Source: Cycloclasticus sp. symbiont of Bathymodiolus heckerae (lineage in GTDB: Bacteria > Pseudomonadota > Gammaproteobacteria > Methylococcales > Cycloclasticaceae). From it: DNA of 64,000 nt. This document shows, piece by piece, positions 1 through 64,000 of this stretch. The translations under genes and the position numbers were made by a program. The DNA lies in NCBI GenBank assembly GCA_002101235.1, contig LWTL01000118.1:1-64000 (forward strand). The letters run 5' to 3'. Under the pieces are notes generated by a model. That model made no database searches. It saw only the letters and a list, made by a program, of their open reading frames with translations, and had not been told where the DNA came from. Position 1 is the stretch's first letter. Each line of letters starts with the position of its first letter.

Positions 1-47
1 ACTTCCTACTAACGGGCCGGGCTTGTCCAACAATCTAACCTTGTTCG

Positions 48-560
48 TTAGGGTTTATATCGCTCAATTCCATTTTTAATCTTTTTAGTAATTGCTTTAA
101 TTCCACGCTCAGTTACCTTTCTATGGCTACCTTTTAATTCTATTTCATAACGAGCGACAAGACTTTTTGTTTTAACATTTACCAAATTAACCATAATATA
201 TGAGTATAGAAAACTTGGTTTACTATGTTGTCCAACAATTACCCATTTAGCACCAACCTTTTCACCAAGAGAGGCTGCAATATCATGAAATTTATACAAA
301 TAACCAAGACCAGCATTTTCAAGAGCATAGTCTTTAGTGCTTATCTGAATAATTTCATATTCATCAAGATTTTTAATTGCACTTTCAAGTAAAGGTTTAA
401 ATGAAGCTGTACGAATAATTTCATCAGGAGTATTTGGTAATGAAGTAATGTCATTTAGTTCAAAATCAAACACAGCAATTCTAGTTATTTCAGTTGCTAC
501 AACATTAAATGCTATTCCAAAAAATAATGCTGTTCCTAAGCTAATTTTTTTCAGGTTCAT
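48..560 (-). CDS. small secreted protein (DUF2380/DUF3280-like), apparent integron cassette gene
   Basis: ORF with signal peptide; ATG at 558-560 (MNLKKISLGTALFFG...). The stop codon TAA lies inside CCCTAAC, as is typical of cassette ORFs. Family name is tentative. Confidence 0.6.
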   Translation of the reverse strand: MNLKKISLGTALFFGIAFNVVATEITRIAVFDFELNDITSLPNTPDEIIRTASFKPLLESAIKNLDEYEIIQISTKDYALENAGLGYLYKFHDIAASLGEKVGAKWVIVGQHSKPSFLYSYIMVNLVNVKTKSLVARYEIELKGSHRKVTERGIKAITKKIKNGIERYKP

Positions 561-578
561 TTTAATACCTTTTTGAAA

Positions 579-707
579 CCCTAACGCCAAATTCAGTGGC
601 CGCTGGCAGATGTACGATGAACTTTGCAAACACACTGAACTATGATAAAAAACGACCTCTGGGAAAAAGTGGTGCTGCCAGCGGTCAACTGGAATTTTTG
701 GTTGGAC
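579..707 (-). other. integron attC recombination site (VCR-like length, 129 bp)
   Basis: Minus strand: R''=GTCCAAC (matches RYYYAAC), R'=GTTAGGG. The arms GTCCAACCAAAAATTCCAGTTGACCGCTGGCAG and CTGCCAGCGGCCACTGAATTTGGCGTTAGGG form a long imperfect stem with a 10-bp perfect core. Confidence 0.7.
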
Positions 708-859
708 GAAGCCGCTATAAACCCTCGGTTCATAACGTCTGCATTACTACAGCGCTTAGAGCTTAAGGAGTTGCAGTTACTTCGACTCAAATCCGATGGC
801 TCTTCACTGGGTAAGATAGTCAACTATCTCTCGATCTACCTACCTTCAATACAACAACA

Positions 860-1120
860 AATTACGATGAGAATATTGGGCTTCGGTGGTCGCGGGCACC
901 TTACCCCTTTGTTGCCGCCTTACGAAGGTTCACTTTCGTTTAGGTGACCGATTTGGCTAGAGCTTCCTTCAGATTCCGCATTGGCTCCCAGTAACCGTGG
1001 TTCCCTGTTGGGTAGCTACTGGAGGTTTCTTTGGACACCCTTGCTTTCGCCTACTTTTTCCCTTCTCACAGGGCAAAGGCTGGACTTTCACCAGCTAGCT
1101 GGCAATCATGCCAGTCACAC
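860..1120 (-). mobile_element. group II intron fragment (5' ribozyme part, no RT)
   Basis: Minus strand starts GTGTGACTGGCATGATTGCCAGCTAGCTGGTGAAAGTCCAG..., a typical GUGYG 5' end with a GGTGAAAGTCC segment. No reverse transcriptase ORF follows. Confidence 0.5.
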
Positions 1121-1339
1121 CACAAGCTTAAAAATACTCCTGAGCTTCGCGTTATACTGGAGAAGTGTGTTATATAATCCAAAAAAGTCATTTCACATAT
1201 TTTATAATTCAATATTGGCTATAAAAGCCCCTATAAAACAACAGGATAAATATTGGCTCGAAAAATACCTTGATATTTATTGAGAATTCACAGTTCTAAT
1301 GATAATAAAATAAAATAATCTTAAACTAAGGAGTAAGAA

Positions 1340-1687
1340 GTGAGAAAAAACCATAAAATTATTCAGAAAATATTTGTATCAATGGCATTATCATTGATAT
1401 TAATCGTACCAGCTTACGCTGATATTAATAATAAAAAACAAGAAAACCATGATACTTTAATAAGTAAATTTGTAAAAAACTCATACATTGTTACTTTTCA
1501 AAAACCAGAAAAAGGATTTTCACCTCTTATTGAAATTCCAAACAAAGCAAATAGAGGTATTACTCTGGATTCTTTCGGAGAGCATAGTTCATGGCAAACC
1601 AGACAAGAAATAGCAGATAAAATTAATCTTAAAGGAGAAATTGGCTACCATTTTAAGACGGGACACCCAGCAATTTCAGTGGGTTAG
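1340..1687 (+). pseudogene. small secreted protein, 3' end disrupted by the adjacent transposase fragment
   Basis: RBS aaggag, GTG start, signal peptide (IFVSMALSLILIVPAYA). Its C-terminus overlaps the DUF6399 transposase end. Confidence 0.4.
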
Positions 1688-2383
1688 AAATGACTCGTTC
1701 TCGTCCCTTACGGGGCAATGGTAATTCGCCCATTTCATCTAATAGCCATGAAAATAAACCTGGAAACTCTATATCAAATAAACGCGTTGCGGCTGTTGTG
1801 CCGTCTTCTCGTTTGATGCCGTAATTATGAATCACTGTTAATGCTTTTAATCGTTTTTCGCTTAAACCACGCCCATTATGATACATCTGCGATAAACAAC
1901 CGTTACGACCTTCAACCGCTGATGAGCTGCGGTGAAACTGCCTCACCATATTTTCTGCCCATGTGAGCCAACGCTCCATCTCGCTTATCGACAATGACTC
2001 GCTAAAAGGGTGAACTTTAATCTCTATAGATGCCTGCTCCCATGCCTTACGGCACTTTTTCTTGGCTTTAGGCTTCTTGCTTTGCTCCATTTTATGGTGC
2101 CAGTAAACCACAGGCAATAAACAGCTTGTCAACCCTTGAGCGGTCTCTTTGTCAGTTGCTAAACCTTGCAGGCTTTCCCATACCAGAAGCCACCAGAACG
2201 TCACTGAAATGGCTAAAGGTTGAAACTGGTTGCGAAACTTTCGCATGACCTTACGACTATCTTTGATGCCTTTACTTTGTGCTATTCTTTCAAACAGTTG
2301 CGCTCTATTTTCAAGCCTTCCTTCAATTTTTTCAGCATCGTTAATCCTATTATCATTGATTGAAAACGGGTGAACTTCTTCAC
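1653..2383 (-). pseudogene. DUF6399-type transposase, C-terminal fragment
   Basis: The open frame continues upstream of the 2246 ATG (GEEVHPFSINDNRINDAEKIEGRLENRAQLFERIAQ...) up to the IS inverted repeat at 2384. Contains RSSSAVEGRNGCLSQMYHNGRGL. Confidence 0.6.
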
Positions 2384-3949
2384 CTGAAGTTTCCTAGAAA
2401 TTCATCAAGCGACCATGCGCAATAAAACGGTTATCACCGAATTTACAGGGGAGCTGCTGTATTTGGGGCAAACCCTTTCAAAATTCGGATCCAAAGCCGC
2501 TTCGGCAATGATGCGCCGGATGTCTGAAAAGGCAAAACTGGTTCGCCCCTTCACTTTGTGTCGACGTTCCGGATCGGCTTTTAAACGATCCGCGTAAATC
2601 CATGTCAACGTTGTTGCCATCATACAGAAGTTCAAATGGTTGGTCACTGCCTGTGCATTACGGCACTGGCTTTTCTGGCTCCCTATGTCTTGCTTGAGCT
2701 CTTTGAACCCGGATTCTATTTTCCACCTCGCCCCGTAGTACTCAATGATTTGTGCAACTGATAAATCTAAATCAGTCGTAAACAAAGCAACCCATTGTGT
2801 GCGACGAAAAACCCAAACAACCTGAACGGGACGTTTCAATGTTTTCAGCATAACAACACGATTATAAGCTCTGACTTCACGCTGTTTCCCATAGAGATTC
2901 ACAGTGTAAGATTGAGCTTCTTTTTGTACTGTTTTTGCCATGTCTGTGGCTGATCCCAGGCGTTGACCATACTTTTTATTCCGGCCCCGTTGCCCTGATT
3001 TTCTTTTTTCTGGACGGTCGTACAGGACATTATTACACCGTAACCGGGAGAGCATATTAAATCGTCTTCCGATGGTTTTATAAACTGGCTTCCATAGGCC
3101 ATTATTGCCAAACCAGCTATCAGTACCTGCCAATAGGGGGATGGTGGAAAAATGTTCTGCAATTTCAATCAGCATTTGAGCCGCCTGAGCCATCTTGGTC
3201 TGGAAAGGCACCACTTCACCTCTTATCGTGGCTGTCTCTTTTTTTGCCTGAATTGTTTTTAAGGGCAGATAAAACCGAAAATCTAAAAATAAGCAAGCCC
3301 AGCGCCCTTTGACTTGTTTCAGCAACCCCACCGATACAATATTTTGTGCCCATGGGTATTTGCTTTGATTCGATTTAGCCGCGTGGTCAAAAATTGCTTC
3401 ACAACCGAATATTTTCTTGCCTACTTTAGTGATAATGGAGTCATCCAGAGCAACCAATATGCGGCCATCAGTTTCAGGAGACGGGATTAGCCCCCAGATA
3501 GTTTGCCATAGCCCAGCCCACGGTAGAGTTGGAGAGGCCATGAAAGTGTAAAAGCGCTTATTCTTGACCTCAAACCCAAACAGCGTATCAAGGCAACGCC
3601 AAAGATTAGATGTCATCGACGACGTAAAGGGAACGATAATGGACAGGATCGTGTAAACAAACAGAGAGGCTCGTTCACGGCCTAAAGTGGTTTCGGAAAA
3701 ATGATCTTGAAGCGGGAGTAAAATATCGCGTAGAATGAACATGAATGAGGCCATTTTGTTTGTATAATCAATGAGTTAACATCTTTTATTATACAGTAAA
3801 AACAGGTCTCATTCATCATTAACCTGTTGTTTTTAAAATATATTATTGTCTTTTTTAAAATAAATTTCGACTATATTAGTGAATGATAATATTTTCCGAA
3901 AATAAGCTATCACTAATATTCTTATACGTTAAAAACTAGGAAACTTCAG
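2384..3949 (-). mobile_element. IS4/IS701-like insertion sequence
   Basis: Perfect 14-bp terminal inverted repeats CTGAAGTTTCCTAG (2384-2397) and CTAGGAAACTTCAG (3936-3949) flank a full-length DDE transposase. Confidence 0.85.
2405..3754 (-). CDS. IS4-like DDE transposase
   Basis: 449 aa; DDSIITKVGKKIFGCE..., Y-x2-R-WKIESGFKELKQDIG motif. Confidence 0.85.
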   Translation of the reverse strand: MASFMFILRDILLPLQDHFSETTLGRERASLFVYTILSIIVPFTSSMTSNLWRCLDTLFGFEVKNKRFYTFMASPTLPWAGLWQTIWGLIPSPETDGRILVALDDSIITKVGKKIFGCEAIFDHAAKSNQSKYPWAQNIVSVGLLKQVKGRWACLFLDFRFYLPLKTIQAKKETATIRGEVVPFQTKMAQAAQMLIEIAEHFSTIPLLAGTDSWFGNNGLWKPVYKTIGRRFNMLSRLRCNNVLYDRPEKRKSGQRGRNKKYGQRLGSATDMAKTVQKEAQSYTVNLYGKQREVRAYNRVVMLKTLKRPVQVVWVFRRTQWVALFTTDLDLSVAQIIEYYGARWKIESGFKELKQDIGSQKSQCRNAQAVTNHLNFCMMATTLTWIYADRLKADPERRHKVKGRTSFAFSDIRRIIAEAALDPNFERVCPKYSSSPVNSVITVLLRMVA

Positions 3950-3950
3950 A

Positions 3951-5012
3951 TTAGAGAATATACACGCTGCTAATGACCGTATAATAAAAACTATGGATAA
4001 GATGGAACTCCCAAATATATACCGTCGATCTCAGGACAAACTCCATACAGCCAGTGACGGCCAAAAATTTGAAGTCCGCACAGATTCACTTAATGCCAAC
4101 CACTCTTTTAAATATTTTGGTAAGGGCCAAGGCGTAAGTGCTTATACTTTCATTGATGAACGCGGTTTACTTTGGCATTCTCTTGTGATCAGTGCTGCTG
4201 AACGAGAAAGTGCTTATGTCATCGATGGTTTAATGCATAATGACGTAGTTAAAAGTGACATTCATTCAACTGACACCCATGGTTATAGCGAAGCCATTTT
4301 TGCAACTACTCATTTGCTGGGATTTTCCTATGCTCCACGCATTAAGAACCTAAAGAAACAGAGCCTTTACATTTTTAAATCGCATAAAAAAACAGATCAA
4401 TCAGAGTGGAAAATTACGCCAGATAAATATATCAATGAGAAAATCATTGAAGATAACTGGGATGATATTTTGCGTTTGATTACAACAATCAAGCTCAAAG
4501 AAACCACTGCATCAGATATATTTCGGCGGATGAATTCTTATTCTAAGGAAAATGACTTATACAAAGCATTGAAAGCGTTCGGACAGATTATTAAATCACT
4601 TTTCATTCTACGATATCTTGATGAACTTGAATTACGGCAGGCTATTGAAAAACAACTTAACAAGGTGGAGTTAGCAAACCGATTTACCCGTGCTGTCGCG
4701 GTTGGAAATCCAAGAGAATATACTCAAGCTGAAAAAGAGGATCAGGAAATAGCGGAAAGTTGTAATCGACTTATCAAAAACTCTATCATTTGTTGGAATT
4801 ATTTGTATTTAACTCAAAAACTTAGTCGGATGAAAAACAAAGAATCAAAGGATCGACTGCTAATAGCCATAACTACTCACTCTGTTATTTCATGGGCTCA
4901 CATTAATCTGTTGGGTGAATATGATTTTTCAGATGAAAAACTCCAAGATTCTGTTGGGATTCTTCCTCCTAAAACGAGCCGCATAAAAGAGCATGAAATT
5001 GGGAGTAGCTAA
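3951..5012 (+). pseudogene. tnpA: Tn3-family transposase TnpA, C-terminal fragment
   Basis: SDGQKFEVRTDSLNANHSFKYFGKGQGVSAYTFIDERG...AYVIDGLMHNDVVKSDIHSTDTHGYSEAIFATTHLLGFSYAPRI is a Tn3 DDE signature. The frame is open right up to the IS end at 3949. Confidence 0.85.
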
Positions 5013-5780
5013 AATACATGCAAGATACAACCAACAATGGCTAACAAAAATTCCTATGTCGCGTTTGGTACCTTTATGCAGAAAGACCCATGAGTGTATC
5101 AATTCTCAGGCAATAGTTAAGGACACTTCGTTGAGCTTAACAAAAGTCTTGTTTCCTGTTTTCGTTAATAACAGGGTGCTAAATGTAGTTTGTATAGAAA
5201 GAGAAGGCTACACAAAGAAAATAGAAAAACATTTGACTCACACTTATCCGAACTACTGTTAGAAGAAGAGGGTGAAGAAAAGAGCGGTGATGAAGTAACC
5301 CAAAAGGAACGCCGAGCAGTACAGGAGTTCGATGGTCACTGGCTGAGTGTTCTCGACATTGATTTCTTTAAGTCTGTAAATGATAACTTCGGTCACGTTT
5401 ATGGTGATGAAGTCTTGTTAATATTTTCTAATATCATGACGAAGTCATTTAGGAGCGGAGATATCTTATTTCGCTATGGTGGCGAAGAGTTCGTAGTTGT
5501 CTTAGCACCTACCAAATGTGAAGATGCTACCAAGGTATTTGAGAGGTTTAGGCTAGCAGTTGAGGCCTATGATTTCCCGAAAGTAGGAAAAATAACGGTT
5601 AGCATCGGTATGGCGTCTCTAGGTGATAAGAATCATCCAACAACGATACTTGGTTATGCAGATGAGGCCCTTTATTACGCAAAAGGCAACGGTAGAAACC
5701 AAGTTCAAAACTATCACACTTTAATCGACGCAAACCTATTGAAAGCGAAAACAATTGATACGGATGTCGAATTATTCTAA
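4993..5780 (+). pseudogene. diguanylate cyclase (GGDEF), frameshifted/deleted N-terminal part
   Basis: NRKTFDSHL...WLSVLDIDFFKSVNDNFGHVYGDEVLL...FRYGGEEFVVVLAP in one frame; upstream coding (FVNNRVLNVVCIERE) is in another frame, and the usual DxLTGL start of the domain is missing. Confidence 0.6.
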
Positions 5781-5867
5781 GAAAAAACAGCCTTAAAAAT
5801 AGAATGTCGTAAATGGAATGGTTTTCTTGCGGTTTATTACTGAAAGAATGAGGGAGGTAAAACCAAT

Positions 5868-5891
5868 AAAAGCCCTTTAAACAAGGGTTTT
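5868..5891. terminator. rho-independent terminator-like hairpin
   Basis: aaaagccctttaaacaagggtttt. Confidence 0.5.
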
Positions 5892-5925
5892 GCGGCTTGT
5901 TTCAGCTTAATACTGAAAGCTTAAT

Positions 5926-6010
5926 TGGTACCGAGGGCCGGAATCGAACCGGCACTTCCGAAGAAACCGGATTTTGAATCCGGCGCGTCTACCAGTTCCG
6001 CCACCCCGGC
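5926..6010 (-). tRNA. tRNA-Leu (CAA)
   Basis: GCCGGGGTGGCGGAACTGGTAGACGCGCCGGATTCAAAATCCGG...GGTTCGATTCCGGCCCTCGGTACCA. Confidence 0.97.
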
Positions 6011-6124
6011 CAAATAAGAGATGGCATTATAGACAGTTTCATATTTAAACTCTATTGTAATTTTTAATTTAATAGCTTCTTTTGCACTCGCTGATGATCT
6101 TAGTTCCTGTTAATATCTTTCGCC

Positions 6125-8270
<2,146 letters not shown>

Positions 8271-8368
8271 TACGCAATTACTTCAATAATTTTTGGTGAG
8301 GGGTGTTTAACCTCTCGCTTTAACACACTAACTGTCTTACAAGGCAGCACAAATAAATAGGATTAATA

Positions 8369-8749
8369 ATGTTAGATTTTTTAATATCAAGCGCACATGC
8401 CGCTGAAGAAGTAGCTGTTGCGGCTGCTCAAACAACGACTGACGCAGCGGAAGCTGGGCCAGGTTTTGAAGGTTTGATTTTCCCTGTTGCGCTAATTGCG
8501 ATCTTTTACTTCTTGTTAATTCGCCCGCAACAAAAGCGTAACAATGAACACAAGAAAATGGTGGGCGACGCAAAAAAAGGTGATGAAATTGTTACTAGTG
8601 GCGGCGTACTAGGAAAAATTACTGAAGTAGGCGATCATTTTATGACGCTTGAAATTGGTCCGAATATGTCCGTACAGGTCATAAAGTCATCTATTTCATC
8701 CGTCATGCCAAAAGGAACGTATAAATCCGCTGGCAAAGCTAAAAAATAA
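8369..8749 (+). CDS. yajC: preprotein translocase subunit YajC
   Basis: LLIRPQQKRNNEHKKM; upstream of secD. Confidence 0.97.
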   Translation: MLDFLISSAHAAEEVAVAAAQTTTDAAEAGPGFEGLIFPVALIAIFYFLLIRPQQKRNNEHKKMVGDAKKGDEIVTSGGVLGKITEVGDHFMTLEIGPNMSVQVIKSSISSVMPKGTYKSAGKAKK

Positions 8750-8770
8750 ACTGTTAAACGAGTTGTAATC

Positions 8771-10630
8771 ATGATGAATCATTTTCCTGCTTGGAAAAAT
8801 TTGCTGATAGGAATAGCGTTACTAATCGCTGTAGTTTATGCTGCGCCAAACCTTTATGGCGATGACCCTTCTGTTCAAATTTCACCCTTACGTGGTGCAG
8901 TTATTAACAGTAGTTTACTGGGCGATGTAAAAGAAAAATTACAAAGCAACAATATCATTCCGTTAAAAGAAGAGCTCTCTGCGGATCAAATTTTATTGCG
9001 CTTTAGTAATACGAATGACCAACTCAGCGCGTCAGATATTATTAAGGATGTATTGGGTAACAACTATGTTGTTGCGTTAAATTTAGCGCCAGCAACACCT
9101 CAGTGGTTACGCTCATTGAATGCAGCTCCTATGTATTTAGGGTTGGATTTACGTGGTGGTGTACATTTCTTACTTGAAGTTGATATGCAAGCGGCTGAAA
9201 AGCAAGCTGTTAACCGTAGTGCCACGGATATTCGTCAATACTTGCGCGAAAATAAGTTGCGCTATTTAAGTGTGCTTGTGAACGGTGGAACGGTTCGAAT
9301 TAAATTCAGGAACCAAGATATACACGATGCCGCTTTAAGTAAATTATCATCACAGTTCCGTACGTGGGAGTTTGAAGCAGATTCAGCGAATGCATCCGCA
9401 CCGACAGTTAAGGCGAGAATGTCGGCTAAAGAGCTAGTAAATATTAAAAAATATGCTGTTCAGCAAAACATTATCACGCTTAAAAATCGTGTGAATGAGC
9501 TAGGTGTAGCAGAACCTGTTATTCAGCGGCAAGGTGAAAATCGTATCGTTGTTGAGTTGCCTGGCATACAAGACACAGCCCGTGCGAAGGAAATTTTAGG
9601 TGCCACAGCAACGCTTGAGTATCACATGGTTGATACTCAGCACAGTGTATCCGCCGCAATATCAGGTAGAGTTCCATTAGGAGCGAAGCTTTATAATAAG
9701 CGTGAGGGCGGTAAGATCCTGCTGAAAAAACAAATTATTGTAACGGGCAGTGAGATTATTGATGCGTCATCCGGCATTGAAAGCGACACAGGATCGGCCA
9801 TGGTGTCAGTTTCATTAGATGGCCCTGGTGGCAAGAAAATGAGCAAAACCACTCGTGAGAATATTGGCAAGCCGATGGCTGTTGTATTTATTGAAAATAG
9901 AACAGAAACTAAAATTGTTGATGGTAAGCCAGTTCGTTATAAAACGGTTGTTGAAGAAGTGATCAATGTAGCAACGATTCGCGGACACTTTAGCAATCGT
10001 TTCCAAACAACCGGTTTGGATAACTCTTCAGAAGCTCGCGATTTAGCTTTGTTGTTACGCGCAGGTGCATTAGCGGCTCCGATAGATATTGTTGAAGAAC
10101 GTACAGTTGGCCCGAGTTTGGGGCAAGATAATATTGATATGGGTTTTAACTCTGTCTTAATTGGTTTTGCACTGGTTCTTATCTTTATGGCCGTGTATTA
10201 CAAAACATTTGGACTTTTTGCGGATATAGCCTTAGCAACTAACTTGATTTTCATTATTGCTATCCTATCTTTATTGCAAGCAACACTAACGTTACCTGGT
10301 ATTGCCGGTATCGTCTTAACAGTGGGTATGGCAGTTGATGCGAACGTGTTGATTTTTGAACGTATAAAAGAAGAACTGAGAAATGGCAATTCACCGCAAG
10401 CTAGTATTCACGCGGGTTATGAGAAAGCATTTTCAACCATTGCTGATGCTAATGTAACGACACTTATTGCAGCCGTTATTTTGTTTGGCTTTGGAACAGG
10501 GCCGATTAAAGGTTTTGCTATTACCCTTAGTATCGGTATTTTGACATCAATGTTTACCGCTATTGTAGGTACTAGAGCATTAGTAAATGCTACCTACGGC
10601 AGCGCTCAAATAGATAAGTTGAAGATTTAA
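8771..10630 (+). CDS. secD: protein translocase subunit SecD
   Basis: LGLDLRGGVHFLLEVD, GMAVDANVLIFERIKEELRNG. Confidence 0.98.
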   Translation: MMNHFPAWKNLLIGIALLIAVVYAAPNLYGDDPSVQISPLRGAVINSSLLGDVKEKLQSNNIIPLKEELSADQILLRFSNTNDQLSASDIIKDVLGNNYVVALNLAPATPQWLRSLNAAPMYLGLDLRGGVHFLLEVDMQAAEKQAVNRSATDIRQYLRENKLRYLSVLVNGGTVRIKFRNQDIHDAALSKLSSQFRTWEFEADSANASAPTVKARMSAKELVNIKKYAVQQNIITLKNRVNELGVAEPVIQRQGENRIVVELPGIQDTARAKEILGATATLEYHMVDTQHSVSAAISGRVPLGAKLYNKREGGKILLKKQIIVTGSEIIDASSGIESDTGSAMVSVSLDGPGGKKMSKTTRENIGKPMAVVFIENRTETKIVDGKPVRYKTVVEEVINVATIRGHFSNRFQTTGLDNSSEARDLALLLRAGALAAPIDIVEERTVGPSLGQDNIDMGFNSVLIGFALVLIFMAVYYKTFGLFADIALATNLIFIIAILSLLQATLTLPGIAGIVLTVGMAVDANVLIFERIKEELRNGNSPQASIHAGYEKAFSTIADANVTTLIAAVILFGFGTGPIKGFAITLSIGILTSMFTAIVGTRALVNATYGSAQIDKLKI

Positions 10631-10633
10631 ATT

Positions 10634-11569
10634 ATGAGTAATCAAAACGTTATTAAAATTGATTTTCTAAGTAAACGTAAAATCGCGTTTGTTTTTTCTA
10701 TATTACTGTTGATTGTTTCGATTGGCTCTTTGGCAACTAAAGGGCTTAAAAAGGGCATTGATTTTACCGGAGGCACACTAGTTGAATTGAGCTTTTCTGA
10801 GACAGTACAACTTAAAAGCTTAAGAGATTTATTAAATGAGGCGGGGTTTAAGGGTGCAGTTGTTCAACATTTTGGTTCTTCGAAAGAAGTACTCATTCGT
10901 TTATTACCTGATGCCGCATTAAATACGGCAACCTTGAGTAACAAAGTCCAATCGGCTATTAATAAAAACTTTTCACAAAGTGCTGAATTAAGACGTGCAG
11001 AGTTTGTTGGTCCTCAGGTTGGCGAAGAGTTAGCAGAGGATGGTGGTTTAGCATTGCTCTATGCGCTTATTTGTATTCTTATTTATGTCACGATGAGATT
11101 TGAATATCGCTTTGCTTTAGGGTCGGTTGGAGCATTGGCACACGATGTTATTATTACATTGGGGTTCTTTTCGGTATTTCAATTCGAATTTGATTTGACC
11201 GTATTAGCGGCTATTTTGGCGGTGATTGGCTATTCGTTAAATGACACTATCGTTGTGTTTGATCGTGTTCGAGAAAATTTCAGATCAATACGCAAAGGCT
11301 CGCCAACAGACATTGTTAACATTTCATTAAACCAAACGTTAACAAGAACAGTGATGACGTCATTAACGACACTAATGGTATTGATTGCGCTGTTTATTTT
11401 AGGCGGTGAAATTATTCACGACTTTGCACTAGCTTTAATTGTTGGTGTTTTGGTCGGCACGTATTCATCTATTTACGTTGCTAGCCCAATTACGTTAGCT
11501 CTGGGTATTACTAAAACTGATTTGATTATCGTTAAGATTGATCAAGATGAACTCGACAAGATTCCATAA
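10634..11569 (+). CDS. secF: protein translocase subunit SecF
   Basis: GIDFTGGTLVELSF, GYSLNDTIVVFDRVREN. Confidence 0.98.
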   Translation: MSNQNVIKIDFLSKRKIAFVFSILLLIVSIGSLATKGLKKGIDFTGGTLVELSFSETVQLKSLRDLLNEAGFKGAVVQHFGSSKEVLIRLLPDAALNTATLSNKVQSAINKNFSQSAELRRAEFVGPQVGEELAEDGGLALLYALICILIYVTMRFEYRFALGSVGALAHDVIITLGFFSVFQFEFDLTVLAAILAVIGYSLNDTIVVFDRVRENFRSIRKGSPTDIVNISLNQTLTRTVMTSLTTLMVLIALFILGGEIIHDFALALIVGVLVGTYSSIYVASPITLALGITKTDLIIVKIDQDELDKIP

Positions 11570-11582
11570 ATAGTAATCCAAT

Positions 11583-11612
11583 AAAAAACCCGCTATTTAG
11601 CGGGTTTTTTAT
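11583..11612. terminator. bidirectional rho-independent terminator
   Basis: aaaaaacccgctatttagcgggttttttatt between convergent secF and suhB. Confidence 0.85.
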
Positions 11613-11629
11613 TGGGACTTTTTTACTGT

Positions 11630-12430
11630 TTAGCTATTAATAACCTTATCAACATGAGGTTCTACTTTATTTAATAAGGCCGCATGCATTTTAGGGTTAG
11701 CACAAATAATATTGCCGGTTTTGAAGTAGTCGTGGTTATTAGAGAAATCGGTAACAACACCACCAGCTTCTTGGATAAGTAAAATACCGGCTGCAAAATC
11801 CCAGGGCTTCAAGCCAATTTCAAAAAAACCATCTAGTTTTCCCGCCGCCACATAAGCCAAATCAAGCGATGCTGCGCCTGCACGTCTAACACCAGATGTT
11901 GACGAAAAGATGTCACGGAAAATATCTAAATAGGGCTCGATATTCTTATTGTTTTTGAATGGAAATCCCGTACCTAAGAAAGCGCCTTCAATTTTGCGTT
12001 GACGAGCAACACGAATACGGCGGTTGTTTAGCATAGCGCCTTTACCACGCGTTGCTGTAAATAAATCTTGACGGACAGGATCATAAATAACAGCTTGCTC
12101 GATAACATCACCTTTTTTTAAGGCAATGGAAACAGCGTAATGAGGAAAGCCATGTATGAAATTAGTTGTTCCATCTAGTGGATCAATAATCCAGATGTAT
12201 TCAGCATCTTCATTAAGAGATCCCGATTCTTCGGCTAGAACACCATGATCTGGGTACGCTGTAAGAAGTGTATTGATGATTTCTTCTTCAGCACGCTGGT
12301 CAATTTCTGTGGCGTAATCATTCGGGCTCTTAATCGTTATCTTAAGAGTGTCAACTGAGTCAGCGGAACGTATTATAATATCGCCTGCTTGCCTTGCTGC
12401 TCGAATTGCAATATTCAACATTGGGTGCAT
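11630..12430 (-). CDS. suhB: inositol-1-monophosphatase family protein
   Basis: MHPMLNIAIRAARQAGDIIIRS...WIIDPLDGTTNFIHGFPHYAVSIAL. The start is placed at 12430; the upstream part of the ORF is antisense to trmJ. Confidence 0.95.
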   Translation of the reverse strand: MHPMLNIAIRAARQAGDIIIRSADSVDTLKITIKSPNDYATEIDQRAEEEIINTLLTAYPDHGVLAEESGSLNEDAEYIWIIDPLDGTTNFIHGFPHYAVSIALKKGDVIEQAVIYDPVRQDLFTATRGKGAMLNNRRIRVARQRKIEGAFLGTGFPFKNNKNIEPYLDIFRDIFSSTSGVRRAGAASLDLAYVAAGKLDGFFEIGLKPWDFAAGILLIQEAGGVVTDFSNNHDYFKTGNIICANPKMHAALLNKVEPHVDKVINS

Positions 12431-12488
12431 GATTTTGCCTAGCTTTTGAGTTGGCGCAAGGATAACAGATACAGCCGGAGTATGTCTT

Positions 12489-13247
12489 TTGAAAGTCGAT
12501 GAAAATAGCGAAATACTGTCAAATATTAGAATAGTGTTAGTTGAAACCTCACATCCTGGGAATATAGGGGCCGCAGCCCGTGCGATGAAAAACATGGGGT
12601 TGTCAAATTTGGCACTCGTTAACCCTAAAATATTCCCCAGCGCTGAAGCCACATCCAGAGCATCAGGAGCTGATAATATTCTTGCTAGTGCAACGGTGTA
12701 TAGCAGTTTAAAAGATGCGCTTGAGCCTTGTGAGCTTGTACTCGGTGCTAGTGCAAGAATAAGGCACCTAGGCTGGTCAGAAGTTGGCCCTAAAAAAGGC
12801 TGTGATCTTATTATTGGTGCTGCGAAAACAGCGCAGGTTGCAGTTGTTTTTGGGAGAGAGAACTCAGGTTTGACGAATGAAGAGTTAGAGTTGTGTCATC
12901 ATCTACTTCATATACCGACAAACCCTGATTTTAGTTCTTTAAATGTTGCTTCTGCGGTTCAGGTACTTAGTTATGAAATTTATTCTGCCGTTATTGGTGA
13001 ACAAATTATTGAATCACCTGAAGTTGAAGACAGGGCTGCAACAAGCCAAGAATTTGAAGGATTTTTTGATCATCTTTTAAAAACGCTTGAAAAAACGGAT
13101 TTCTTAGAACTGTATAAAACAAAACGACTTCAACAACGTATTAGACGAATTTTTTATCGTTCAGAACTTAATAGAACAGAAGTTAATATTTTGCGTGGGA
13201 TTTTAACAGCCGTTAATAACAAGATTGATGGAATAAAAAAGAGATAG
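12489..13247 (+). CDS. trmJ: tRNA (cytidine/uridine-2'-O-)-methyltransferase TrmJ
   Basis: SPOUT motifs: VLVETSHPGNIGAAARAMKNMGL, VVFGRENSGLTNEEL, LNVASAVQVLSYEI; TTG start is possible. Confidence 0.93.
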   Translation: MKVDENSEILSNIRIVLVETSHPGNIGAAARAMKNMGLSNLALVNPKIFPSAEATSRASGADNILASATVYSSLKDALEPCELVLGASARIRHLGWSEVGPKKGCDLIIGAAKTAQVAVVFGRENSGLTNEELELCHHLLHIPTNPDFSSLNVASAVQVLSYEIYSAVIGEQIIESPEVEDRAATSQEFEGFFDHLLKTLEKTDFLELYKTKRLQQRIRRIFYRSELNRTEVNILRGILTAVNNKIDGIKKR

Positions 13248-13327
13248 CTCGTTACTAAAAAATAATTCATCGTTGCATGAATGCTCACGTTAGAATGACT
13301 TTAAGATTTAAAACATTTAAGAAGACT

Positions 13328-14116
13328 ATGTTTAGCCAATTAAAAGAAGATATTAATATTGTATTTGATCGGGATCCTGCGGCCCGAAGTAAACTTGAAG
13401 TGATAACGACGTACCCAGGTTTTCATGCGATTTTATTGCACCGTTTTAATCATTACCTGTGGCGCTCCAATTTAAAGTTTATCTCACGTTTTTTTGCCTA
13501 TTTTTCACGCTGGTTGACGGGTATAGAAATACATCCCGGCGCTGTTATTGGACGACGATTTTTTATCGATCATGGTATGGGCGTTGTTGTTGGTGAAACG
13601 GCCGTTATTGGTGATGATTGCACTCTTTATCATGGCGTTACATTAGGTGGTACCAGCTGGAAAAAAGGTAAACGTCACCCAACTTTGGGTAATGCTGTGG
13701 TGGTAGGTGCGGGCGCGAAAGTGCTAGGTCCGATCGACATTGGTGATAACGCAAGAATTGGTTCCAATGCCGTCGTCATTCGGACGGTACCCGAAGGTGC
13801 AACAATCATTGGTATACCTGGCCGCATTGTTAATGCTGAATCAAGTTCCCCAAGCCCGGAGCAAGAGGCTATGGCGAAGAAAATTGGTTTCGATGCGTAT
13901 GGGACATCTCAGGAAATGCCTGACCCCGTTGCAGTTGCTATTAATGGCATGTTGGAGCATATCCATAAGATGGATAAAGAAATGGAACGAATGTGCGGTG
14001 AAATAAGATCATTAGGTGGTGGAAAAGACGCTAAACCTGTTGAGGAGATTAGCAGTGAACCCGTTGATGATGGAACGGGGTCGACGTGCTTAGGGAAACA
14101 AGTAGAAACAGAGTAG
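13328..14116 (+). CDS. cysE: serine O-acetyltransferase
   Basis: IEIHPGAVIGRRFFIDHGMGVVVGETAVIGDDCTLYHGVTLGG. Confidence 0.96.
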   Translation: MFSQLKEDINIVFDRDPAARSKLEVITTYPGFHAILLHRFNHYLWRSNLKFISRFFAYFSRWLTGIEIHPGAVIGRRFFIDHGMGVVVGETAVIGDDCTLYHGVTLGGTSWKKGKRHPTLGNAVVVGAGAKVLGPIDIGDNARIGSNAVVIRTVPEGATIIGIPGRIVNAESSSPSPEQEAMAKKIGFDAYGTSQEMPDPVAVAINGMLEHIHKMDKEMERMCGEIRSLGGGKDAKPVEEISSEPVDDGTGSTCLGKQVETE

Positions 14117-14119
14117 CTC

Positions 14120-15235
14120 TTGATGATTTACTTTGATCACAATGCTACAACGCCCATAGATCCGCAAGTGCTTGAGGCAATGCAACCGTTTCTAACAACA
14201 TTTTATGGCAACCCATCGAGTTTACACAGGCATGGGCGTGCGGTTAAAACGGCTATTGATCAGGCAAGACAGCAGATTGCTGCATTAGTAAAGGTTAGCC
14301 CTGAGCAGGTCATTTTTACAAGTGGCGGTACGGAAGCTAATAATATAGCCATATCGGCGGCTAAAGCCTCTAAAAAAGGGCATGCTTTAATGAGTTCAAC
14401 GGAACATCCTTCTATCGTAGAGCCTATGCAAAGGCTTGCTTTACAGGACATCCATGTAGAGAAAATTGCCGTTAATTCTAATGGTCTAATTGCGGCTGAT
14501 ATATTGGGCTCTAGCATAACTAGTAACACTGGTTTTATCAGCATTATGCAGGCAAATAATGAAACAGGTGTTATTCAAGATATAGCAACCCTAGGCGCTT
14601 TGGCGAAAGAAAGAGGCATTATATTTCATACAGACGCTGTGCAGTCATGTGGAAAACTGGATGTCGATTTCGGTGCGCTTAATGTTAATCTTATGTCCTT
14701 ATCTGGCCATAAAATATACGGGCCAAAAGGCGTAGGGGCATTGGTTTATGATAAAAAAGTGAATCTATCCCCCGTGTTTTATGGGGGAGGGCAGGAAACT
14801 AGATTAAGGCCCGGTACTGAAAATGTCGCTGGGATCATTGGTTTTGGTAAAGCGGCAGAACTAGCGCTTCAATTACAAGAAAGTAGAGCGACACAGTTAT
14901 TAGGTCTAAGAAAAAAATTAGAAGAGGGCATTAGCGGTATAGCCGGGCTTGTTATCGCAGGTTCAGGTGTTGAGCGTTTGCCCAATACTAGCCAAATTCT
15001 TATGGATACTGTTGATGGTGAAATGCTGTTAATGCAACTGGACCAACAAAGTATCGCAGTTTCGAGTGGCTCGGCGTGTTCAAGTAACAGCAAACTACCA
15101 AGCCCAGTTCTTAAAGCAATGGGCTATAAAGATAAGCTTGCGCTTAGCGCCATTAGAGTCAGCTTAGGACAGCAAAGCACGCTAGAAGAAGTTGATGTTT
15201 TTATAGCCGCCCTAAAAGCAACAATCAATCGATAA
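14120..15235 (+). CDS. cysteine desulfurase (NifS/IscS family)
   Basis: YFDHNATTPIDPQVLEAM, SLSGHKIYGPKGVGALVYDK, SSGSACSSNSKLPSPVL. Confidence 0.93.
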   Translation: MMIYFDHNATTPIDPQVLEAMQPFLTTFYGNPSSLHRHGRAVKTAIDQARQQIAALVKVSPEQVIFTSGGTEANNIAISAAKASKKGHALMSSTEHPSIVEPMQRLALQDIHVEKIAVNSNGLIAADILGSSITSNTGFISIMQANNETGVIQDIATLGALAKERGIIFHTDAVQSCGKLDVDFGALNVNLMSLSGHKIYGPKGVGALVYDKKVNLSPVFYGGGQETRLRPGTENVAGIIGFGKAAELALQLQESRATQLLGLRKKLEEGISGIAGLVIAGSGVERLPNTSQILMDTVDGEMLLMQLDQQSIAVSSGSACSSNSKLPSPVLKAMGYKDKLALSAIRVSLGQQSTLEEVDVFIAALKATINR

Positions 15236-15974
15236 GCGAAAACACCTGACCAGACTCTTTACTTAATACAACCTGTAAAAGTTCTTTTGCTACCTGCTTA
15301 GCCGACATTAAGGTTGATGTTTCCTCACCTGGATGAGTTTTCTTTCTAATAGCTGAAAGGTAAGGGCCTGGAATAAATACATTACTAACAACACTTGTGG
15401 AATCCAATTCGTCAGCTAAGGTTCTTGAAAAGCTTTCAATAGCAACTTTTGAAACACCATAGGCTCCCCAATAAGCTTTGCTTTGGCGTGCAGATGAATC
15501 AGAAATAAAAGTAATGGAGGCATTTTCTGATCGTTGCAGTAACGGCAAACACGCCTTACTGAGCATAGCAGCTGCATTTAAATTGACCTGTAGAGTTTTA
15601 TGCCAAGATGTGCCTGCTTGGCTTCCAATAGGGCCAATAATCCCTATATCGCATGCCGCATTAATAACCCCATCTAACCTTTTGAATTCATTAAATATAG
15701 AGTTAATTAATTGTTGGTAAATATCATCATCCGTTTGCTCTAAATCAAACGGAATAATAGCCGGCAGAGGGTAACCAGATGTTTCAACTTCGTCATATAA
15801 AGCATTTAATTTTTTATCATTGCGCCCCGTTAATATAGTTGTTGCCCCGTGTTGTGCCAAAGCCAAGCAAATTGCTTTACCTAAACTACCGCTTGCGCCT
15901 GTTATTAAGTAAACATGCCCGTCAAGTTGGTTTGTTTTAATTTTTTGTGATGGTATACGTGACGTCTTAGTCAT
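15225..15974 (-). CDS. yciK: YciK-family SDR oxidoreductase
   Basis: YLITGASGSLGKAICLALAQHGA; WGAYGVSKVAIESFSRTLADE. Confidence 0.85.
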   Translation of the reverse strand: MTKTSRIPSQKIKTNQLDGHVYLITGASGSLGKAICLALAQHGATTILTGRNDKKLNALYDEVETSGYPLPAIIPFDLEQTDDDIYQQLINSIFNEFKRLDGVINAACDIGIIGPIGSQAGTSWHKTLQVNLNAAAMLSKACLPLLQRSENASITFISDSSARQSKAYWGAYGVSKVAIESFSRTLADELDSTSVVSNVFIPGPYLSAIRKKTHPGEETSTLMSAKQVAKELLQVVLSKESGQVFSLID

Positions 15975-17235
15975 TTTTAGGGCTACTTATAATAGTTTGT
16001 TGGCGGGCGGTTTTTTCAATCGGTTCTAAATCAACTAAGGGTTTGCGTGTCTCGATACCTAAGTCTTTAAATTTACGTGCATTTGGAAAGACTTGTCTCT
16101 CTAGTGACCCAATGGCTTTGTTGTAATGGCTAATGCTTTTATCTAATGAGCCTCCAACTTTGCTCATGTGCTCAACAAAAGTCGCCAAACGTGAGTACAT
16201 TTCTTCACCTAATTTCCTAATAATTTCAGCATTCTCAGTGGTTGCTTGTTGGCGCCAACCAAATGCAATGGCACGTAAGAGGGCCACTAAACTAGTTGGA
16301 GTAGCTAAAATAACGTGTTGGGCGAGAGCATCTTCGAGTAAAGAATGGTCCTGTTCTAACGCGGCACTAAGAAACTGATCACCCGGTATAAATAGCACAA
16401 CAAAGTCTGGCGTGTTTTTGAATTGTGACCAATAAGCCTTTTTAGAAAGCTCCTTGACTCGATCACGAACTTGTTTTGCGTGTCGAACGAGGTGTTCTTT
16501 TCGTTGAGCATCATCTGTTTGTTCAGTTGCTGTTAAATAGGCATCTAACGGTGTTTTCGCATCAACAACAATATCACGCTGATCCGGCATCCGAATGATC
16601 ATATCTGGTCGCATGGCGCCTTCTGTAGTATTTAAGTGCTCTTGCTCGAAGAAATCACAATGCTCAACAAGACCGGCAAGCTCAGCGAGTCGTTTCAAGG
16701 TCAGTTCACCCCATTGTCCGCGTACTTCGGGTCTGCGTAATGCTTGTACAAGGTTACGTGTTTCACTTTGTAATTGGTTTTGAGTTTCAGTCATGTTTTG
16801 TAAAAACTGACTGATTGATCCGTACGTTTGCTGTCTATCTGCTTCGAGCTTTTTAAGTTGCGTATCGGTTTGCTTTAAAATGTCTTTAATCGGCGAAACC
16901 ATGTCGCTAAAAGCTTTTTCTTTTTCGTTAAGCCGCGACTCGGCACTGTTTTGTTGCTTGCTGAAGTTTTCTCTTGCGAGCTTTAAAAACTCTTCATTAT
17001 TTTCTCTTAGAGCTTGAGTTGAAAGCGCAGTAAAGCTATCCCGAAAGTTTTGCATTAATTCATTTTCGTTTGAAGCAGCTTTCTCTTTAAGGTCTTTCTC
17101 AAGGATTAATCGAGTTTCATGGGCTAATAAGTCATTTTTTAATTTGTTATTAGCGCGAAACATAATTAAATACCCGGCTATAAGGCCAACAACTAAGCCT
17201 CCAAAAATTAATAACATGCTATTTGCTTCAATCAT
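15967..17235 (-). CDS. rmuC: DNA recombination protein RmuC
   Basis: RRPEVRGQWGELTLKRLAELAGLVEHCDFFEQ, VVDAKTPLDAYL. Confidence 0.93.
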   Translation of the reverse strand: MIEANSMLLIFGGLVVGLIAGYLIMFRANNKLKNDLLAHETRLILEKDLKEKAASNENELMQNFRDSFTALSTQALRENNEEFLKLARENFSKQQNSAESRLNEKEKAFSDMVSPIKDILKQTDTQLKKLEADRQQTYGSISQFLQNMTETQNQLQSETRNLVQALRRPEVRGQWGELTLKRLAELAGLVEHCDFFEQEHLNTTEGAMRPDMIIRMPDQRDIVVDAKTPLDAYLTATEQTDDAQRKEHLVRHAKQVRDRVKELSKKAYWSQFKNTPDFVVLFIPGDQFLSAALEQDHSLLEDALAQHVILATPTSLVALLRAIAFGWRQQATTENAEIIRKLGEEMYSRLATFVEHMSKVGGSLDKSISHYNKAIGSLERQVFPNARKFKDLGIETRKPLVDLEPIEKTARQQTIISSPKND

Positions 17236-17250
17236 CGTTCGAATTACTCG

Positions 17251-17934
17251 TTATTGCGTTACGTGCAGAAAGTCTAACAACTCAGCTGCACTACTGATAG
17301 ATATGTCAGCTTGCCAATCATTAATATTATCGCCGTTTGGAATGTAGCCATAACGACAGGCGACAGTTGTTAATCCAGCCAATCTGCCTGCTCGAATATC
17401 ACGCTCTGCATCGCCCATGTATACCGCTTTGTCAGGTGAGATGTTTATTTGCTGGCAAGCGAGATAAATGGACTCAGGATGAGGTTTAGTGTTTTTAACT
17501 TGGTCACCACATACGACGCAAGCCGCACGTGTATTGAGACTCATTTTTTCCAATAAAGGGGTCGTTAGGTATTCCGGTTTGTTCGTTACAATTCCCCAAG
17601 GCATGTGATGCTTTTCAAAGTGGTTTAGTAAGTCGCTCATACCTTCAAATAGAACCGATTTATCAGCAATATGCTGTTGATAGAAGGAAATAAAGTGAGC
17701 CTTTAGCTCCTTTTGTTTTATTGCATTGAGCTCAGAACCAAACCCAAGAACAATAAGGGCATCTGCGCCGTTGGAAACAATAGGGCGTATCTCATCATAG
17801 GTTAAAGATTTTAAACCATTGTGAGCTAAGGTTGCGTTCAGTGCTGCGGCTAAATCAGGTGCGGTATCGACAAGCGTGCCATCGAGATCGAATAAAACGG
17901 CCTCTATTTGCCTGCCTAACATGGTGTGAGACAT
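17251..17934 (-). CDS. HAD phosphatase; phosphoglycolate phosphatase-like, probably MupP (MurNAc-6-P phosphatase)
   Basis: VLFDLDGTLVDTAPDL, WGIVTNKPEYLTTPLLE, CGDQVKNTKPHPESI, RYGYI; located next to ubiG as in Pseudomonas mupP. Confidence 0.85.
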   Translation of the reverse strand: MSHTMLGRQIEAVLFDLDGTLVDTAPDLAAALNATLAHNGLKSLTYDEIRPIVSNGADALIVLGFGSELNAIKQKELKAHFISFYQQHIADKSVLFEGMSDLLNHFEKHHMPWGIVTNKPEYLTTPLLEKMSLNTRAACVVCGDQVKNTKPHPESIYLACQQINISPDKAVYMGDAERDIRAGRLAGLTTVACRYGYIPNGDNINDWQADISISSAAELLDFLHVTQ

Positions 17935-17952
17935 TTTGTTTATTAATAACCG

Positions 17953-18675
17953 CTAGTTTTTTTGAAATACGCAGATGTAGTTAACGCTAATATCGTTTGT
18001 CATTGAGAATGATTTGCTAATAGGGTTGTATTCAATGCCACGACTATCAAGTAGTTCAAGACCTGCTTGTCGTGCCCATTGTGATAATTCTGATGGCTTA
18101 ATAAAGGCAGCATAATCGTGCGTGCCTTTAGGTAACATACCTAAAATATATTCTGCGCCAACGATGGAAAGCAAATAAGATTTGGGGTTTCTGTTTAGTG
18201 TGGATAAGAAAACGTAGCCACCAGGTTTTACTAAAGTTACGCATGCTTCAATAATAGAAACGGGATCAGGCACGTGTTCCAGCATTTCCATGCAGGTAAC
18301 ACAGTCAAACGATGCCGGTCTCTCTTTTGCCAACTCTTCTACGCTGATGTGTTTATAACTAACGCTTACGCCGCTATCTAAACTATGTAAATCAGCAACG
18401 TCGAGCAGTTCTTTACCTAAGTCTACACCGGTTACATTAGCGCCTTTTAGCGCCATTGATTCGGACAGTATGCCCCCGCCACAGCCAACATCGAGCACAT
18501 CTTTACCGCTAAGGGAGATGACCTTGTCAATCAAGTTTAGACGTAGTGGGTTGATTTGGTGAAGCGTCTTAAAGTCACCTTCTGGGTCCCACCAATGAGA
18601 AGCCATAGAGCTGAATTTTTCAATCTCGCTTAGATCTACGTTTTTTTGTTCTGTATTTTCTTGTGTTTGAGTCAT
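17953..18675 (-). CDS. ubiG: bifunctional 2-polyprenyl-6-hydroxyphenol methylase/3-demethylubiquinol 3-O-methyltransferase
   Basis: SSMASHWWDPEGDFKTLHQINPLRL, DVLDVGCGGGILSESMA. Confidence 0.96.
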   Translation of the reverse strand: MTQTQENTEQKNVDLSEIEKFSSMASHWWDPEGDFKTLHQINPLRLNLIDKVISLSGKDVLDVGCGGGILSESMALKGANVTGVDLGKELLDVADLHSLDSGVSVSYKHISVEELAKERPASFDCVTCMEMLEHVPDPVSIIEACVTLVKPGGYVFLSTLNRNPKSYLLSIVGAEYILGMLPKGTHDYAAFIKPSELSQWARQAGLELLDSRGIEYNPISKSFSMTNDISVNYICVFQKN

Positions 18676-18684
18676 TGGATTATT

Positions 18685-20019
18685 TTACACCGCTTTATGG
18701 TTTTTATGATGAAACGGGCTGATTTTTCCTTGCCATTGCTTTGTTTTTTCAAGTATAGCCTTTTCATCAAGGGTTGTTAGTTTGTGGTTCTTCATTAAGG
18801 CTTTACCTGCCACCCAAACATCACTAATTTGCGAACGATTTGCTGAATAAACTAATGTTGAAATAACGTCGTAGATTGGTTGAGTTTCTAGGCTGTTTAA
18901 ATTGATCGCGAATAGATCAGCTTGTTTGCCGCATTCTATGGAACCGATTTTATCTTGCAAGCCCAATGCTTTTGCGCCATTAATGGTTGCCATGCGTAAG
19001 GCTTGATGTGCCGGTAAAGCATTTGCTTTTTCTGTAACGCCTTTGGCTAGTAAAGCGGCTGTTTTCATTTCGCCCAACATATCAATATCGTTATTACTGG
19101 CAGAGCCATCAGTACCCAAGGCGACGTTAACACCCGCGTTGAGCAACTGATTTACCGGACAAAAACCACTGGCAAGTTTTAAGTTAGACTCTGGGCAATG
19201 AACCACATGGACGTGGTGTTCGGCCAATATTTGTATTTCTTGATCAGTCAGCGCGGTCATATGCACAGTGATCAGGTCAGGGCTTAATAAGTTTAAATTT
19301 TTAAGGCGCATTAATGGGCTAATACCATGCTCAGCAATGGATTCTTCCACTTCGCTGCGTGTTTCATGAGCATGAATATGCATCGATAACCCTAATTCAT
19401 CCATTAAAGGTTGAATAATTTTTAAGGATTCGTCGCACACGGTATACGGTGCATGAGGCGCGAAAGAAAAATTAATTAAGCTATTGTTATTGAAACGATC
19501 ACGGACGGCTAAGCCCTTACTAATGTATTCATTGAGGTTTTGTGCCCAACGCGTTGGAAAATCAATAACAGGAATGCCAATATTTGCTCGAATACCGGCT
19601 TGTTCTGCGACAGCGGCCATTTGATCGATAAAGAAATACATGTCATTGAAGCAGGTTGTCCCGCCTCGAATCATTTCTGCAAGAGCGAGTTCGGACCCAT
19701 CCTTAACAAATTGCTCATCTGCGAGTTCAGATTCGGCCGGCCAAATATGCTCATTGAGCCATTCGTCAAGCGGCAAATCATCAGCGAGACCTTTCAATAG
19801 GCTCATGGCGGCATGGGTGTGCGCGTTAACGAAGCCGGGCAGGAGCGCGTGCTCATTTAATTCAATAGTGTTATCTGCTGAGTATTTATGAGCCTCATGC
19901 TGCGGTAAAATATCAATAATCGTATCCTCTTGGACAATAACACTGTGGTGCTCAAGTACGCTATTGTTAGCATCAACCGTTATAATCCAAGCGGCATTAA
20001 TTTTAAGAGTTGTTTGCAT
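18685..20019 (-). CDS. mtaD: TRZ/ATZ family hydrolase; 5'-methylthioadenosine/S-adenosylhomocysteine deaminase
   Basis: LLPGFVNAHTHAAMSLLKGLADDLPLDEWL, HIHAHET, GTDGSASNNDIDMLGEM; divergent from mtnA. Confidence 0.9.
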   Translation of the reverse strand: MQTTLKINAAWIITVDANNSVLEHHSVIVQEDTIIDILPQHEAHKYSADNTIELNEHALLPGFVNAHTHAAMSLLKGLADDLPLDEWLNEHIWPAESELADEQFVKDGSELALAEMIRGGTTCFNDMYFFIDQMAAVAEQAGIRANIGIPVIDFPTRWAQNLNEYISKGLAVRDRFNNNSLINFSFAPHAPYTVCDESLKIIQPLMDELGLSMHIHAHETRSEVEESIAEHGISPLMRLKNLNLLSPDLITVHMTALTDQEIQILAEHHVHVVHCPESNLKLASGFCPVNQLLNAGVNVALGTDGSASNNDIDMLGEMKTAALLAKGVTEKANALPAHQALRMATINGAKALGLQDKIGSIECGKQADLFAINLNSLETQPIYDVISTLVYSANRSQISDVWVAGKALMKNHKLTTLDEKAILEKTKQWQGKISPFHHKNHKAV

Positions 20020-20021
20020 AA

Positions 20022-21059
20022 GTGATGGATAAAGAAAAATTATTATATGACAGCATTCGCCCCGTTAGCTGGTGCGATGATGGCTTGCGTTTATTGGACC
20101 AGCGTAAGCTACCTAAAGAAGAAGTATATCTATATATAACAAGCACGCAAGAGCTGTATACAGCTATAAAAGAGATGGCCGTTCGTGGCGCGCCGGCTAT
20201 TGGAATAGCTGCGGCATACGGTGCGGCATTAGCTGCGAAAGAAGCAGAAGCGGATGCAACTGTTAACTTTAAAGAAGGTTTCCACCAACGATTAGACTTG
20301 CTAGCCTCATCACGCCCAACAGCCATTAATTTATTCAATGCATTAGATACTGCCAAGCGTTTGAAAAACCCAAGTGATAATGTTTTAAATTGGGCCCATC
20401 AATGGTTGAAAGATGACATTGATGCGAACAAAGAAATTGGGCTATACGGAGCAGGGTGTTTAGCCCCTAAAACACGGGTATTAACACATTGTAATGCCGG
20501 TGCGCTGGCAACGGGTGGTTACGGTACAGCGCTGGGAGTTATTAGAGCAGGTTACCAACAAGGTGTTGTGGAAACGATCTATGCTGATGAAACTCGCCCC
20601 TGGAATCAAGGCTCGCGTTTAACATTATGGGAGCTTCAAAAAGATGAGATTCCGGTGACTCTAATAGCTGATAGCGTTGCCGCATCTTTAATGCAAAAGG
20701 GCGCCATAGATTGGGTTATTGTTGGTGCAGACAGCATTTGCATGAATGGCGATATTGCCAATAAAATAGGGACATATTCCTTAGCTGTGTTAGCCAAGTA
20801 CCATGGGGTTAAAGTGATGGTTGCTGCACCAATAACAACTATAGATTTAAAGGCGGAGTCTGGAGCGGATATTAAAATAGAACAGCGTTCTAGCAACGAA
20901 ATTTTACCTAATGAATACAATAATGGCTTTGTAAATGCGTTAAACCCTGTCTTTGATGTAACTCCAGCAGAGCTAATATCTGTTATTGTGACGGAAAAAG
21001 GGGTGATTGAATCATCAGATGCTCGTAAAATGCAGACTTTAATAAGCAAACAATACTAA
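20022..21059 (+). CDS. mtnA: S-methyl-5-thioribose-1-phosphate isomerase
   Basis: MAVRGAPAIGIAAAYG, LTHCNAGALATGGYGTALGVIRA, YADETRPWNQGSRLT. Confidence 0.96.
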   Translation: MMDKEKLLYDSIRPVSWCDDGLRLLDQRKLPKEEVYLYITSTQELYTAIKEMAVRGAPAIGIAAAYGAALAAKEAEADATVNFKEGFHQRLDLLASSRPTAINLFNALDTAKRLKNPSDNVLNWAHQWLKDDIDANKEIGLYGAGCLAPKTRVLTHCNAGALATGGYGTALGVIRAGYQQGVVETIYADETRPWNQGSRLTLWELQKDEIPVTLIADSVAASLMQKGAIDWVIVGADSICMNGDIANKIGTYSLAVLAKYHGVKVMVAAPITTIDLKAESGADIKIEQRSSNEILPNEYNNGFVNALNPVFDVTPAELISVIVTEKGVIESSDARKMQTLISKQY

Positions 21060-21068
21060 GACAACGTT

Positions 21069-21440
21069 ATGACGCAACTTCTAGCGATTGCCGCAGGTGG
21101 ATCAATAGGCGCAGTAATGCGATACCTAGTGTCGACGGGTATTTATACATGGCTTGGTCGTGGATTCCCCTACGGTACGCTGGTGGTGAATGTTGTAGGT
21201 TCGTTGTTAATGGGCTTGCTATACGAGCTGTTTTTGCAGCGTTTATCCGTTTCTCCAGAAATTAGGGCGGTGTTACTAGTAGGTTTTTTGGGTGCATTTA
21301 CTACGTTTTCAACGTTCTCAATTGAAACGATTAACCTGATTGAACAAGGGTATTTACTAAAAGCCATGACCAATGTCTTAGCGAGTGTTGTTTTGTGCAT
21401 ATTAGCGGCATGGGTTGGTCTACAAATAGCGAGACAATGA
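21069..21440 (+). CDS. crcB: fluoride efflux transporter CrcB
   Basis: GGSIGAVMRYLVS, YGTLVVNVVGSLLMGLLYE, GFLGAFTTFSTFSIET. Confidence 0.95.
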   Translation: MTQLLAIAAGGSIGAVMRYLVSTGIYTWLGRGFPYGTLVVNVVGSLLMGLLYELFLQRLSVSPEIRAVLLVGFLGAFTTFSTFSIETINLIEQGYLLKAMTNVLASVVLCILAAWVGLQIARQ

Positions 21441-21745
21441 TGAAAACAAAAGCAGTTCGTATTGCTCGGGTTTATTTGACTGAAGCCGATCATCAACTAA
21501 ACGATATTATGCAGTACCTTCATGATCATGAAAGTATTCCTGGCGCAACGGCTTATAGAGGTGTTGAGGGGTATGGCTCGTCAGGAAAAATGCATAATTC
21601 GTCTTTGATTGATTTGTCATTTAATTTGCCAATAACTATCGAGTTTTTTGATGAATCAAACAATGTGCTCACGGTTATTAAGCACCTAAAAGAAAACTTC
21701 AATGTCAGTCAGACCATTAGTTGGTTAGCTGAACAACACCACTAA
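21437..21745 (+). CDS. DUF190 domain-containing protein
   Basis: [46 protein letters not shown]; overlaps the crcB stop. Confidence 0.85.
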
Positions 21746-21767
21746 ACTTAATCTAAAGGAAAGCGAT

Positions 21768-23045
21768 ATGCTTGATCCACAGCTTTTAAGAAATAATCCA
21801 ATTGATGTAAAAAAAGCCATGCAACGCCATGGTTCAGACCTTGATCTAGACGTTTTTAACGCTCTTGAAAAACAGCGGAAAGACATTCAAGTTAAAACGC
21901 AGAACTTACAAAATGAGCGCAATAAAAGCTCTAAGTCTATCGGCATGGCTAAAGCCAAAGGAGAAGACATTCAACCCTTACTCGATAGCGTCTCACAACT
22001 TGGTGATGACCTAAAAGTAGCGGAAGCAGAGCTGAATGAAGTTCAGGCAAAATTACAGAGTATTTTCCTTTCATTGCCTAATGTGCTTGCTGATGATGTG
22101 CCTACTGGTAAAGATGAAGAGCAGAACATAGAGTTAAGAAAATGGGGCAATATACCTGCGTACGATTTTGAAGCAAAAGACCATGTTGATTTAGGGCAAG
22201 CCCTCAACGGCATTGATTTTGAAGCAGGCGCTAAAATTGCGGGATCGCGTTTTGTCACCTTGTCTGGGCCTTTAGCGCGGTTACAACGTGCGCTAACGCA
22301 GTTTATGCTCGATACGCATGTTGATCAGCATGGCTACAAAGAAACCTATGTGCCTTACTTGGTGAACAAAGAATCCTTATTGGGAACAGGGCAACTGCCG
22401 AAGTTTGAAGAGGATTTATTCAAAATCGGTAACGATTCACCGTATTACCTTATTCCAACAGCAGAAGTGCCGGTCACGAACCTTGTGCGTGATGAAATTA
22501 TCAAAGCAAACGATATGCCGCTCAAATACGTTGCGCATACACCGTGCTTTAGAAGTGAAGCGGGTGCATATGGCCGTGATGTGCGCGGCATGATTCGCCA
22601 GCATCAATTTGAAAAAGTAGAACTTGTTCAAATTGTTAAGGCATCAGAATCAGAACAAGCGCACGAGCAGTTAACTCAGCACGCTGAAGGCATATTGCAA
22701 GCGCTAGAGCTTCCATATCGCTTAATGCTGTTATGTTCTGGTGATACGGGGTTTTCAGCCACTAAAACGTATGACCTTGAAGTGTGGCTGCCGGGGCAAA
22801 GCGCCTATCGTGAAATCTCTTCATGCAGTAACTTTAACGACTTCCAAGCGCGTCGCTTAAAAGCACGCTGGCGTAACCCTGAAACAGGTAAGCCAGAGCT
22901 CGTACACACCGTTAACGGATCAGGGCTAGCGGTAGGGCGTACATTAATTGCCGTAATGGAAAACTACCAACAAGCCGACGGTTCAATAAAAGTACCTGAC
23001 GCATTAAAACCTTATATGGGCCATGTAACATCAATAACACCATAG
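21768..23045 (+). CDS. serS: seryl-tRNA synthetase
   Basis: [22 protein letters not shown]; class II aaRS motifs; [19 protein letters not shown]. Confidence 0.98.
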
Positions 23046-23070
23046 CCTGCTAATAAAGTATCAGACAATA

Positions 23071-23100
23071 AAAAAGCCCCTAAAAAGGGGCTTTTTTATT
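23071..23100. terminator. bidirectional rho-independent terminator
   Basis: aaaaagcccctaaaaaggggctttttt between convergent serS and the BI-1 gene. Confidence 0.85.
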
Positions 23101-23116
23101 ACTTATAGAAAGCGAA

Positions 23117-23788
23117 CTAATCGCGGCCGTTCATAGCACCTAGCAAATGTAACAAGCTAGTGAACAAGTTGAACAAGCTAATATATAAAGAAACCGTTGC
23201 CATAATGTAGTTTGTTTCACCGCCATGAATAATGGCACTAGTTTGGTATAAAATCATGCCAGACATTAGCATAATGAACATAGCGGAAACGCCTAATGAC
23301 AAGGCTGGGATACTAAACACCATTGCGCCAATACCCGCTAGGAAAGCCACTAAAATACCAACCATTAAGAAGCCAGAAATAAAGCTAAAATCTTTCTTAG
23401 TTGTTAGTGCATAAGCAGACAAAGCAAAAAAGATAACGCCTGTACCACCTAAGGACGTCATAATTAACTCATGGCCATTGGAAAAAGCCTGAAGGTACAT
23501 ATTAAGGATTGGACCTAGTGTTAACCCCATAAAACCTGTTAAAGCAAATACACAAACAATACCAATCGAGCTATTTCTAAATTTAGTTGTTAGCCACAAA
23601 AGACCAAAATAACCGACCAAGGTCATAATCATGCCAGGGTGTGGTAAGTTCATAGTCATGGATAAACCAGCGGTTGCAGCACTAAATAGTAGTGTCATAG
23701 CCAGTAAAATATATGTATTCTTCAATACTTTATTAGTAGCTAGGATACTCTCTTCGCTACGTGCAATAGATTGATTAAATTGATTCAC
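23117..23788 (-). CDS. Bax inhibitor-1/YccA family membrane protein
   Basis: Multi-TM; NKVLKNTYILLAMTLLFSAATAGLSM; ends FTSLLHLLGAMNGRD. Confidence 0.93.
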   Translation of the reverse strand: MNQFNQSIARSEESILATNKVLKNTYILLAMTLLFSAATAGLSMTMNLPHPGMIMTLVGYFGLLWLTTKFRNSSIGIVCVFALTGFMGLTLGPILNMYLQAFSNGHELIMTSLGGTGVIFFALSAYALTTKKDFSFISGFLMVGILVAFLAGIGAMVFSIPALSLGVSAMFIMLMSGMILYQTSAIIHGGETNYIMATVSLYISLFNLFTSLLHLLGAMNGRD

Positions 23789-23982
23789 TAAAATACCTCA
23801 TTAATAATTAATAAATGCTCACTTGAATAGACTTCAAAAAGCACATAAGGTTCAATCGTACGTCTTTGTGAAAATACTTCAAGTCTTTTAGCGATTACGC
23901 TGGAAAAATTAGCCAGACTTAAGTAATATGCGCGGCTTGAAAGGAAATGTTTAACATTTCTTTATATAGCCGCTTAAAATCT

Positions 23983-24072
23983 GGAGAGATGGCAGAGCGG
24001 TTGAATGCACCGGTCTTGAAAACCGGCATAGGTTTATCCCTATCCAGGGTTCGAATCCCTGTCTCTCCGCCA
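23983..24072 (+). tRNA. tRNA-Ser (TGA)
   Basis: GGAGAGATGGCAGAGCGGTTGAATGCACCGGTCTTGAAAACCGGCATAGG...GGGTTCGAATCCCTGTCTCTCCGCCA. Confidence 0.97.
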
Positions 24073-24083
24073 TTATATTATCT

Positions 24084-24110
24084 AAGCCCTTGATCCCAAG
24101 GGCTTTTTTA
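24084..24110 (+). terminator. rho-independent terminator after tRNA-Ser
   Basis: aagcccttgatcccaagggctttttt. Confidence 0.8.
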
Positions 24111-24540
24111 TTTCAAAATAACCCTTAACCCTCACCTAGCTCCACATTTTCATTAAATTGAAAATAATCAGCAATACCTTATGTCTTAATAGCTGTGTTC
24201 CCACATTAACACCCAGAACTAATGAAGCGGCCGCCATTTACATTATTTCAATATCGAAAGCCCTCAGCTTAGTAATCGTAACTGAGGATGTAGAAACCAA
24301 GTAGCAAGTTGAATCCCTAAGGGAGCATCAATCGATTGCAAGGCTATTACATCAGGAAACGTATTCCTACGAAAAATCTCAGAAGCTATTAATTCAATCC
24401 GTTCTCTACAAGATAGAGTTGTAAGGCTTAGGCAAAAGCTCGAGCAACTAAAAGCCCCAGAAACCTTTATAAACAACAGGAAAGTTTTTCCATAACTTTT
24501 AGGAGAAGTCCTTTCTCTACCTTTCCTAATGTCACATTAC

Positions 24541-24568
24541 ACTTCGTATAATGTATATTATGTTAAAT
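24541..24568 (+). promoter_or_regulatory. dif: dif-type XerCD recombination site (candidate chromosome dimer resolution site)
   Basis: ACTTCGTATAA-TGTATA-TTATGTTAAAT; central region and XerD arm identical to E. coli dif (GGTGCGCATAATGTATATTATGTTAAAT), XerC arm divergent outside CG-ATAA. Confidence 0.85.
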
Positions 24569-24605
24569 AGAAGTGAAAATTAAAAATAATGTAGCTCTTC
24601 TTCAA

Positions 24606-25373
24606 CTAACCACAAATATATACGTCATATCGCGTATTTACACTACTAACGGTATAACTTGGCTTTAGATCGTTTAATGTTGGTGCTGACTTAGGTCGCT
24701 TAACGACAACACGGTGCTTCGATTTTTTTAAAGCAATCTCAAGTAGCTCACTTTCTTTTCCTGAATAGCCAACAAGCGATTGGAGTATTTGCATGTCTTT
24801 TTTAATTTTTGCTGATTTCTTTCGTTCAGGGTACATAGGATCCAGATAAACAACATCTGGCGCCGATGAATCATTGCAACCTTCAAGATATAAAGACGCA
24901 TCATCAAATACACATGTCATACGTTCTACGATATCACAAACGTCTTCATCGGCATTTGCTCTATGTATCGCGTCAATTAACATGGAATATAAAGCTGGAT
25001 GCTGCTCACAAAGCATTATGTTTGATCCAAGACTGGCTAAAACGAAAGCATCTTTTCCCAGACCTGCCGTAGCGTCTAATATCATCCAATCAGGGTGCTT
25101 ATCTAACCCACAGGCTTTGGGTAAAGGCTGGCTCTTTCCTCCGCCATATTGACGTCGATGTTTGGACTTTCCATGAATAAAATCAATGCTGACACTTAAG
25201 TGCTCACCATTTTTAGTTACATGCAAGGTAAGCACTTGCTCTTTATAAGCCAAATAACTACTTTCATTGGTGTTTGAAACGATTTGAAGCACGCTTGAGT
25301 TTATCAAAACTGCTACTTCTTCACAGTTTGTTTCTGCTGAACAGACAATGATCGGGAAAGGATTTTCTTGCAA
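24606..25373 (-). CDS. rsmJ: 16S rRNA (guanine(1516)-N(2))-methyltransferase RsmJ
   Basis: MILDATAGLGKDAFVLASLGSNIMLCEQHP, VYLDPMYPERKKSAKIKK. The ORF-track start lies inside tRNA-His; a non-ATG start near 25373 is proposed. Confidence 0.88.
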   Translation of the reverse strand: MQENPFPIIVCSAETNCEEVAVLINSSVLQIVSNTNESSYLAYKEQVLTLHVTKNGEHLSVSIDFIHGKSKHRRQYGGGKSQPLPKACGLDKHPDWMILDATAGLGKDAFVLASLGSNIMLCEQHPALYSMLIDAIHRANADEDVCDIVERMTCVFDDASLYLEGCNDSSAPDVVYLDPMYPERKKSAKIKKDMQILQSLVGYSGKESELLEIALKKSKHRVVVKRPKSAPTLNDLKPSYTVSSVNTRYDVYICG

Positions 25374-25396
25374 ATTTATGATGAATAATCGAAAAA

Positions 25397-25473
25397 TGGG
25401 GTGGATGAAGGGACTCGAACCCTCGACAACCTGAGTCACAGTCAGGGGCTCTACCAACTGAGCTACACCCACC
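25397..25473 (-). tRNA. tRNA-His (GTG)
   Basis: GGTGGGTGTAGCTCAGTTGGTAGAGCCCCTGACTGTGACTCAGG... Confidence 0.97.
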
Positions 25474-25551
25474 ATCGACGATTTTTTATGCTTACAGACT
25501 ACCAGAATAGCAAGTCATTAACTTGGATTTTTACCTTATCGCGCAGTTATA

Positions 25552-25628
25552 TGGTGCGCTTGGCAGGACTCGAACCTGCTACCCTCGGCTTAGAAGGCCG
25601 ATGCTCTATCCAGATGAGCTACAAGCGC
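25552..25628 (-). tRNA. tRNA-Arg (TCT)
   Basis: GCGCTTGTAGCTCATCTGGATAGAGCATCGGCCTTCTAAGCCG... Confidence 0.96.
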
Positions 25629-25647
25629 TTCATATAATAAGCAAAAT

Positions 25648-25724
25648 TGGTCGGGGCGGAGAGATTCGAACTCCCGACCCACTGCTCCCAAAGCAGTTGC
25701 GCTACCAGGCTGCGCTACGCCCCG
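25648..25724 (-). tRNA. tRNA-Pro (TGG)
   Basis: CGGGGCGTAGCGCAGCCTGGTAGCGCAACTGCTTTGGGAGCAG... Confidence 0.97.
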
Positions 25725-25852
25725 ACTACCTCCAGAAACCAATGCATAAATAATGCAATAAGTCTGTAGGTGGGCGATAATACGGCACACAGTAATTTTG
25801 GTCAACGCTTCTTTAAAAAAGAGCCAAAAAAAACCTAAAAAAGTGAGTGGAA

Positions 25853-26704
25853 ATGTTTAAAAAGATCGATGGAAAGAAAATAGCGTCTGAGCTGCGCACA
25901 GCAATTAAAAAACAAACAGATGCGCGTATTGCGCGTGGCTTATCTAAACCAGGGCTGGCTGTTATTTTAGTCGGTGAAAACCCAGCCTCTGAGGTTTATG
26001 TCCGTAATAAGTGTAACGCTTGTGAAGAAGTTGGCTTTTACTCGCTTTCAAAAACTTTTCCTTACGGGGTAACAGAAGATGAGTTGCTCACACTAATTGA
26101 GGATTTGAATAATAACTCTGCGATTAACGGTATTCTTGTTCAACTGCCTCTGCCTGAACACATTAACGAAGAAAAAATCATTGAGGCCATTGATCCGCTA
26201 AAAGATGTGGATGGCTTTCACCCTTATAATATCGGCCGCCTAGCGTTGCGTATGCCTGTCTTGAGGTCTTGCACACCTAAAGGCATTATGACGCTTCTTA
26301 AAAGCACTGGCGTTGCTTTAGAGGGCAAAGAAGCTGTTGTTATTGGCGCATCTAATATAGTCGGCCGCCCTGTTTCACTTGAACTGTTAATGGCGCGCTG
26401 CACGGTTACAACGTGCCACAGTCGTACCGTTAATCTTGAGGAGCATGTTAAACGAGCTGATATCATCATTGCCGCTGTCGGTATCCCTAGCTTTGTAAAA
26501 GGCGAATGGGTGAAACCTGGCGCTATAGTGATTGACGTAGGAATCAATCGTTTAGAAACAGGCAAGCTATCCGGTGATGTAGATTATGACGCAGCTTCTA
26601 AAAATGCGAGTTGGATTACACCTGTTCCGGGTGGTGTTGGCCCAATGACGATAGCCTCATTACTTGAAAATACCTTACAGGCTGCTGAATTACAAAGTGG
26701 CTAG
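25853..26704 (+). CDS. folD: bifunctional methylenetetrahydrofolate dehydrogenase/cyclohydrolase
   Basis: [52 protein letters not shown]. Confidence 0.97.
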
Positions 26705-26711
26705 TAAATAC

Positions 26712-28103
26712 TTAGGCTCTGCGCCATGTTGTTTCTTTGCCACTGTCTTCAAGAATAACGCCCTGCTCTTTTAATTGATCGCGAATCTGATCCGCTAATA
26801 CCCAGTCTTTACTCTCTTTAGCGGCTAAACGCTTAGACATTGCAATATTGATATCTTTATTGCTGATTGAGTCGTTAGACCACATTGCTGACTTTAAGAA
26901 CTCATCGGCATTTTGACCAAGTAAGCCTAATGGTTGCGCCATTGTTAATAAATCACTGGCTACTTTTGCAGCTTGTTTTGGCTCGGCCGCTCTCAACTTA
27001 TTAATTTCATTGGCACATTCAAATAGTACTGAAATCGCTTTTGCTGAATTAAAGTCATCGTTCATTGCTTCTTCAAACCGTCGAATATAGTCAGATGACT
27101 GATCGTTTTCTATCGGCTCAATATTGCGCAAAGCTGTATACAGGCGTTCTAAGGCAGAGCGAGATTCATTTAATTGTTCGTTTGAATAATTCAGTGGGCT
27201 TCGGTAATGACTGGACAGTACGAAAAAGCGAATTTCTTCACCTCGATACTGCTTTAACACATCACGTACGGTGAAAAAGTTACCGAGAGATTTGGACATT
27301 TTCTCATCATCAATACGTACAAAACCATTATGCATCCACGTATTAACGTAGCGTTCGCCCGTTGCCGCTTCAGACTGCGCTATCTCGTTCTCATGATGTG
27401 GGAATTGAAGATCCATTCCGCCACCATGGATATCAAAATGATTACCTAAACAGCACGTCGCCATTGCGGAACACTCTATATGCCAACCTGGGCGCCCTTC
27501 TCCCCAAGGTGACGTCCATGATGGCTCGTTTGGTTTGGCCGATTTCCAAAGAACAAAGTCGAAGGGGTTACGTTTGTTTACATCCACCTCAACACGCTCA
27601 CCCGCATTCATATCGTCTAATTGGCGACCTGAAAGCTGACCGTAGTTATCAAACGACTCAACTGAATAATATACGTCACCATTAGGTCCAACATAAGCGT
27701 GCTGCTTTTCAATTAATGATTTTATCATTTTGATAATATTATTGATTGATTCTGTTGCTAGCGGCTCAAGGTCTGGGCGCTGAACATTCAAAGCAACTTC
27801 ATCGCGATGCATTTCATCAATAAAGCGTTGCGTTAAAGCAGTGAAATCTTCGTTCGCCTCAATAGATCTTGCTATTATTTTATCATCAATATCAGTAATA
27901 TTGCGCACATACTTAATGTCATACCCGAGATATTTAAAGTAGCGTGACACCACATCAAAAACGACCATCACTCGCGCGTGTCCAATATGACAAAAGTCAT
28001 ATACGGTCATGCCACAAACATACAAACCAACCTTCCCCTCCTCGATAGGTCTAAAGGTCTCTTTCTGCCTAGTTAGCGTATTGAATATTTTTAATGCAGT
28101 CAT
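26712..28103 (-). CDS. cysS: cysteinyl-tRNA synthetase
   Basis: VGLYVCGMTVYDFCHIGHARVMVVFDV, HIECSAMATCCLGNHFDIHGGGMDL, KMSKSLGNFFTV. Confidence 0.98.
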   Translation of the reverse strand: MTALKIFNTLTRQKETFRPIEEGKVGLYVCGMTVYDFCHIGHARVMVVFDVVSRYFKYLGYDIKYVRNITDIDDKIIARSIEANEDFTALTQRFIDEMHRDEVALNVQRPDLEPLATESINNIIKMIKSLIEKQHAYVGPNGDVYYSVESFDNYGQLSGRQLDDMNAGERVEVDVNKRNPFDFVLWKSAKPNEPSWTSPWGEGRPGWHIECSAMATCCLGNHFDIHGGGMDLQFPHHENEIAQSEAATGERYVNTWMHNGFVRIDDEKMSKSLGNFFTVRDVLKQYRGEEIRFFVLSSHYRSPLNYSNEQLNESRSALERLYTALRNIEPIENDQSSDYIRRFEEAMNDDFNSAKAISVLFECANEINKLRAAEPKQAAKVASDLLTMAQPLGLLGQNADEFLKSAMWSNDSISNKDINIAMSKRLAAKESKDWVLADQIRDQLKEQGVILEDSGKETTWRRA

Positions 28104-28284
28104 TTTTTTCAAACAAAGTTATTTAAGCGCGAATAATAACCGATTCAGAATAAATCGGCACCGTTACGTCGACTTATTACCTATAGGTTTATTTTAAGTA
28201 TCTATCAATATAAATAGGATATTTTGCTATTATTTAAGCACAGTACAATTACTGTGCTATAAAAATAATAAGAGAGAAAGTGAT

Positions 28285-29640
28285 TTGAATAACGAGACGA
28301 AACTTGGGGTAGATACTTGGATTAAGCGTATCACTGAAAGTGAGATGCCCATTTTTGGCCGCACCGTACAAGAAGTTGTGAGCGTTTCTGAAGACGATGT
28401 GAGCTCAGCGTTGCAGTTAGGACAGGTAGTACTTAAAGATGCAGCAATGACTGCTCGCGTACTAAAGTTGGCTAATAGTGCCCATTACAACGCAACAGGG
28501 CAAAAATTTAGCACTATTAGCCGCGCCATTATGATGCTTGGTTTTGACACCGTTCGTAGTATGTGCCTTACCGTTTCTTTAATCGACAGTTTGGTTCACG
28601 GTATTCACCGAGAACAACTTATTAAACAAATGGCGCGATCACTTCATGCCGCGGCACAAGCACAAGAAATAGCCAAACAGCAGTCAGAAGGAAAACATGA
28701 AGAAGTTTTTATTGCGACACTACTTCTGCATATCGGGGATTTGGCTTTTTGGTGTTTTGGTGACAAGAAAGGCGACGAGCTGAATGAGGCCTTAAAAAAC
28801 ACCAAAATCAGCCCTGCTCAGGCGCAAAAGGATGTGCTTGGCTTTACGATGAATGAGCTGAGCCAAGGTTTAGCGCAGACATGGGGGTTAAGTGATTTAT
28901 TAAAACAGACACTTGAAAAGGCGGATTCAACGGACCCCCGTAGTCAAGCGATTGTATTGTCACATCGTCTTGCTGAATCAGTAGAAGATGGTTGGGACTC
29001 TAAAGAAGTTAAGAAAGTGACGGCTCTAATCTCTTCCTTAACTAACACATCTCCTAAAAAGACCACAGAACAACTACATAACGCGGCTAAAAAGGCTGCT
29101 GAAACCACTGCTTTTTATGGTGCTAAGGCCGTCGCCCAAGTTATCCCCTTGCCTGTTGATGTTCAATTAGAAGATGACCATGCACTGGCAGATGCTTTTG
29201 TTCAGCCTGACCCTCTGCTTCAATTACAGATATTGCAAGAACTAATGTCTGTTGACAAAGACCACGGGGATTTCAATATGTTGGTTGAAATGACGCTTGA
29301 AGGCATTAATAGAGGTGTTGGAATGGACAACGCCCTATTTGCATTATTAACGCCCAACCATAAAGAAATAAAAGTAAAACAAGTGATTGGTGATAACAAT
29401 GAATGGTTGCGTAAAAACTTTCAGTTCTCATTAAATGAGCCTGTTTCACGAATTTGGATGCAATCACTTAAAGAGCAAGTGCCTATTCGTGTGGATAGTA
29501 ATGCTAGTACAGAGGTTAAGCGTTTGATTACACAATCATTAACGCAAAAAATAAAAGCTAAGTCGTTTTATATTGCGCCAGTCATTATCAAAAACAAACC
29601 AATTGGGTTGTTTTACGCTGACCGATCTACGAGCCACCGG
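28285..29640 (+). pseudogene. HDOD domain-containing signalling protein, C-terminus truncated by an IS256-family element
   Basis: MPIFGRTVQEVVSV...DAAMTARVLKLANSAHYN...TISRAIMMLGFDTVRSMCL; normal coding stops at ...IGLFYADRSTSHR, after which the frame runs into the IS end. Confidence 0.8.
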
Positions 29641-30940
29641 GTAGTGTTCAAAAATCTGTGTCACTTCATTAAAATAAATGCGCAAGCATTAAGGAGCAAC
29701 CAATTATGTCCGATACATTTGATTTTGATAAAGTCCTAAAAGAATTACAAACAGGTAAAGATTTAACGGGTAAGGACGGTATTTTAATGCCGTTGATAAA
29801 ACAGCTAACCGAAGCGGCGATAACCGCAGAACTGGAGCAATACTTAGAAACCACTGACGACCCCAACAGGAAAAATGGCCTGGGCTCTAAAACCATTAAA
29901 ACGGGTTCAGGCAGCTTTGAACTCAACGCCCCGCGGGATCGAGCGGGAACATTTGAGCCGCAACTGATCAAAAAGAACCAAACTCAACTGACACCTGAAA
30001 TTGACCGTAAAATACTCTCTTTGTTTAGTCACGGCATGAGTTACCGGGACATTAAACATCACGTCCAAGATATGTATGGCATTGAGATTGCCACAGGCAC
30101 CCTCACCGCCATTACAGACCAACTCATACCAGAGCTTGAAGCTTGGCAGCAACGACCATTAAATAGCGTCTACCCAATCGTCTGGATGGACGCTGTGCAT
30201 TACAAGGTTCGTGAAGATGGGCGGTATATCAGTAAGGCCATCTACACACTGCTTGGTCTGAATATCGACGGTGAGAAAGAGATCCTAGGGATTTATTTAT
30301 CTGATAATGAAAGCGCCAGCTATTGGCTAAGTGTGCTGACTGAGCTTCAAAACCGTGGCCTTGAGGACGTTCTAATTGCCTGCATTGATGGTTTAAGTGG
30401 CTTCCCAGAAGCCATAGCGAGCATCTTCCCAAAAACAGAAATCCAACTGTGTATCGTTCATCAAATCCGCAATTCGCTAAAGTATGTCGCATCGAAAAAC
30501 CAAAAAGAATTTATGGTTGACCTAAAGCTTGTTTATCGCGCGACAAGTAAAGAAGCCGCTGAAACAGCCTTAGATGCCCTAGAAGATAAATGGGGAGATA
30601 CTTACCCGATTGTCATAAAATCATGGCGCAGAAAATGGGAACATTTATCAGCCTATTTCAAATATCCCAAGCCCATACGGCACATCATCTATACCACCAA
30701 TGCTGTTGAGGCTGTTCATCGTCAATTTCGTAAACTCACCAAGACAAAAGGCGCCTTTCCCAATGAAAATAGCTTGTTAAAACTACTTTATGCAGGCATA
30801 TTAAATGCCACAGAAAAATGGACAATGCCGATTCATAATTGGAGCCAGGCATTATCCCAACTAGACATTTATTTTGAAGGCCGCCTAGATAGCGCGCTGG
30901 AAATTTAAATTAACCCTGACACAGAATTTTGAACGGTCCC
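29638..30940 (+). mobile_element. IS256-family insertion sequence
   Basis: Terminal inverted repeats GTTCAAAAATCTGTGTC (29646-29662) and GACACAGAATTTTGAAC (30918-30934), 16/17 match, around an intact transposase; outer ends approximate. Confidence 0.85.
29706..30908 (+). CDS. IS256 family transposase
   Basis: 400 aa; SHGMSYRDIKHHVQDMYGIEIATGTLTAITD, VWMDAVHYKVREDGR, IYTTNAVEAVHRQFRKLTKTKGAFPNENSLLKLLY. Confidence 0.97.
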   Translation: MSDTFDFDKVLKELQTGKDLTGKDGILMPLIKQLTEAAITAELEQYLETTDDPNRKNGLGSKTIKTGSGSFELNAPRDRAGTFEPQLIKKNQTQLTPEIDRKILSLFSHGMSYRDIKHHVQDMYGIEIATGTLTAITDQLIPELEAWQQRPLNSVYPIVWMDAVHYKVREDGRYISKAIYTLLGLNIDGEKEILGIYLSDNESASYWLSVLTELQNRGLEDVLIACIDGLSGFPEAIASIFPKTEIQLCIVHQIRNSLKYVASKNQKEFMVDLKLVYRATSKEAAETALDALEDKWGDTYPIVIKSWRRKWEHLSAYFKYPKPIRHIIYTTNAVEAVHRQFRKLTKTKGAFPNENSLLKLLYAGILNATEKWTMPIHNWSQALSQLDIYFEGRLDSALEI

Positions 30941-31001
30941 GTTATGATTGGGATATTCGGAGCTTGGGGCTTCTGTCGCTCTAAAGGCGATGAGAAAGGA
31001 A

Positions 31002-31141
31002 TGAATACAAGTGTAGTTGCAACATTCTTTTTGGTTTCAATAGGCTTCATCATTTCGTCATTTATGTATGATCCTATTTATGGAGCAATGGCACTTGGGG
31101 AAATTATTATAGGATTTCTTATTGGATATGACTATTCTTAA
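31002..31141 (+). CDS. short hypothetical membrane protein, possibly 5'-truncated
   Basis: MNTSVVATFFLVSIGFIISSFMYDPIYGAMALGEIIIGFLIGYDYS; the ORF track start lies within the IS end. Confidence 0.3.
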
Positions 31142-31258
31142 TCGGTTATCAACAAAGAATAGATAACTCAGAATCTTTATTGCATTCAAACACTTAGTCA
31201 CGGTAACTTATTCTTAACCCAACCCCACATAATTAACATGCACTTAAGCCTCGCAGAG

Positions 31259-31300
31259 CCTACGACACTTTGAAACTTTAGTTGATAAGTGTGTAGTAGG
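31259..31300 (+). promoter_or_regulatory. oriT: candidate MobV-type oriT
   Basis: Imperfect inverted repeat CCTACGACACTT...AAGTGTGTAGTAGG; TAAGTGTG/TAG resembles the pMV158 nick region TAGTGTG/TTA; ~110 bp upstream of mobV. Confidence 0.55.
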
Positions 31301-31409
31301 TTAAGGGAAGATTTGAACCAATTTTGCTTTATACGGACTAACTGCTTATTGAGGATTTACATGAACGCAGTGAATAAAAGTAAATCAGGTTTTTCTATGG
31401 GACGGGTAT

Positions 31410-32618
31410 ATGGGTCAATTAAGCACACGAATTAAGTTTAAAACGGTTAAGCAAGCAATGGGGCAACATCGACATAATGATCGATCAAAAGTGCCCTCTT
31501 ATTCTGACCCTTCCCGTATTGGGATGAATAAAATCTTGAAGGCGTTTCCAACTGAGACGTATACGAAGCGTAATGGCGATGAGGTGATTCGTGAGGTGTC
31601 GCTTCGTTCGATGGCTGAAGATATTGAGTCAAGCTATAAAGAGGCGATTGGGCGTAAGTGGCAAAGTAATTCTTGTCATTTCATTGATGGGATTTTAACG
31701 TTTTCGTCTTCTGCTGATTTATCGGATAAGGATGCGTTAGATGCGTGTGCGTTAAAGACGATGGATGCGATTATTAAACAGCATGCGTTAAGGGATGATG
31801 CGTTGATTGAGATGGTGAGGCACGAGGATGAGACTCGGCCTCATTATCACTTTATGCTGAAGAACCAACGGTTAGATACGACATCAGCGAGACGGTCTTT
31901 TGATCGTGATGCGTGCGCTGAATTGCAAGACTTAGCAGGTGATGCGTTTTCTTCTATGGGTATACACAGAGGTACACCTAAGCAAGAGCGTATTGATAAC
32001 GGTGAACCGATACATAAATACATTAACCGGACGGTGAAGCAGTTACATGAGGATTTACCTAGGGAAGTTGCTGAGGCGGAAACTGAGCTTGATAGGTGTT
32101 CGTTGTTAACCCTTAAAGCGGAGAAGCATTTAGACCGCGTTCAAAGTACCACCAAGCGTTCTGAGAAGAAACTCGATAAGGTTCAATTAAAAACGTCCAA
32201 CGCCCAACAGGCTCTTAATGTCTCTATGGCCAGTTTAGATAACAATAATGCGATGCTTATATCTGCTGAGGCCGAGTTAGCTGATGCTGAGCGTCTTAAA
32301 GTTTCAGCTAAATCCGAGGCTGAGCGGCTTAAGGCGCTACAAGAAAAGCTCACAAAAGAATCCACCCGCCTACAAGGGGCAACTAAGGCCAGTGGTGAGA
32401 GACTTGCTTTAGTGCAATCAGAAGTAGAATTGAAGGAGAAAGAACTTAGGCTCACTAAAAGCGAATTGAGCCAAACTAAAGAAGAACTAGGAGCAAGCCT
32501 TAATAAGCTGGAACTATCCACGCAAAAAGCTATTAGGCTAGATATTGAGGTCGAGAAAGTCTTACTGGAGCAACAAAACGAGCTTAATGATGACGATGAT
32601 GGTGCTAGATCTTCATAA
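31410..32618 (+). CDS. mobV: MobV/Pre-family relaxase (plasmid recombination/mobilization protein)
   Basis: HRHNDRSKVPSYSDPSRIGMNKIL (HNxR-type motif I) and VRHEDETRPHYHFML (HxDExxPHxH motif III); C-terminal coiled coil. Confidence 0.85.
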   Translation: MGQLSTRIKFKTVKQAMGQHRHNDRSKVPSYSDPSRIGMNKILKAFPTETYTKRNGDEVIREVSLRSMAEDIESSYKEAIGRKWQSNSCHFIDGILTFSSSADLSDKDALDACALKTMDAIIKQHALRDDALIEMVRHEDETRPHYHFMLKNQRLDTTSARRSFDRDACAELQDLAGDAFSSMGIHRGTPKQERIDNGEPIHKYINRTVKQLHEDLPREVAEAETELDRCSLLTLKAEKHLDRVQSTTKRSEKKLDKVQLKTSNAQQALNVSMASLDNNNAMLISAEAELADAERLKVSAKSEAERLKALQEKLTKESTRLQGATKASGERLALVQSEVELKEKELRLTKSELSQTKEELGASLNKLELSTQKAIRLDIEVEKVLLEQQNELNDDDDGARSS

Positions 32619-32916
32619 ATAGCGTTTTATTATCTCCAATTAGATGAAAACGTGCGTTTAAAACGGCAAGCGTTGCCGACCGTATTTTAGTTACGATTCA
32701 TCGATAAAAAACAAAAAATATGATTCACAGGGGGTGTATTCACACTATTTTGGTGTTTTTAAAAAAACGAACATCCATTATAAAGCATCTTTGAAATCTC
32801 AACGAATACAAACACTTAAACGCACACCCGGTTGACACGTCCCTTAACGGATTTAAATTAATCGGATATTCTGGTAGTACCAAAACAGAAGACGCAATGC
32901 GAACGTTAAGACCAAT

Positions 32917-33240
32917 ATGCAGGCTATTTCCCCACGAGTTATCAGGCTTAGAGATGCCCCTTCCTATCTTGGAATGGACAAGAATCGTTTTAATGCCGAG
33001 GTACGCCCTTGCATTACTGAGATAGCAATGGGATCTAAAAGCATTTGTTTCGATAAGCTTGACCTTGATGAGTGGTTCGAGGAATATAAGTCGCGCAACG
33101 GACGTCCCTGTTTAGTAGGAGATAAATTATGGGACGAAAGAAAATGCCGGGACTCTTCCTCAGGAATGGGGTCTGGCACATTGATAAGCAAGTCAAAGGA
33201 ATCGGTCGAATTCGAGAAAGTACTGGAACAAGCCTCTTGA
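32917..33240 (+). CDS. excisionase-like winged-HTH DNA-binding protein
   Basis: VIRLRDAPSYLGMDKNRFNAEVRPCITEI...GSKSICFDKLDLDEWFEEYKSRNGRP; immediately upstream of the integrase. Confidence 0.65.
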   Translation: MQAISPRVIRLRDAPSYLGMDKNRFNAEVRPCITEIAMGSKSICFDKLDLDEWFEEYKSRNGRPCLVGDKLWDERKCRDSSSGMGSGTLISKSKESVEFEKVLEQAS

Positions 33241-34268
33241 GTGAAGCCGAAGTTGTACTGACTAGAAAGCTGGCTGTTATGCATCAACAAAAGATATACG
33301 GTATTCAAGCCGTACGGTCTTTTCGGTCAGCAGCGACTAAGTATTTAAAGGAAAGCACGAAGAAGAGTTTAAGGCGTGATGCAGACTGTTTGAAAAAGCT
33401 TGATCCTTTCATCGGTGATTTAGCCATTGAAAGTGTTCACATGGGCTCACTTCAAGCATTTATTGATAATAGCCGGCAGCTCAGTGTTAAAAGTGCCACT
33501 GTTAAGCGTGAGCTTGCCGTGGTCCGACAAATACTTAATTTAGCATCTGGTGTTTGGAGAGATGAAAACGACAAGCCTTGGTTGATGGGTGTGCCGAAGA
33601 TAGTGATGCCAGATTGGCGTGACTCGGCTCAAGCTTATCCATTGAATTGGGATGAACAGGCAACGCTGTTTAATCTTCTTCCGGCTTACTTAGCTAATAT
33701 GGCGCTTTTTAAGGTCAACACAGGCTTAAGGGAGCAAGAAGTCTGCTGGTTACGTTGGGATTGGGAAATTAAAATCCCTGAAATTAATGCCAACATTTTT
33801 TTAATACCGGGTAGATCTCAACAGTACAGTGATGGGCTTTGGCTTGGAACGAAGAACGGAGAGGACCAAGTTGTAGTATTGAACAAAATTAGTCGCTCGG
33901 TTATTAAAGGGCAACGAGGCAAACACGCTGATTACGTTTTCCATATTAATGGCCATCGCGTTAACAATATCAATACATCAGCATGGAAGACCGCTTGGGT
34001 AACAGCTGGACTGCCAAATAATGGTCGTTATACAAAAGGTGTTCATAACTTGAAACATACTTTTGGAAGACGATTAAGGGCAGTCGGTGTACCGTTAGAA
34101 ACTCGCAAGGTATTGCTGCATCATACCAACGGGGATATAACGTCACATTACTCTGCTGCTGAAATAGAAGAGTTGATTGAAGCTGCTGAACGGGTAGTGG
34201 GAGAAAATCCCCACAAATCCCCCACAATGACTTTGATCAAAAATAAAGTCGCTTCTTCAAGTGGTTGA
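33129..34268 (+). CDS. int: tyrosine-type site-specific integrase
   Basis: NTGLREQEVCWLRWDW, HNLKHTFGRRLRAVGVPLETRKVLLHHTNGDITSHYSAAE (R...HxxR-like...H...Y); 3' end abuts tRNA-Lys. Confidence 0.93.
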   Translation: MGRKKMPGLFLRNGVWHIDKQVKGIGRIRESTGTSLLSEAEVVLTRKLAVMHQQKIYGIQAVRSFRSAATKYLKESTKKSLRRDADCLKKLDPFIGDLAIESVHMGSLQAFIDNSRQLSVKSATVKRELAVVRQILNLASGVWRDENDKPWLMGVPKIVMPDWRDSAQAYPLNWDEQATLFNLLPAYLANMALFKVNTGLREQEVCWLRWDWEIKIPEINANIFLIPGRSQQYSDGLWLGTKNGEDQVVVLNKISRSVIKGQRGKHADYVFHINGHRVNNINTSAWKTAWVTAGLPNNGRYTKGVHNLKHTFGRRLRAVGVPLETRKVLLHHTNGDITSHYSAAEIEELIEAAERVVGENPHKSPTMTLIKNKVASSSG

Positions 34269-34283
34269 TAAATAAGAGAAAGA

Positions 34284-34359
34284 TGGTGGGTCGTGCGCGA
34301 TTCGAACGCGCGACCATCGCATTAAAAGTGCGGTGCTCTACCGGCTGAGCTAACGACCC
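34284..34359 (-). tRNA. tRNA-Lys (TTT)
   Basis: GGGTCGTTAGCTCAGCCGGTAGAGCACCGCACTTTTAATGCG...TTCGAATCGCGCACGACCCACCA. Confidence 0.97.
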
Positions 34360-34442
34360 TCCAAGAGCCGAGAATGATACCTTATTGGAATAAAAAGGCA
34401 AGTCGTATATGCCTTTAAGCTCAGATTTATCTTGATAACTAT

Positions 34443-35123
34443 TTATTTAACTTCGTATCTTGTTGGGTCAGCTATTTTTGCTTTTTCAAATCCTTGCTGG
34501 CGTAAGCGACACGATTCACACTCACCGCATGCTTCGCCTTTAACATTGGCCTGATAACATGATACTGTCGCACTATAATCAACATTGAGTGTGGAGCCTT
34601 TTTGGATAATTTGCGCCTTGCTTAAAGTAATTAATGGCGTATGAATTCTAAAGCCACCCTTTTCTACACCTGCCTTTGTCGCCAAATTAGCCAGCTTCTC
34701 AAAAGCCGAGATAAACTCAGGGCGACAATCTGGGTAACCCGAATAATCTACCGCATTAACACCAATAAATATATCCCACGCATTAAGCACTTCCGCCCAG
34801 CCTAGGGCTATGGATAAAAATACGGTATTACGAGCCGGTACGTAAGTAACAGGAATTCCGCTAGCTTTCTCCGTGGGTACATCTATATCATCATCTGTTA
34901 ACGCAGAGCCGCCGAATTCACCCATCCCTAATTTGATGGTTTTATGTTCTTCAACGTCAAATTTTTTAGATAGCTTACTCGCCGCCTCTAATTCAGAGTT
35001 ATGGCGCTGGCCATAGTCAAAACTAAGTGCATAACACTCGTAGCCCTGCTCTTTTGCAATAGCTAATACAGTGGCAGAATCCAATCCACCGGATAATAAT
35101 ACAACCGCTTTTTTAATCGTCAT
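34443..35123 (-). CDS. queC: 7-cyano-7-deazaguanine synthase
   Basis: [37 protein letters not shown]-x2-C zinc motif CGECESC. Confidence 0.97.
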
Positions 35124-35132
35124 GAGAGTGTT

Positions 35133-35780
35133 TTACTTGCCGGGGACATCGCCCCATAGGTACTTATGGAGTTGAATTTGAAAACGTACGGGCAACTTTT
35201 CTTCTAACACCCAATTTGCTAAGTCTGTTGCTGCTAACTTGCCTTGAACAGGTGAAAATAGAACTTCACATTTGTCATTTAATGCATGTTCTCGCATATG
35301 TTCTTTTGACCAGTGAAAGTCTTCCACATCACAAATAACGTATTTCACCTGATCGTTTTGAGTTAAATATTGATAGTTTGCATGCTTGTTTTTATCAACT
35401 TCTAAGGAGCCAGGCGTTTTAACATCGAGTACCTTAGTAACTCGCACATCCACCTCCGACACGTCCAAGGCACCACTCGTTTCAAGTGAAACCTGATAAC
35501 CCGCGTCACAAAGCCTTTCCATCAGTTCATGCACACGCTTCTGCGCAAGGGGTTCGCCACCGGTTACATTAATGTATCGCGCACCTAAACCATCCACCTC
35601 AACAAGAATTTCATCTATAGAACGCACCTCACCACCATGAAAAGCGTATTCTGTATCGCAATAACCACACCTTAACGGGCAACCTGTTAAGCGAATAAAG
35701 GTTGTTGGCAAACCCACTGTTTTGCCTTCGCCTTGAAGCGAATAGAATATTTCGGTAATGCGCAGACTATCTTTAGACAT
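35133..35780 (-). CDS. queE: 7-carboxy-7-deazaguanine synthase
   Basis: SLQGEGKTVGLPTTFIRLTGCPLRCGYCDTEYAFHGG. Confidence 0.97.
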   Translation of the reverse strand: MSKDSLRITEIFYSLQGEGKTVGLPTTFIRLTGCPLRCGYCDTEYAFHGGEVRSIDEILVEVDGLGARYINVTGGEPLAQKRVHELMERLCDAGYQVSLETSGALDVSEVDVRVTKVLDVKTPGSLEVDKNKHANYQYLTQNDQVKYVICDVEDFHWSKEHMREHALNDKCEVLFSPVQGKLAATDLANWVLEEKLPVRFQIQLHKYLWGDVPGK

Positions 35781-35807
35781 ATCAATAAAACGAGAACTTG
35801 AAGGTGT

Positions 35808-36596
35808 TTAGTGTTTTTCTTGGCGTAAACGATCGAGTCTTTTTTGCGCAAGACCTGCAACCGTTGTTCCAGGGTAAGACGTAGAAACTTTCGTTAACGT
35901 TTCTCTCGATTGCTTCCATTGCTTGTTTTCATATTGAATAAAACCTATTTTCAATAATGCGTCTTTTGCTTTGGAATGAGCCGGGTATTGAGACACCACT
36001 TTACTAAACTCCTCTAACGCTCGCTTAAAATCACGACCAACATAACTTGCTTCACCTAACCAGTACAAAGCATTGGGCAAGTAAGTACTGTTTGGGAATT
36101 TATTTACGAAATCAGAAAAATCTGCAATGGATTGCTGATAGCGGCCTGATTTTAAACTTGAAAATGCTTTGTCGTATGACAGCTTATCCTGCGAACCGCT
36201 TGATACTGCGGCTTCTTGAACTACCATTGTAGGCTTACCCGCTTTCTTCCCTGTATTCACAGGAAATTTTGGCTGACTAAAACCAAGATTTGGTACAGCC
36301 ATCTTCCCGCCTGATTCCAGTTGAACAATTCGTCTGTCCGTATCAAGATACAAATCGCGTTGACGCTTTTTTAAGGTATCAATAAGGTAGGTTTGCTCTT
36401 CTATCTGGCCTCGCATCTGCTGCACTTCTCGCTGCAATTGCTCAAGCCGTTTATACATTCCAAGCATGCTAGCGGCTGATGTTTGAGCAGCCGACACTCT
36501 CCCATTACCATCGACAACTGGAGGTAGGGCTGCCGAAGCAGCCCCACTTATTAACATCAAGGCAGCGAACCGCCCTTTTAGCTTTTTACTGATCAA
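35808..36596 (-). CDS. cpoB: cell division coordinator CpoB (YbgF)
   Basis: N-terminal coiled coil plus TPR (YDKAFSSLKSGRYQQSIADFSDFVNKFPNSTYLPNALYWLGE) downstream of pal. Confidence 0.93.
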   Translation of the reverse strand: MISKKLKGRFAALMLISGAASAALPPVVDGNGRVSAAQTSAASMLGMYKRLEQLQREVQQMRGQIEEQTYLIDTLKKRQRDLYLDTDRRIVQLESGGKMAVPNLGFSQPKFPVNTGKKAGKPTMVVQEAAVSSGSQDKLSYDKAFSSLKSGRYQQSIADFSDFVNKFPNSTYLPNALYWLGEASYVGRDFKRALEEFSKVVSQYPAHSKAKDALLKIGFIQYENKQWKQSRETLTKVSTSYPGTTVAGLAQKRLDRLRQEKH

Positions 36597-37108
36597 TGCG
36601 CTGGATAAATAAGCTCAACACGGCGATTTAAATGCCAAGCTGATTCGTCATGGCCTACGGCAACAGGCTTCTCCTCACCCATTGCCACTGCTTCTGTTTG
36701 GTTACCTGACGCGCCTTGAAGGCTCAATAAATTTTGTACCGTTTTCGCACGTTTTTCGCTCAACGCTACGTTATATTCCCGTGTACCACGTTCATCAGCA
36801 TGACCTTCCACAAAAACTGAAACATCTGTATTAGCTGCTAAATATGCGCCGTGTGCTGCTAAAACAGCTTCGTATTGAGGCTCAACCGCACTACTATCAA
36901 AAGCAAAGTAAATAACTTTAGTAGATAGAGGGCTCGAAGGGTTATCTAATGGGTGTCCAGAATAGTTGCTACCATCATCCACTCCATTTGTACTTGCGCC
37001 GCCGTTCATGCCTTCACCTGCGGTCTCTTCACCGCCTCCAAACATACTACAACCCGCTAAGGCTGAAGATAGGAATAAACTGACAATTAGTTTTTGATAT
37101 GTTTTCAT
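36593..37108 (-). CDS. pal: peptidoglycan-associated lipoprotein
   Basis: Lipobox SALAGC; FVEGHADERGTREYNVALSEKRAKTV. Confidence 0.96.
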   Translation of the reverse strand: MKTYQKLIVSLFLSSALAGCSMFGGGEETAGEGMNGGASTNGVDDGSNYSGHPLDNPSSPLSTKVIYFAFDSSAVEPQYEAVLAAHGAYLAANTDVSVFVEGHADERGTREYNVALSEKRAKTVQNLLSLQGASGNQTEAVAMGEEKPVAVGHDESAWHLNRRVELIYPAH

Positions 37109-37134
37109 TTTTTTCTTTCCTCTATTGTTGTTTG

Positions 37135-37178
37135 TGGTCACAGACCATAAGTTTCATCGAATAGGAAGCAAGCCTTCC
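37135..37178. repeat. intercistronic two-hairpin element, copy 1 (tolB-pal)
   Basis: tggtcacagaccataagtttcatcgaataggaagcaagccttcc; 33/35 identical to copy 2 across the shared core. Confidence 0.8.
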
Positions 37179-37181
37179 TAC

Positions 37182-38486
37182 TTATCTCGCTTTATAAGGT
37201 GACCACGCGGGCTCTCTTACTTCTCCACCTTGCAGCCGAAGTTTTTGTCGAACTTTGCCATCCGATGATACCGCAGCCAATATGGATTTCAAGCCATCAT
37301 TGGTAGAATATAGAATCATACTGCCATTTGGGGCATAACTAGGTGACTCATCTAAACGTCCATCCGTTAAAATATTCGTAAACCCTGTCTTTAAGTCTAG
37401 CGTCGCAATACGATACTGCCCATTCACTCGATGCACCATCGTAATGTTTTTTCCATCCGGTGAATAACTTGCTCTAGCATTATAAGAACCTTCAAAGGTT
37501 ACTCGCCCTGCTTGCCCACCATTAGCGGAAATCTTATATATTTGCGGCTTGCCACCTCGGTCTGAGGTAAAGATAATTTGACGTCCATCTGGCGACCAGT
37601 CTGGCTCTGTGTCAATAGCATAACTTCTTGTTAAACGGCGAAATGAGCGAGTAATCACATTATAAATATAAATATCCGCACTTCCGTCCTTCGAAAGCGT
37701 TAACGCTAACTGACTACCATCTGGCGACCAAGACGGCGCTCCATTAATACCTTTAAACGAACGCAACTTTTCACGTTGACCCGTCCTTAATGTTTGTGTG
37801 TAAATAGAAGAGCGTCTTCCTTCATAAGACACATAAGAAAGTTTATCGCCGCGAGGTGACCACGACGGTGACATCAACGGCTCTGAAGACGTAACGATCG
37901 TTTTTGCTCCGTAACCGTCTGCATCCGCCACCTGAATTTTATATTCTGTTTTACCATTCGCTTCACGCATTGACGTGATATATGCCATGCGTGTACTAAA
38001 TGCACCTTTTTGGCCGGTGAGTTTTTCATAGATCAAATCGCTAATTCGATGCGCTACACCTCTAAGACCCGAGCGACTCGCAGGAATACTAAAACCTGTT
38101 AATTGCTCCCCCTTGTAGACGTCAAACAATTGAAACTGAACAAGCAACATACCATTAGCATCTGGCACAATCTTACCAATCACAAGGTTGTCTTGCCCTA
38201 AAGCCTGCCAATTGCGAAAATTAACTTGCTCTGCCGTAGACGGCTTGCTCAACATATCTAAACGTGACAAGGACTTAAAACGGCCACTACGCGCTAAATC
38301 ATCGCTCACCACTTGCGCAATATCAACCGGTAAGCCACCCACAATTTGCACACTCGAAAATGGCACAACGGTGATGGGCTGCGCAGAAGATATACCCTGT
38401 GTTATTTCAATTTTTAATGCCGCACTGAACGCGCTAAAACTGAACATAATGCTTAAAATTAACGCGCTTTTAATTACTCTTTGCAT
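37182..38486 (-). CDS. tolB: Tol-Pal system beta-propeller protein TolB
   Basis: WSPDG repeats: PSWSPRGDKLSYVSYE, PDWSPDGRQIIFTSDRGGKPQIY. Confidence 0.97.
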   Translation of the reverse strand: MQRVIKSALILSIMFSFSAFSAALKIEITQGISSAQPITVVPFSSVQIVGGLPVDIAQVVSDDLARSGRFKSLSRLDMLSKPSTAEQVNFRNWQALGQDNLVIGKIVPDANGMLLVQFQLFDVYKGEQLTGFSIPASRSGLRGVAHRISDLIYEKLTGQKGAFSTRMAYITSMREANGKTEYKIQVADADGYGAKTIVTSSEPLMSPSWSPRGDKLSYVSYEGRRSSIYTQTLRTGQREKLRSFKGINGAPSWSPDGSQLALTLSKDGSADIYIYNVITRSFRRLTRSYAIDTEPDWSPDGRQIIFTSDRGGKPQIYKISANGGQAGRVTFEGSYNARASYSPDGKNITMVHRVNGQYRIATLDLKTGFTNILTDGRLDESPSYAPNGSMILYSTNDGLKSILAAVSSDGKVRQKLRLQGGEVREPAWSPYKAR

Positions 38487-38492
38487 CCTTTG

Positions 38493-39320
38493 TTAGCCTC
38501 CTGGCCTAAAGTAAAATTCAAGTATTCTAAAGTAGTTAAACATACTGGGATCACTGGGCAATGGCAGCGGCGCCGCCTTTCTTGTCGCTAACTCAACAGA
38601 GCGGTCAAAAAAAGTGTTGCCGCTTGATTTTATCACCTGTGCATCAATCACATCACCACCGGGAATTAAACGAACCCGAACGACGCACGATAATCCTGAA
38701 ATATCACCCGGCGGCTGTATCCAGTTTCGCTCTACTTTTTGCCGAATTAAATCAGTGTAACTTGCGACCGCAGCTTGCGCGCGAAGCTCATTTTCTTCTT
38801 CAGCCGCCATTGCACGCAAAGCTTGCTCCCTACCTGCTTGCTCTCTAGCGATTCTGGCTTTTTCCTTTGCTATACGCTCTTTTTTTATTTTTGCATCAGC
38901 CAATTTCTTTTTCTTAGCCACTTCTGCTTTTTTCTTTTTAGCTAACGCCTTCTGCTTTTTAAGCTTGGCTTGTTTCGCCGCTGCATCCGCTTTTTGCTTA
39001 TCTAGTTTTTTCTTATCCAGCGCTTTTTTCTTTTTTAAATCCGCAGTCTTCTTCTCTTCTGCTAAACGCTTTTTCTTCAGATCATCTAAGCGTTTTTTCT
39101 CTTTCAGATTTTTTTTCTTCTCTATGTTTTTTAACTTTTCAGCTTCAGCTTTTATTTTAGACTCGTCAATCACCGTGGCTTTAACAACATTAACCGGTGG
39201 TTTACTGTGTATTTCTTCTTCACCAAAATCCATACCAAACACAAAAAAAGCAATAAGCGCCAAATGAAAAATAATCGACAAAACCGCAGCCAACGGGTGT
39301 TTTTTAAATACATCCATCAT
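38493..39320 (-). CDS. tolA: cell envelope integrity protein TolA
   Basis: Single TM, Lys/Ala-rich helical domain, C-terminal IRQKVERNWIQPPGDISGLSCVVRVRLIPGGDV. Confidence 0.93.
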   Translation of the reverse strand: MMDVFKKHPLAAVLSIIFHLALIAFFVFGMDFGEEEIHSKPPVNVVKATVIDESKIKAEAEKLKNIEKKKNLKEKKRLDDLKKKRLAEEKKTADLKKKKALDKKKLDKQKADAAAKQAKLKKQKALAKKKKAEVAKKKKLADAKIKKERIAKEKARIAREQAGREQALRAMAAEEENELRAQAAVASYTDLIRQKVERNWIQPPGDISGLSCVVRVRLIPGGDVIDAQVIKSSGNTFFDRSVELATRKAAPLPLPSDPSMFNYFRILEFYFRPGG

Positions 39321-39329
39321 GGTTATTCG

Positions 39330-39749
39330 CTATTCACTCGGATCGGTTAATAAACCAATGCTCGGCACACCAGCTGCTTGCAACGTTGTCATGGCTCGAA
39401 CCACTTCACCGTACATTACACCTTTATCACCACGAATCATCACCGGTGTTTTTGGCTTATTACGCAAAACAGCCGCCACTTTAATTTGTAAGGTTTCTGT
39501 CGTTATCGGTTGATCAGTATTTTCACCTACATCTAAAAAGTACCTACCTTGTTTATCCACACTAACCACAAGCGGCTGTAGATTATTCTCTTCTACTGGC
39601 TCGGCTGCTGCTTGTGGCAAATCAATTTCTACACCTTGTTGAATAAGCGGTGCGGTGATCATGAAAATAATCAACAAAACGAGCATCACGTCGATATAAG
39701 GCACGACGTTAATTTCCCCCATCGGGCGACGTTTGGTACTACGCGCCAT
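39330..39749 (-). CDS. tolR: Tol-Pal system protein TolR
   Basis: MGEINVVPYIDVMLVLLIIFMITAPL. Confidence 0.96.
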   Translation of the reverse strand: MARSTKRRPMGEINVVPYIDVMLVLLIIFMITAPLIQQGVEIDLPQAAAEPVEENNLQPLVVSVDKQGRYFLDVGENTDQPITTETLQIKVAAVLRNKPKTPVMIRGDKGVMYGEVVRAMTTLQAAGVPSIGLLTDPSE

Positions 39750-40440
39750 TATTTTTCTCTAGCATGCTGATATGAGCTTGGCGCTGTAACACGGTAGTGA
39801 AGTCATCCATGAATGTTTCATACCGCGTCGCCAAACGGTCAGCATTGGTTGAATAACGGTTATAGGCGACTACCGCTGGAATGGCTGCAAACAAACCCAT
39901 CGCCGTAGCGACCAATGCTTCTGAAATACCCGGCGCTACCAGCGCTAACGTTGCTTGCTTCATGTTTCCCAATGCTTGAAACGAACTCATAATACCCCAC
40001 ACCGTTCCAAACAAACCCACATACGGACTGGTTGAACCCACCGTTGCAAGAAATGGCAAATGATTATCAAGCACATCCATTTCACGCGTGTATTGCGCTT
40101 GCATTGCACGGCGCGCACCTTCAACCACGTGCATTGGCTCCATACCTTTTTGTGCATTCAGGCGGGTATATTCTTGGAACCCCATATGGAAAATACTTTC
40201 CATTCCTTTTCTATCGTAATGATCCGAGCCAATTTGCCGCGAAAGCTCATTAAGGTCAATACCAGACCAAAAGCGTTTTTCAAACGTATTCGTCACTTTA
40301 AAAGCCGATTTAAATTCTTTATGTTTCGCAAAAATAAAGGTCCATGAAACAAAGGATGCGATGACAAGCACGAGCATCACAAATTTCACAATTGGGCCTG
40401 CCTGCATAATTAAGTGGACAATGGATAAATCTGTACTCAT
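39739..40440 (-). CDS. tolQ: Tol-Pal system protein TolQ
   Basis: PYVGLFGTVWGIMSSFQALG; upstream of tolR. Confidence 0.96.
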   Translation of the reverse strand: MSTDLSIVHLIMQAGPIVKFVMLVLVIASFVSWTFIFAKHKEFKSAFKVTNTFEKRFWSGIDLNELSRQIGSDHYDRKGMESIFHMGFQEYTRLNAQKGMEPMHVVEGARRAMQAQYTREMDVLDNHLPFLATVGSTSPYVGLFGTVWGIMSSFQALGNMKQATLALVAPGISEALVATAMGLFAAIPAVVAYNRYSTNADRLATRYETFMDDFTTVLQRQAHISMLEKNNGA

Positions 40441-40877
40441 GTTAGTTGCTCAATCATCATAGGTGGAATGGCTTTAACCTTCATGCTCTGCGCATCAAGG
40501 CAAGCGACTTTTATTACCGCTTTGTTTATTATTTCATGCTTCGATTGCGCTCGCACAATCGTTTGATGGAAAATGAGTGACGCACGTTTCACTTCTGCTA
40601 CTTCAGTTGTTACTAACAACTCATCATTAAATTTAGCCGGTTTCAAATAATCCATTTGAATCGCTCTAACAGCAAAAGCAACGCCTTGTTCACTAATTAA
40701 CTCATCTTGTTCGAAGCCTTTTTCACGCAAAAACTCCGTACGCGCTCTTTCTAAATATTTCAAATAGTTGGCATAGTAAACGATGCCTTGCATATCCGTA
40801 TCTTCATAATAAATTCGGGTAGGCCATTGATGTACATTCTGCATCATAAGATCACTCAAACTATCATTTTCTTTCAA
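40437..40877 (-). CDS. ybgC: acyl-CoA thioesterase YbgC
   Basis: RIYYEDTDMQGIVYYANYLKYLERARTEFLREKGF. Confidence 0.96.
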   Translation of the reverse strand: MKENDSLSDLMMQNVHQWPTRIYYEDTDMQGIVYYANYLKYLERARTEFLREKGFEQDELISEQGVAFAVRAIQMDYLKPAKFNDELLVTTEVAEVKRASLIFHQTIVRAQSKHEIINKAVIKVACLDAQSMKVKAIPPMMIEQLT

Positions 40878-40879
40878 AC

Positions 40880-41932
40880 TTAACTGTCGTCAGAAAAGGC
40901 ATTGTCAAGCAATGTTTCAGCCTGACTATTAGCCGGTGCCTTCAAACCTAAATGCTGATACGCATGGCGCGTTGCCATTCTGCCGCGCGGTGTTCGCATA
41001 ATGTAACCTTTTTGAATAAGGTACGGTTCCAATACGTCTTCTACAGTTCCTCGTTCTTCGCTTAGCGCCGCAGCTAAACTATCTACACCAACAGGGCCTC
41101 CATCGAACGTTTCAATCAAGACACTCAATAAACGTCGATCTAGTTTGTCAAAACCGCTTTTATCAACTTCAAGCATCGATAACGCTTTATTCGCAATATC
41201 CGCCGTTATCACGCCATCGCCTTTTACATCGGCGTAATCTCTTACTCGTCGTAATAAACGGTTCGCGATTCGAGGTGTCCCGCGTGAACGAACGGCAATC
41301 TCTTCTGCACCCGCTTCATCTGCTTTTAGCGCCAAAATATCCATGGAGCGTTTGACGATTTTCGCCAAATCTTCATTATTATAAAACTCTAACCGCTGAG
41401 TAATACCAAAACGATCACGCAACGGTGATGTGAGCAAGCCAGCTCGAGTGGTCGCGCCCACTAAGGTGAATTGAGGTAAATCTAATTTAATTGAGCGTGC
41501 AGCAGGGCCTTCACCAATCATAATATCTAATTGATAGTCTTCCATTGCTGGGTATAAAATTTCTTCTACAACGGGGCTTAGGCGGTGTATTTCATCAATA
41601 AATAACACGTCACCTTCTTCAAGATTTGTTAGCAAGGCGGCTAAGTCGCCTGCTTTTTCTAATACCGGCCCAGACGTTTGACGTAAGTTAACACCCATTT
41701 CATTAGCAATAATATGCGACAAGGTTGTTTTCCCTAAGCCCGGAGGCCCAAATATCAACACATGGTCTAACGCCTCTGAACGCGCTTTAGCCGCTGTCAT
41801 GAAAATTCCCATTTGCTCACGAATCGCTGGTTGGCCAATATAGTCCGCCAATGATTTAGGGCGAATAGCGCGGTCTACCGCTTCATCGTCAAGCAGGTTG
41901 TCTGAGCTAATTAAGCGATCACTTTCTATCAT
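40880..41932 (-). CDS. ruvB: Holliday junction helicase RuvB
   Basis: [41 protein letters not shown]. Confidence 0.98.
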
Positions 41933-41944
41933 TTTTTCAGGGCT

Positions 41945-42544
41945 TTATTTCTTAATCGCTGATTGTAATGCAGATCGTATCATTTGTTCACTGTTTGCAT
42001 CATCATCGGCAACGGCGCGCACACGCTTTTCAGCATCTTGCTGTTTATAACCCAGCGCAACCAATGCACTGATTGCTTCTTCAATAGGCGATATGCGTTG
42101 CGTCGTCGCAGCCTTCGAGCCCGTTGAGGAATCACTCGTCTGCTCGGGGAGGCGATCACGCATATCAATAATAAGCCGCTCTGCTGTTTTTTTCCCTATG
42201 CCGGGTAACCGCACTAATGCCGCTACGTTATTGTCGCTAATCCATAAACAAAAATCGTCAACACTCACACCGGACAGTATAGCCAATGCAACCTTAGGCC
42301 CTACACCATTTACTTTAATAAGACTGCGAAATAAAGCACGTTCTTGCTCCGTTAAAAAGCCGTACAAAATGTGCGCGTCTTCTCGTACAACTAAGTGCGT
42401 CCGAAGCATCACTTGCTCGCCCAGCGCGGGTAAATTAAAGAAACTAGACATCGGCGTTTCTACCGCATAACCCACGCCGCTTACATCTATAACCACTTGC
42501 GGCGCTTGCTTTTCAAACACCGTACCTCGAAGAAAACCAATCAT
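41945..42544 (-). CDS. ruvA: Holliday junction DNA-binding protein RuvA
   Basis: [35 protein letters not shown] overlap with ruvC. Confidence 0.97.
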
Positions 42545-43035
42545 GCTAATGCCTGTGTTGTTGCTTGGTTTGTTTGGTCCGTATGAAAATGGCAAAGCGC
42601 CACCGCTAGAGCGTCACTTGCATCCATTTGTGGATCCCCTTGAAGTTTTAATAAAATTTTAACCATGTGCTGAACTTGTGTTTTATCTGCACTGCCTTTG
42701 CCCACCAGCGCTTGTTTTATTTGTCGCGCGGCATATTCAAACACTTGCACATCCTGTTCGAAAATCGCACAAATAGCAGCTGCTCTGGCTTGCCCAAGCT
42801 TTAGTGCGGAATCCGCATTTTTACCCATAAAGACTTGTTCTATGGCCATTTCTTGAGGTTGGTAATGTTGGCTTATTTCCTGCACACCTTGATAGATTTT
42901 TTTCAGGCGATCAGGCAAAGCCCCGCCACCTGTTCTAATACAACCACTGTCAACGTATTTCACAGTACGTCCAGTCACTTCGATAACGCCGTAGCCTGTG
43001 ACTCTAGAGCCTGGATCTATGCCTAAGATACGCAT
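42541..43035 (-). CDS. ruvC: crossover junction endodeoxyribonuclease RuvC
   Basis: [20 protein letters not shown]. Confidence 0.98.
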
Positions 43036-43257
43036 CTGGTTACAACTAAAGGACAGCGAAAGGTGAACGTAGATACTTGATATCTACAGCTGTGCATTGA
43101 AAAGCAAACACGCCTGATTTAGCGTATAGAATGCCTATTTGAAAACCGGTGTTAGCCTTTGAAATAAGACCTATCATGACGCAACCTTCTCAGCAATATT
43201 TCTAAAGAGAAGAGTGTATCACTACCGTGAATTTTGATTAAGAAAACTCTATATGTA

Positions 43258-43593
43258 TTATTTACTAACCCGTAAACGCGTACCGTAAATAAGCGACATG
43301 GTGATTTCTTCTGGGCTAAAGTGAGACGGGAAGTGCACACCGCTTATTTTTGCATTATACAAACTACTTCCAGCCAATTTACTCTTGCTAAGGTCTACAC
43401 CTCTCAAGTCAGAGTTTTTGAAGTACACGCCGGATAAATTCAAACCATTTAAATTAGCAGCTCGTAAGTCAAACGACCTAAATCTCAAGTTTGTTAGGTC
43501 AACCGGCTTGCCTTCCTCTCGACCTTTATTAAAAGCCTCGACATTATCGTCTTGTAAGTAAGCGTACATTTCACTGCTTTTCTCTTCAAGCAT
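43258..43593 (-). CDS. pentapeptide repeat protein
   Basis: LRFRSFDLRAANLNGLNLSGVYFKNSDLRGVDLSKSKLAGSSL. Confidence 0.8.
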   Translation of the reverse strand: MLEEKSSEMYAYLQDDNVEAFNKGREEGKPVDLTNLRFRSFDLRAANLNGLNLSGVYFKNSDLRGVDLSKSKLAGSSLYNAKISGVHFPSHFSPEEITMSLIYGTRLRVSK

Positions 43594-43670
43594 GGCGCTG
43601 TAACCCTTTTGTTTTTGAATTACATTTAAGTGTAGACGATACAACAGAAAAATATATAAGGAGCGCCCAT

Positions 43671-43700
43671 AAAAAAACCCCGCATAAAGCGGGGCTTTTT
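43671..43700 (-). terminator. rho-independent terminator of groEL
   Basis: AAAAAGCCCCGCTTTATGCGGGGTTTTTTT on the minus strand. Confidence 0.85.
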
Positions 43701-43727
43701 AACTCTAAACGACGTGGAAGTCGATTT

Positions 43728-45389
<1,662 letters not shown>

Positions 45390-45410
45390 TTATCTAAAAT
45401 TCTTTTGTTA

Positions 45411-45456
45411 TGGTCACAGACCATAAGTTTCATTGAATGGGAAGCTCAACGCTTCC
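45411..45456. repeat. intercistronic two-hairpin element, copy 2 (groES-groEL)
   Basis: tggtcacagaccataagtttcattgaatgggaagctcaacgcttcc. Confidence 0.8.
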
Positions 45457-45469
45457 AATTAATTCAGCT

Positions 45470-45757
45470 TTATTCAACAATCGCAATGATGTCGTCTTCA
45501 CGCATCACCAATAATTCGTCGCCGTCTACTTCAACTTCTGTACCAGAGTATTTACCGAACAATACGTTATCGCCCACTTTTACAGTCATTGGTTGTAAAT
45601 CGCCTTTGCTGTTTGTTGCGCCATTGCCTACTGCAAGAATTTCGCCACGACTTGGTTTTTCTTTAGCTGAATCTGGAAGCACGATGCCGCCTGCGCTTAC
45701 TGCTTCTTCTTCAACGCGTTTAATAATAACGCGATCGCTTAGTGGACGTAAATTCAT
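45470..45757 (-). CDS. groS: co-chaperonin GroES
   Basis: [40 protein letters not shown]; start at 45757. Confidence 0.98.
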
Positions 45758-45929
45758 GTAAATCTCCTTAATAAATAGTATGAACGTTAAATATGGGGTG
45801 GCTTTAACTAAATTCAACCCCTTGAGAAAATTAATGGGCTGATAATTAGTATTCAGCCACAAAGGCTGCTAATTATCGCGATTGAACTTAGCCTGTCAAG
45901 ACGCCACATTTAGCAGTAGACTAGCCTTT

Positions 45930-46679
45930 ATGAATGATGAACAACTACTGCGCTATAGCCGCCAAATAATGCTCCCCTCTATAGAAATAGAAGGACAGCA
46001 AGCCTTGCTTAACTCCCGCGCTCTTATTATAGGTATGGGTGGCCTAGGTAGCCCCGTTGGTTTATACCTTGCTGCCGCTGGCATTGGCCACATGGTCATC
46101 AGTGATTTTGATGAGGTTGACCTATCAAACCTACAACGCCAAATTGCGCATAACACCAACAGCATTGGTTTATCTAAGGTTGAATCGGCCAAACAAACTT
46201 TTGAAAACATTAACCCCTTAATAAAAATAACCGCCGTTAATAAAAAATTAGAAGGCGATGAGCTTTTAGAACAAGTGAAGCTCGCTGATGTGGTTGTTGA
46301 TTGTTGCGATAATTTTGAAACACGCTTTGCCATTAATGATGCCTGTGTTGCCGCTAAAACACCGTTAGTTTCTGGCGCAGCCATACGGTTTGAAGGGCAA
46401 ATATCTGTCTTCGATTCGCGCGATGAAAGTTGCCCTTGCTACAATTGTCTTTACCCGCGTGATGGTGCCGTCGCTCAAAGCTGTTCAGAAAATGGCGTAA
46501 TAGCACCTATCACTGGCATTATTGGCAGCATGCAAGCCTTAGAAACCATAAAAGTTCTAACCGGTGCAGGCGAAACGCTCAGTGGGCGCGTTTTGTTACT
46601 AGACGGCTTATCCATGGAATGGCAAAGCATGCAATTACCCCGTAACCCAAAATGCCCCACTTGCTCCAGCAGTGAATAA
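45930..46679 (+). CDS. moeB: HesA/MoeB/ThiF family adenylyltransferase
   Basis: MNDEQLLRYSRQIMLPSIEIEGQQALLNSRALIIGMGGLGSPVGLYLAAAGIG. Confidence 0.9.
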   Translation: MNDEQLLRYSRQIMLPSIEIEGQQALLNSRALIIGMGGLGSPVGLYLAAAGIGHMVISDFDEVDLSNLQRQIAHNTNSIGLSKVESAKQTFENINPLIKITAVNKKLEGDELLEQVKLADVVVDCCDNFETRFAINDACVAAKTPLVSGAAIRFEGQISVFDSRDESCPCYNCLYPRDGAVAQSCSENGVIAPITGIIGSMQALETIKVLTGAGETLSGRVLLLDGLSMEWQSMQLPRNPKCPTCSSSE

Positions 46680-46779
46680 GGGAAAACACTTGCAATAAGC
46701 ACTAAAAAACGATATTTTAGAGGGCATACAGCTAAAAACTGTACATAATTTTAAGTTTTAAAACCTAGAGGAGAACAGC

Positions 46780-46854
46780 ATGAAATGGGAAACACCAACA
46801 TACAAAGACTTACGTTTCGGTTTTGAAGTAACAATGTATATCTACAATAAATAG
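46780..46854 (+). CDS. pqqA: pyrroloquinoline quinone precursor peptide PqqA
   Basis: RBS gaggag then MKWETPTYKDLRFGFEVTMYIYNK; conserved E16xxxY20; directly upstream of pqqB; too short for the ORF track. Confidence 0.97.
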   Translation: MKWETPTYKDLRFGFEVTMYIYNK

Positions 46855-46873
46855 ATATCAGCCCAAACACTAA

Positions 46874-46905
46874 AAATGGGTTCCGGAAGGAGCCCCTTTT
46901 TTATT
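46874..46905 (+). terminator. pqqA-pqqB intergenic terminator/attenuator-like hairpin
   Basis: aaaaatgggttccggaaggagccccttttttattttt: GGGTTCC/GGAGCCC stem (one G.U) followed by a T run. Confidence 0.6.
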
Positions 46906-46932
46906 TTTGCTATTAAATTTTAAGGTAATGAC

Positions 46933-47841
46933 GTGCAAATACGTGTTCTAGGTTCTGGTGCTGGCGGTGGTTTTCCACAATGGAATTGCAGCTGCCCAAA
47001 TTGCAAAGCAGTAAGAGAAGGCTCTATAAAAGCCACCACTCGTAATCAATCGTCTATTGCTGTTTCATCTGATGGTGAACACTGGGCTTTATTTAATGCC
47101 TCGCCTGATGTGCGCGCACAGTTAGAGGGTTTCCCAGAAATTCACCCAAAAAACAAAGTCCGCGGTACCGGTATAGAAGCCATCGTGATGTTCGATTCAC
47201 AAATTGATCATGCAACAGGTTTGTTAATTCTTCGTGAAGGTGACCCGCTTACTATTTATTGCACCGAGATGGTCAAACAAGACCTTACCAGTGGTTTCCC
47301 CATTTTTAATATTTTGGAACACTTTTGTGGCGTGATAGATCACCCTATCCCACTCAATGGCGACGCGTTTACTATTCCAAATATAGACGATCTAGAGTTC
47401 ACTGCACTACCGCTTAAAAGTAAAGCACCGCCTTATTCGCCGCATAGGAACGACCCACACGAAGGCGATAATATTGGCATGGTTATTCGTCAAGTATCAA
47501 CCGGCAAAACAACCTTTTATGCACCCGGTTTAGGCGTAATTGAACCCCACGTTGAAAAAGCGATGAGCAATGCGGATTGCGTGTTGGTAGATGGCACTTT
47601 CTGGACGGACGATGAGCTAGCATCCGTTGGTCGACCATTACTGGCCAGAAAAATAGGTCACTTACCGCAGTCTGGCGAAGGTGGCATGATTGAGTTTTTA
47701 GACACACTCGATAAACCACGTAAAATTTTGATTCACATCAATAATACCAATCCAATTTTGAACGAAGAGTCAAAAGAACGCGATATACTGACCCAACACG
47801 GCATTGAAGTGTCGTACGACAATATGAATATTGAGCTGTAA
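46933..47841 (+). CDS. pqqB: PQQ biosynthesis protein PqqB
   Basis: [23 protein letters not shown] start. Confidence 0.97.
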
Positions 47842-47843
47842 AA

Positions 47844-48581
47844 ATGACAACCGACTTAATAGAAAAAACGCCTTGGTCACTAGAGGAGTTTGAACAACGC
47901 ATTCGCGATATGGAGCGTTTCTACCATATCAGCCATCCGTATCACGTGATGATGCATGAAGGCACTCTTAGCAAAGAACAAATTCGTGGTTGGGTGGCAA
48001 ACCGTTTTTACTATCAAGTTAATATCCCATTAAAAGACGCCGCGATTATGGCAAACTGCCCCGACCGCGACACCCGCGCTCAATGGGTTCAACGCATTCT
48101 TGACCACGATGGCGCACCCGGTGAAATTGGTGGTATTGAAGCATGGCTACAACTCGGCGAAGCTGTTGGCTTAACGCGTGAAGAAGTGCTTTCAGAAGAA
48201 CACGTACTGCCCGGCGTTCGTTTTGCGGTAGATGCTTATGTAAATTTTGCACGACGAGCAACGTGGCAAGAAGCCGCAAGTTCGTCGTTAACGGAGCTAT
48301 TTGCACCTAAAATTCACCAACAGCGCCTAGATAACTGGCCAGAGCATTACCCGTGGATTAATTTAAACGGCTTAACATATTTCCAAAAACGCCTCTCTGA
48401 AGCGCGTCGCGATGTAGAGCATGGTTTACGTATCACGCTCGATTACTACAAAACACGTGAACAGCAAGAAAAAATGATTGGCATTTTAAAATTCAAACTC
48501 GATATTTTATGGACAATGGCTGATGCTATGCACATGGCTTACATACACAAAATGCCGCCTTACTTTACGGTTAAGTCATGA
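47844..48581 (+). CDS. pqqC: pyrroloquinoline-quinone synthase PqqC
   Basis: [48 protein letters not shown]. Confidence 0.98.
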
Positions 48582-48853
48582 GCTTAAACATCGAACAGGC
48601 GTTTAAACTATCCCCAACATACCGCTTACAATGGGAAGAAGCACAAAACATGTTTGTTTTGCTCTACCCCGAGGGACTGATTGAGCTAAACCAAAGCTCC
48701 GCAGAAATACTGCAAGTCTGCGACGGTCAAAACACACAGGCGAACATCGTCACACTCTTGGAAAAAAAATTCTCCGTCTCTGGACTTGAAGGCGACATCA
48801 ACAACTTTTTAAATACGGCATTAGGCAATGGCTGGATCACTCAAAGCGCCTAG
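48578..48853 (+). CDS. pqqD: PQQ biosynthesis peptide chaperone PqqD
   Basis: [36 protein letters not shown]. Confidence 0.96.
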
Positions 48854-49937
48854 CCCGCCACGTTGGTTACTGGCAGAACTCACGTACTCGTGCCCTTTAC
48901 AGTGCCCGTATTGCTCTAACCCTCTCGACTATACAAACTTCAGCAAAGAGCTCAATACCGAAGAGTGGAAACGCGTGCTTAAACAATCACGTGAAATGGG
49001 CGCAGTACAACTCGGCTTTTCCGGTGGCGAACCTCTGGTTAGAAAAGACCTGACGGAACTCGTTCGCTACTCACACGATTTAGGTTATTACATCAATTTA
49101 ATTACATCCGGCTACAACATGGATGAAGCTAGAATTATAGAACTAAAAGAAGCCGGACTCGACCACATTCAAATTAGCCTACAAGCCAGCTCAAAAGAAC
49201 TGAATGACTTTATAGCCGGCACTGAAAGCTTCGAACACAAAAAAATTGTTGCCAAACTGATTAAAAAACACGGCTACCCCATGGTTTTGTGCGTGGTATT
49301 ACACCGCGAAAACATCCATCAAATGAAAGACATTTTGGAAATGGCCATTGAACTCGGCGCAGACTTTGTAGAGCTCGCCAACACGCAGTATTACGGCTGG
49401 GCGCATCATAACCGCGACCAATTAATGCCCACGCAAGAGCAGCTAAAAAAAGCCGAAGCAATAGCTGAGGAATATCAAAAGTCACAAGCCGGCAAAATGA
49501 AAATTTACTACGTGATTCCTGATTATTACGAGAACCGTCCAAAAGCCTGCATGAACGGCTGGGGAACAACCTTTTTAACCATAGCACCCGATGGCCTAGC
49601 ACTACCCTGTCACTCTGCGCGACAACTACCCAACTTTGATTGCCCTAGTGTACGAGACCATTCCATTAGTGAAATTTGGAACGAGTCCAACGCCTTCAAC
49701 TATTTCCGTGGCGATGATTGGATGAAAGAACCATGCAGAAGTTGCCCTGAAAAAGATAAAGACTTTGGCGGCTGTCATTGCCAAGCATTTTTACTAACCG
49801 GTGACGCAACCAACGCTGATCCAGTATGTGATTTATCGCCACATCACAACGTAGTGATAGAAGCGATTGAACAAGCCGCAGCGCCTTCAGAAAAACCGTT
49901 AGTCTTCAGAAATAGTAAAAACTCCAAAGCGCTTTAG
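48828..49937 (+). CDS. pqqE: PQQ biosynthesis radical SAM enzyme PqqE
   Basis: [23 protein letters not shown]-terminal SPASM Cys cluster. Confidence 0.98.
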
Positions 49938-49956
49938 AGTTAGCTCCGTCTATTAT

Positions 49957-50607
49957 TCAAGTTAACAAAGGTTTGAAAAATAGACTAGCGAATTGAACCG
50001 CCTCATTTAGCGCAAATACTTCTCGATCTTTAACTTCAGCACTCTGCCATCCTTCAGCCGTTTGCTTGTTGATAAGAAACACCATCTCTAAACACAAGCT
50101 ATCGGCACAGTTCAACGTCATATCCACCGCACTCCAAGTAATGCCGATATGCACATCGTTAACATCCTCTAGATTTTGAACAGCCCCTCGCCGCATTTCT
50201 ATGAGCACTGGTTTATCGGTCACCTGACAAGTAGATGTAACCACCGTAGACTCATCGAATAATGGGGCCACCGCTAACGCATCTAAAGCGCACATAGCGT
50301 AGACCCTGTATCCGTTAATTAAAACCGAGTGTTTACGTTTCTGCGTAGAAAATGGGTAGATTCCCGTCAACTCACCAGATTGAGACAGCACCACCAACTC
50401 ACGTTCAGAAAGCTCATTCAGCGCTTCTGGAACATTGCTCACGAAAGCTGCCATTTCCTCTTTCAATAAAGCGCGACCATTGGCAACAAACGAGCGAAGT
50501 ATCTGCTGATGAAGCTCTTTTAGTGCAGGGTCGCATTCATGCTGGCTCTTTATCAGCGGTAAAATATTGGTTAAACGCTCTAAAGCATTTTCAAGTTTAC
50601 CCGTCAT
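49957..50607 (-). CDS. alkylmercury lyase (MerB)-family-like protein
   Basis: LHQQILRSFVANGRALLKEEM...ELSERELVVLSQSGELTGIYPFS...GYRVYAMCALDALAVAPLF...ADSLCLEMVFLINKQTAEGW; the CxxD and downstream Cys resemble the MerB catalytic C96/D99/C159. Confidence 0.65.
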   Translation of the reverse strand: MTGKLENALERLTNILPLIKSQHECDPALKELHQQILRSFVANGRALLKEEMAAFVSNVPEALNELSERELVVLSQSGELTGIYPFSTQKRKHSVLINGYRVYAMCALDALAVAPLFDESTVVTSTCQVTDKPVLIEMRRGAVQNLEDVNDVHIGITWSAVDMTLNCADSLCLEMVFLINKQTAEGWQSAEVKDREVFALNEAVQFASLFFKPLLT

Positions 50608-50633
50608 TATTCACAAAAACGCCAACCATTATT

Positions 50634-52217
50634 TTACCAACTCTCAGATGAAGCACGCTGCCAAACCTTTCGCCACCTTTCAGGAATCCCCGCGTTTGAC
50701 AGCAAGCAACCCTCTTCAATAAGCGGATACACCTCAGAATACGTACTCACTTCTTTAGCACTTAATCGGCGGTTAATATGCCACGGTTGAAGACCATCTA
50801 AATGTTCCAAACCAGCAGCGGCTACTAATTCCATCATATTGTGTATGGTTGCCTCGTGATAATTAGCGACCCTTTTCGACTTATCTTCTACATCTAATTG
50901 GTTAAAACGCGCAGGATTTTGCGTAGCAATACCTGTTGGGCAATTATCTTCATTACAATGCCGCGCCTGTATGCAGCCTAAAGCAAACATCATGGCACGT
51001 GCTGCATTAACCGTATCAGCACCCAATGCGAGCAACCGTAAAATATCAAAAGCAGACATAGCCTTTCCCGACGCAATCAGCCGTATTTTTTTGCGTAAGC
51101 CTACGCCAATCAACGCATTATCAACAAACAGTAAGGCATCACGTAACGGCATACCCACTGAATTTGTCAGTTCTAATGGCGCTGCACCTGTGCCGCCTTC
51201 ACTGCCATCGATGGTAATAAAGTCAGGCGTAATACCTGTCTCAACCATCGCTTTACAGATAGACAGAAACTCAGACCTTCGACCAATACACAGTTTAAAA
51301 CCAACCGGCTTACCACCAGATAATTCGCGCAATGTCCGCACAAATTCTAATAAGCCAATCGGTGAATCAAACGCTGAATGAGCCGGAGGAGAAATAACGC
51401 TTTTACCCAATGGAACGTGGCGAATGTCAGCAATTTCTTGTGTCACCTTAGCCGCCGGTAAAATACCCCCATGACCTGGCTTTGCGCCTTGGGATAGTTT
51501 TATTTCAATCATCTTAACAACGCTTTGTTTCGATTTTTCAGCAAACAACGTTTCCTCAAAATTGCCTTCATCATCGCGGCAACCAAAGTAGCCTGTACCA
51601 ATTTGCCAGATTAAATCGCCACCATGCTTTAAATGATATGGGCTAATGCTTCCCTCGCCCGTGTTGTGTGCAAAGCCGCCTATTTTTGCACCTTTGTTCA
51701 GAGCCATAATGGCATTCTGGCTCAGTGCGCCATAGCTCATGGCTGATATATTCAGCGGCGACGCATCGTACGGTTGGCTACACTGTCCCTCGCCAAAGCG
51801 AATTCGTGGGTTTTTTTCATGCCCTGACTTTGGTGCTAACGAATGATTAATCCATTCATAACCATTTTCATATACATCAAACTGCGTCCCAAAGGGACGC
51901 GTATCCCGCTGCCCCTTCGCTCTTTGGTAAACCAACGATCGGTATTCACGGCTAATCGGCTGGCCATTAGTATTACTTTCAACAAAATATTGCTGAATTT
52001 CAGGCCGTATTGATTCAAAGAAAAAACGTAGATGTCCCACCACAGGGTACAGCCGTAAAATAGTTCGTTTCCGCTGTAGCATATCCACAACGCCCAGCGC
52101 CGTTAGCGGCAAGGTAATAACAAAAACCCAAAGTAAAGCTGGCCAAAAATAACTTATTGCAAAAATAACGACCGGTGACGCCACCGCGAAAATAGTAAAT
52201 TGTTTCCTTGCAAGCAT
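50634..52217 (-). CDS. FMN-binding glutamate synthase family protein
   Basis: NISAMSYGALSQNAIMALNKGAKIGGFAHNTGEGSISPYH, SEGGTGAAPLELTNSVGMPL; N-terminal TM segments. Confidence 0.94.
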   Translation of the reverse strand: MLARKQFTIFAVASPVVIFAISYFWPALLWVFVITLPLTALGVVDMLQRKRTILRLYPVVGHLRFFFESIRPEIQQYFVESNTNGQPISREYRSLVYQRAKGQRDTRPFGTQFDVYENGYEWINHSLAPKSGHEKNPRIRFGEGQCSQPYDASPLNISAMSYGALSQNAIMALNKGAKIGGFAHNTGEGSISPYHLKHGGDLIWQIGTGYFGCRDDEGNFEETLFAEKSKQSVVKMIEIKLSQGAKPGHGGILPAAKVTQEIADIRHVPLGKSVISPPAHSAFDSPIGLLEFVRTLRELSGGKPVGFKLCIGRRSEFLSICKAMVETGITPDFITIDGSEGGTGAAPLELTNSVGMPLRDALLFVDNALIGVGLRKKIRLIASGKAMSAFDILRLLALGADTVNAARAMMFALGCIQARHCNEDNCPTGIATQNPARFNQLDVEDKSKRVANYHEATIHNMMELVAAAGLEHLDGLQPWHINRRLSAKEVSTYSEVYPLIEEGCLLSNAGIPERWRKVWQRASSESW

Positions 52218-52304
52218 ATCTACACCCTAAAATTAAATGAAGCTAACTTAGCTAATTTTTTTGCACCCACCTAAATAGCGTAAGGCATTACTCAACTCAT
52301 CTTG

Positions 52305-53246
52305 TTACAACATATCGTCCGCAGCACCCACTAGTGCATCAATCATCTCATCACCATGCGCTAAATGTGTGGCGTTTGGCAACACCACAAATTGCGCTTT
52401 CGGCAACGCTTGCGCCAAGGTAAATGACGACTCTATGGGACACATAAAATCTTTTTTTCCATGAATAATCGTACACGGTAATTCCTGCAACCGAACCGTA
52501 TTTTTTAAAATATAGTTTGCTTCAATAAAGTAATTATTCATTGCGTAATGCGTTTCTATTCGCGCTTGTGCAATCGCTTTTTCAGACACATCACCGTTTA
52601 ACTCATCCGCATTAAAATCATCACCTAATACCACAGCACCACCCCATGCATCCCATTCACGCGTGGTTTCTTGGCGTATTTCATCATCGTCAATACTTAG
52701 ACGGTTGTAATACGCCGCCAATACATTTTTACGCTCATTCGTTGAGATATGCTGTGTAAATCGCAACCATGCCTTGGGAAATAAACGGCTAGCACCGTCC
52801 TTTAAAAACCAGTCTGCATCTTTTGATCGCGCTAAAAACGTGCCACGTAAAACCAACCCCAATGTTTTTTGAACATATTGCTGCGCATACAACAACGCCA
52901 GTGTTGCACCCCACGAACCGCCAAACAACAGCCATTGCTCAATGCCAAGCGTTTCACGAATACGCTCCATATCCGCTATTAAATGATGCGTTGTATTATT
53001 CTTTAAACGCCCTAATGGTTTGGAACGCCCTGCACCGCGTTGGTCCATTAAAATAACGTGATACTTTTCAGGGTTAAAAAAACATCGGTGATGATCTTTA
53101 CAACTAGACCCTGGCCCGCCGTGTAAAAAAATCACCGGAACACCGTTAGGGTTACCCACTTGCTCAACATACACTTCATGACCATCGCCCATGTCTAACC
53201 ATTGCGAGGCGAAAGGTTCTATACTCGGATACAATTTTTTCAACAT
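52305..53246 (-). CDS. pip: proline iminopeptidase
   Basis: NPNGVPVIFLHGGPGSSCKDHHRCFFNPEKYHVILMDQRGAGRS, LFGGSWGATLALLYAQ. Confidence 0.94.
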   Translation of the reverse strand: MLKKLYPSIEPFASQWLDMGDGHEVYVEQVGNPNGVPVIFLHGGPGSSCKDHHRCFFNPEKYHVILMDQRGAGRSKPLGRLKNNTTHHLIADMERIRETLGIEQWLLFGGSWGATLALLYAQQYVQKTLGLVLRGTFLARSKDADWFLKDGASRLFPKAWLRFTQHISTNERKNVLAAYYNRLSIDDDEIRQETTREWDAWGGAVVLGDDFNADELNGDVSEKAIAQARIETHYAMNNYFIEANYILKNTVRLQELPCTIIHGKKDFMCPIESSFTLAQALPKAQFVVLPNATHLAHGDEMIDALVGAADDML

Positions 53247-53322
53247 GAAATAAGTCTGACAAGGATCAATAATTAGCCTTATAGACTACGCTATACTAAC
53301 GTTTTTTCAAACTCCCTAAAGA

Positions 53323-54411
53323 ATGTTCGATTTTGTCATTATTGGTGGCGGTATTATCGGTTTACTAACCGCTAAAGAGCTGCAAAACAATGGCGCAAAT
53401 GTTGCCATTATTGAAAAGAGCAGCGTAGGGCAACAAGCAACGTGGGCGGCTGGCGGTATCTTATCGCCGATGCGTCCTTGGCATTATTGTGATGCTGTTA
53501 ATGCCATTAGCTCTATCAGCCAATCCATTTACCAACAGCTATCTAACGAGCTATTGGAAGAAACGGGCATAGACCCGCAATGGGTATTGTCGGGCATGTT
53601 GATACTTAACGATGATGATATGGCATCGGCCATTAACTGGTGTAAGGCTAATGATGATAGCCACACATTATTATCCACTGCCGAGCTTGCAACACAATTT
53701 AGCCATTTAAAAACGTTACATGAACCCGCATTATTACGCCCCAATGTAGCGACGATTAAGCCACATAAATTACTTGCCGCATTAACCGACTATTTAACCC
53801 GAAAAGGCGTTACTTTTTTCAATAATCATGCACGTCTTTTAGTAGACAACAAAAACACAGTAACCGCAGTGCAACTAAACAACCGTGCCGTTAAAGCAGA
53901 ACAATACATTATTTGTGGTGGCGCATGGAGCAGCCAACTTATACCCAGCAGCGTTGAACAACCCGATATTAGCCCCGTTAAAGGACAGATGATTTGCTTC
54001 CCACCCACGCATATTCCAAGCCTTTGCATGGTGATGGATGGCAATCGCTATATCATCCCCAGAAAAGATGGCCGTGTTGTTGTAGGTAGCACACGTGAAC
54101 ACACCGGCTTTGATGCAAACACCACGCAACAAGCCTTTAATGAACTACGCGACTTTGCGCAGCAACTTTACCCAGCTCTTACCGATGTTGAACCCGATAC
54201 GCATTGGGCAGGGTTAAGACCCGCCACACCCAACAGTATTCCCTATATTTGCCGTGTAGAGCCTTATAAAAACCTAAGTTTAAACGCTGGGCATTATCGA
54301 AATGGCATCGTTACTGCCCCCGCCAGTGCACAACTTATGGCTGATATTTTATTAAATAAGAAGTCACACTTAGACCCTAATCCATACAAAATAACGCGCC
54401 AAACGTCATGA
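53323..54411 (+). CDS. thiO: glycine oxidase ThiO
   Basis: FVIIGGGIIGLLTAKELQNNGANVAIIEKSSVGQQATWAAGGILSPMRPW. Confidence 0.9.
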   Translation: MFDFVIIGGGIIGLLTAKELQNNGANVAIIEKSSVGQQATWAAGGILSPMRPWHYCDAVNAISSISQSIYQQLSNELLEETGIDPQWVLSGMLILNDDDMASAINWCKANDDSHTLLSTAELATQFSHLKTLHEPALLRPNVATIKPHKLLAALTDYLTRKGVTFFNNHARLLVDNKNTVTAVQLNNRAVKAEQYIICGGAWSSQLIPSSVEQPDISPVKGQMICFPPTHIPSLCMVMDGNRYIIPRKDGRVVVGSTREHTGFDANTTQQAFNELRDFAQQLYPALTDVEPDTHWAGLRPATPNSIPYICRVEPYKNLSLNAGHYRNGIVTAPASAQLMADILLNKKSHLDPNPYKITRQTS

Positions 54412-54611
54412 ATACGACAATAAACGAAAAAGAATGCCCTTTATGTAAAGAGCTTAATCACTGTATGGTTAATTCAAGCGAGCCCTGCTGGTGTATTGAT
54501 AAGAGCTTCCCTCAGACGCTGGTTGATTCAGTTAAACCTGAGCTAAAAAACAAAGCATGTATTTGTGCCCGTTGCGCTGACTTACATAACAGCACGTTGA
54601 AAGAACCATAA
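54408..54611 (+). CDS. cysteine-rich CWC family protein
   Basis: CPLCKELNHCMVNSSEPCWCIDKSFPQTL...CICARCADLH. Confidence 0.8.
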   Translation: MNTTINEKECPLCKELNHCMVNSSEPCWCIDKSFPQTLVDSVKPELKNKACICARCADLHNSTLKEP

Positions 54612-54625
54612 ACTTTCCGGCCGCT

Positions 54626-55612
54626 TCAACCAGTTTCATTCTCTATAAAAAATGGAATTCTTGTTTCTAGCCAATAGTTGAGCTGTCCATTTTTTGCTTT
54701 AGAAATAAACCCTACATGCCCACCTTTTTCGGTTACTTCTAGTTGTGTACTGGCTGATATTTCAGTCAATTTAGGTATCACACTGGGTGTTAGGAAAGGG
54801 TCATCCAATGCTTGAATAAGCAGTGTTTTATTTTTAATGTTTTTGAGCTTCGCGATGCAGCTGCTTTTTTTGTAATAGTCATGTACATCATCAAAGCCAT
54901 GCAAGCGCGCTACAACATCGTTATCAAATTCCCAAAATGATTTGATGTGGTTTATGTTGCCAAGGTCTTCAAGTTTTTTTGCTTCAACCAATAAGTTGTT
55001 TGCGTTAAAAAACGTTATTTTATTCGCTAATTTCTCTTTCATTTCACTGATCAAATGATAGCGATAAATACGGGACATACCTTGATCAACCTTATCCGCG
55101 CAGTTGCTGAGTTTAAACGGTACAGATACGGCAACAGAGCCACTGAGTTCTAATGTATCCGCTTTTTCACTCAACCAATTAAGCATGATGTTACCGCCTA
55201 ATGAAAAACCAACGCTGTACAGCGACATTGCAGGGGCTTTACTTCGAATAGCTTGGTAGAGTTGATCAATGTCATCAGTGAACCCTGCGTGGTAGCTACC
55301 GGCTTTTAAATTAGATTCTCCACTACAGGCTCTAAAGTTTAATGCGGCGGTTGTGTAACCTTGCTGATCTAACGCTTGCTGCAAGCCTAATATATAACGT
55401 GAGCTAGAACTGCCTGTTAAGCCATGAATGAGAATGACTGTACCTTTCTCGCCGCTTCCATACCAATCCACATCAAAAAAGTCACCGTCTGGCGTGTTGA
55501 AACGTTCACGCGTTCTATATAAAATTGGGGGCTTTCTAAAAGCGAATGGCCATAACGTTTGCATATGCGCATTGCCTAACCATTTTGCAGGAACAAAAGT
55601 GGAACGAGCCAT
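54626..55612 (-). CDS. YheT-family alpha/beta hydrolase
   Basis: WLGNAHMQTLWPFAFRK, VILIHGLTGSSSSRYI, YSVGFSLGGNIMLNWL. Confidence 0.92.
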   Translation of the reverse strand: MARSTFVPAKWLGNAHMQTLWPFAFRKPPILYRTRERFNTPDGDFFDVDWYGSGEKGTVILIHGLTGSSSSRYILGLQQALDQQGYTTAALNFRACSGESNLKAGSYHAGFTDDIDQLYQAIRSKAPAMSLYSVGFSLGGNIMLNWLSEKADTLELSGSVAVSVPFKLSNCADKVDQGMSRIYRYHLISEMKEKLANKITFFNANNLLVEAKKLEDLGNINHIKSFWEFDNDVVARLHGFDDVHDYYKKSSCIAKLKNIKNKTLLIQALDDPFLTPSVIPKLTEISASTQLEVTEKGGHVGFISKAKNGQLNYWLETRIPFFIENETG

Positions 55613-56235
55613 TAAGCAACCTTTACCTTAGCTACGAAAAACTCTTTAATCACATTCCACCTGAACGCTAATAAAACCACCAAAAGTACGGCATAGATGA
55701 CTGGCTCGCTGTAGTCTAATTTTGTTAGCCAAAAGAAGTGTACAACGCCCATAACAGCAATGAGGTAAATAAGTTTATGTAGGGTAAACCAGCTGCTCCC
55801 CATTCGACGCATCATACCTATCGTTGAGGTTACTGCTAAAGCAAGCAGCATGCTGTAGGCCAGCAAACCTAAAATAATATAGGGGCTTTCGGGAACATCT
55901 TCCAACATATTGTCGATGTTTAATGACTGGTCCAATACTAACCAAACAAGCAAGTGCATGCTGGCATAAAAGAACGTGAACAAGCCAAGCATACGGCGAA
56001 AACGTATCGGCAAGGATGAGCCAAACATACGCTGCAAAGGTGTCATCGTTAGCGTTATGAGCAAAAAACGAATTGTCCAATCACCCGTTCTAAAGTGTAG
56101 CGTTTGAATAGGGTCCGCACCTAATAAGTTATTAACTGCATCCAAAATAATAAGACTAATCGGCAACAAACACACTGCAAAAACAACTGTTTTTAAAATA
56201 CCTAATTGAACTTTAGAAAGTCGTTTTCTTGCCAC
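55612..56235 (-). CDS. msrQ: protein-methionine-sulfoxide reductase heme-binding subunit MsrQ
   Basis: FRRMLGLFTFFYASMHLLVWLVLDQ; paired with msrP. Confidence 0.93.
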   Translation of the reverse strand: MARKRLSKVQLGILKTVVFAVCLLPISLIILDAVNNLLGADPIQTLHFRTGDWTIRFLLITLTMTPLQRMFGSSLPIRFRRMLGLFTFFYASMHLLVWLVLDQSLNIDNMLEDVPESPYIILGLLAYSMLLALAVTSTIGMMRRMGSSWFTLHKLIYLIAVMGVVHFFWLTKLDYSEPVIYAVLLVVLLAFRWNVIKEFFVAKVKVA

Positions 56236-56248
56236 TTAATATGCGCCT

Positions 56249-57217
56249 TTAAAAGAACCGTTTAAGATCCATGCCTTTATATAAACTGGCAACCTGCTCA
56301 CCATAACCATTAAACATTTCTGTATCGCGTTTAGGTGTAAATAATGGCGCGCCTATCACCCGCTCCCTACTTTGACTCCATCTTGGGTGTGGAACTTGCG
56401 GATTCACATTGGCATAAAAGCCATACTCACGCCCAACTGATTCGTTCCACGTTGTTTTTGGCATATGCTCCATTAACCGAATTTTAACGATAGATTTGAT
56501 ACTTTTGAAACCATACTTCCATGGCACGATTAAACGCAGCGGCGCACCATTTTGATTTGGCATCTCTTCACCGTATAAGCCCGTTGCCATTAATGTGAGT
56601 GGATTCATAGCTTCATCCATTCTTAAACCTTCAGTATATGGCCATTTCAGTGATCGACTCTTTTGGCCTGGCATTTGTTCAGGGTCGTATAGCGTTGTAA
56701 ATTCAACATACTTTGCTTTTGATGTTGGCTCCATTTGTTTAATTAAATTAGCCAGTGAAAAGCCAACCCAAGGAACAACCATTGACCACGCCTCTACGCA
56801 GCGCAAACGGTAAATGCGCTCTTCTAACTGTTGGCGCTTTAGAATGTCTTCCAAATCGTACACGCCTGGTTTACCCACTTCACCTTCAACGGTCACGCTC
56901 CATGGCTTTGTTTTTAGCAAATGCGCATTAACTGCTGGGTCACCTTTGGCTGTGCCAAATTCATAGAAATTGTTATACGTCGTCACGTATTCATACGGCG
57001 TTGTTGGAACATCAATAGACAACGGACTTTTTTTAACACCTTCAATTTTATTACCTGCCCACAAAGTGCTAGGTGCTAAACCACCTGCCAACATTGCTGT
57101 AGAGCTTTGCAATAAAAACTTCCGACGCGAGGCTGAAATTAATGCTCGACTGTTATCAAAATCGGCTCTTGGTGTTACATCATTCTCGCTAATAAGAGCT
57201 GGTTTCTTAATGATCAT
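56249..57217 (-). CDS. msrP: protein-methionine-sulfoxide reductase catalytic subunit MsrP
   Basis: Tat signal [33 protein letters not shown] (molybdopterin Cys). Confidence 0.96.
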
Positions 57218-57371
57218 TTTTGTCCCTGTTTTCTCATTGTCCCACCTGTAGACCTTATCTTATCGCAAATGCTTTCAGCCATAAGAAAATGAAGCGTGTG
57301 CTTTGCTTTTTACTACTTAATAATCCTAAATATCGTTATCATTGGCATACTCTCATTTATTCAATAGCAGC

Positions 57372-57866
57372 ATGGGCCGTTACCGACCACCCGCACCGCC
57401 AAAATCACCGTACATCACTAAAAAAGGTTTTGAGGCGCTTCAAAATGAAGAAAAAAACTTATGGCTGAAACGACGTGAGGTTGTCTCTGCCTTATCCGCT
57501 GCTGCCGCTGAAGGCGATCGCTCTGAAAACGCAGAATACATCTACCGCAAGAAAGAATTACGGGGGCTCGATTGGCGCATTCGTTACTTACAAAAACGCT
57601 TACCCAACCTTAAAGTTGTTGTTGAAAAACCGAGCCACCTTGACCGAGTTTTCTTTTCCGCTCTTATTACTTTAGAAGACGATACAGGTAACGAAATAAC
57701 GTACCGTATCGTTGGTCCAGATGAAATTGACCACCACACTCATTACATCAGCATGGATTCACCCGTTGCGAAGGCTTTATTTAAAAAGCACTTAGATGAC
57801 GACGTAAGCGTTACCACACCTGCCGGTAAAATCCACTACATCATTACTGATATTCAATATGAATGA
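57372..57866 (+). CDS. greB: transcription elongation factor GreB
   Basis: [51 protein letters not shown]; start at 57372. Confidence 0.96.
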
Positions 57867-58365
57867 TTCACATTGTCGATGTGGCTCACTGAAGCCTTTA
57901 GCCCAATGCTGCGAGCCTTTTATTCATGGCTTATCTAACCCAGAAACAGCCGAACAACTCATGCGGTCACGCTTTACCGCATTTACCCTGCATGAGTTTC
58001 AATATTTGATAGACACACACCACCCCAGCAAACGACAAACAACTGACTTACTAGAATTGCAAAGCGGTAGCGACAAAACAACGTGGTTTAAATTAACCAT
58101 TCACCGTATTAAGTTAGGTTTAGCCAATAACGACAAAGGCTTAGTAGAATTTTCAGCATTTTTTAACGAAAACGGACAGTTCTTTGAACTGCGAGAAACG
58201 TCCTCATTTATTAAAGAAGCCGCTCAGTGGCTTTACTTAGAAGGCAATTCACACATCGAACACATTAATTTAAAAATAAAAAGGAATGAACCATGTTGGT
58301 GTTGTAGCGGTAAGAAGTTTAAGCACTGCCATGCACGAATAGAAATAAACGCTATTCAAGCTTGA
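57859..58365 (+). CDS. YchJ family protein (SEC-C motif)
   Basis: [19 protein letters not shown]...[12 protein letters not shown]...[16 protein letters not shown]. Confidence 0.9.
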
Positions 58366-58419
58366 TTACCTTATTTATAGGCGCATAATTAAATCAAGTT
58401 CTGAAAATATATAATAAAA

Positions 58420-59394
58420 ATGGCACATCAGAAAAAAAATCCACAACCCAACCAATTAGAGACCTCTAATGTATTGGATAGTATCGCAATACCTACTTTT
58501 GCCATTAATACCGAGCACGAAATAACACACTGGAACCGAGCTATAGAAAAAGCATCTGGGCTCTCAGCTGTTGAGATGATTGGCACAAAAAACCAATGGA
58601 AACCGTTTTACCCGAACCCACGGCCCACAATGTCTGATTTAATCGTTGAAGGCGCCCGTGATGAGTCCGTTGAAAGGTTCTACACCAATAAATATCACAA
58701 ATCGAGTGTGCTAGACAACGCATATGAAGCCGAGGATTTTTTCCCTGCAATGGGAAGTGGCGAATGGCTTTCTTTTACCGCCGCACCGATTATTGATGAT
58801 AACAATAATATGATTGGCGCAGTTGAAACGCTGTTTGTTATCAGCGACAGAAAACACGCCGAACAAAAACTGATCGATAGCCAACAAAAATACCGCGAAC
58901 TCAGCACAATTGACGATTTAACTAAGCTATTTAATGCAAGACATTTTTTCGAACAAGTCAGTGGAGAAACTGATCGCTGCAATCGCTATAGCCAATCTTT
59001 ATCCCTTTGTCTCTTTGATTTAGATAACTTCAAAATTGTTAACGACACATATGGGCATCAATTTGGAAATACCGTTCTTGAAGAATTTGCAAAAATCATT
59101 AAAAAAAATATTCGCCATGTTGATATGGCCTTTCGCTATGGTGGTGAAGAATTCGTTGTTTTATTCCCTTTTGTTATAGCTCATCATGCAGCCATTGTTG
59201 TTGAAAAAATTTGCTTGCAGTTAGCACAAGCAGACTTCACAACAGACGATGGCGAAAAAGTTAAAATCACTACCAGCGCAGGCTTATCAACGTACATTAT
59301 TAAAGAAGATAAAGAAGAATTTATTAAACGGGCTGATAAAGCCATGTATCAATCAAAGGATGGTGGAAAAAACAAAATCACCATCGCTAATTAA
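58420..59394 (+). CDS. PAS domain-containing diguanylate cyclase
   Basis: PAS (AIPTFAINTEHEITHWNRAIEKASG) plus FRYGGEEFVVLFP. Confidence 0.95.
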   Translation: MAHQKKNPQPNQLETSNVLDSIAIPTFAINTEHEITHWNRAIEKASGLSAVEMIGTKNQWKPFYPNPRPTMSDLIVEGARDESVERFYTNKYHKSSVLDNAYEAEDFFPAMGSGEWLSFTAAPIIDDNNNMIGAVETLFVISDRKHAEQKLIDSQQKYRELSTIDDLTKLFNARHFFEQVSGETDRCNRYSQSLSLCLFDLDNFKIVNDTYGHQFGNTVLEEFAKIIKKNIRHVDMAFRYGGEEFVVLFPFVIAHHAAIVVEKICLQLAQADFTTDDGEKVKITTSAGLSTYIIKEDKEEFIKRADKAMYQSKDGGKNKITIAN

Positions 59395-59419
59395 CCTCAT
59401 TTAAGAACACAATCAACTT

Positions 59420-59722
59420 ATGCTTAAACACATCGTCTTATGGACGTTACACGATAGCGCCGAAGGTAATTCAAAAGAAGAGAATGCTCTACTTGCTAAA
59501 AGTAGGTTAGAGGCACTCAAAGATACCATCCCTGAAATTATAGACATTGAAGTAGGCGTTAACCACGTTGGCCAAGGCAGTTCTGTTGATTTATCACTTT
59601 ACTCAGTTTTTGCGAATGAAGCCGCGCTAAAACGCTACCAAGCCCACCCTGAACACCAAAAGATTTTACCTTTTATAGGTGCCATAACAAATGGCCGACA
59701 CGTTATTGATTACAGCATTTAA
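59420..59722 (+). CDS. Dabb (stress-responsive A/B barrel) family protein
   Basis: MLKHIVLWTL...DIEVGVNHVGQGSSVDLSLYSVFANEAALKRYQAHPEHQKI. Confidence 0.85.
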   Translation: MLKHIVLWTLHDSAEGNSKEENALLAKSRLEALKDTIPEIIDIEVGVNHVGQGSSVDLSLYSVFANEAALKRYQAHPEHQKILPFIGAITNGRHVIDYSI

Positions 59723-59730
59723 CACATACT

Positions 59731-59937
59731 ATGGACGCTAACAGTTTTGGCGTATGCGCTATGTTTGCATTTTGGACAAGCGCAATTGGCAGTATTTTTT
59801 TAGCGGTAAAGTGGGCTAACCGCAAAGGCAAGCGGAGCCCTGCTACACGTGACGTTATGAAAAAATCTCTCGACAAACGCCTAAAAGAAGGCGAAATAAG
59901 CGCTGAAGAACATCAGCGCCGTCTTAAAGACTTGTAG
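59731..59937 (+). CDS. small membrane protein with SHOCT-like C-terminus
   Basis: LDKRLKEGEISAEEHQRRLKDL. Confidence 0.5.
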   Translation: MDANSFGVCAMFAFWTSAIGSIFLAVKWANRKGKRSPATRDVMKKSLDKRLKEGEISAEEHQRRLKDL

Positions 59938-59940
59938 GTT

Positions 59941-62900
59941 TTACCCCACCCATTTACGCGCGTTTCTAAACATTTTCAGCCATGCGCCATCTTCACCCCA
60001 ATACGCGGGTGCCCAGCTATTTTGAACCGTTTTAAAGCAACGTTCTGGGTGCGGCATCATAATTGTAAAACGCCCATCATCGGTTGTTAAACCGGTAACC
60101 CCTTGCGCTGAACCGTTAGGGTTAAACGGGAATTGCTCGGTGACTTCACCTTCGTGATCAATATAGCGCAGGATAACATTGCCATCGATTTGATCATTCT
60201 TAAATTCTGTACGCCCTTCGCCGTGTGCCACAGCAACCGGCATTTGTGAGCCTTCCATACCCGCTAATAATATAGACGGCGATGCTTGAATTTCTACCAT
60301 CGCAACACGCGCTTCAAATTGCTCCGATTCATTACGTACAAAATGCGGCCAACTTTGTGCGCCCGGTATTAATTCGCGTAAGTTAGATAACATTTGGCAA
60401 CCATTGCACACGCCTAAACCAAAGGTATCTGTACGGTTAAAAAAATCGCTGAACGTTTTGCGTGCTTGCTCATTAAACAAAATAGATTTTGCCCAACCTT
60501 CACCCGCACCCAACACATCACCGTAAGAGAAGCCACCACAAGCCGCTAAGCCCACAAATTCAGATAGGTTTTTTTTGCCGGAAATTAACTCACTCATGTG
60601 AACATCAATCGATTCAAAGCCAGCTTTATCAAATGCAGCTGCCATTTCAATATGACCATTTACGCCTTGTTCACGTAAAATAGCGACTTTTGGACACGCA
60701 TTCGCTTTATTTAATGACCTAACGAAATCATCTCTCGTGTCAAAACTAAGGTTGGCAAACAAACCTTCATCGGCATTATTGGCAATTCGATCAAACTCTT
60801 GTTTTGCACATTCAGGATTATCTCTAAGCGCCTGAAGTTTATAGGACGTTTCGGACCATGCTTGTTGCAAGTCAGCTCTTGTTTCATCTAACAGTGTTTC
60901 ACCAGCTTGCGTAATGACCAAACGCTGGAAGGTGTACGCCGTACCGATAACCGAGACACACTGCCCAAGCCCTGCCTCATCAAACGTTTTAAGCACAGCC
61001 GCTTCATGCGTTTGACTCACTTGTACAATTGCGCCGAGCTCTTCATTAAACAAGGTGTTAAGTACATCGCCTTGAATATCAATGGTTGCACCGCATCGTC
61101 CAGCAAAGATCATTTCACTGAGTGTTGCCCACAAACCGCCGTCTGAACGATCGTGATAAGCCATCAGCTTACCGTCTTCGTTTAACTGTTGAATGGTATT
61201 AAAGAATGCTTTAAATAAAGATGCATCATTTAAATCGGGGGCTTGCTCGCCCATCATTTGTTCAGTTTGAGCCAATACGGAACCGCCCATTCGATTCTTT
61301 CCTTCACCTAGGTCAATTAAAATCAAACTGTTATCAACGTCTGTTTTTAATTCTGGCGTTAAGGTTTTACGTACGTCTTTTACCGGTGAAAAGGCGGTAA
61401 TAATAAGAGATAACGGTGAGCTAACCACTTTTTCATCGCCGTTTTCTTTCCATGCCATTTTCATCGACATTGAATCTTTGCCTACAGGAATTGCTAAGCC
61501 CAATGCTGGACATAATTCCATACCCACAGCATGCACCGTATCAAACAAGCTCGCGTCCTCACCTGCTTCACCACAAGCGGCCATCCAGTTTGCAGATAGA
61601 CATACTTCATCTAAACCACGAACATTTGATGCGGCTAGATTAGTCAGCGCTTCACCAATCGCCATACGGCCAGAGGCTGGGCCATCAATCAACGCCAATG
61701 GTGTACGTTCACCCAGTGACATCGCTTCGCCAGTGTCATGATTAAAACCACTGCTGGTAACCGCTACGTCAGCAACAGGAATTTGCCAAGGGCCAACCAT
61801 TTGGTCACGTGCTACTAAACCGGTTACTGAACGATCACCAATATGAATAAGGAACGACTTATCTCCAACCGCAGGGAAACGTAACACTTGATATGCCGCT
61901 TGTTTCAAATCAAACGCTGCTGCATCAAAGGCAGGAACATTACTTTCTACATGCGTGACCGAGCGTTCCATTTTTGGCGGCTTGCCAAATAAAAGAGACA
62001 TCGACAAATCAATCGGCTGATTATCGAATAAACGGTCATTCAATATCAATTGCTCATCAAGTGTCGCTTCACCAATATGCGCGAACAAGCAGCGTTCACG
62101 TTCACATAAAGCAGCAAATTCTTCTAAACGGTCGGCTTTTAAAGCAATCACATAACGCTCTTGCGACTCGTTACACCATATTTGCATGGGCGACAAACTG
62201 CTATCTGCGCACAAAATATCGCGTAATTCAAAACGGCCACCCAAGTCACAATCGTGAATAATTTCTGGCACCGCATTGGATAAACCACCAGCACCCACGT
62301 CGTGAATAGAGATAACAGGGGTGTCGTTACCCATTGCATTACAAGCATCTATCACCTCTTGGCAGCGGCGTTGCATTTCTGGGTTTTCACGCTGTACTGA
62401 GGCAAAATCTAAGTCTTCTGAACCTTCGCTTGATGTTTGAGAAGATGCGGCGCTACCGCCTAAACCAATGAGCATGGCAGGGCCGCCCAAAATAATAATC
62501 AGCGAGCCGGGTTCTATTTTTTGTTTCAACGCATGCATTGGACGAACAGAGCCCACACCACCAGCTAACATAATAGGCTTGTGATAACCGCGTGCTTTTT
62601 GCCCGTTGCTATCGGGCGTGTTTTGTTCAAATGTACGAAAGTAACCGGTTAAGTTCGGCCGACCAAATTCATTATTAAATGCTGCGCCACCTAAAGGGCC
62701 TTCCAACATAATATCTAAAGCTGAAGCGATCCGCTCGGGCTTGCCAATGCTTTGCTCCCACGGTTGTTCAAAATCAGGAATGTTTAAATGCGACACGGTA
62801 AAGCCAGTTAAACCTGCTTTGGTACGTGAACCTCGACCGGTTGCGCCTTCATCACGAATTTCTCCACCGGAACCAGTTGCCGCACCGGGGTAAGGGGAAA

Positions 62901-63798
62901 TAGCCGTTGGATGATTGTGCGTTTCCACTTTCATTAAATAAGGCACATGTTCTTCAATAAAACCGTATGAGCGACTTTTCGGGTCACGAATCAACACATC
63001 GGCATCGCTACCTTCCGCTACGGCCGAATTATCACTGTATTTAGAAATAATGCCTTTAGGGCTATGTTTAGCCGTATTTTTGATCATGCCAAACAAGCTT
63101 TCGTCTTTTTGCTCACCGTCTATTTGCCAATCAGCATTAAAAATTTTATGACGGCAATGTTCTGAGTTTGCTTGCGCGAACATCATCAATTCAATGTCAT
63201 TGGGGTTTCTACCTAATGCATTGAAGTTTTCTACTAAGTAATCAATTTCATCATCGGATAACGCCAAGCCCATCGTTTGATTCGCTTCAACTAATGCTTG
63301 TCTGCCTTCACTGATGATATCGACTGACGCCAGCTCACCAGGCTCTGCTTGAACAAACATATCGTCGGGTTGTTGGTCGATGCGTAAGACACGTTCGGTC
63401 ATACGGTCGTGCAATAAAGCCGCTATTTCTTCGAGCTGTTGCTCGTTCAAATCACCTACAACATAGTATGCAATACCACGCTCTAAACGCTTAATTTTCG
63501 TCAGACCACAATGCTGTGCAATATCCGTTGCCTTGCTCGACCACGGCGATAAAGTACTTGCTCGCGGCACAACCAGCAAACGCTCACCGGCATGCTCAAT
63601 GGCTGTATTTTTAGGGCCATACGTTAAAACACGCTCAAGAGTGCTCATTTCATTTTCTGTAAGCGTTCCATCTACATCCGCAAAATGAATATATTCAGCG
63701 CTCACATCGCTCAACTGCGGAACAGCTTGATTGAGCTTTGTTAATAAACGTTGTTTACGAAAAGCAGATAAGGCAGTGCTGCCAATAAGTTCAAGCAT
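59941..63798 (-). CDS. purL: phosphoribosylformylglycinamidine synthase
   Basis: 1285 aa; [34 protein letters not shown]-terminal glutaminase [12 protein letters not shown]. Confidence 0.99.
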
Positions 63799-64000
63799 GG
63801 AGTGTCTCTTTACTTTTAATATTTGTTGTTAATTCGCACCAAGCTAAACCGTCATCTTGATCAATGACTTTCAACCACGCGCGGTCACATTGAATAGCCA
63901 TGCTGACTCTGTCTAAAACAAGGTCATGGCTGTTATTTTTTTCACTGACATGTGCCAGCACTAAATGTTGTAATTTATCAGTATTAATTCGTTGTAATAA
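63791..64000 (-). CDS. MBL-fold metallo-hydrolase, C-terminal part (runs off the window)
   Basis: [69 protein letters not shown]; stop overlaps the purL start. Confidence 0.65.

Follow-up and report, generated by a model that had tools for sequence, protein, structure and literature searches.

We describe here a short, gene-less, hairpin-forming element that inserts at TAA and has been mobile over evolutionary time in Cycloclasticus and in other bacteria. Based on its resemblance to the recombination sites of integron cassettes and on the integron integrases that accompany it, we consider it probable (roughly 0.6) that this element is an attC-like mini-cassette of 57-70 nt which an integron integrase has spread as a REP-like repeat.

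Structure and spread of the element

Two copies lie in the window (the whole 64-kb stretch of Cycloclasticus symbiont DNA analysed here), one in the tolB-pal spacer and one in the groES-groEL spacer, and pattern, repeat and R2 covariance-model searches identified these as its only close full copies. A first-pass annotation of the same DNA had pointed out a near-identical pair of sequences at these places, and both its positions and its letters were exact: 33 of 35 nucleotides are identical between 37135-37169 and 45411-45445 (plus-strand coordinates), and the match stretches to 38 nt at 92% identity in the repeat search. The mRNA sense of both copies is the minus strand, in which the two hairpins that had been proposed are indeed predicted for each (z = -2.2 and -3.4). 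A reversed control pattern had no match in the Cycloclasticus genome, and no Rfam family matched the element above the gathering score or at a loose threshold, in agreement with the annotation. The window holds one Rfam match at 818-985 of the minus strand, to a group-II-D1D4-3 intron domain (82 bits). The extent of the element and the place of the stop codons had to be revised, because the full repeat is longer than the 35-nt match and includes the upstream arm TAAAGCTGAATTAA, and the upstream stop codons, which had been placed outside it, are part of it (Table 1). At tolB, the reading frame runs 12 nt into the element, which thus supplies the final sense codons (Lys-Ala-Arg) as well as the stop.

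Table 1. Coordinates of the element copies in the window and of solitary integron integrase genes
Feature	Position	Strand	Evidence
Complete element, tolB-pal copy	37130..37196	minus	R2 covariance model 55.8 bits, E 1.2e-8; pattern and repeat searches
V hairpin (variable stem), tolB-pal copy	37161..37181	minus	fold; family covariation
P hairpin (TGGTC TGT GACCA), tolB-pal copy	37135..37147	minus	fold; P-stem covariation
tolB stop TAA, supplied by the element (nt 13-15)	37182..37184	minus	ORF list, sequence, element position
Complete element, groES-groEL copy	45406..45474	minus	R2 71.9 bits, E 8.5e-12; empty sites in relatives
V hairpin, groES-groEL copy	45440..45456	minus	fold
P hairpin, groES-groEL copy	45408..45426	minus	fold
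groES stop TAA, the insertion site (element nt 3-5)	45470..45472	minus	ORF list; filled/empty site comparison
Solitary intI, own genome (G000:C117)	L418:7165-8190	minus	intact gene
Solitary intI, G008	L421:7044-8066		intact gene

The unit of 57-70 nt reads TAA↓AGCYGARTTAA, variable hairpin V, TTCAAYGARACTTAT, hairpin P and ATAA↓ (arrows mark junctions), and units often stand in direct tandem. Across 105 distinct copies, standard pairs fill 91.6% of pair cells, and 16 of 19 pairs have changed on both sides. Covariation scores 0.374 (shuffles 0.174) in the alignment of these copies, which is model-fitted and leans that way, and 0.294 (shuffles 0.176) in a smaller MAFFT alignment. Both stems covary, and the preservation of a stem despite sequence change beside a conserved linker, which had been noticed in the first two copies, therefore holds across the family. 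A 4x4 internal loop (CUGA/GAAA) contains a lone covarying pair, U-A in 71 copies and C-G in 22 (mutual information 0.48), which in the exact-pattern cross-taxon set is found as 44 TA, 19 CG, 1 TG and 0 CA. Wobble pairs are strand-biased (G.T 99 vs A.C 51, with one P pair being G.T in 77 copies and A.C in none), and because G.T exceeds A.C we take the sense strand to be the one whose fold is kept. The V stem carries a conserved unpaired C bulge, moved by one position in a subset (ACC/GAGT). The consensus of the 105 copies has no GTAG/CGTC tag at the hairpin foot and no terminal inverted repeats (5' end AGCYGA versus the complement of the 3' end TACCC). A hammerhead ribozyme, suggested by the CUGA..GAAA likeness, was rejected since the CUGANGA core is absent, as was a box C/D or K-turn motif, which would need a three-base bulge.

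Rather than a two-copy duplication, we found a large family. The core pattern matched exactly at a third place in this genome and also picked up copies in several congeners and in other families. The covariance-model search of the genome and its relatives, which the first-pass annotation had recommended, was run with two models, R1 (19 copies) and R2 (108 matches, no attC among them). With R1, whose per-genome numbers are lower bounds, there are at least about 12 copies in this Cycloclasticus genome and matches in 18/18 genomes of the genus (from at least 1 to at least 42 per genome), many of them in direct tandem with a period of 54-63 nt. Of 311 genomes of the order searched with R2, 33 carry the element; they belong to families f1, f7 and f8. 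By exact pattern, it is present in Cycloclasticus, Methylobacter oryzae and other Methylococcales and, among distant taxa, in Fibrobacteria, Desulfobacterota and the unplaced bacterium BMS3Bbin09. In one Methylobacter genome (G110), a 43-mer matched 207 times with up to 3 mismatches and the right end 240 times, against no match for a control pattern. Because each taxon has its own V sequence, the families have multiplied separately. Viral contigs and plasmids gave no element match, and we found no description of the repeat in the open-access literature.

Three side observations concern these copies. The 54-bp tandems of the G110 arrays (L227 and others) are open in an antisense frame and are read as a repeat protein, KGHKFRLSRQAAQLSFIA, which makes them either a pitfall for annotation or raw material for new coding sequence. 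The Desulfobacterota copies (L262, L275, L285) have V sequences of Methylobacter type, which suggests either recent cross-phylum transfer or bin contamination. Finally, many copies in the drafts G006, G010 and G002 are located about 100 nt or less from a contig end; arrays therefore probably break assemblies, leaving copy numbers underestimated.

Resemblance to attC sites and candidate mobilisers

The likeness to attC was checked on the bottom strands of real plasmid integrons. The V half matches the folded attC bottom strand (CTGAATTAAGC..GCTTsAATGAA), with its bulge at the extrahelical base of attC. Real attC bottom strands read ATCTAACGCCTGAATTAAGCCG..CGGCTTGAATGAATTGTTAGAT and the element TATAAAG-CTGAATTAAGCGG..CCGCTTCAATGAAACTTAT; when plasmid attC (TAAC-GC-CTGAATTAAGC..GCTTGAATGAA) is aligned with the element (TAAA-G-CTGAATTAAGC..GCTTCAATGAA), the conserved unpaired C falls exactly at the extrahelical G. 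The attC crossover occurs on the bottom strand between nucleotides 1 and 2 of GTTRRRY, that is AA↓C (PMC12901181), and the element boundary TAA↓A coincides with it in the alignment. When R2 was run on 15 kb, about 6 of the 13 best weak matches were attC bottom strands, single sites scoring a weak 8-11 bits, and a pattern made of the two arms and a 4-bp inner stem retrieved 5 attC bottom strands, while 60 shuffled sets yielded no match. An imperfect one-strand hairpin with a variable tip, as attested by covariation and wobble asymmetry, and an extrahelical base in the L box (the unpaired C) are further attC traits of the element. The canonical R boxes RYYYAAC/GTTRRRY are absent, with TAAAG/CTTAT (CTTA) in place of TAAC/GTTA; nothing in attC corresponds to the P hairpin; and the attC sites of Methylobacter itself differ in sequence from the element. 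As the R-box core deviates and recombination by IntI is only proposed, we do not file the element as an attC site.

Compared with an integron attC site or gene-less cassette, the element thus shares the folded bottom strand, the L-box-like stem with one bulge, the variable tip, arms nearly identical to those of class-1-type attC, the AA↓N junction, head-to-tail arrays and an integron integrase in the genome. It differs in its R-box core, its small size, its second palindrome and its scatter over the chromosome instead of an array by intI, where the gene-less cassettes of Vibrio superintegrons sit in arrays (PMC11014356). Integration at degenerate genomic sites is also a property of cassettes that leave the integron for attG sites (Loot et al. 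2024, cited in PMC12901181); as presented there, those are ordinary cassettes, unlike the one mini-element multiplied here to 10-200+ copies.

The integrase family TIGR02249 scores above its curated cut-off in 28 of 37 element-holding records and in 0 of 14 control genomes, a comparison in which congeners are non-independent and the controls give no base rate for matched element-free genomes. An intI gene is present in all 6 distant taxa carrying the element (G317 and G029, the same genome, were counted once). The IntI of the symbiont's own genome reaches 441 bits with TIGR02249, its best solved relative being IntI4 (PDB 2a3v). The Cycloclasticus intI loci have ordinary chromosomal surroundings (In0-like), with no recognisable attC array, cassette or element alongside, and none of the intI loci examined has an element array in cassette position beside intI/attI. 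In BMS3Bbin09, one element lies 50 nt past the intI stop codon, and in G029 one copy is about 2.5 kb from intI. Five genomes (G016, G023, G116, G123 and G124) have the element with intI fragments only or no intI, and most records without a passing intI are under 81% complete or hold intI fragments; where intI is absent, its loss would have followed the spread of the element. Just upstream of the solitary intI of the complete genome G008, we also observed a 587-bp perfect direct duplication (L421:3914-4500 and 6358-6944).

Could the element instead be a non-autonomous DNA element spread by some other enzyme, its attC likeness being convergent? Hairpins and insertion bounded by TAA would also be compatible with other recombinases, and across taxa the elements have no recurrent mobile-element gene family as neighbour (the one match is the element array translated as a repeat ORF). 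We nevertheless regard this explanation as unlikely, since the attC match is right in register, strand, bulge position and cleavage point, and since intI co-occurs with the element in distant taxa. ERIC-type MITEs are likewise short, non-coding and dispersed in intergenic and transcribed regions, but the element differs from them in having no terminal inverted repeats.

Somewhat less likely still is a REP-type element moved on single-stranded DNA by a RAYT/Y1 (HUH) transposase. The first-pass annotation had listed a REP-like repeat among its possibilities, and this is right in kind, for the copies are many, dispersed and in both orientations. High copy number, intergenic position, hairpins and tandems, together with Y1 genes in 15 of the 18 genus genomes, would fit such mobilisation, and REP/BIME/REPIN repeats are also short, intergenic, hairpin-forming and numerous (PMC3733652, PMC8266576), with GTAG REP ends that often supply a stop codon as well (PMC3733652). 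The element, however, lacks the GTAG or CGTC tag, has two different hairpins in a TAA-bounded unit and has no linked RAYT. When Y1 loci from two genera and one further family were scanned with the covariance model, a copy within about 1.5 kb was present at only two of those examined (in G002 and G008), and the element was near none of another 30 Y1 loci, from 10 genomes. In the Methylobacter genome that exceeds 200 copies, the only Y1 gene is truncated and has no copy beside it. G011, with 23 matches, gave no Y1 hit, and G009 and G014, with two Y1 genes each, gave 2 matches each. No cognate RAYT flanked by copies was found at the examined loci. RAYT/Y1 mobilisation is thus not supported.

Insertion sites and effects on operons

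Comparison of empty and filled sites revealed a clean insertion of about 62 bp at TAA. In the groES-groEL spacer, the filled site equals the empty site plus AGCTG..CCATAA after the TAA stop; the element is intact there in 2 of 15 readable species (G000, the symbiont's own genome, and G002), degenerate in G005 and missing from the remaining readable species. The atpG-atpD spacer is filled in G000, G001, G005 (three in tandem), G006, G009 and G013, holds a diverged copy or remnant in G017, G008 and G004, and is empty in G007, G012, G014, G015 and G016. On a four-gene tree, presence at both spacers is patchy, and some V sequences are shared by descent and lost elsewhere. Most arrays (89 of 96) begin with TAA, and 19 of the 96 start exactly at an upstream stop codon, compared with 163 of 2877 background TAAs (p = 3e-6, with related species non-independent). 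In Methylobacter, the flank is (A/T)TAA↓N, A or T preceding TAA in 92%.

Orientation differs between the two genera, with 37 sense and 13 antisense copies at co-directional sites in Cycloclasticus (n=50) and no bias in Methylobacter (13 same/same, 12 opp/opp). Scattered copies without bias, the observation that was to speak against a role in particular operons, largely describe Methylobacter, while Cycloclasticus keeps a moderate sense bias and a preference for stop codons. Other copies are found in divergent regions and in antisense between aceB and aceA; the latter (L008, L014, L017, L118) occur in several species and two families and overlap or abut the aceB end.

The covarying RNA-like fold with its conserved G-U pair, the sense bias in Cycloclasticus and the recurrence of atpG-atpD copies in several species might point to a conserved cis-acting RNA for the mRNA processing or translation of operon second genes, but patchy orthologous sites with clean empty ones, antisense copies, the unbiased Methylobacter and many unrelated gene contexts leave this quite improbable. 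The coming and going of copies at orthologous sites also makes conserved control of groEL or pal by the element unlikely, and the specific control of translation or stability that had been proposed for these two genes is not supported; the interpretation of the first-pass annotation is, as a whole, partly supported. Cis effects on mRNA in individual operons are possible as a by-product, and those on groEL or pal would be minor.

Proposed mechanism and its significance

Returning to the attC-like mini-cassette, we propose the following model. The element would be a non-coding mobile cassette, comparable to an integron cassette reduced to its recombination site. Its sense strand would fold in an attC-like manner (R-like arm, internal loop containing tandem G.A plus the single covarying Watson-Crick pair, bulged L-like stem, variable tip), with the small palindrome P and TAA closing the unit. 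An enzyme of the integron-integrase type, a tyrosine recombinase whose gene lies elsewhere in the genome, would recombine this folded strand with genomic W-TAA↓N and set the unit between two copies of TAA. A circle would serve as the intermediate, its joint being expected as GGGTATAA↓AGCTGA. Because the unit itself ends in TAA, head-to-tail arrays would follow, and insertion at a TAA stop, which spares the upstream gene and the downstream ribosome-binding site, would explain why the element is tolerated in operon spacers.

On balance, we lean, if only slightly, towards the more general proposition that integron integrases spread gene-less attC-like cassettes chromosome-wide, giving rise, in several phyla, to REP-like families that can exceed 200 copies. 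Standard attC finders that use GTTRRRY as their anchor are expected to overlook such sites. If our model is true, a repeat family without a mobiliser would gain one and solitary integron integrases would gain a role: chromosomal intI genes that stand alone, with no array, would then be drivers of dispersed repeats instead of broken integrons. There would also be a route by which attC-type sites, the landing pads of cassettes, reach the operon spacers of essential genes, and integrons and REP-like repeats, two fields that have been kept apart, would become linked.
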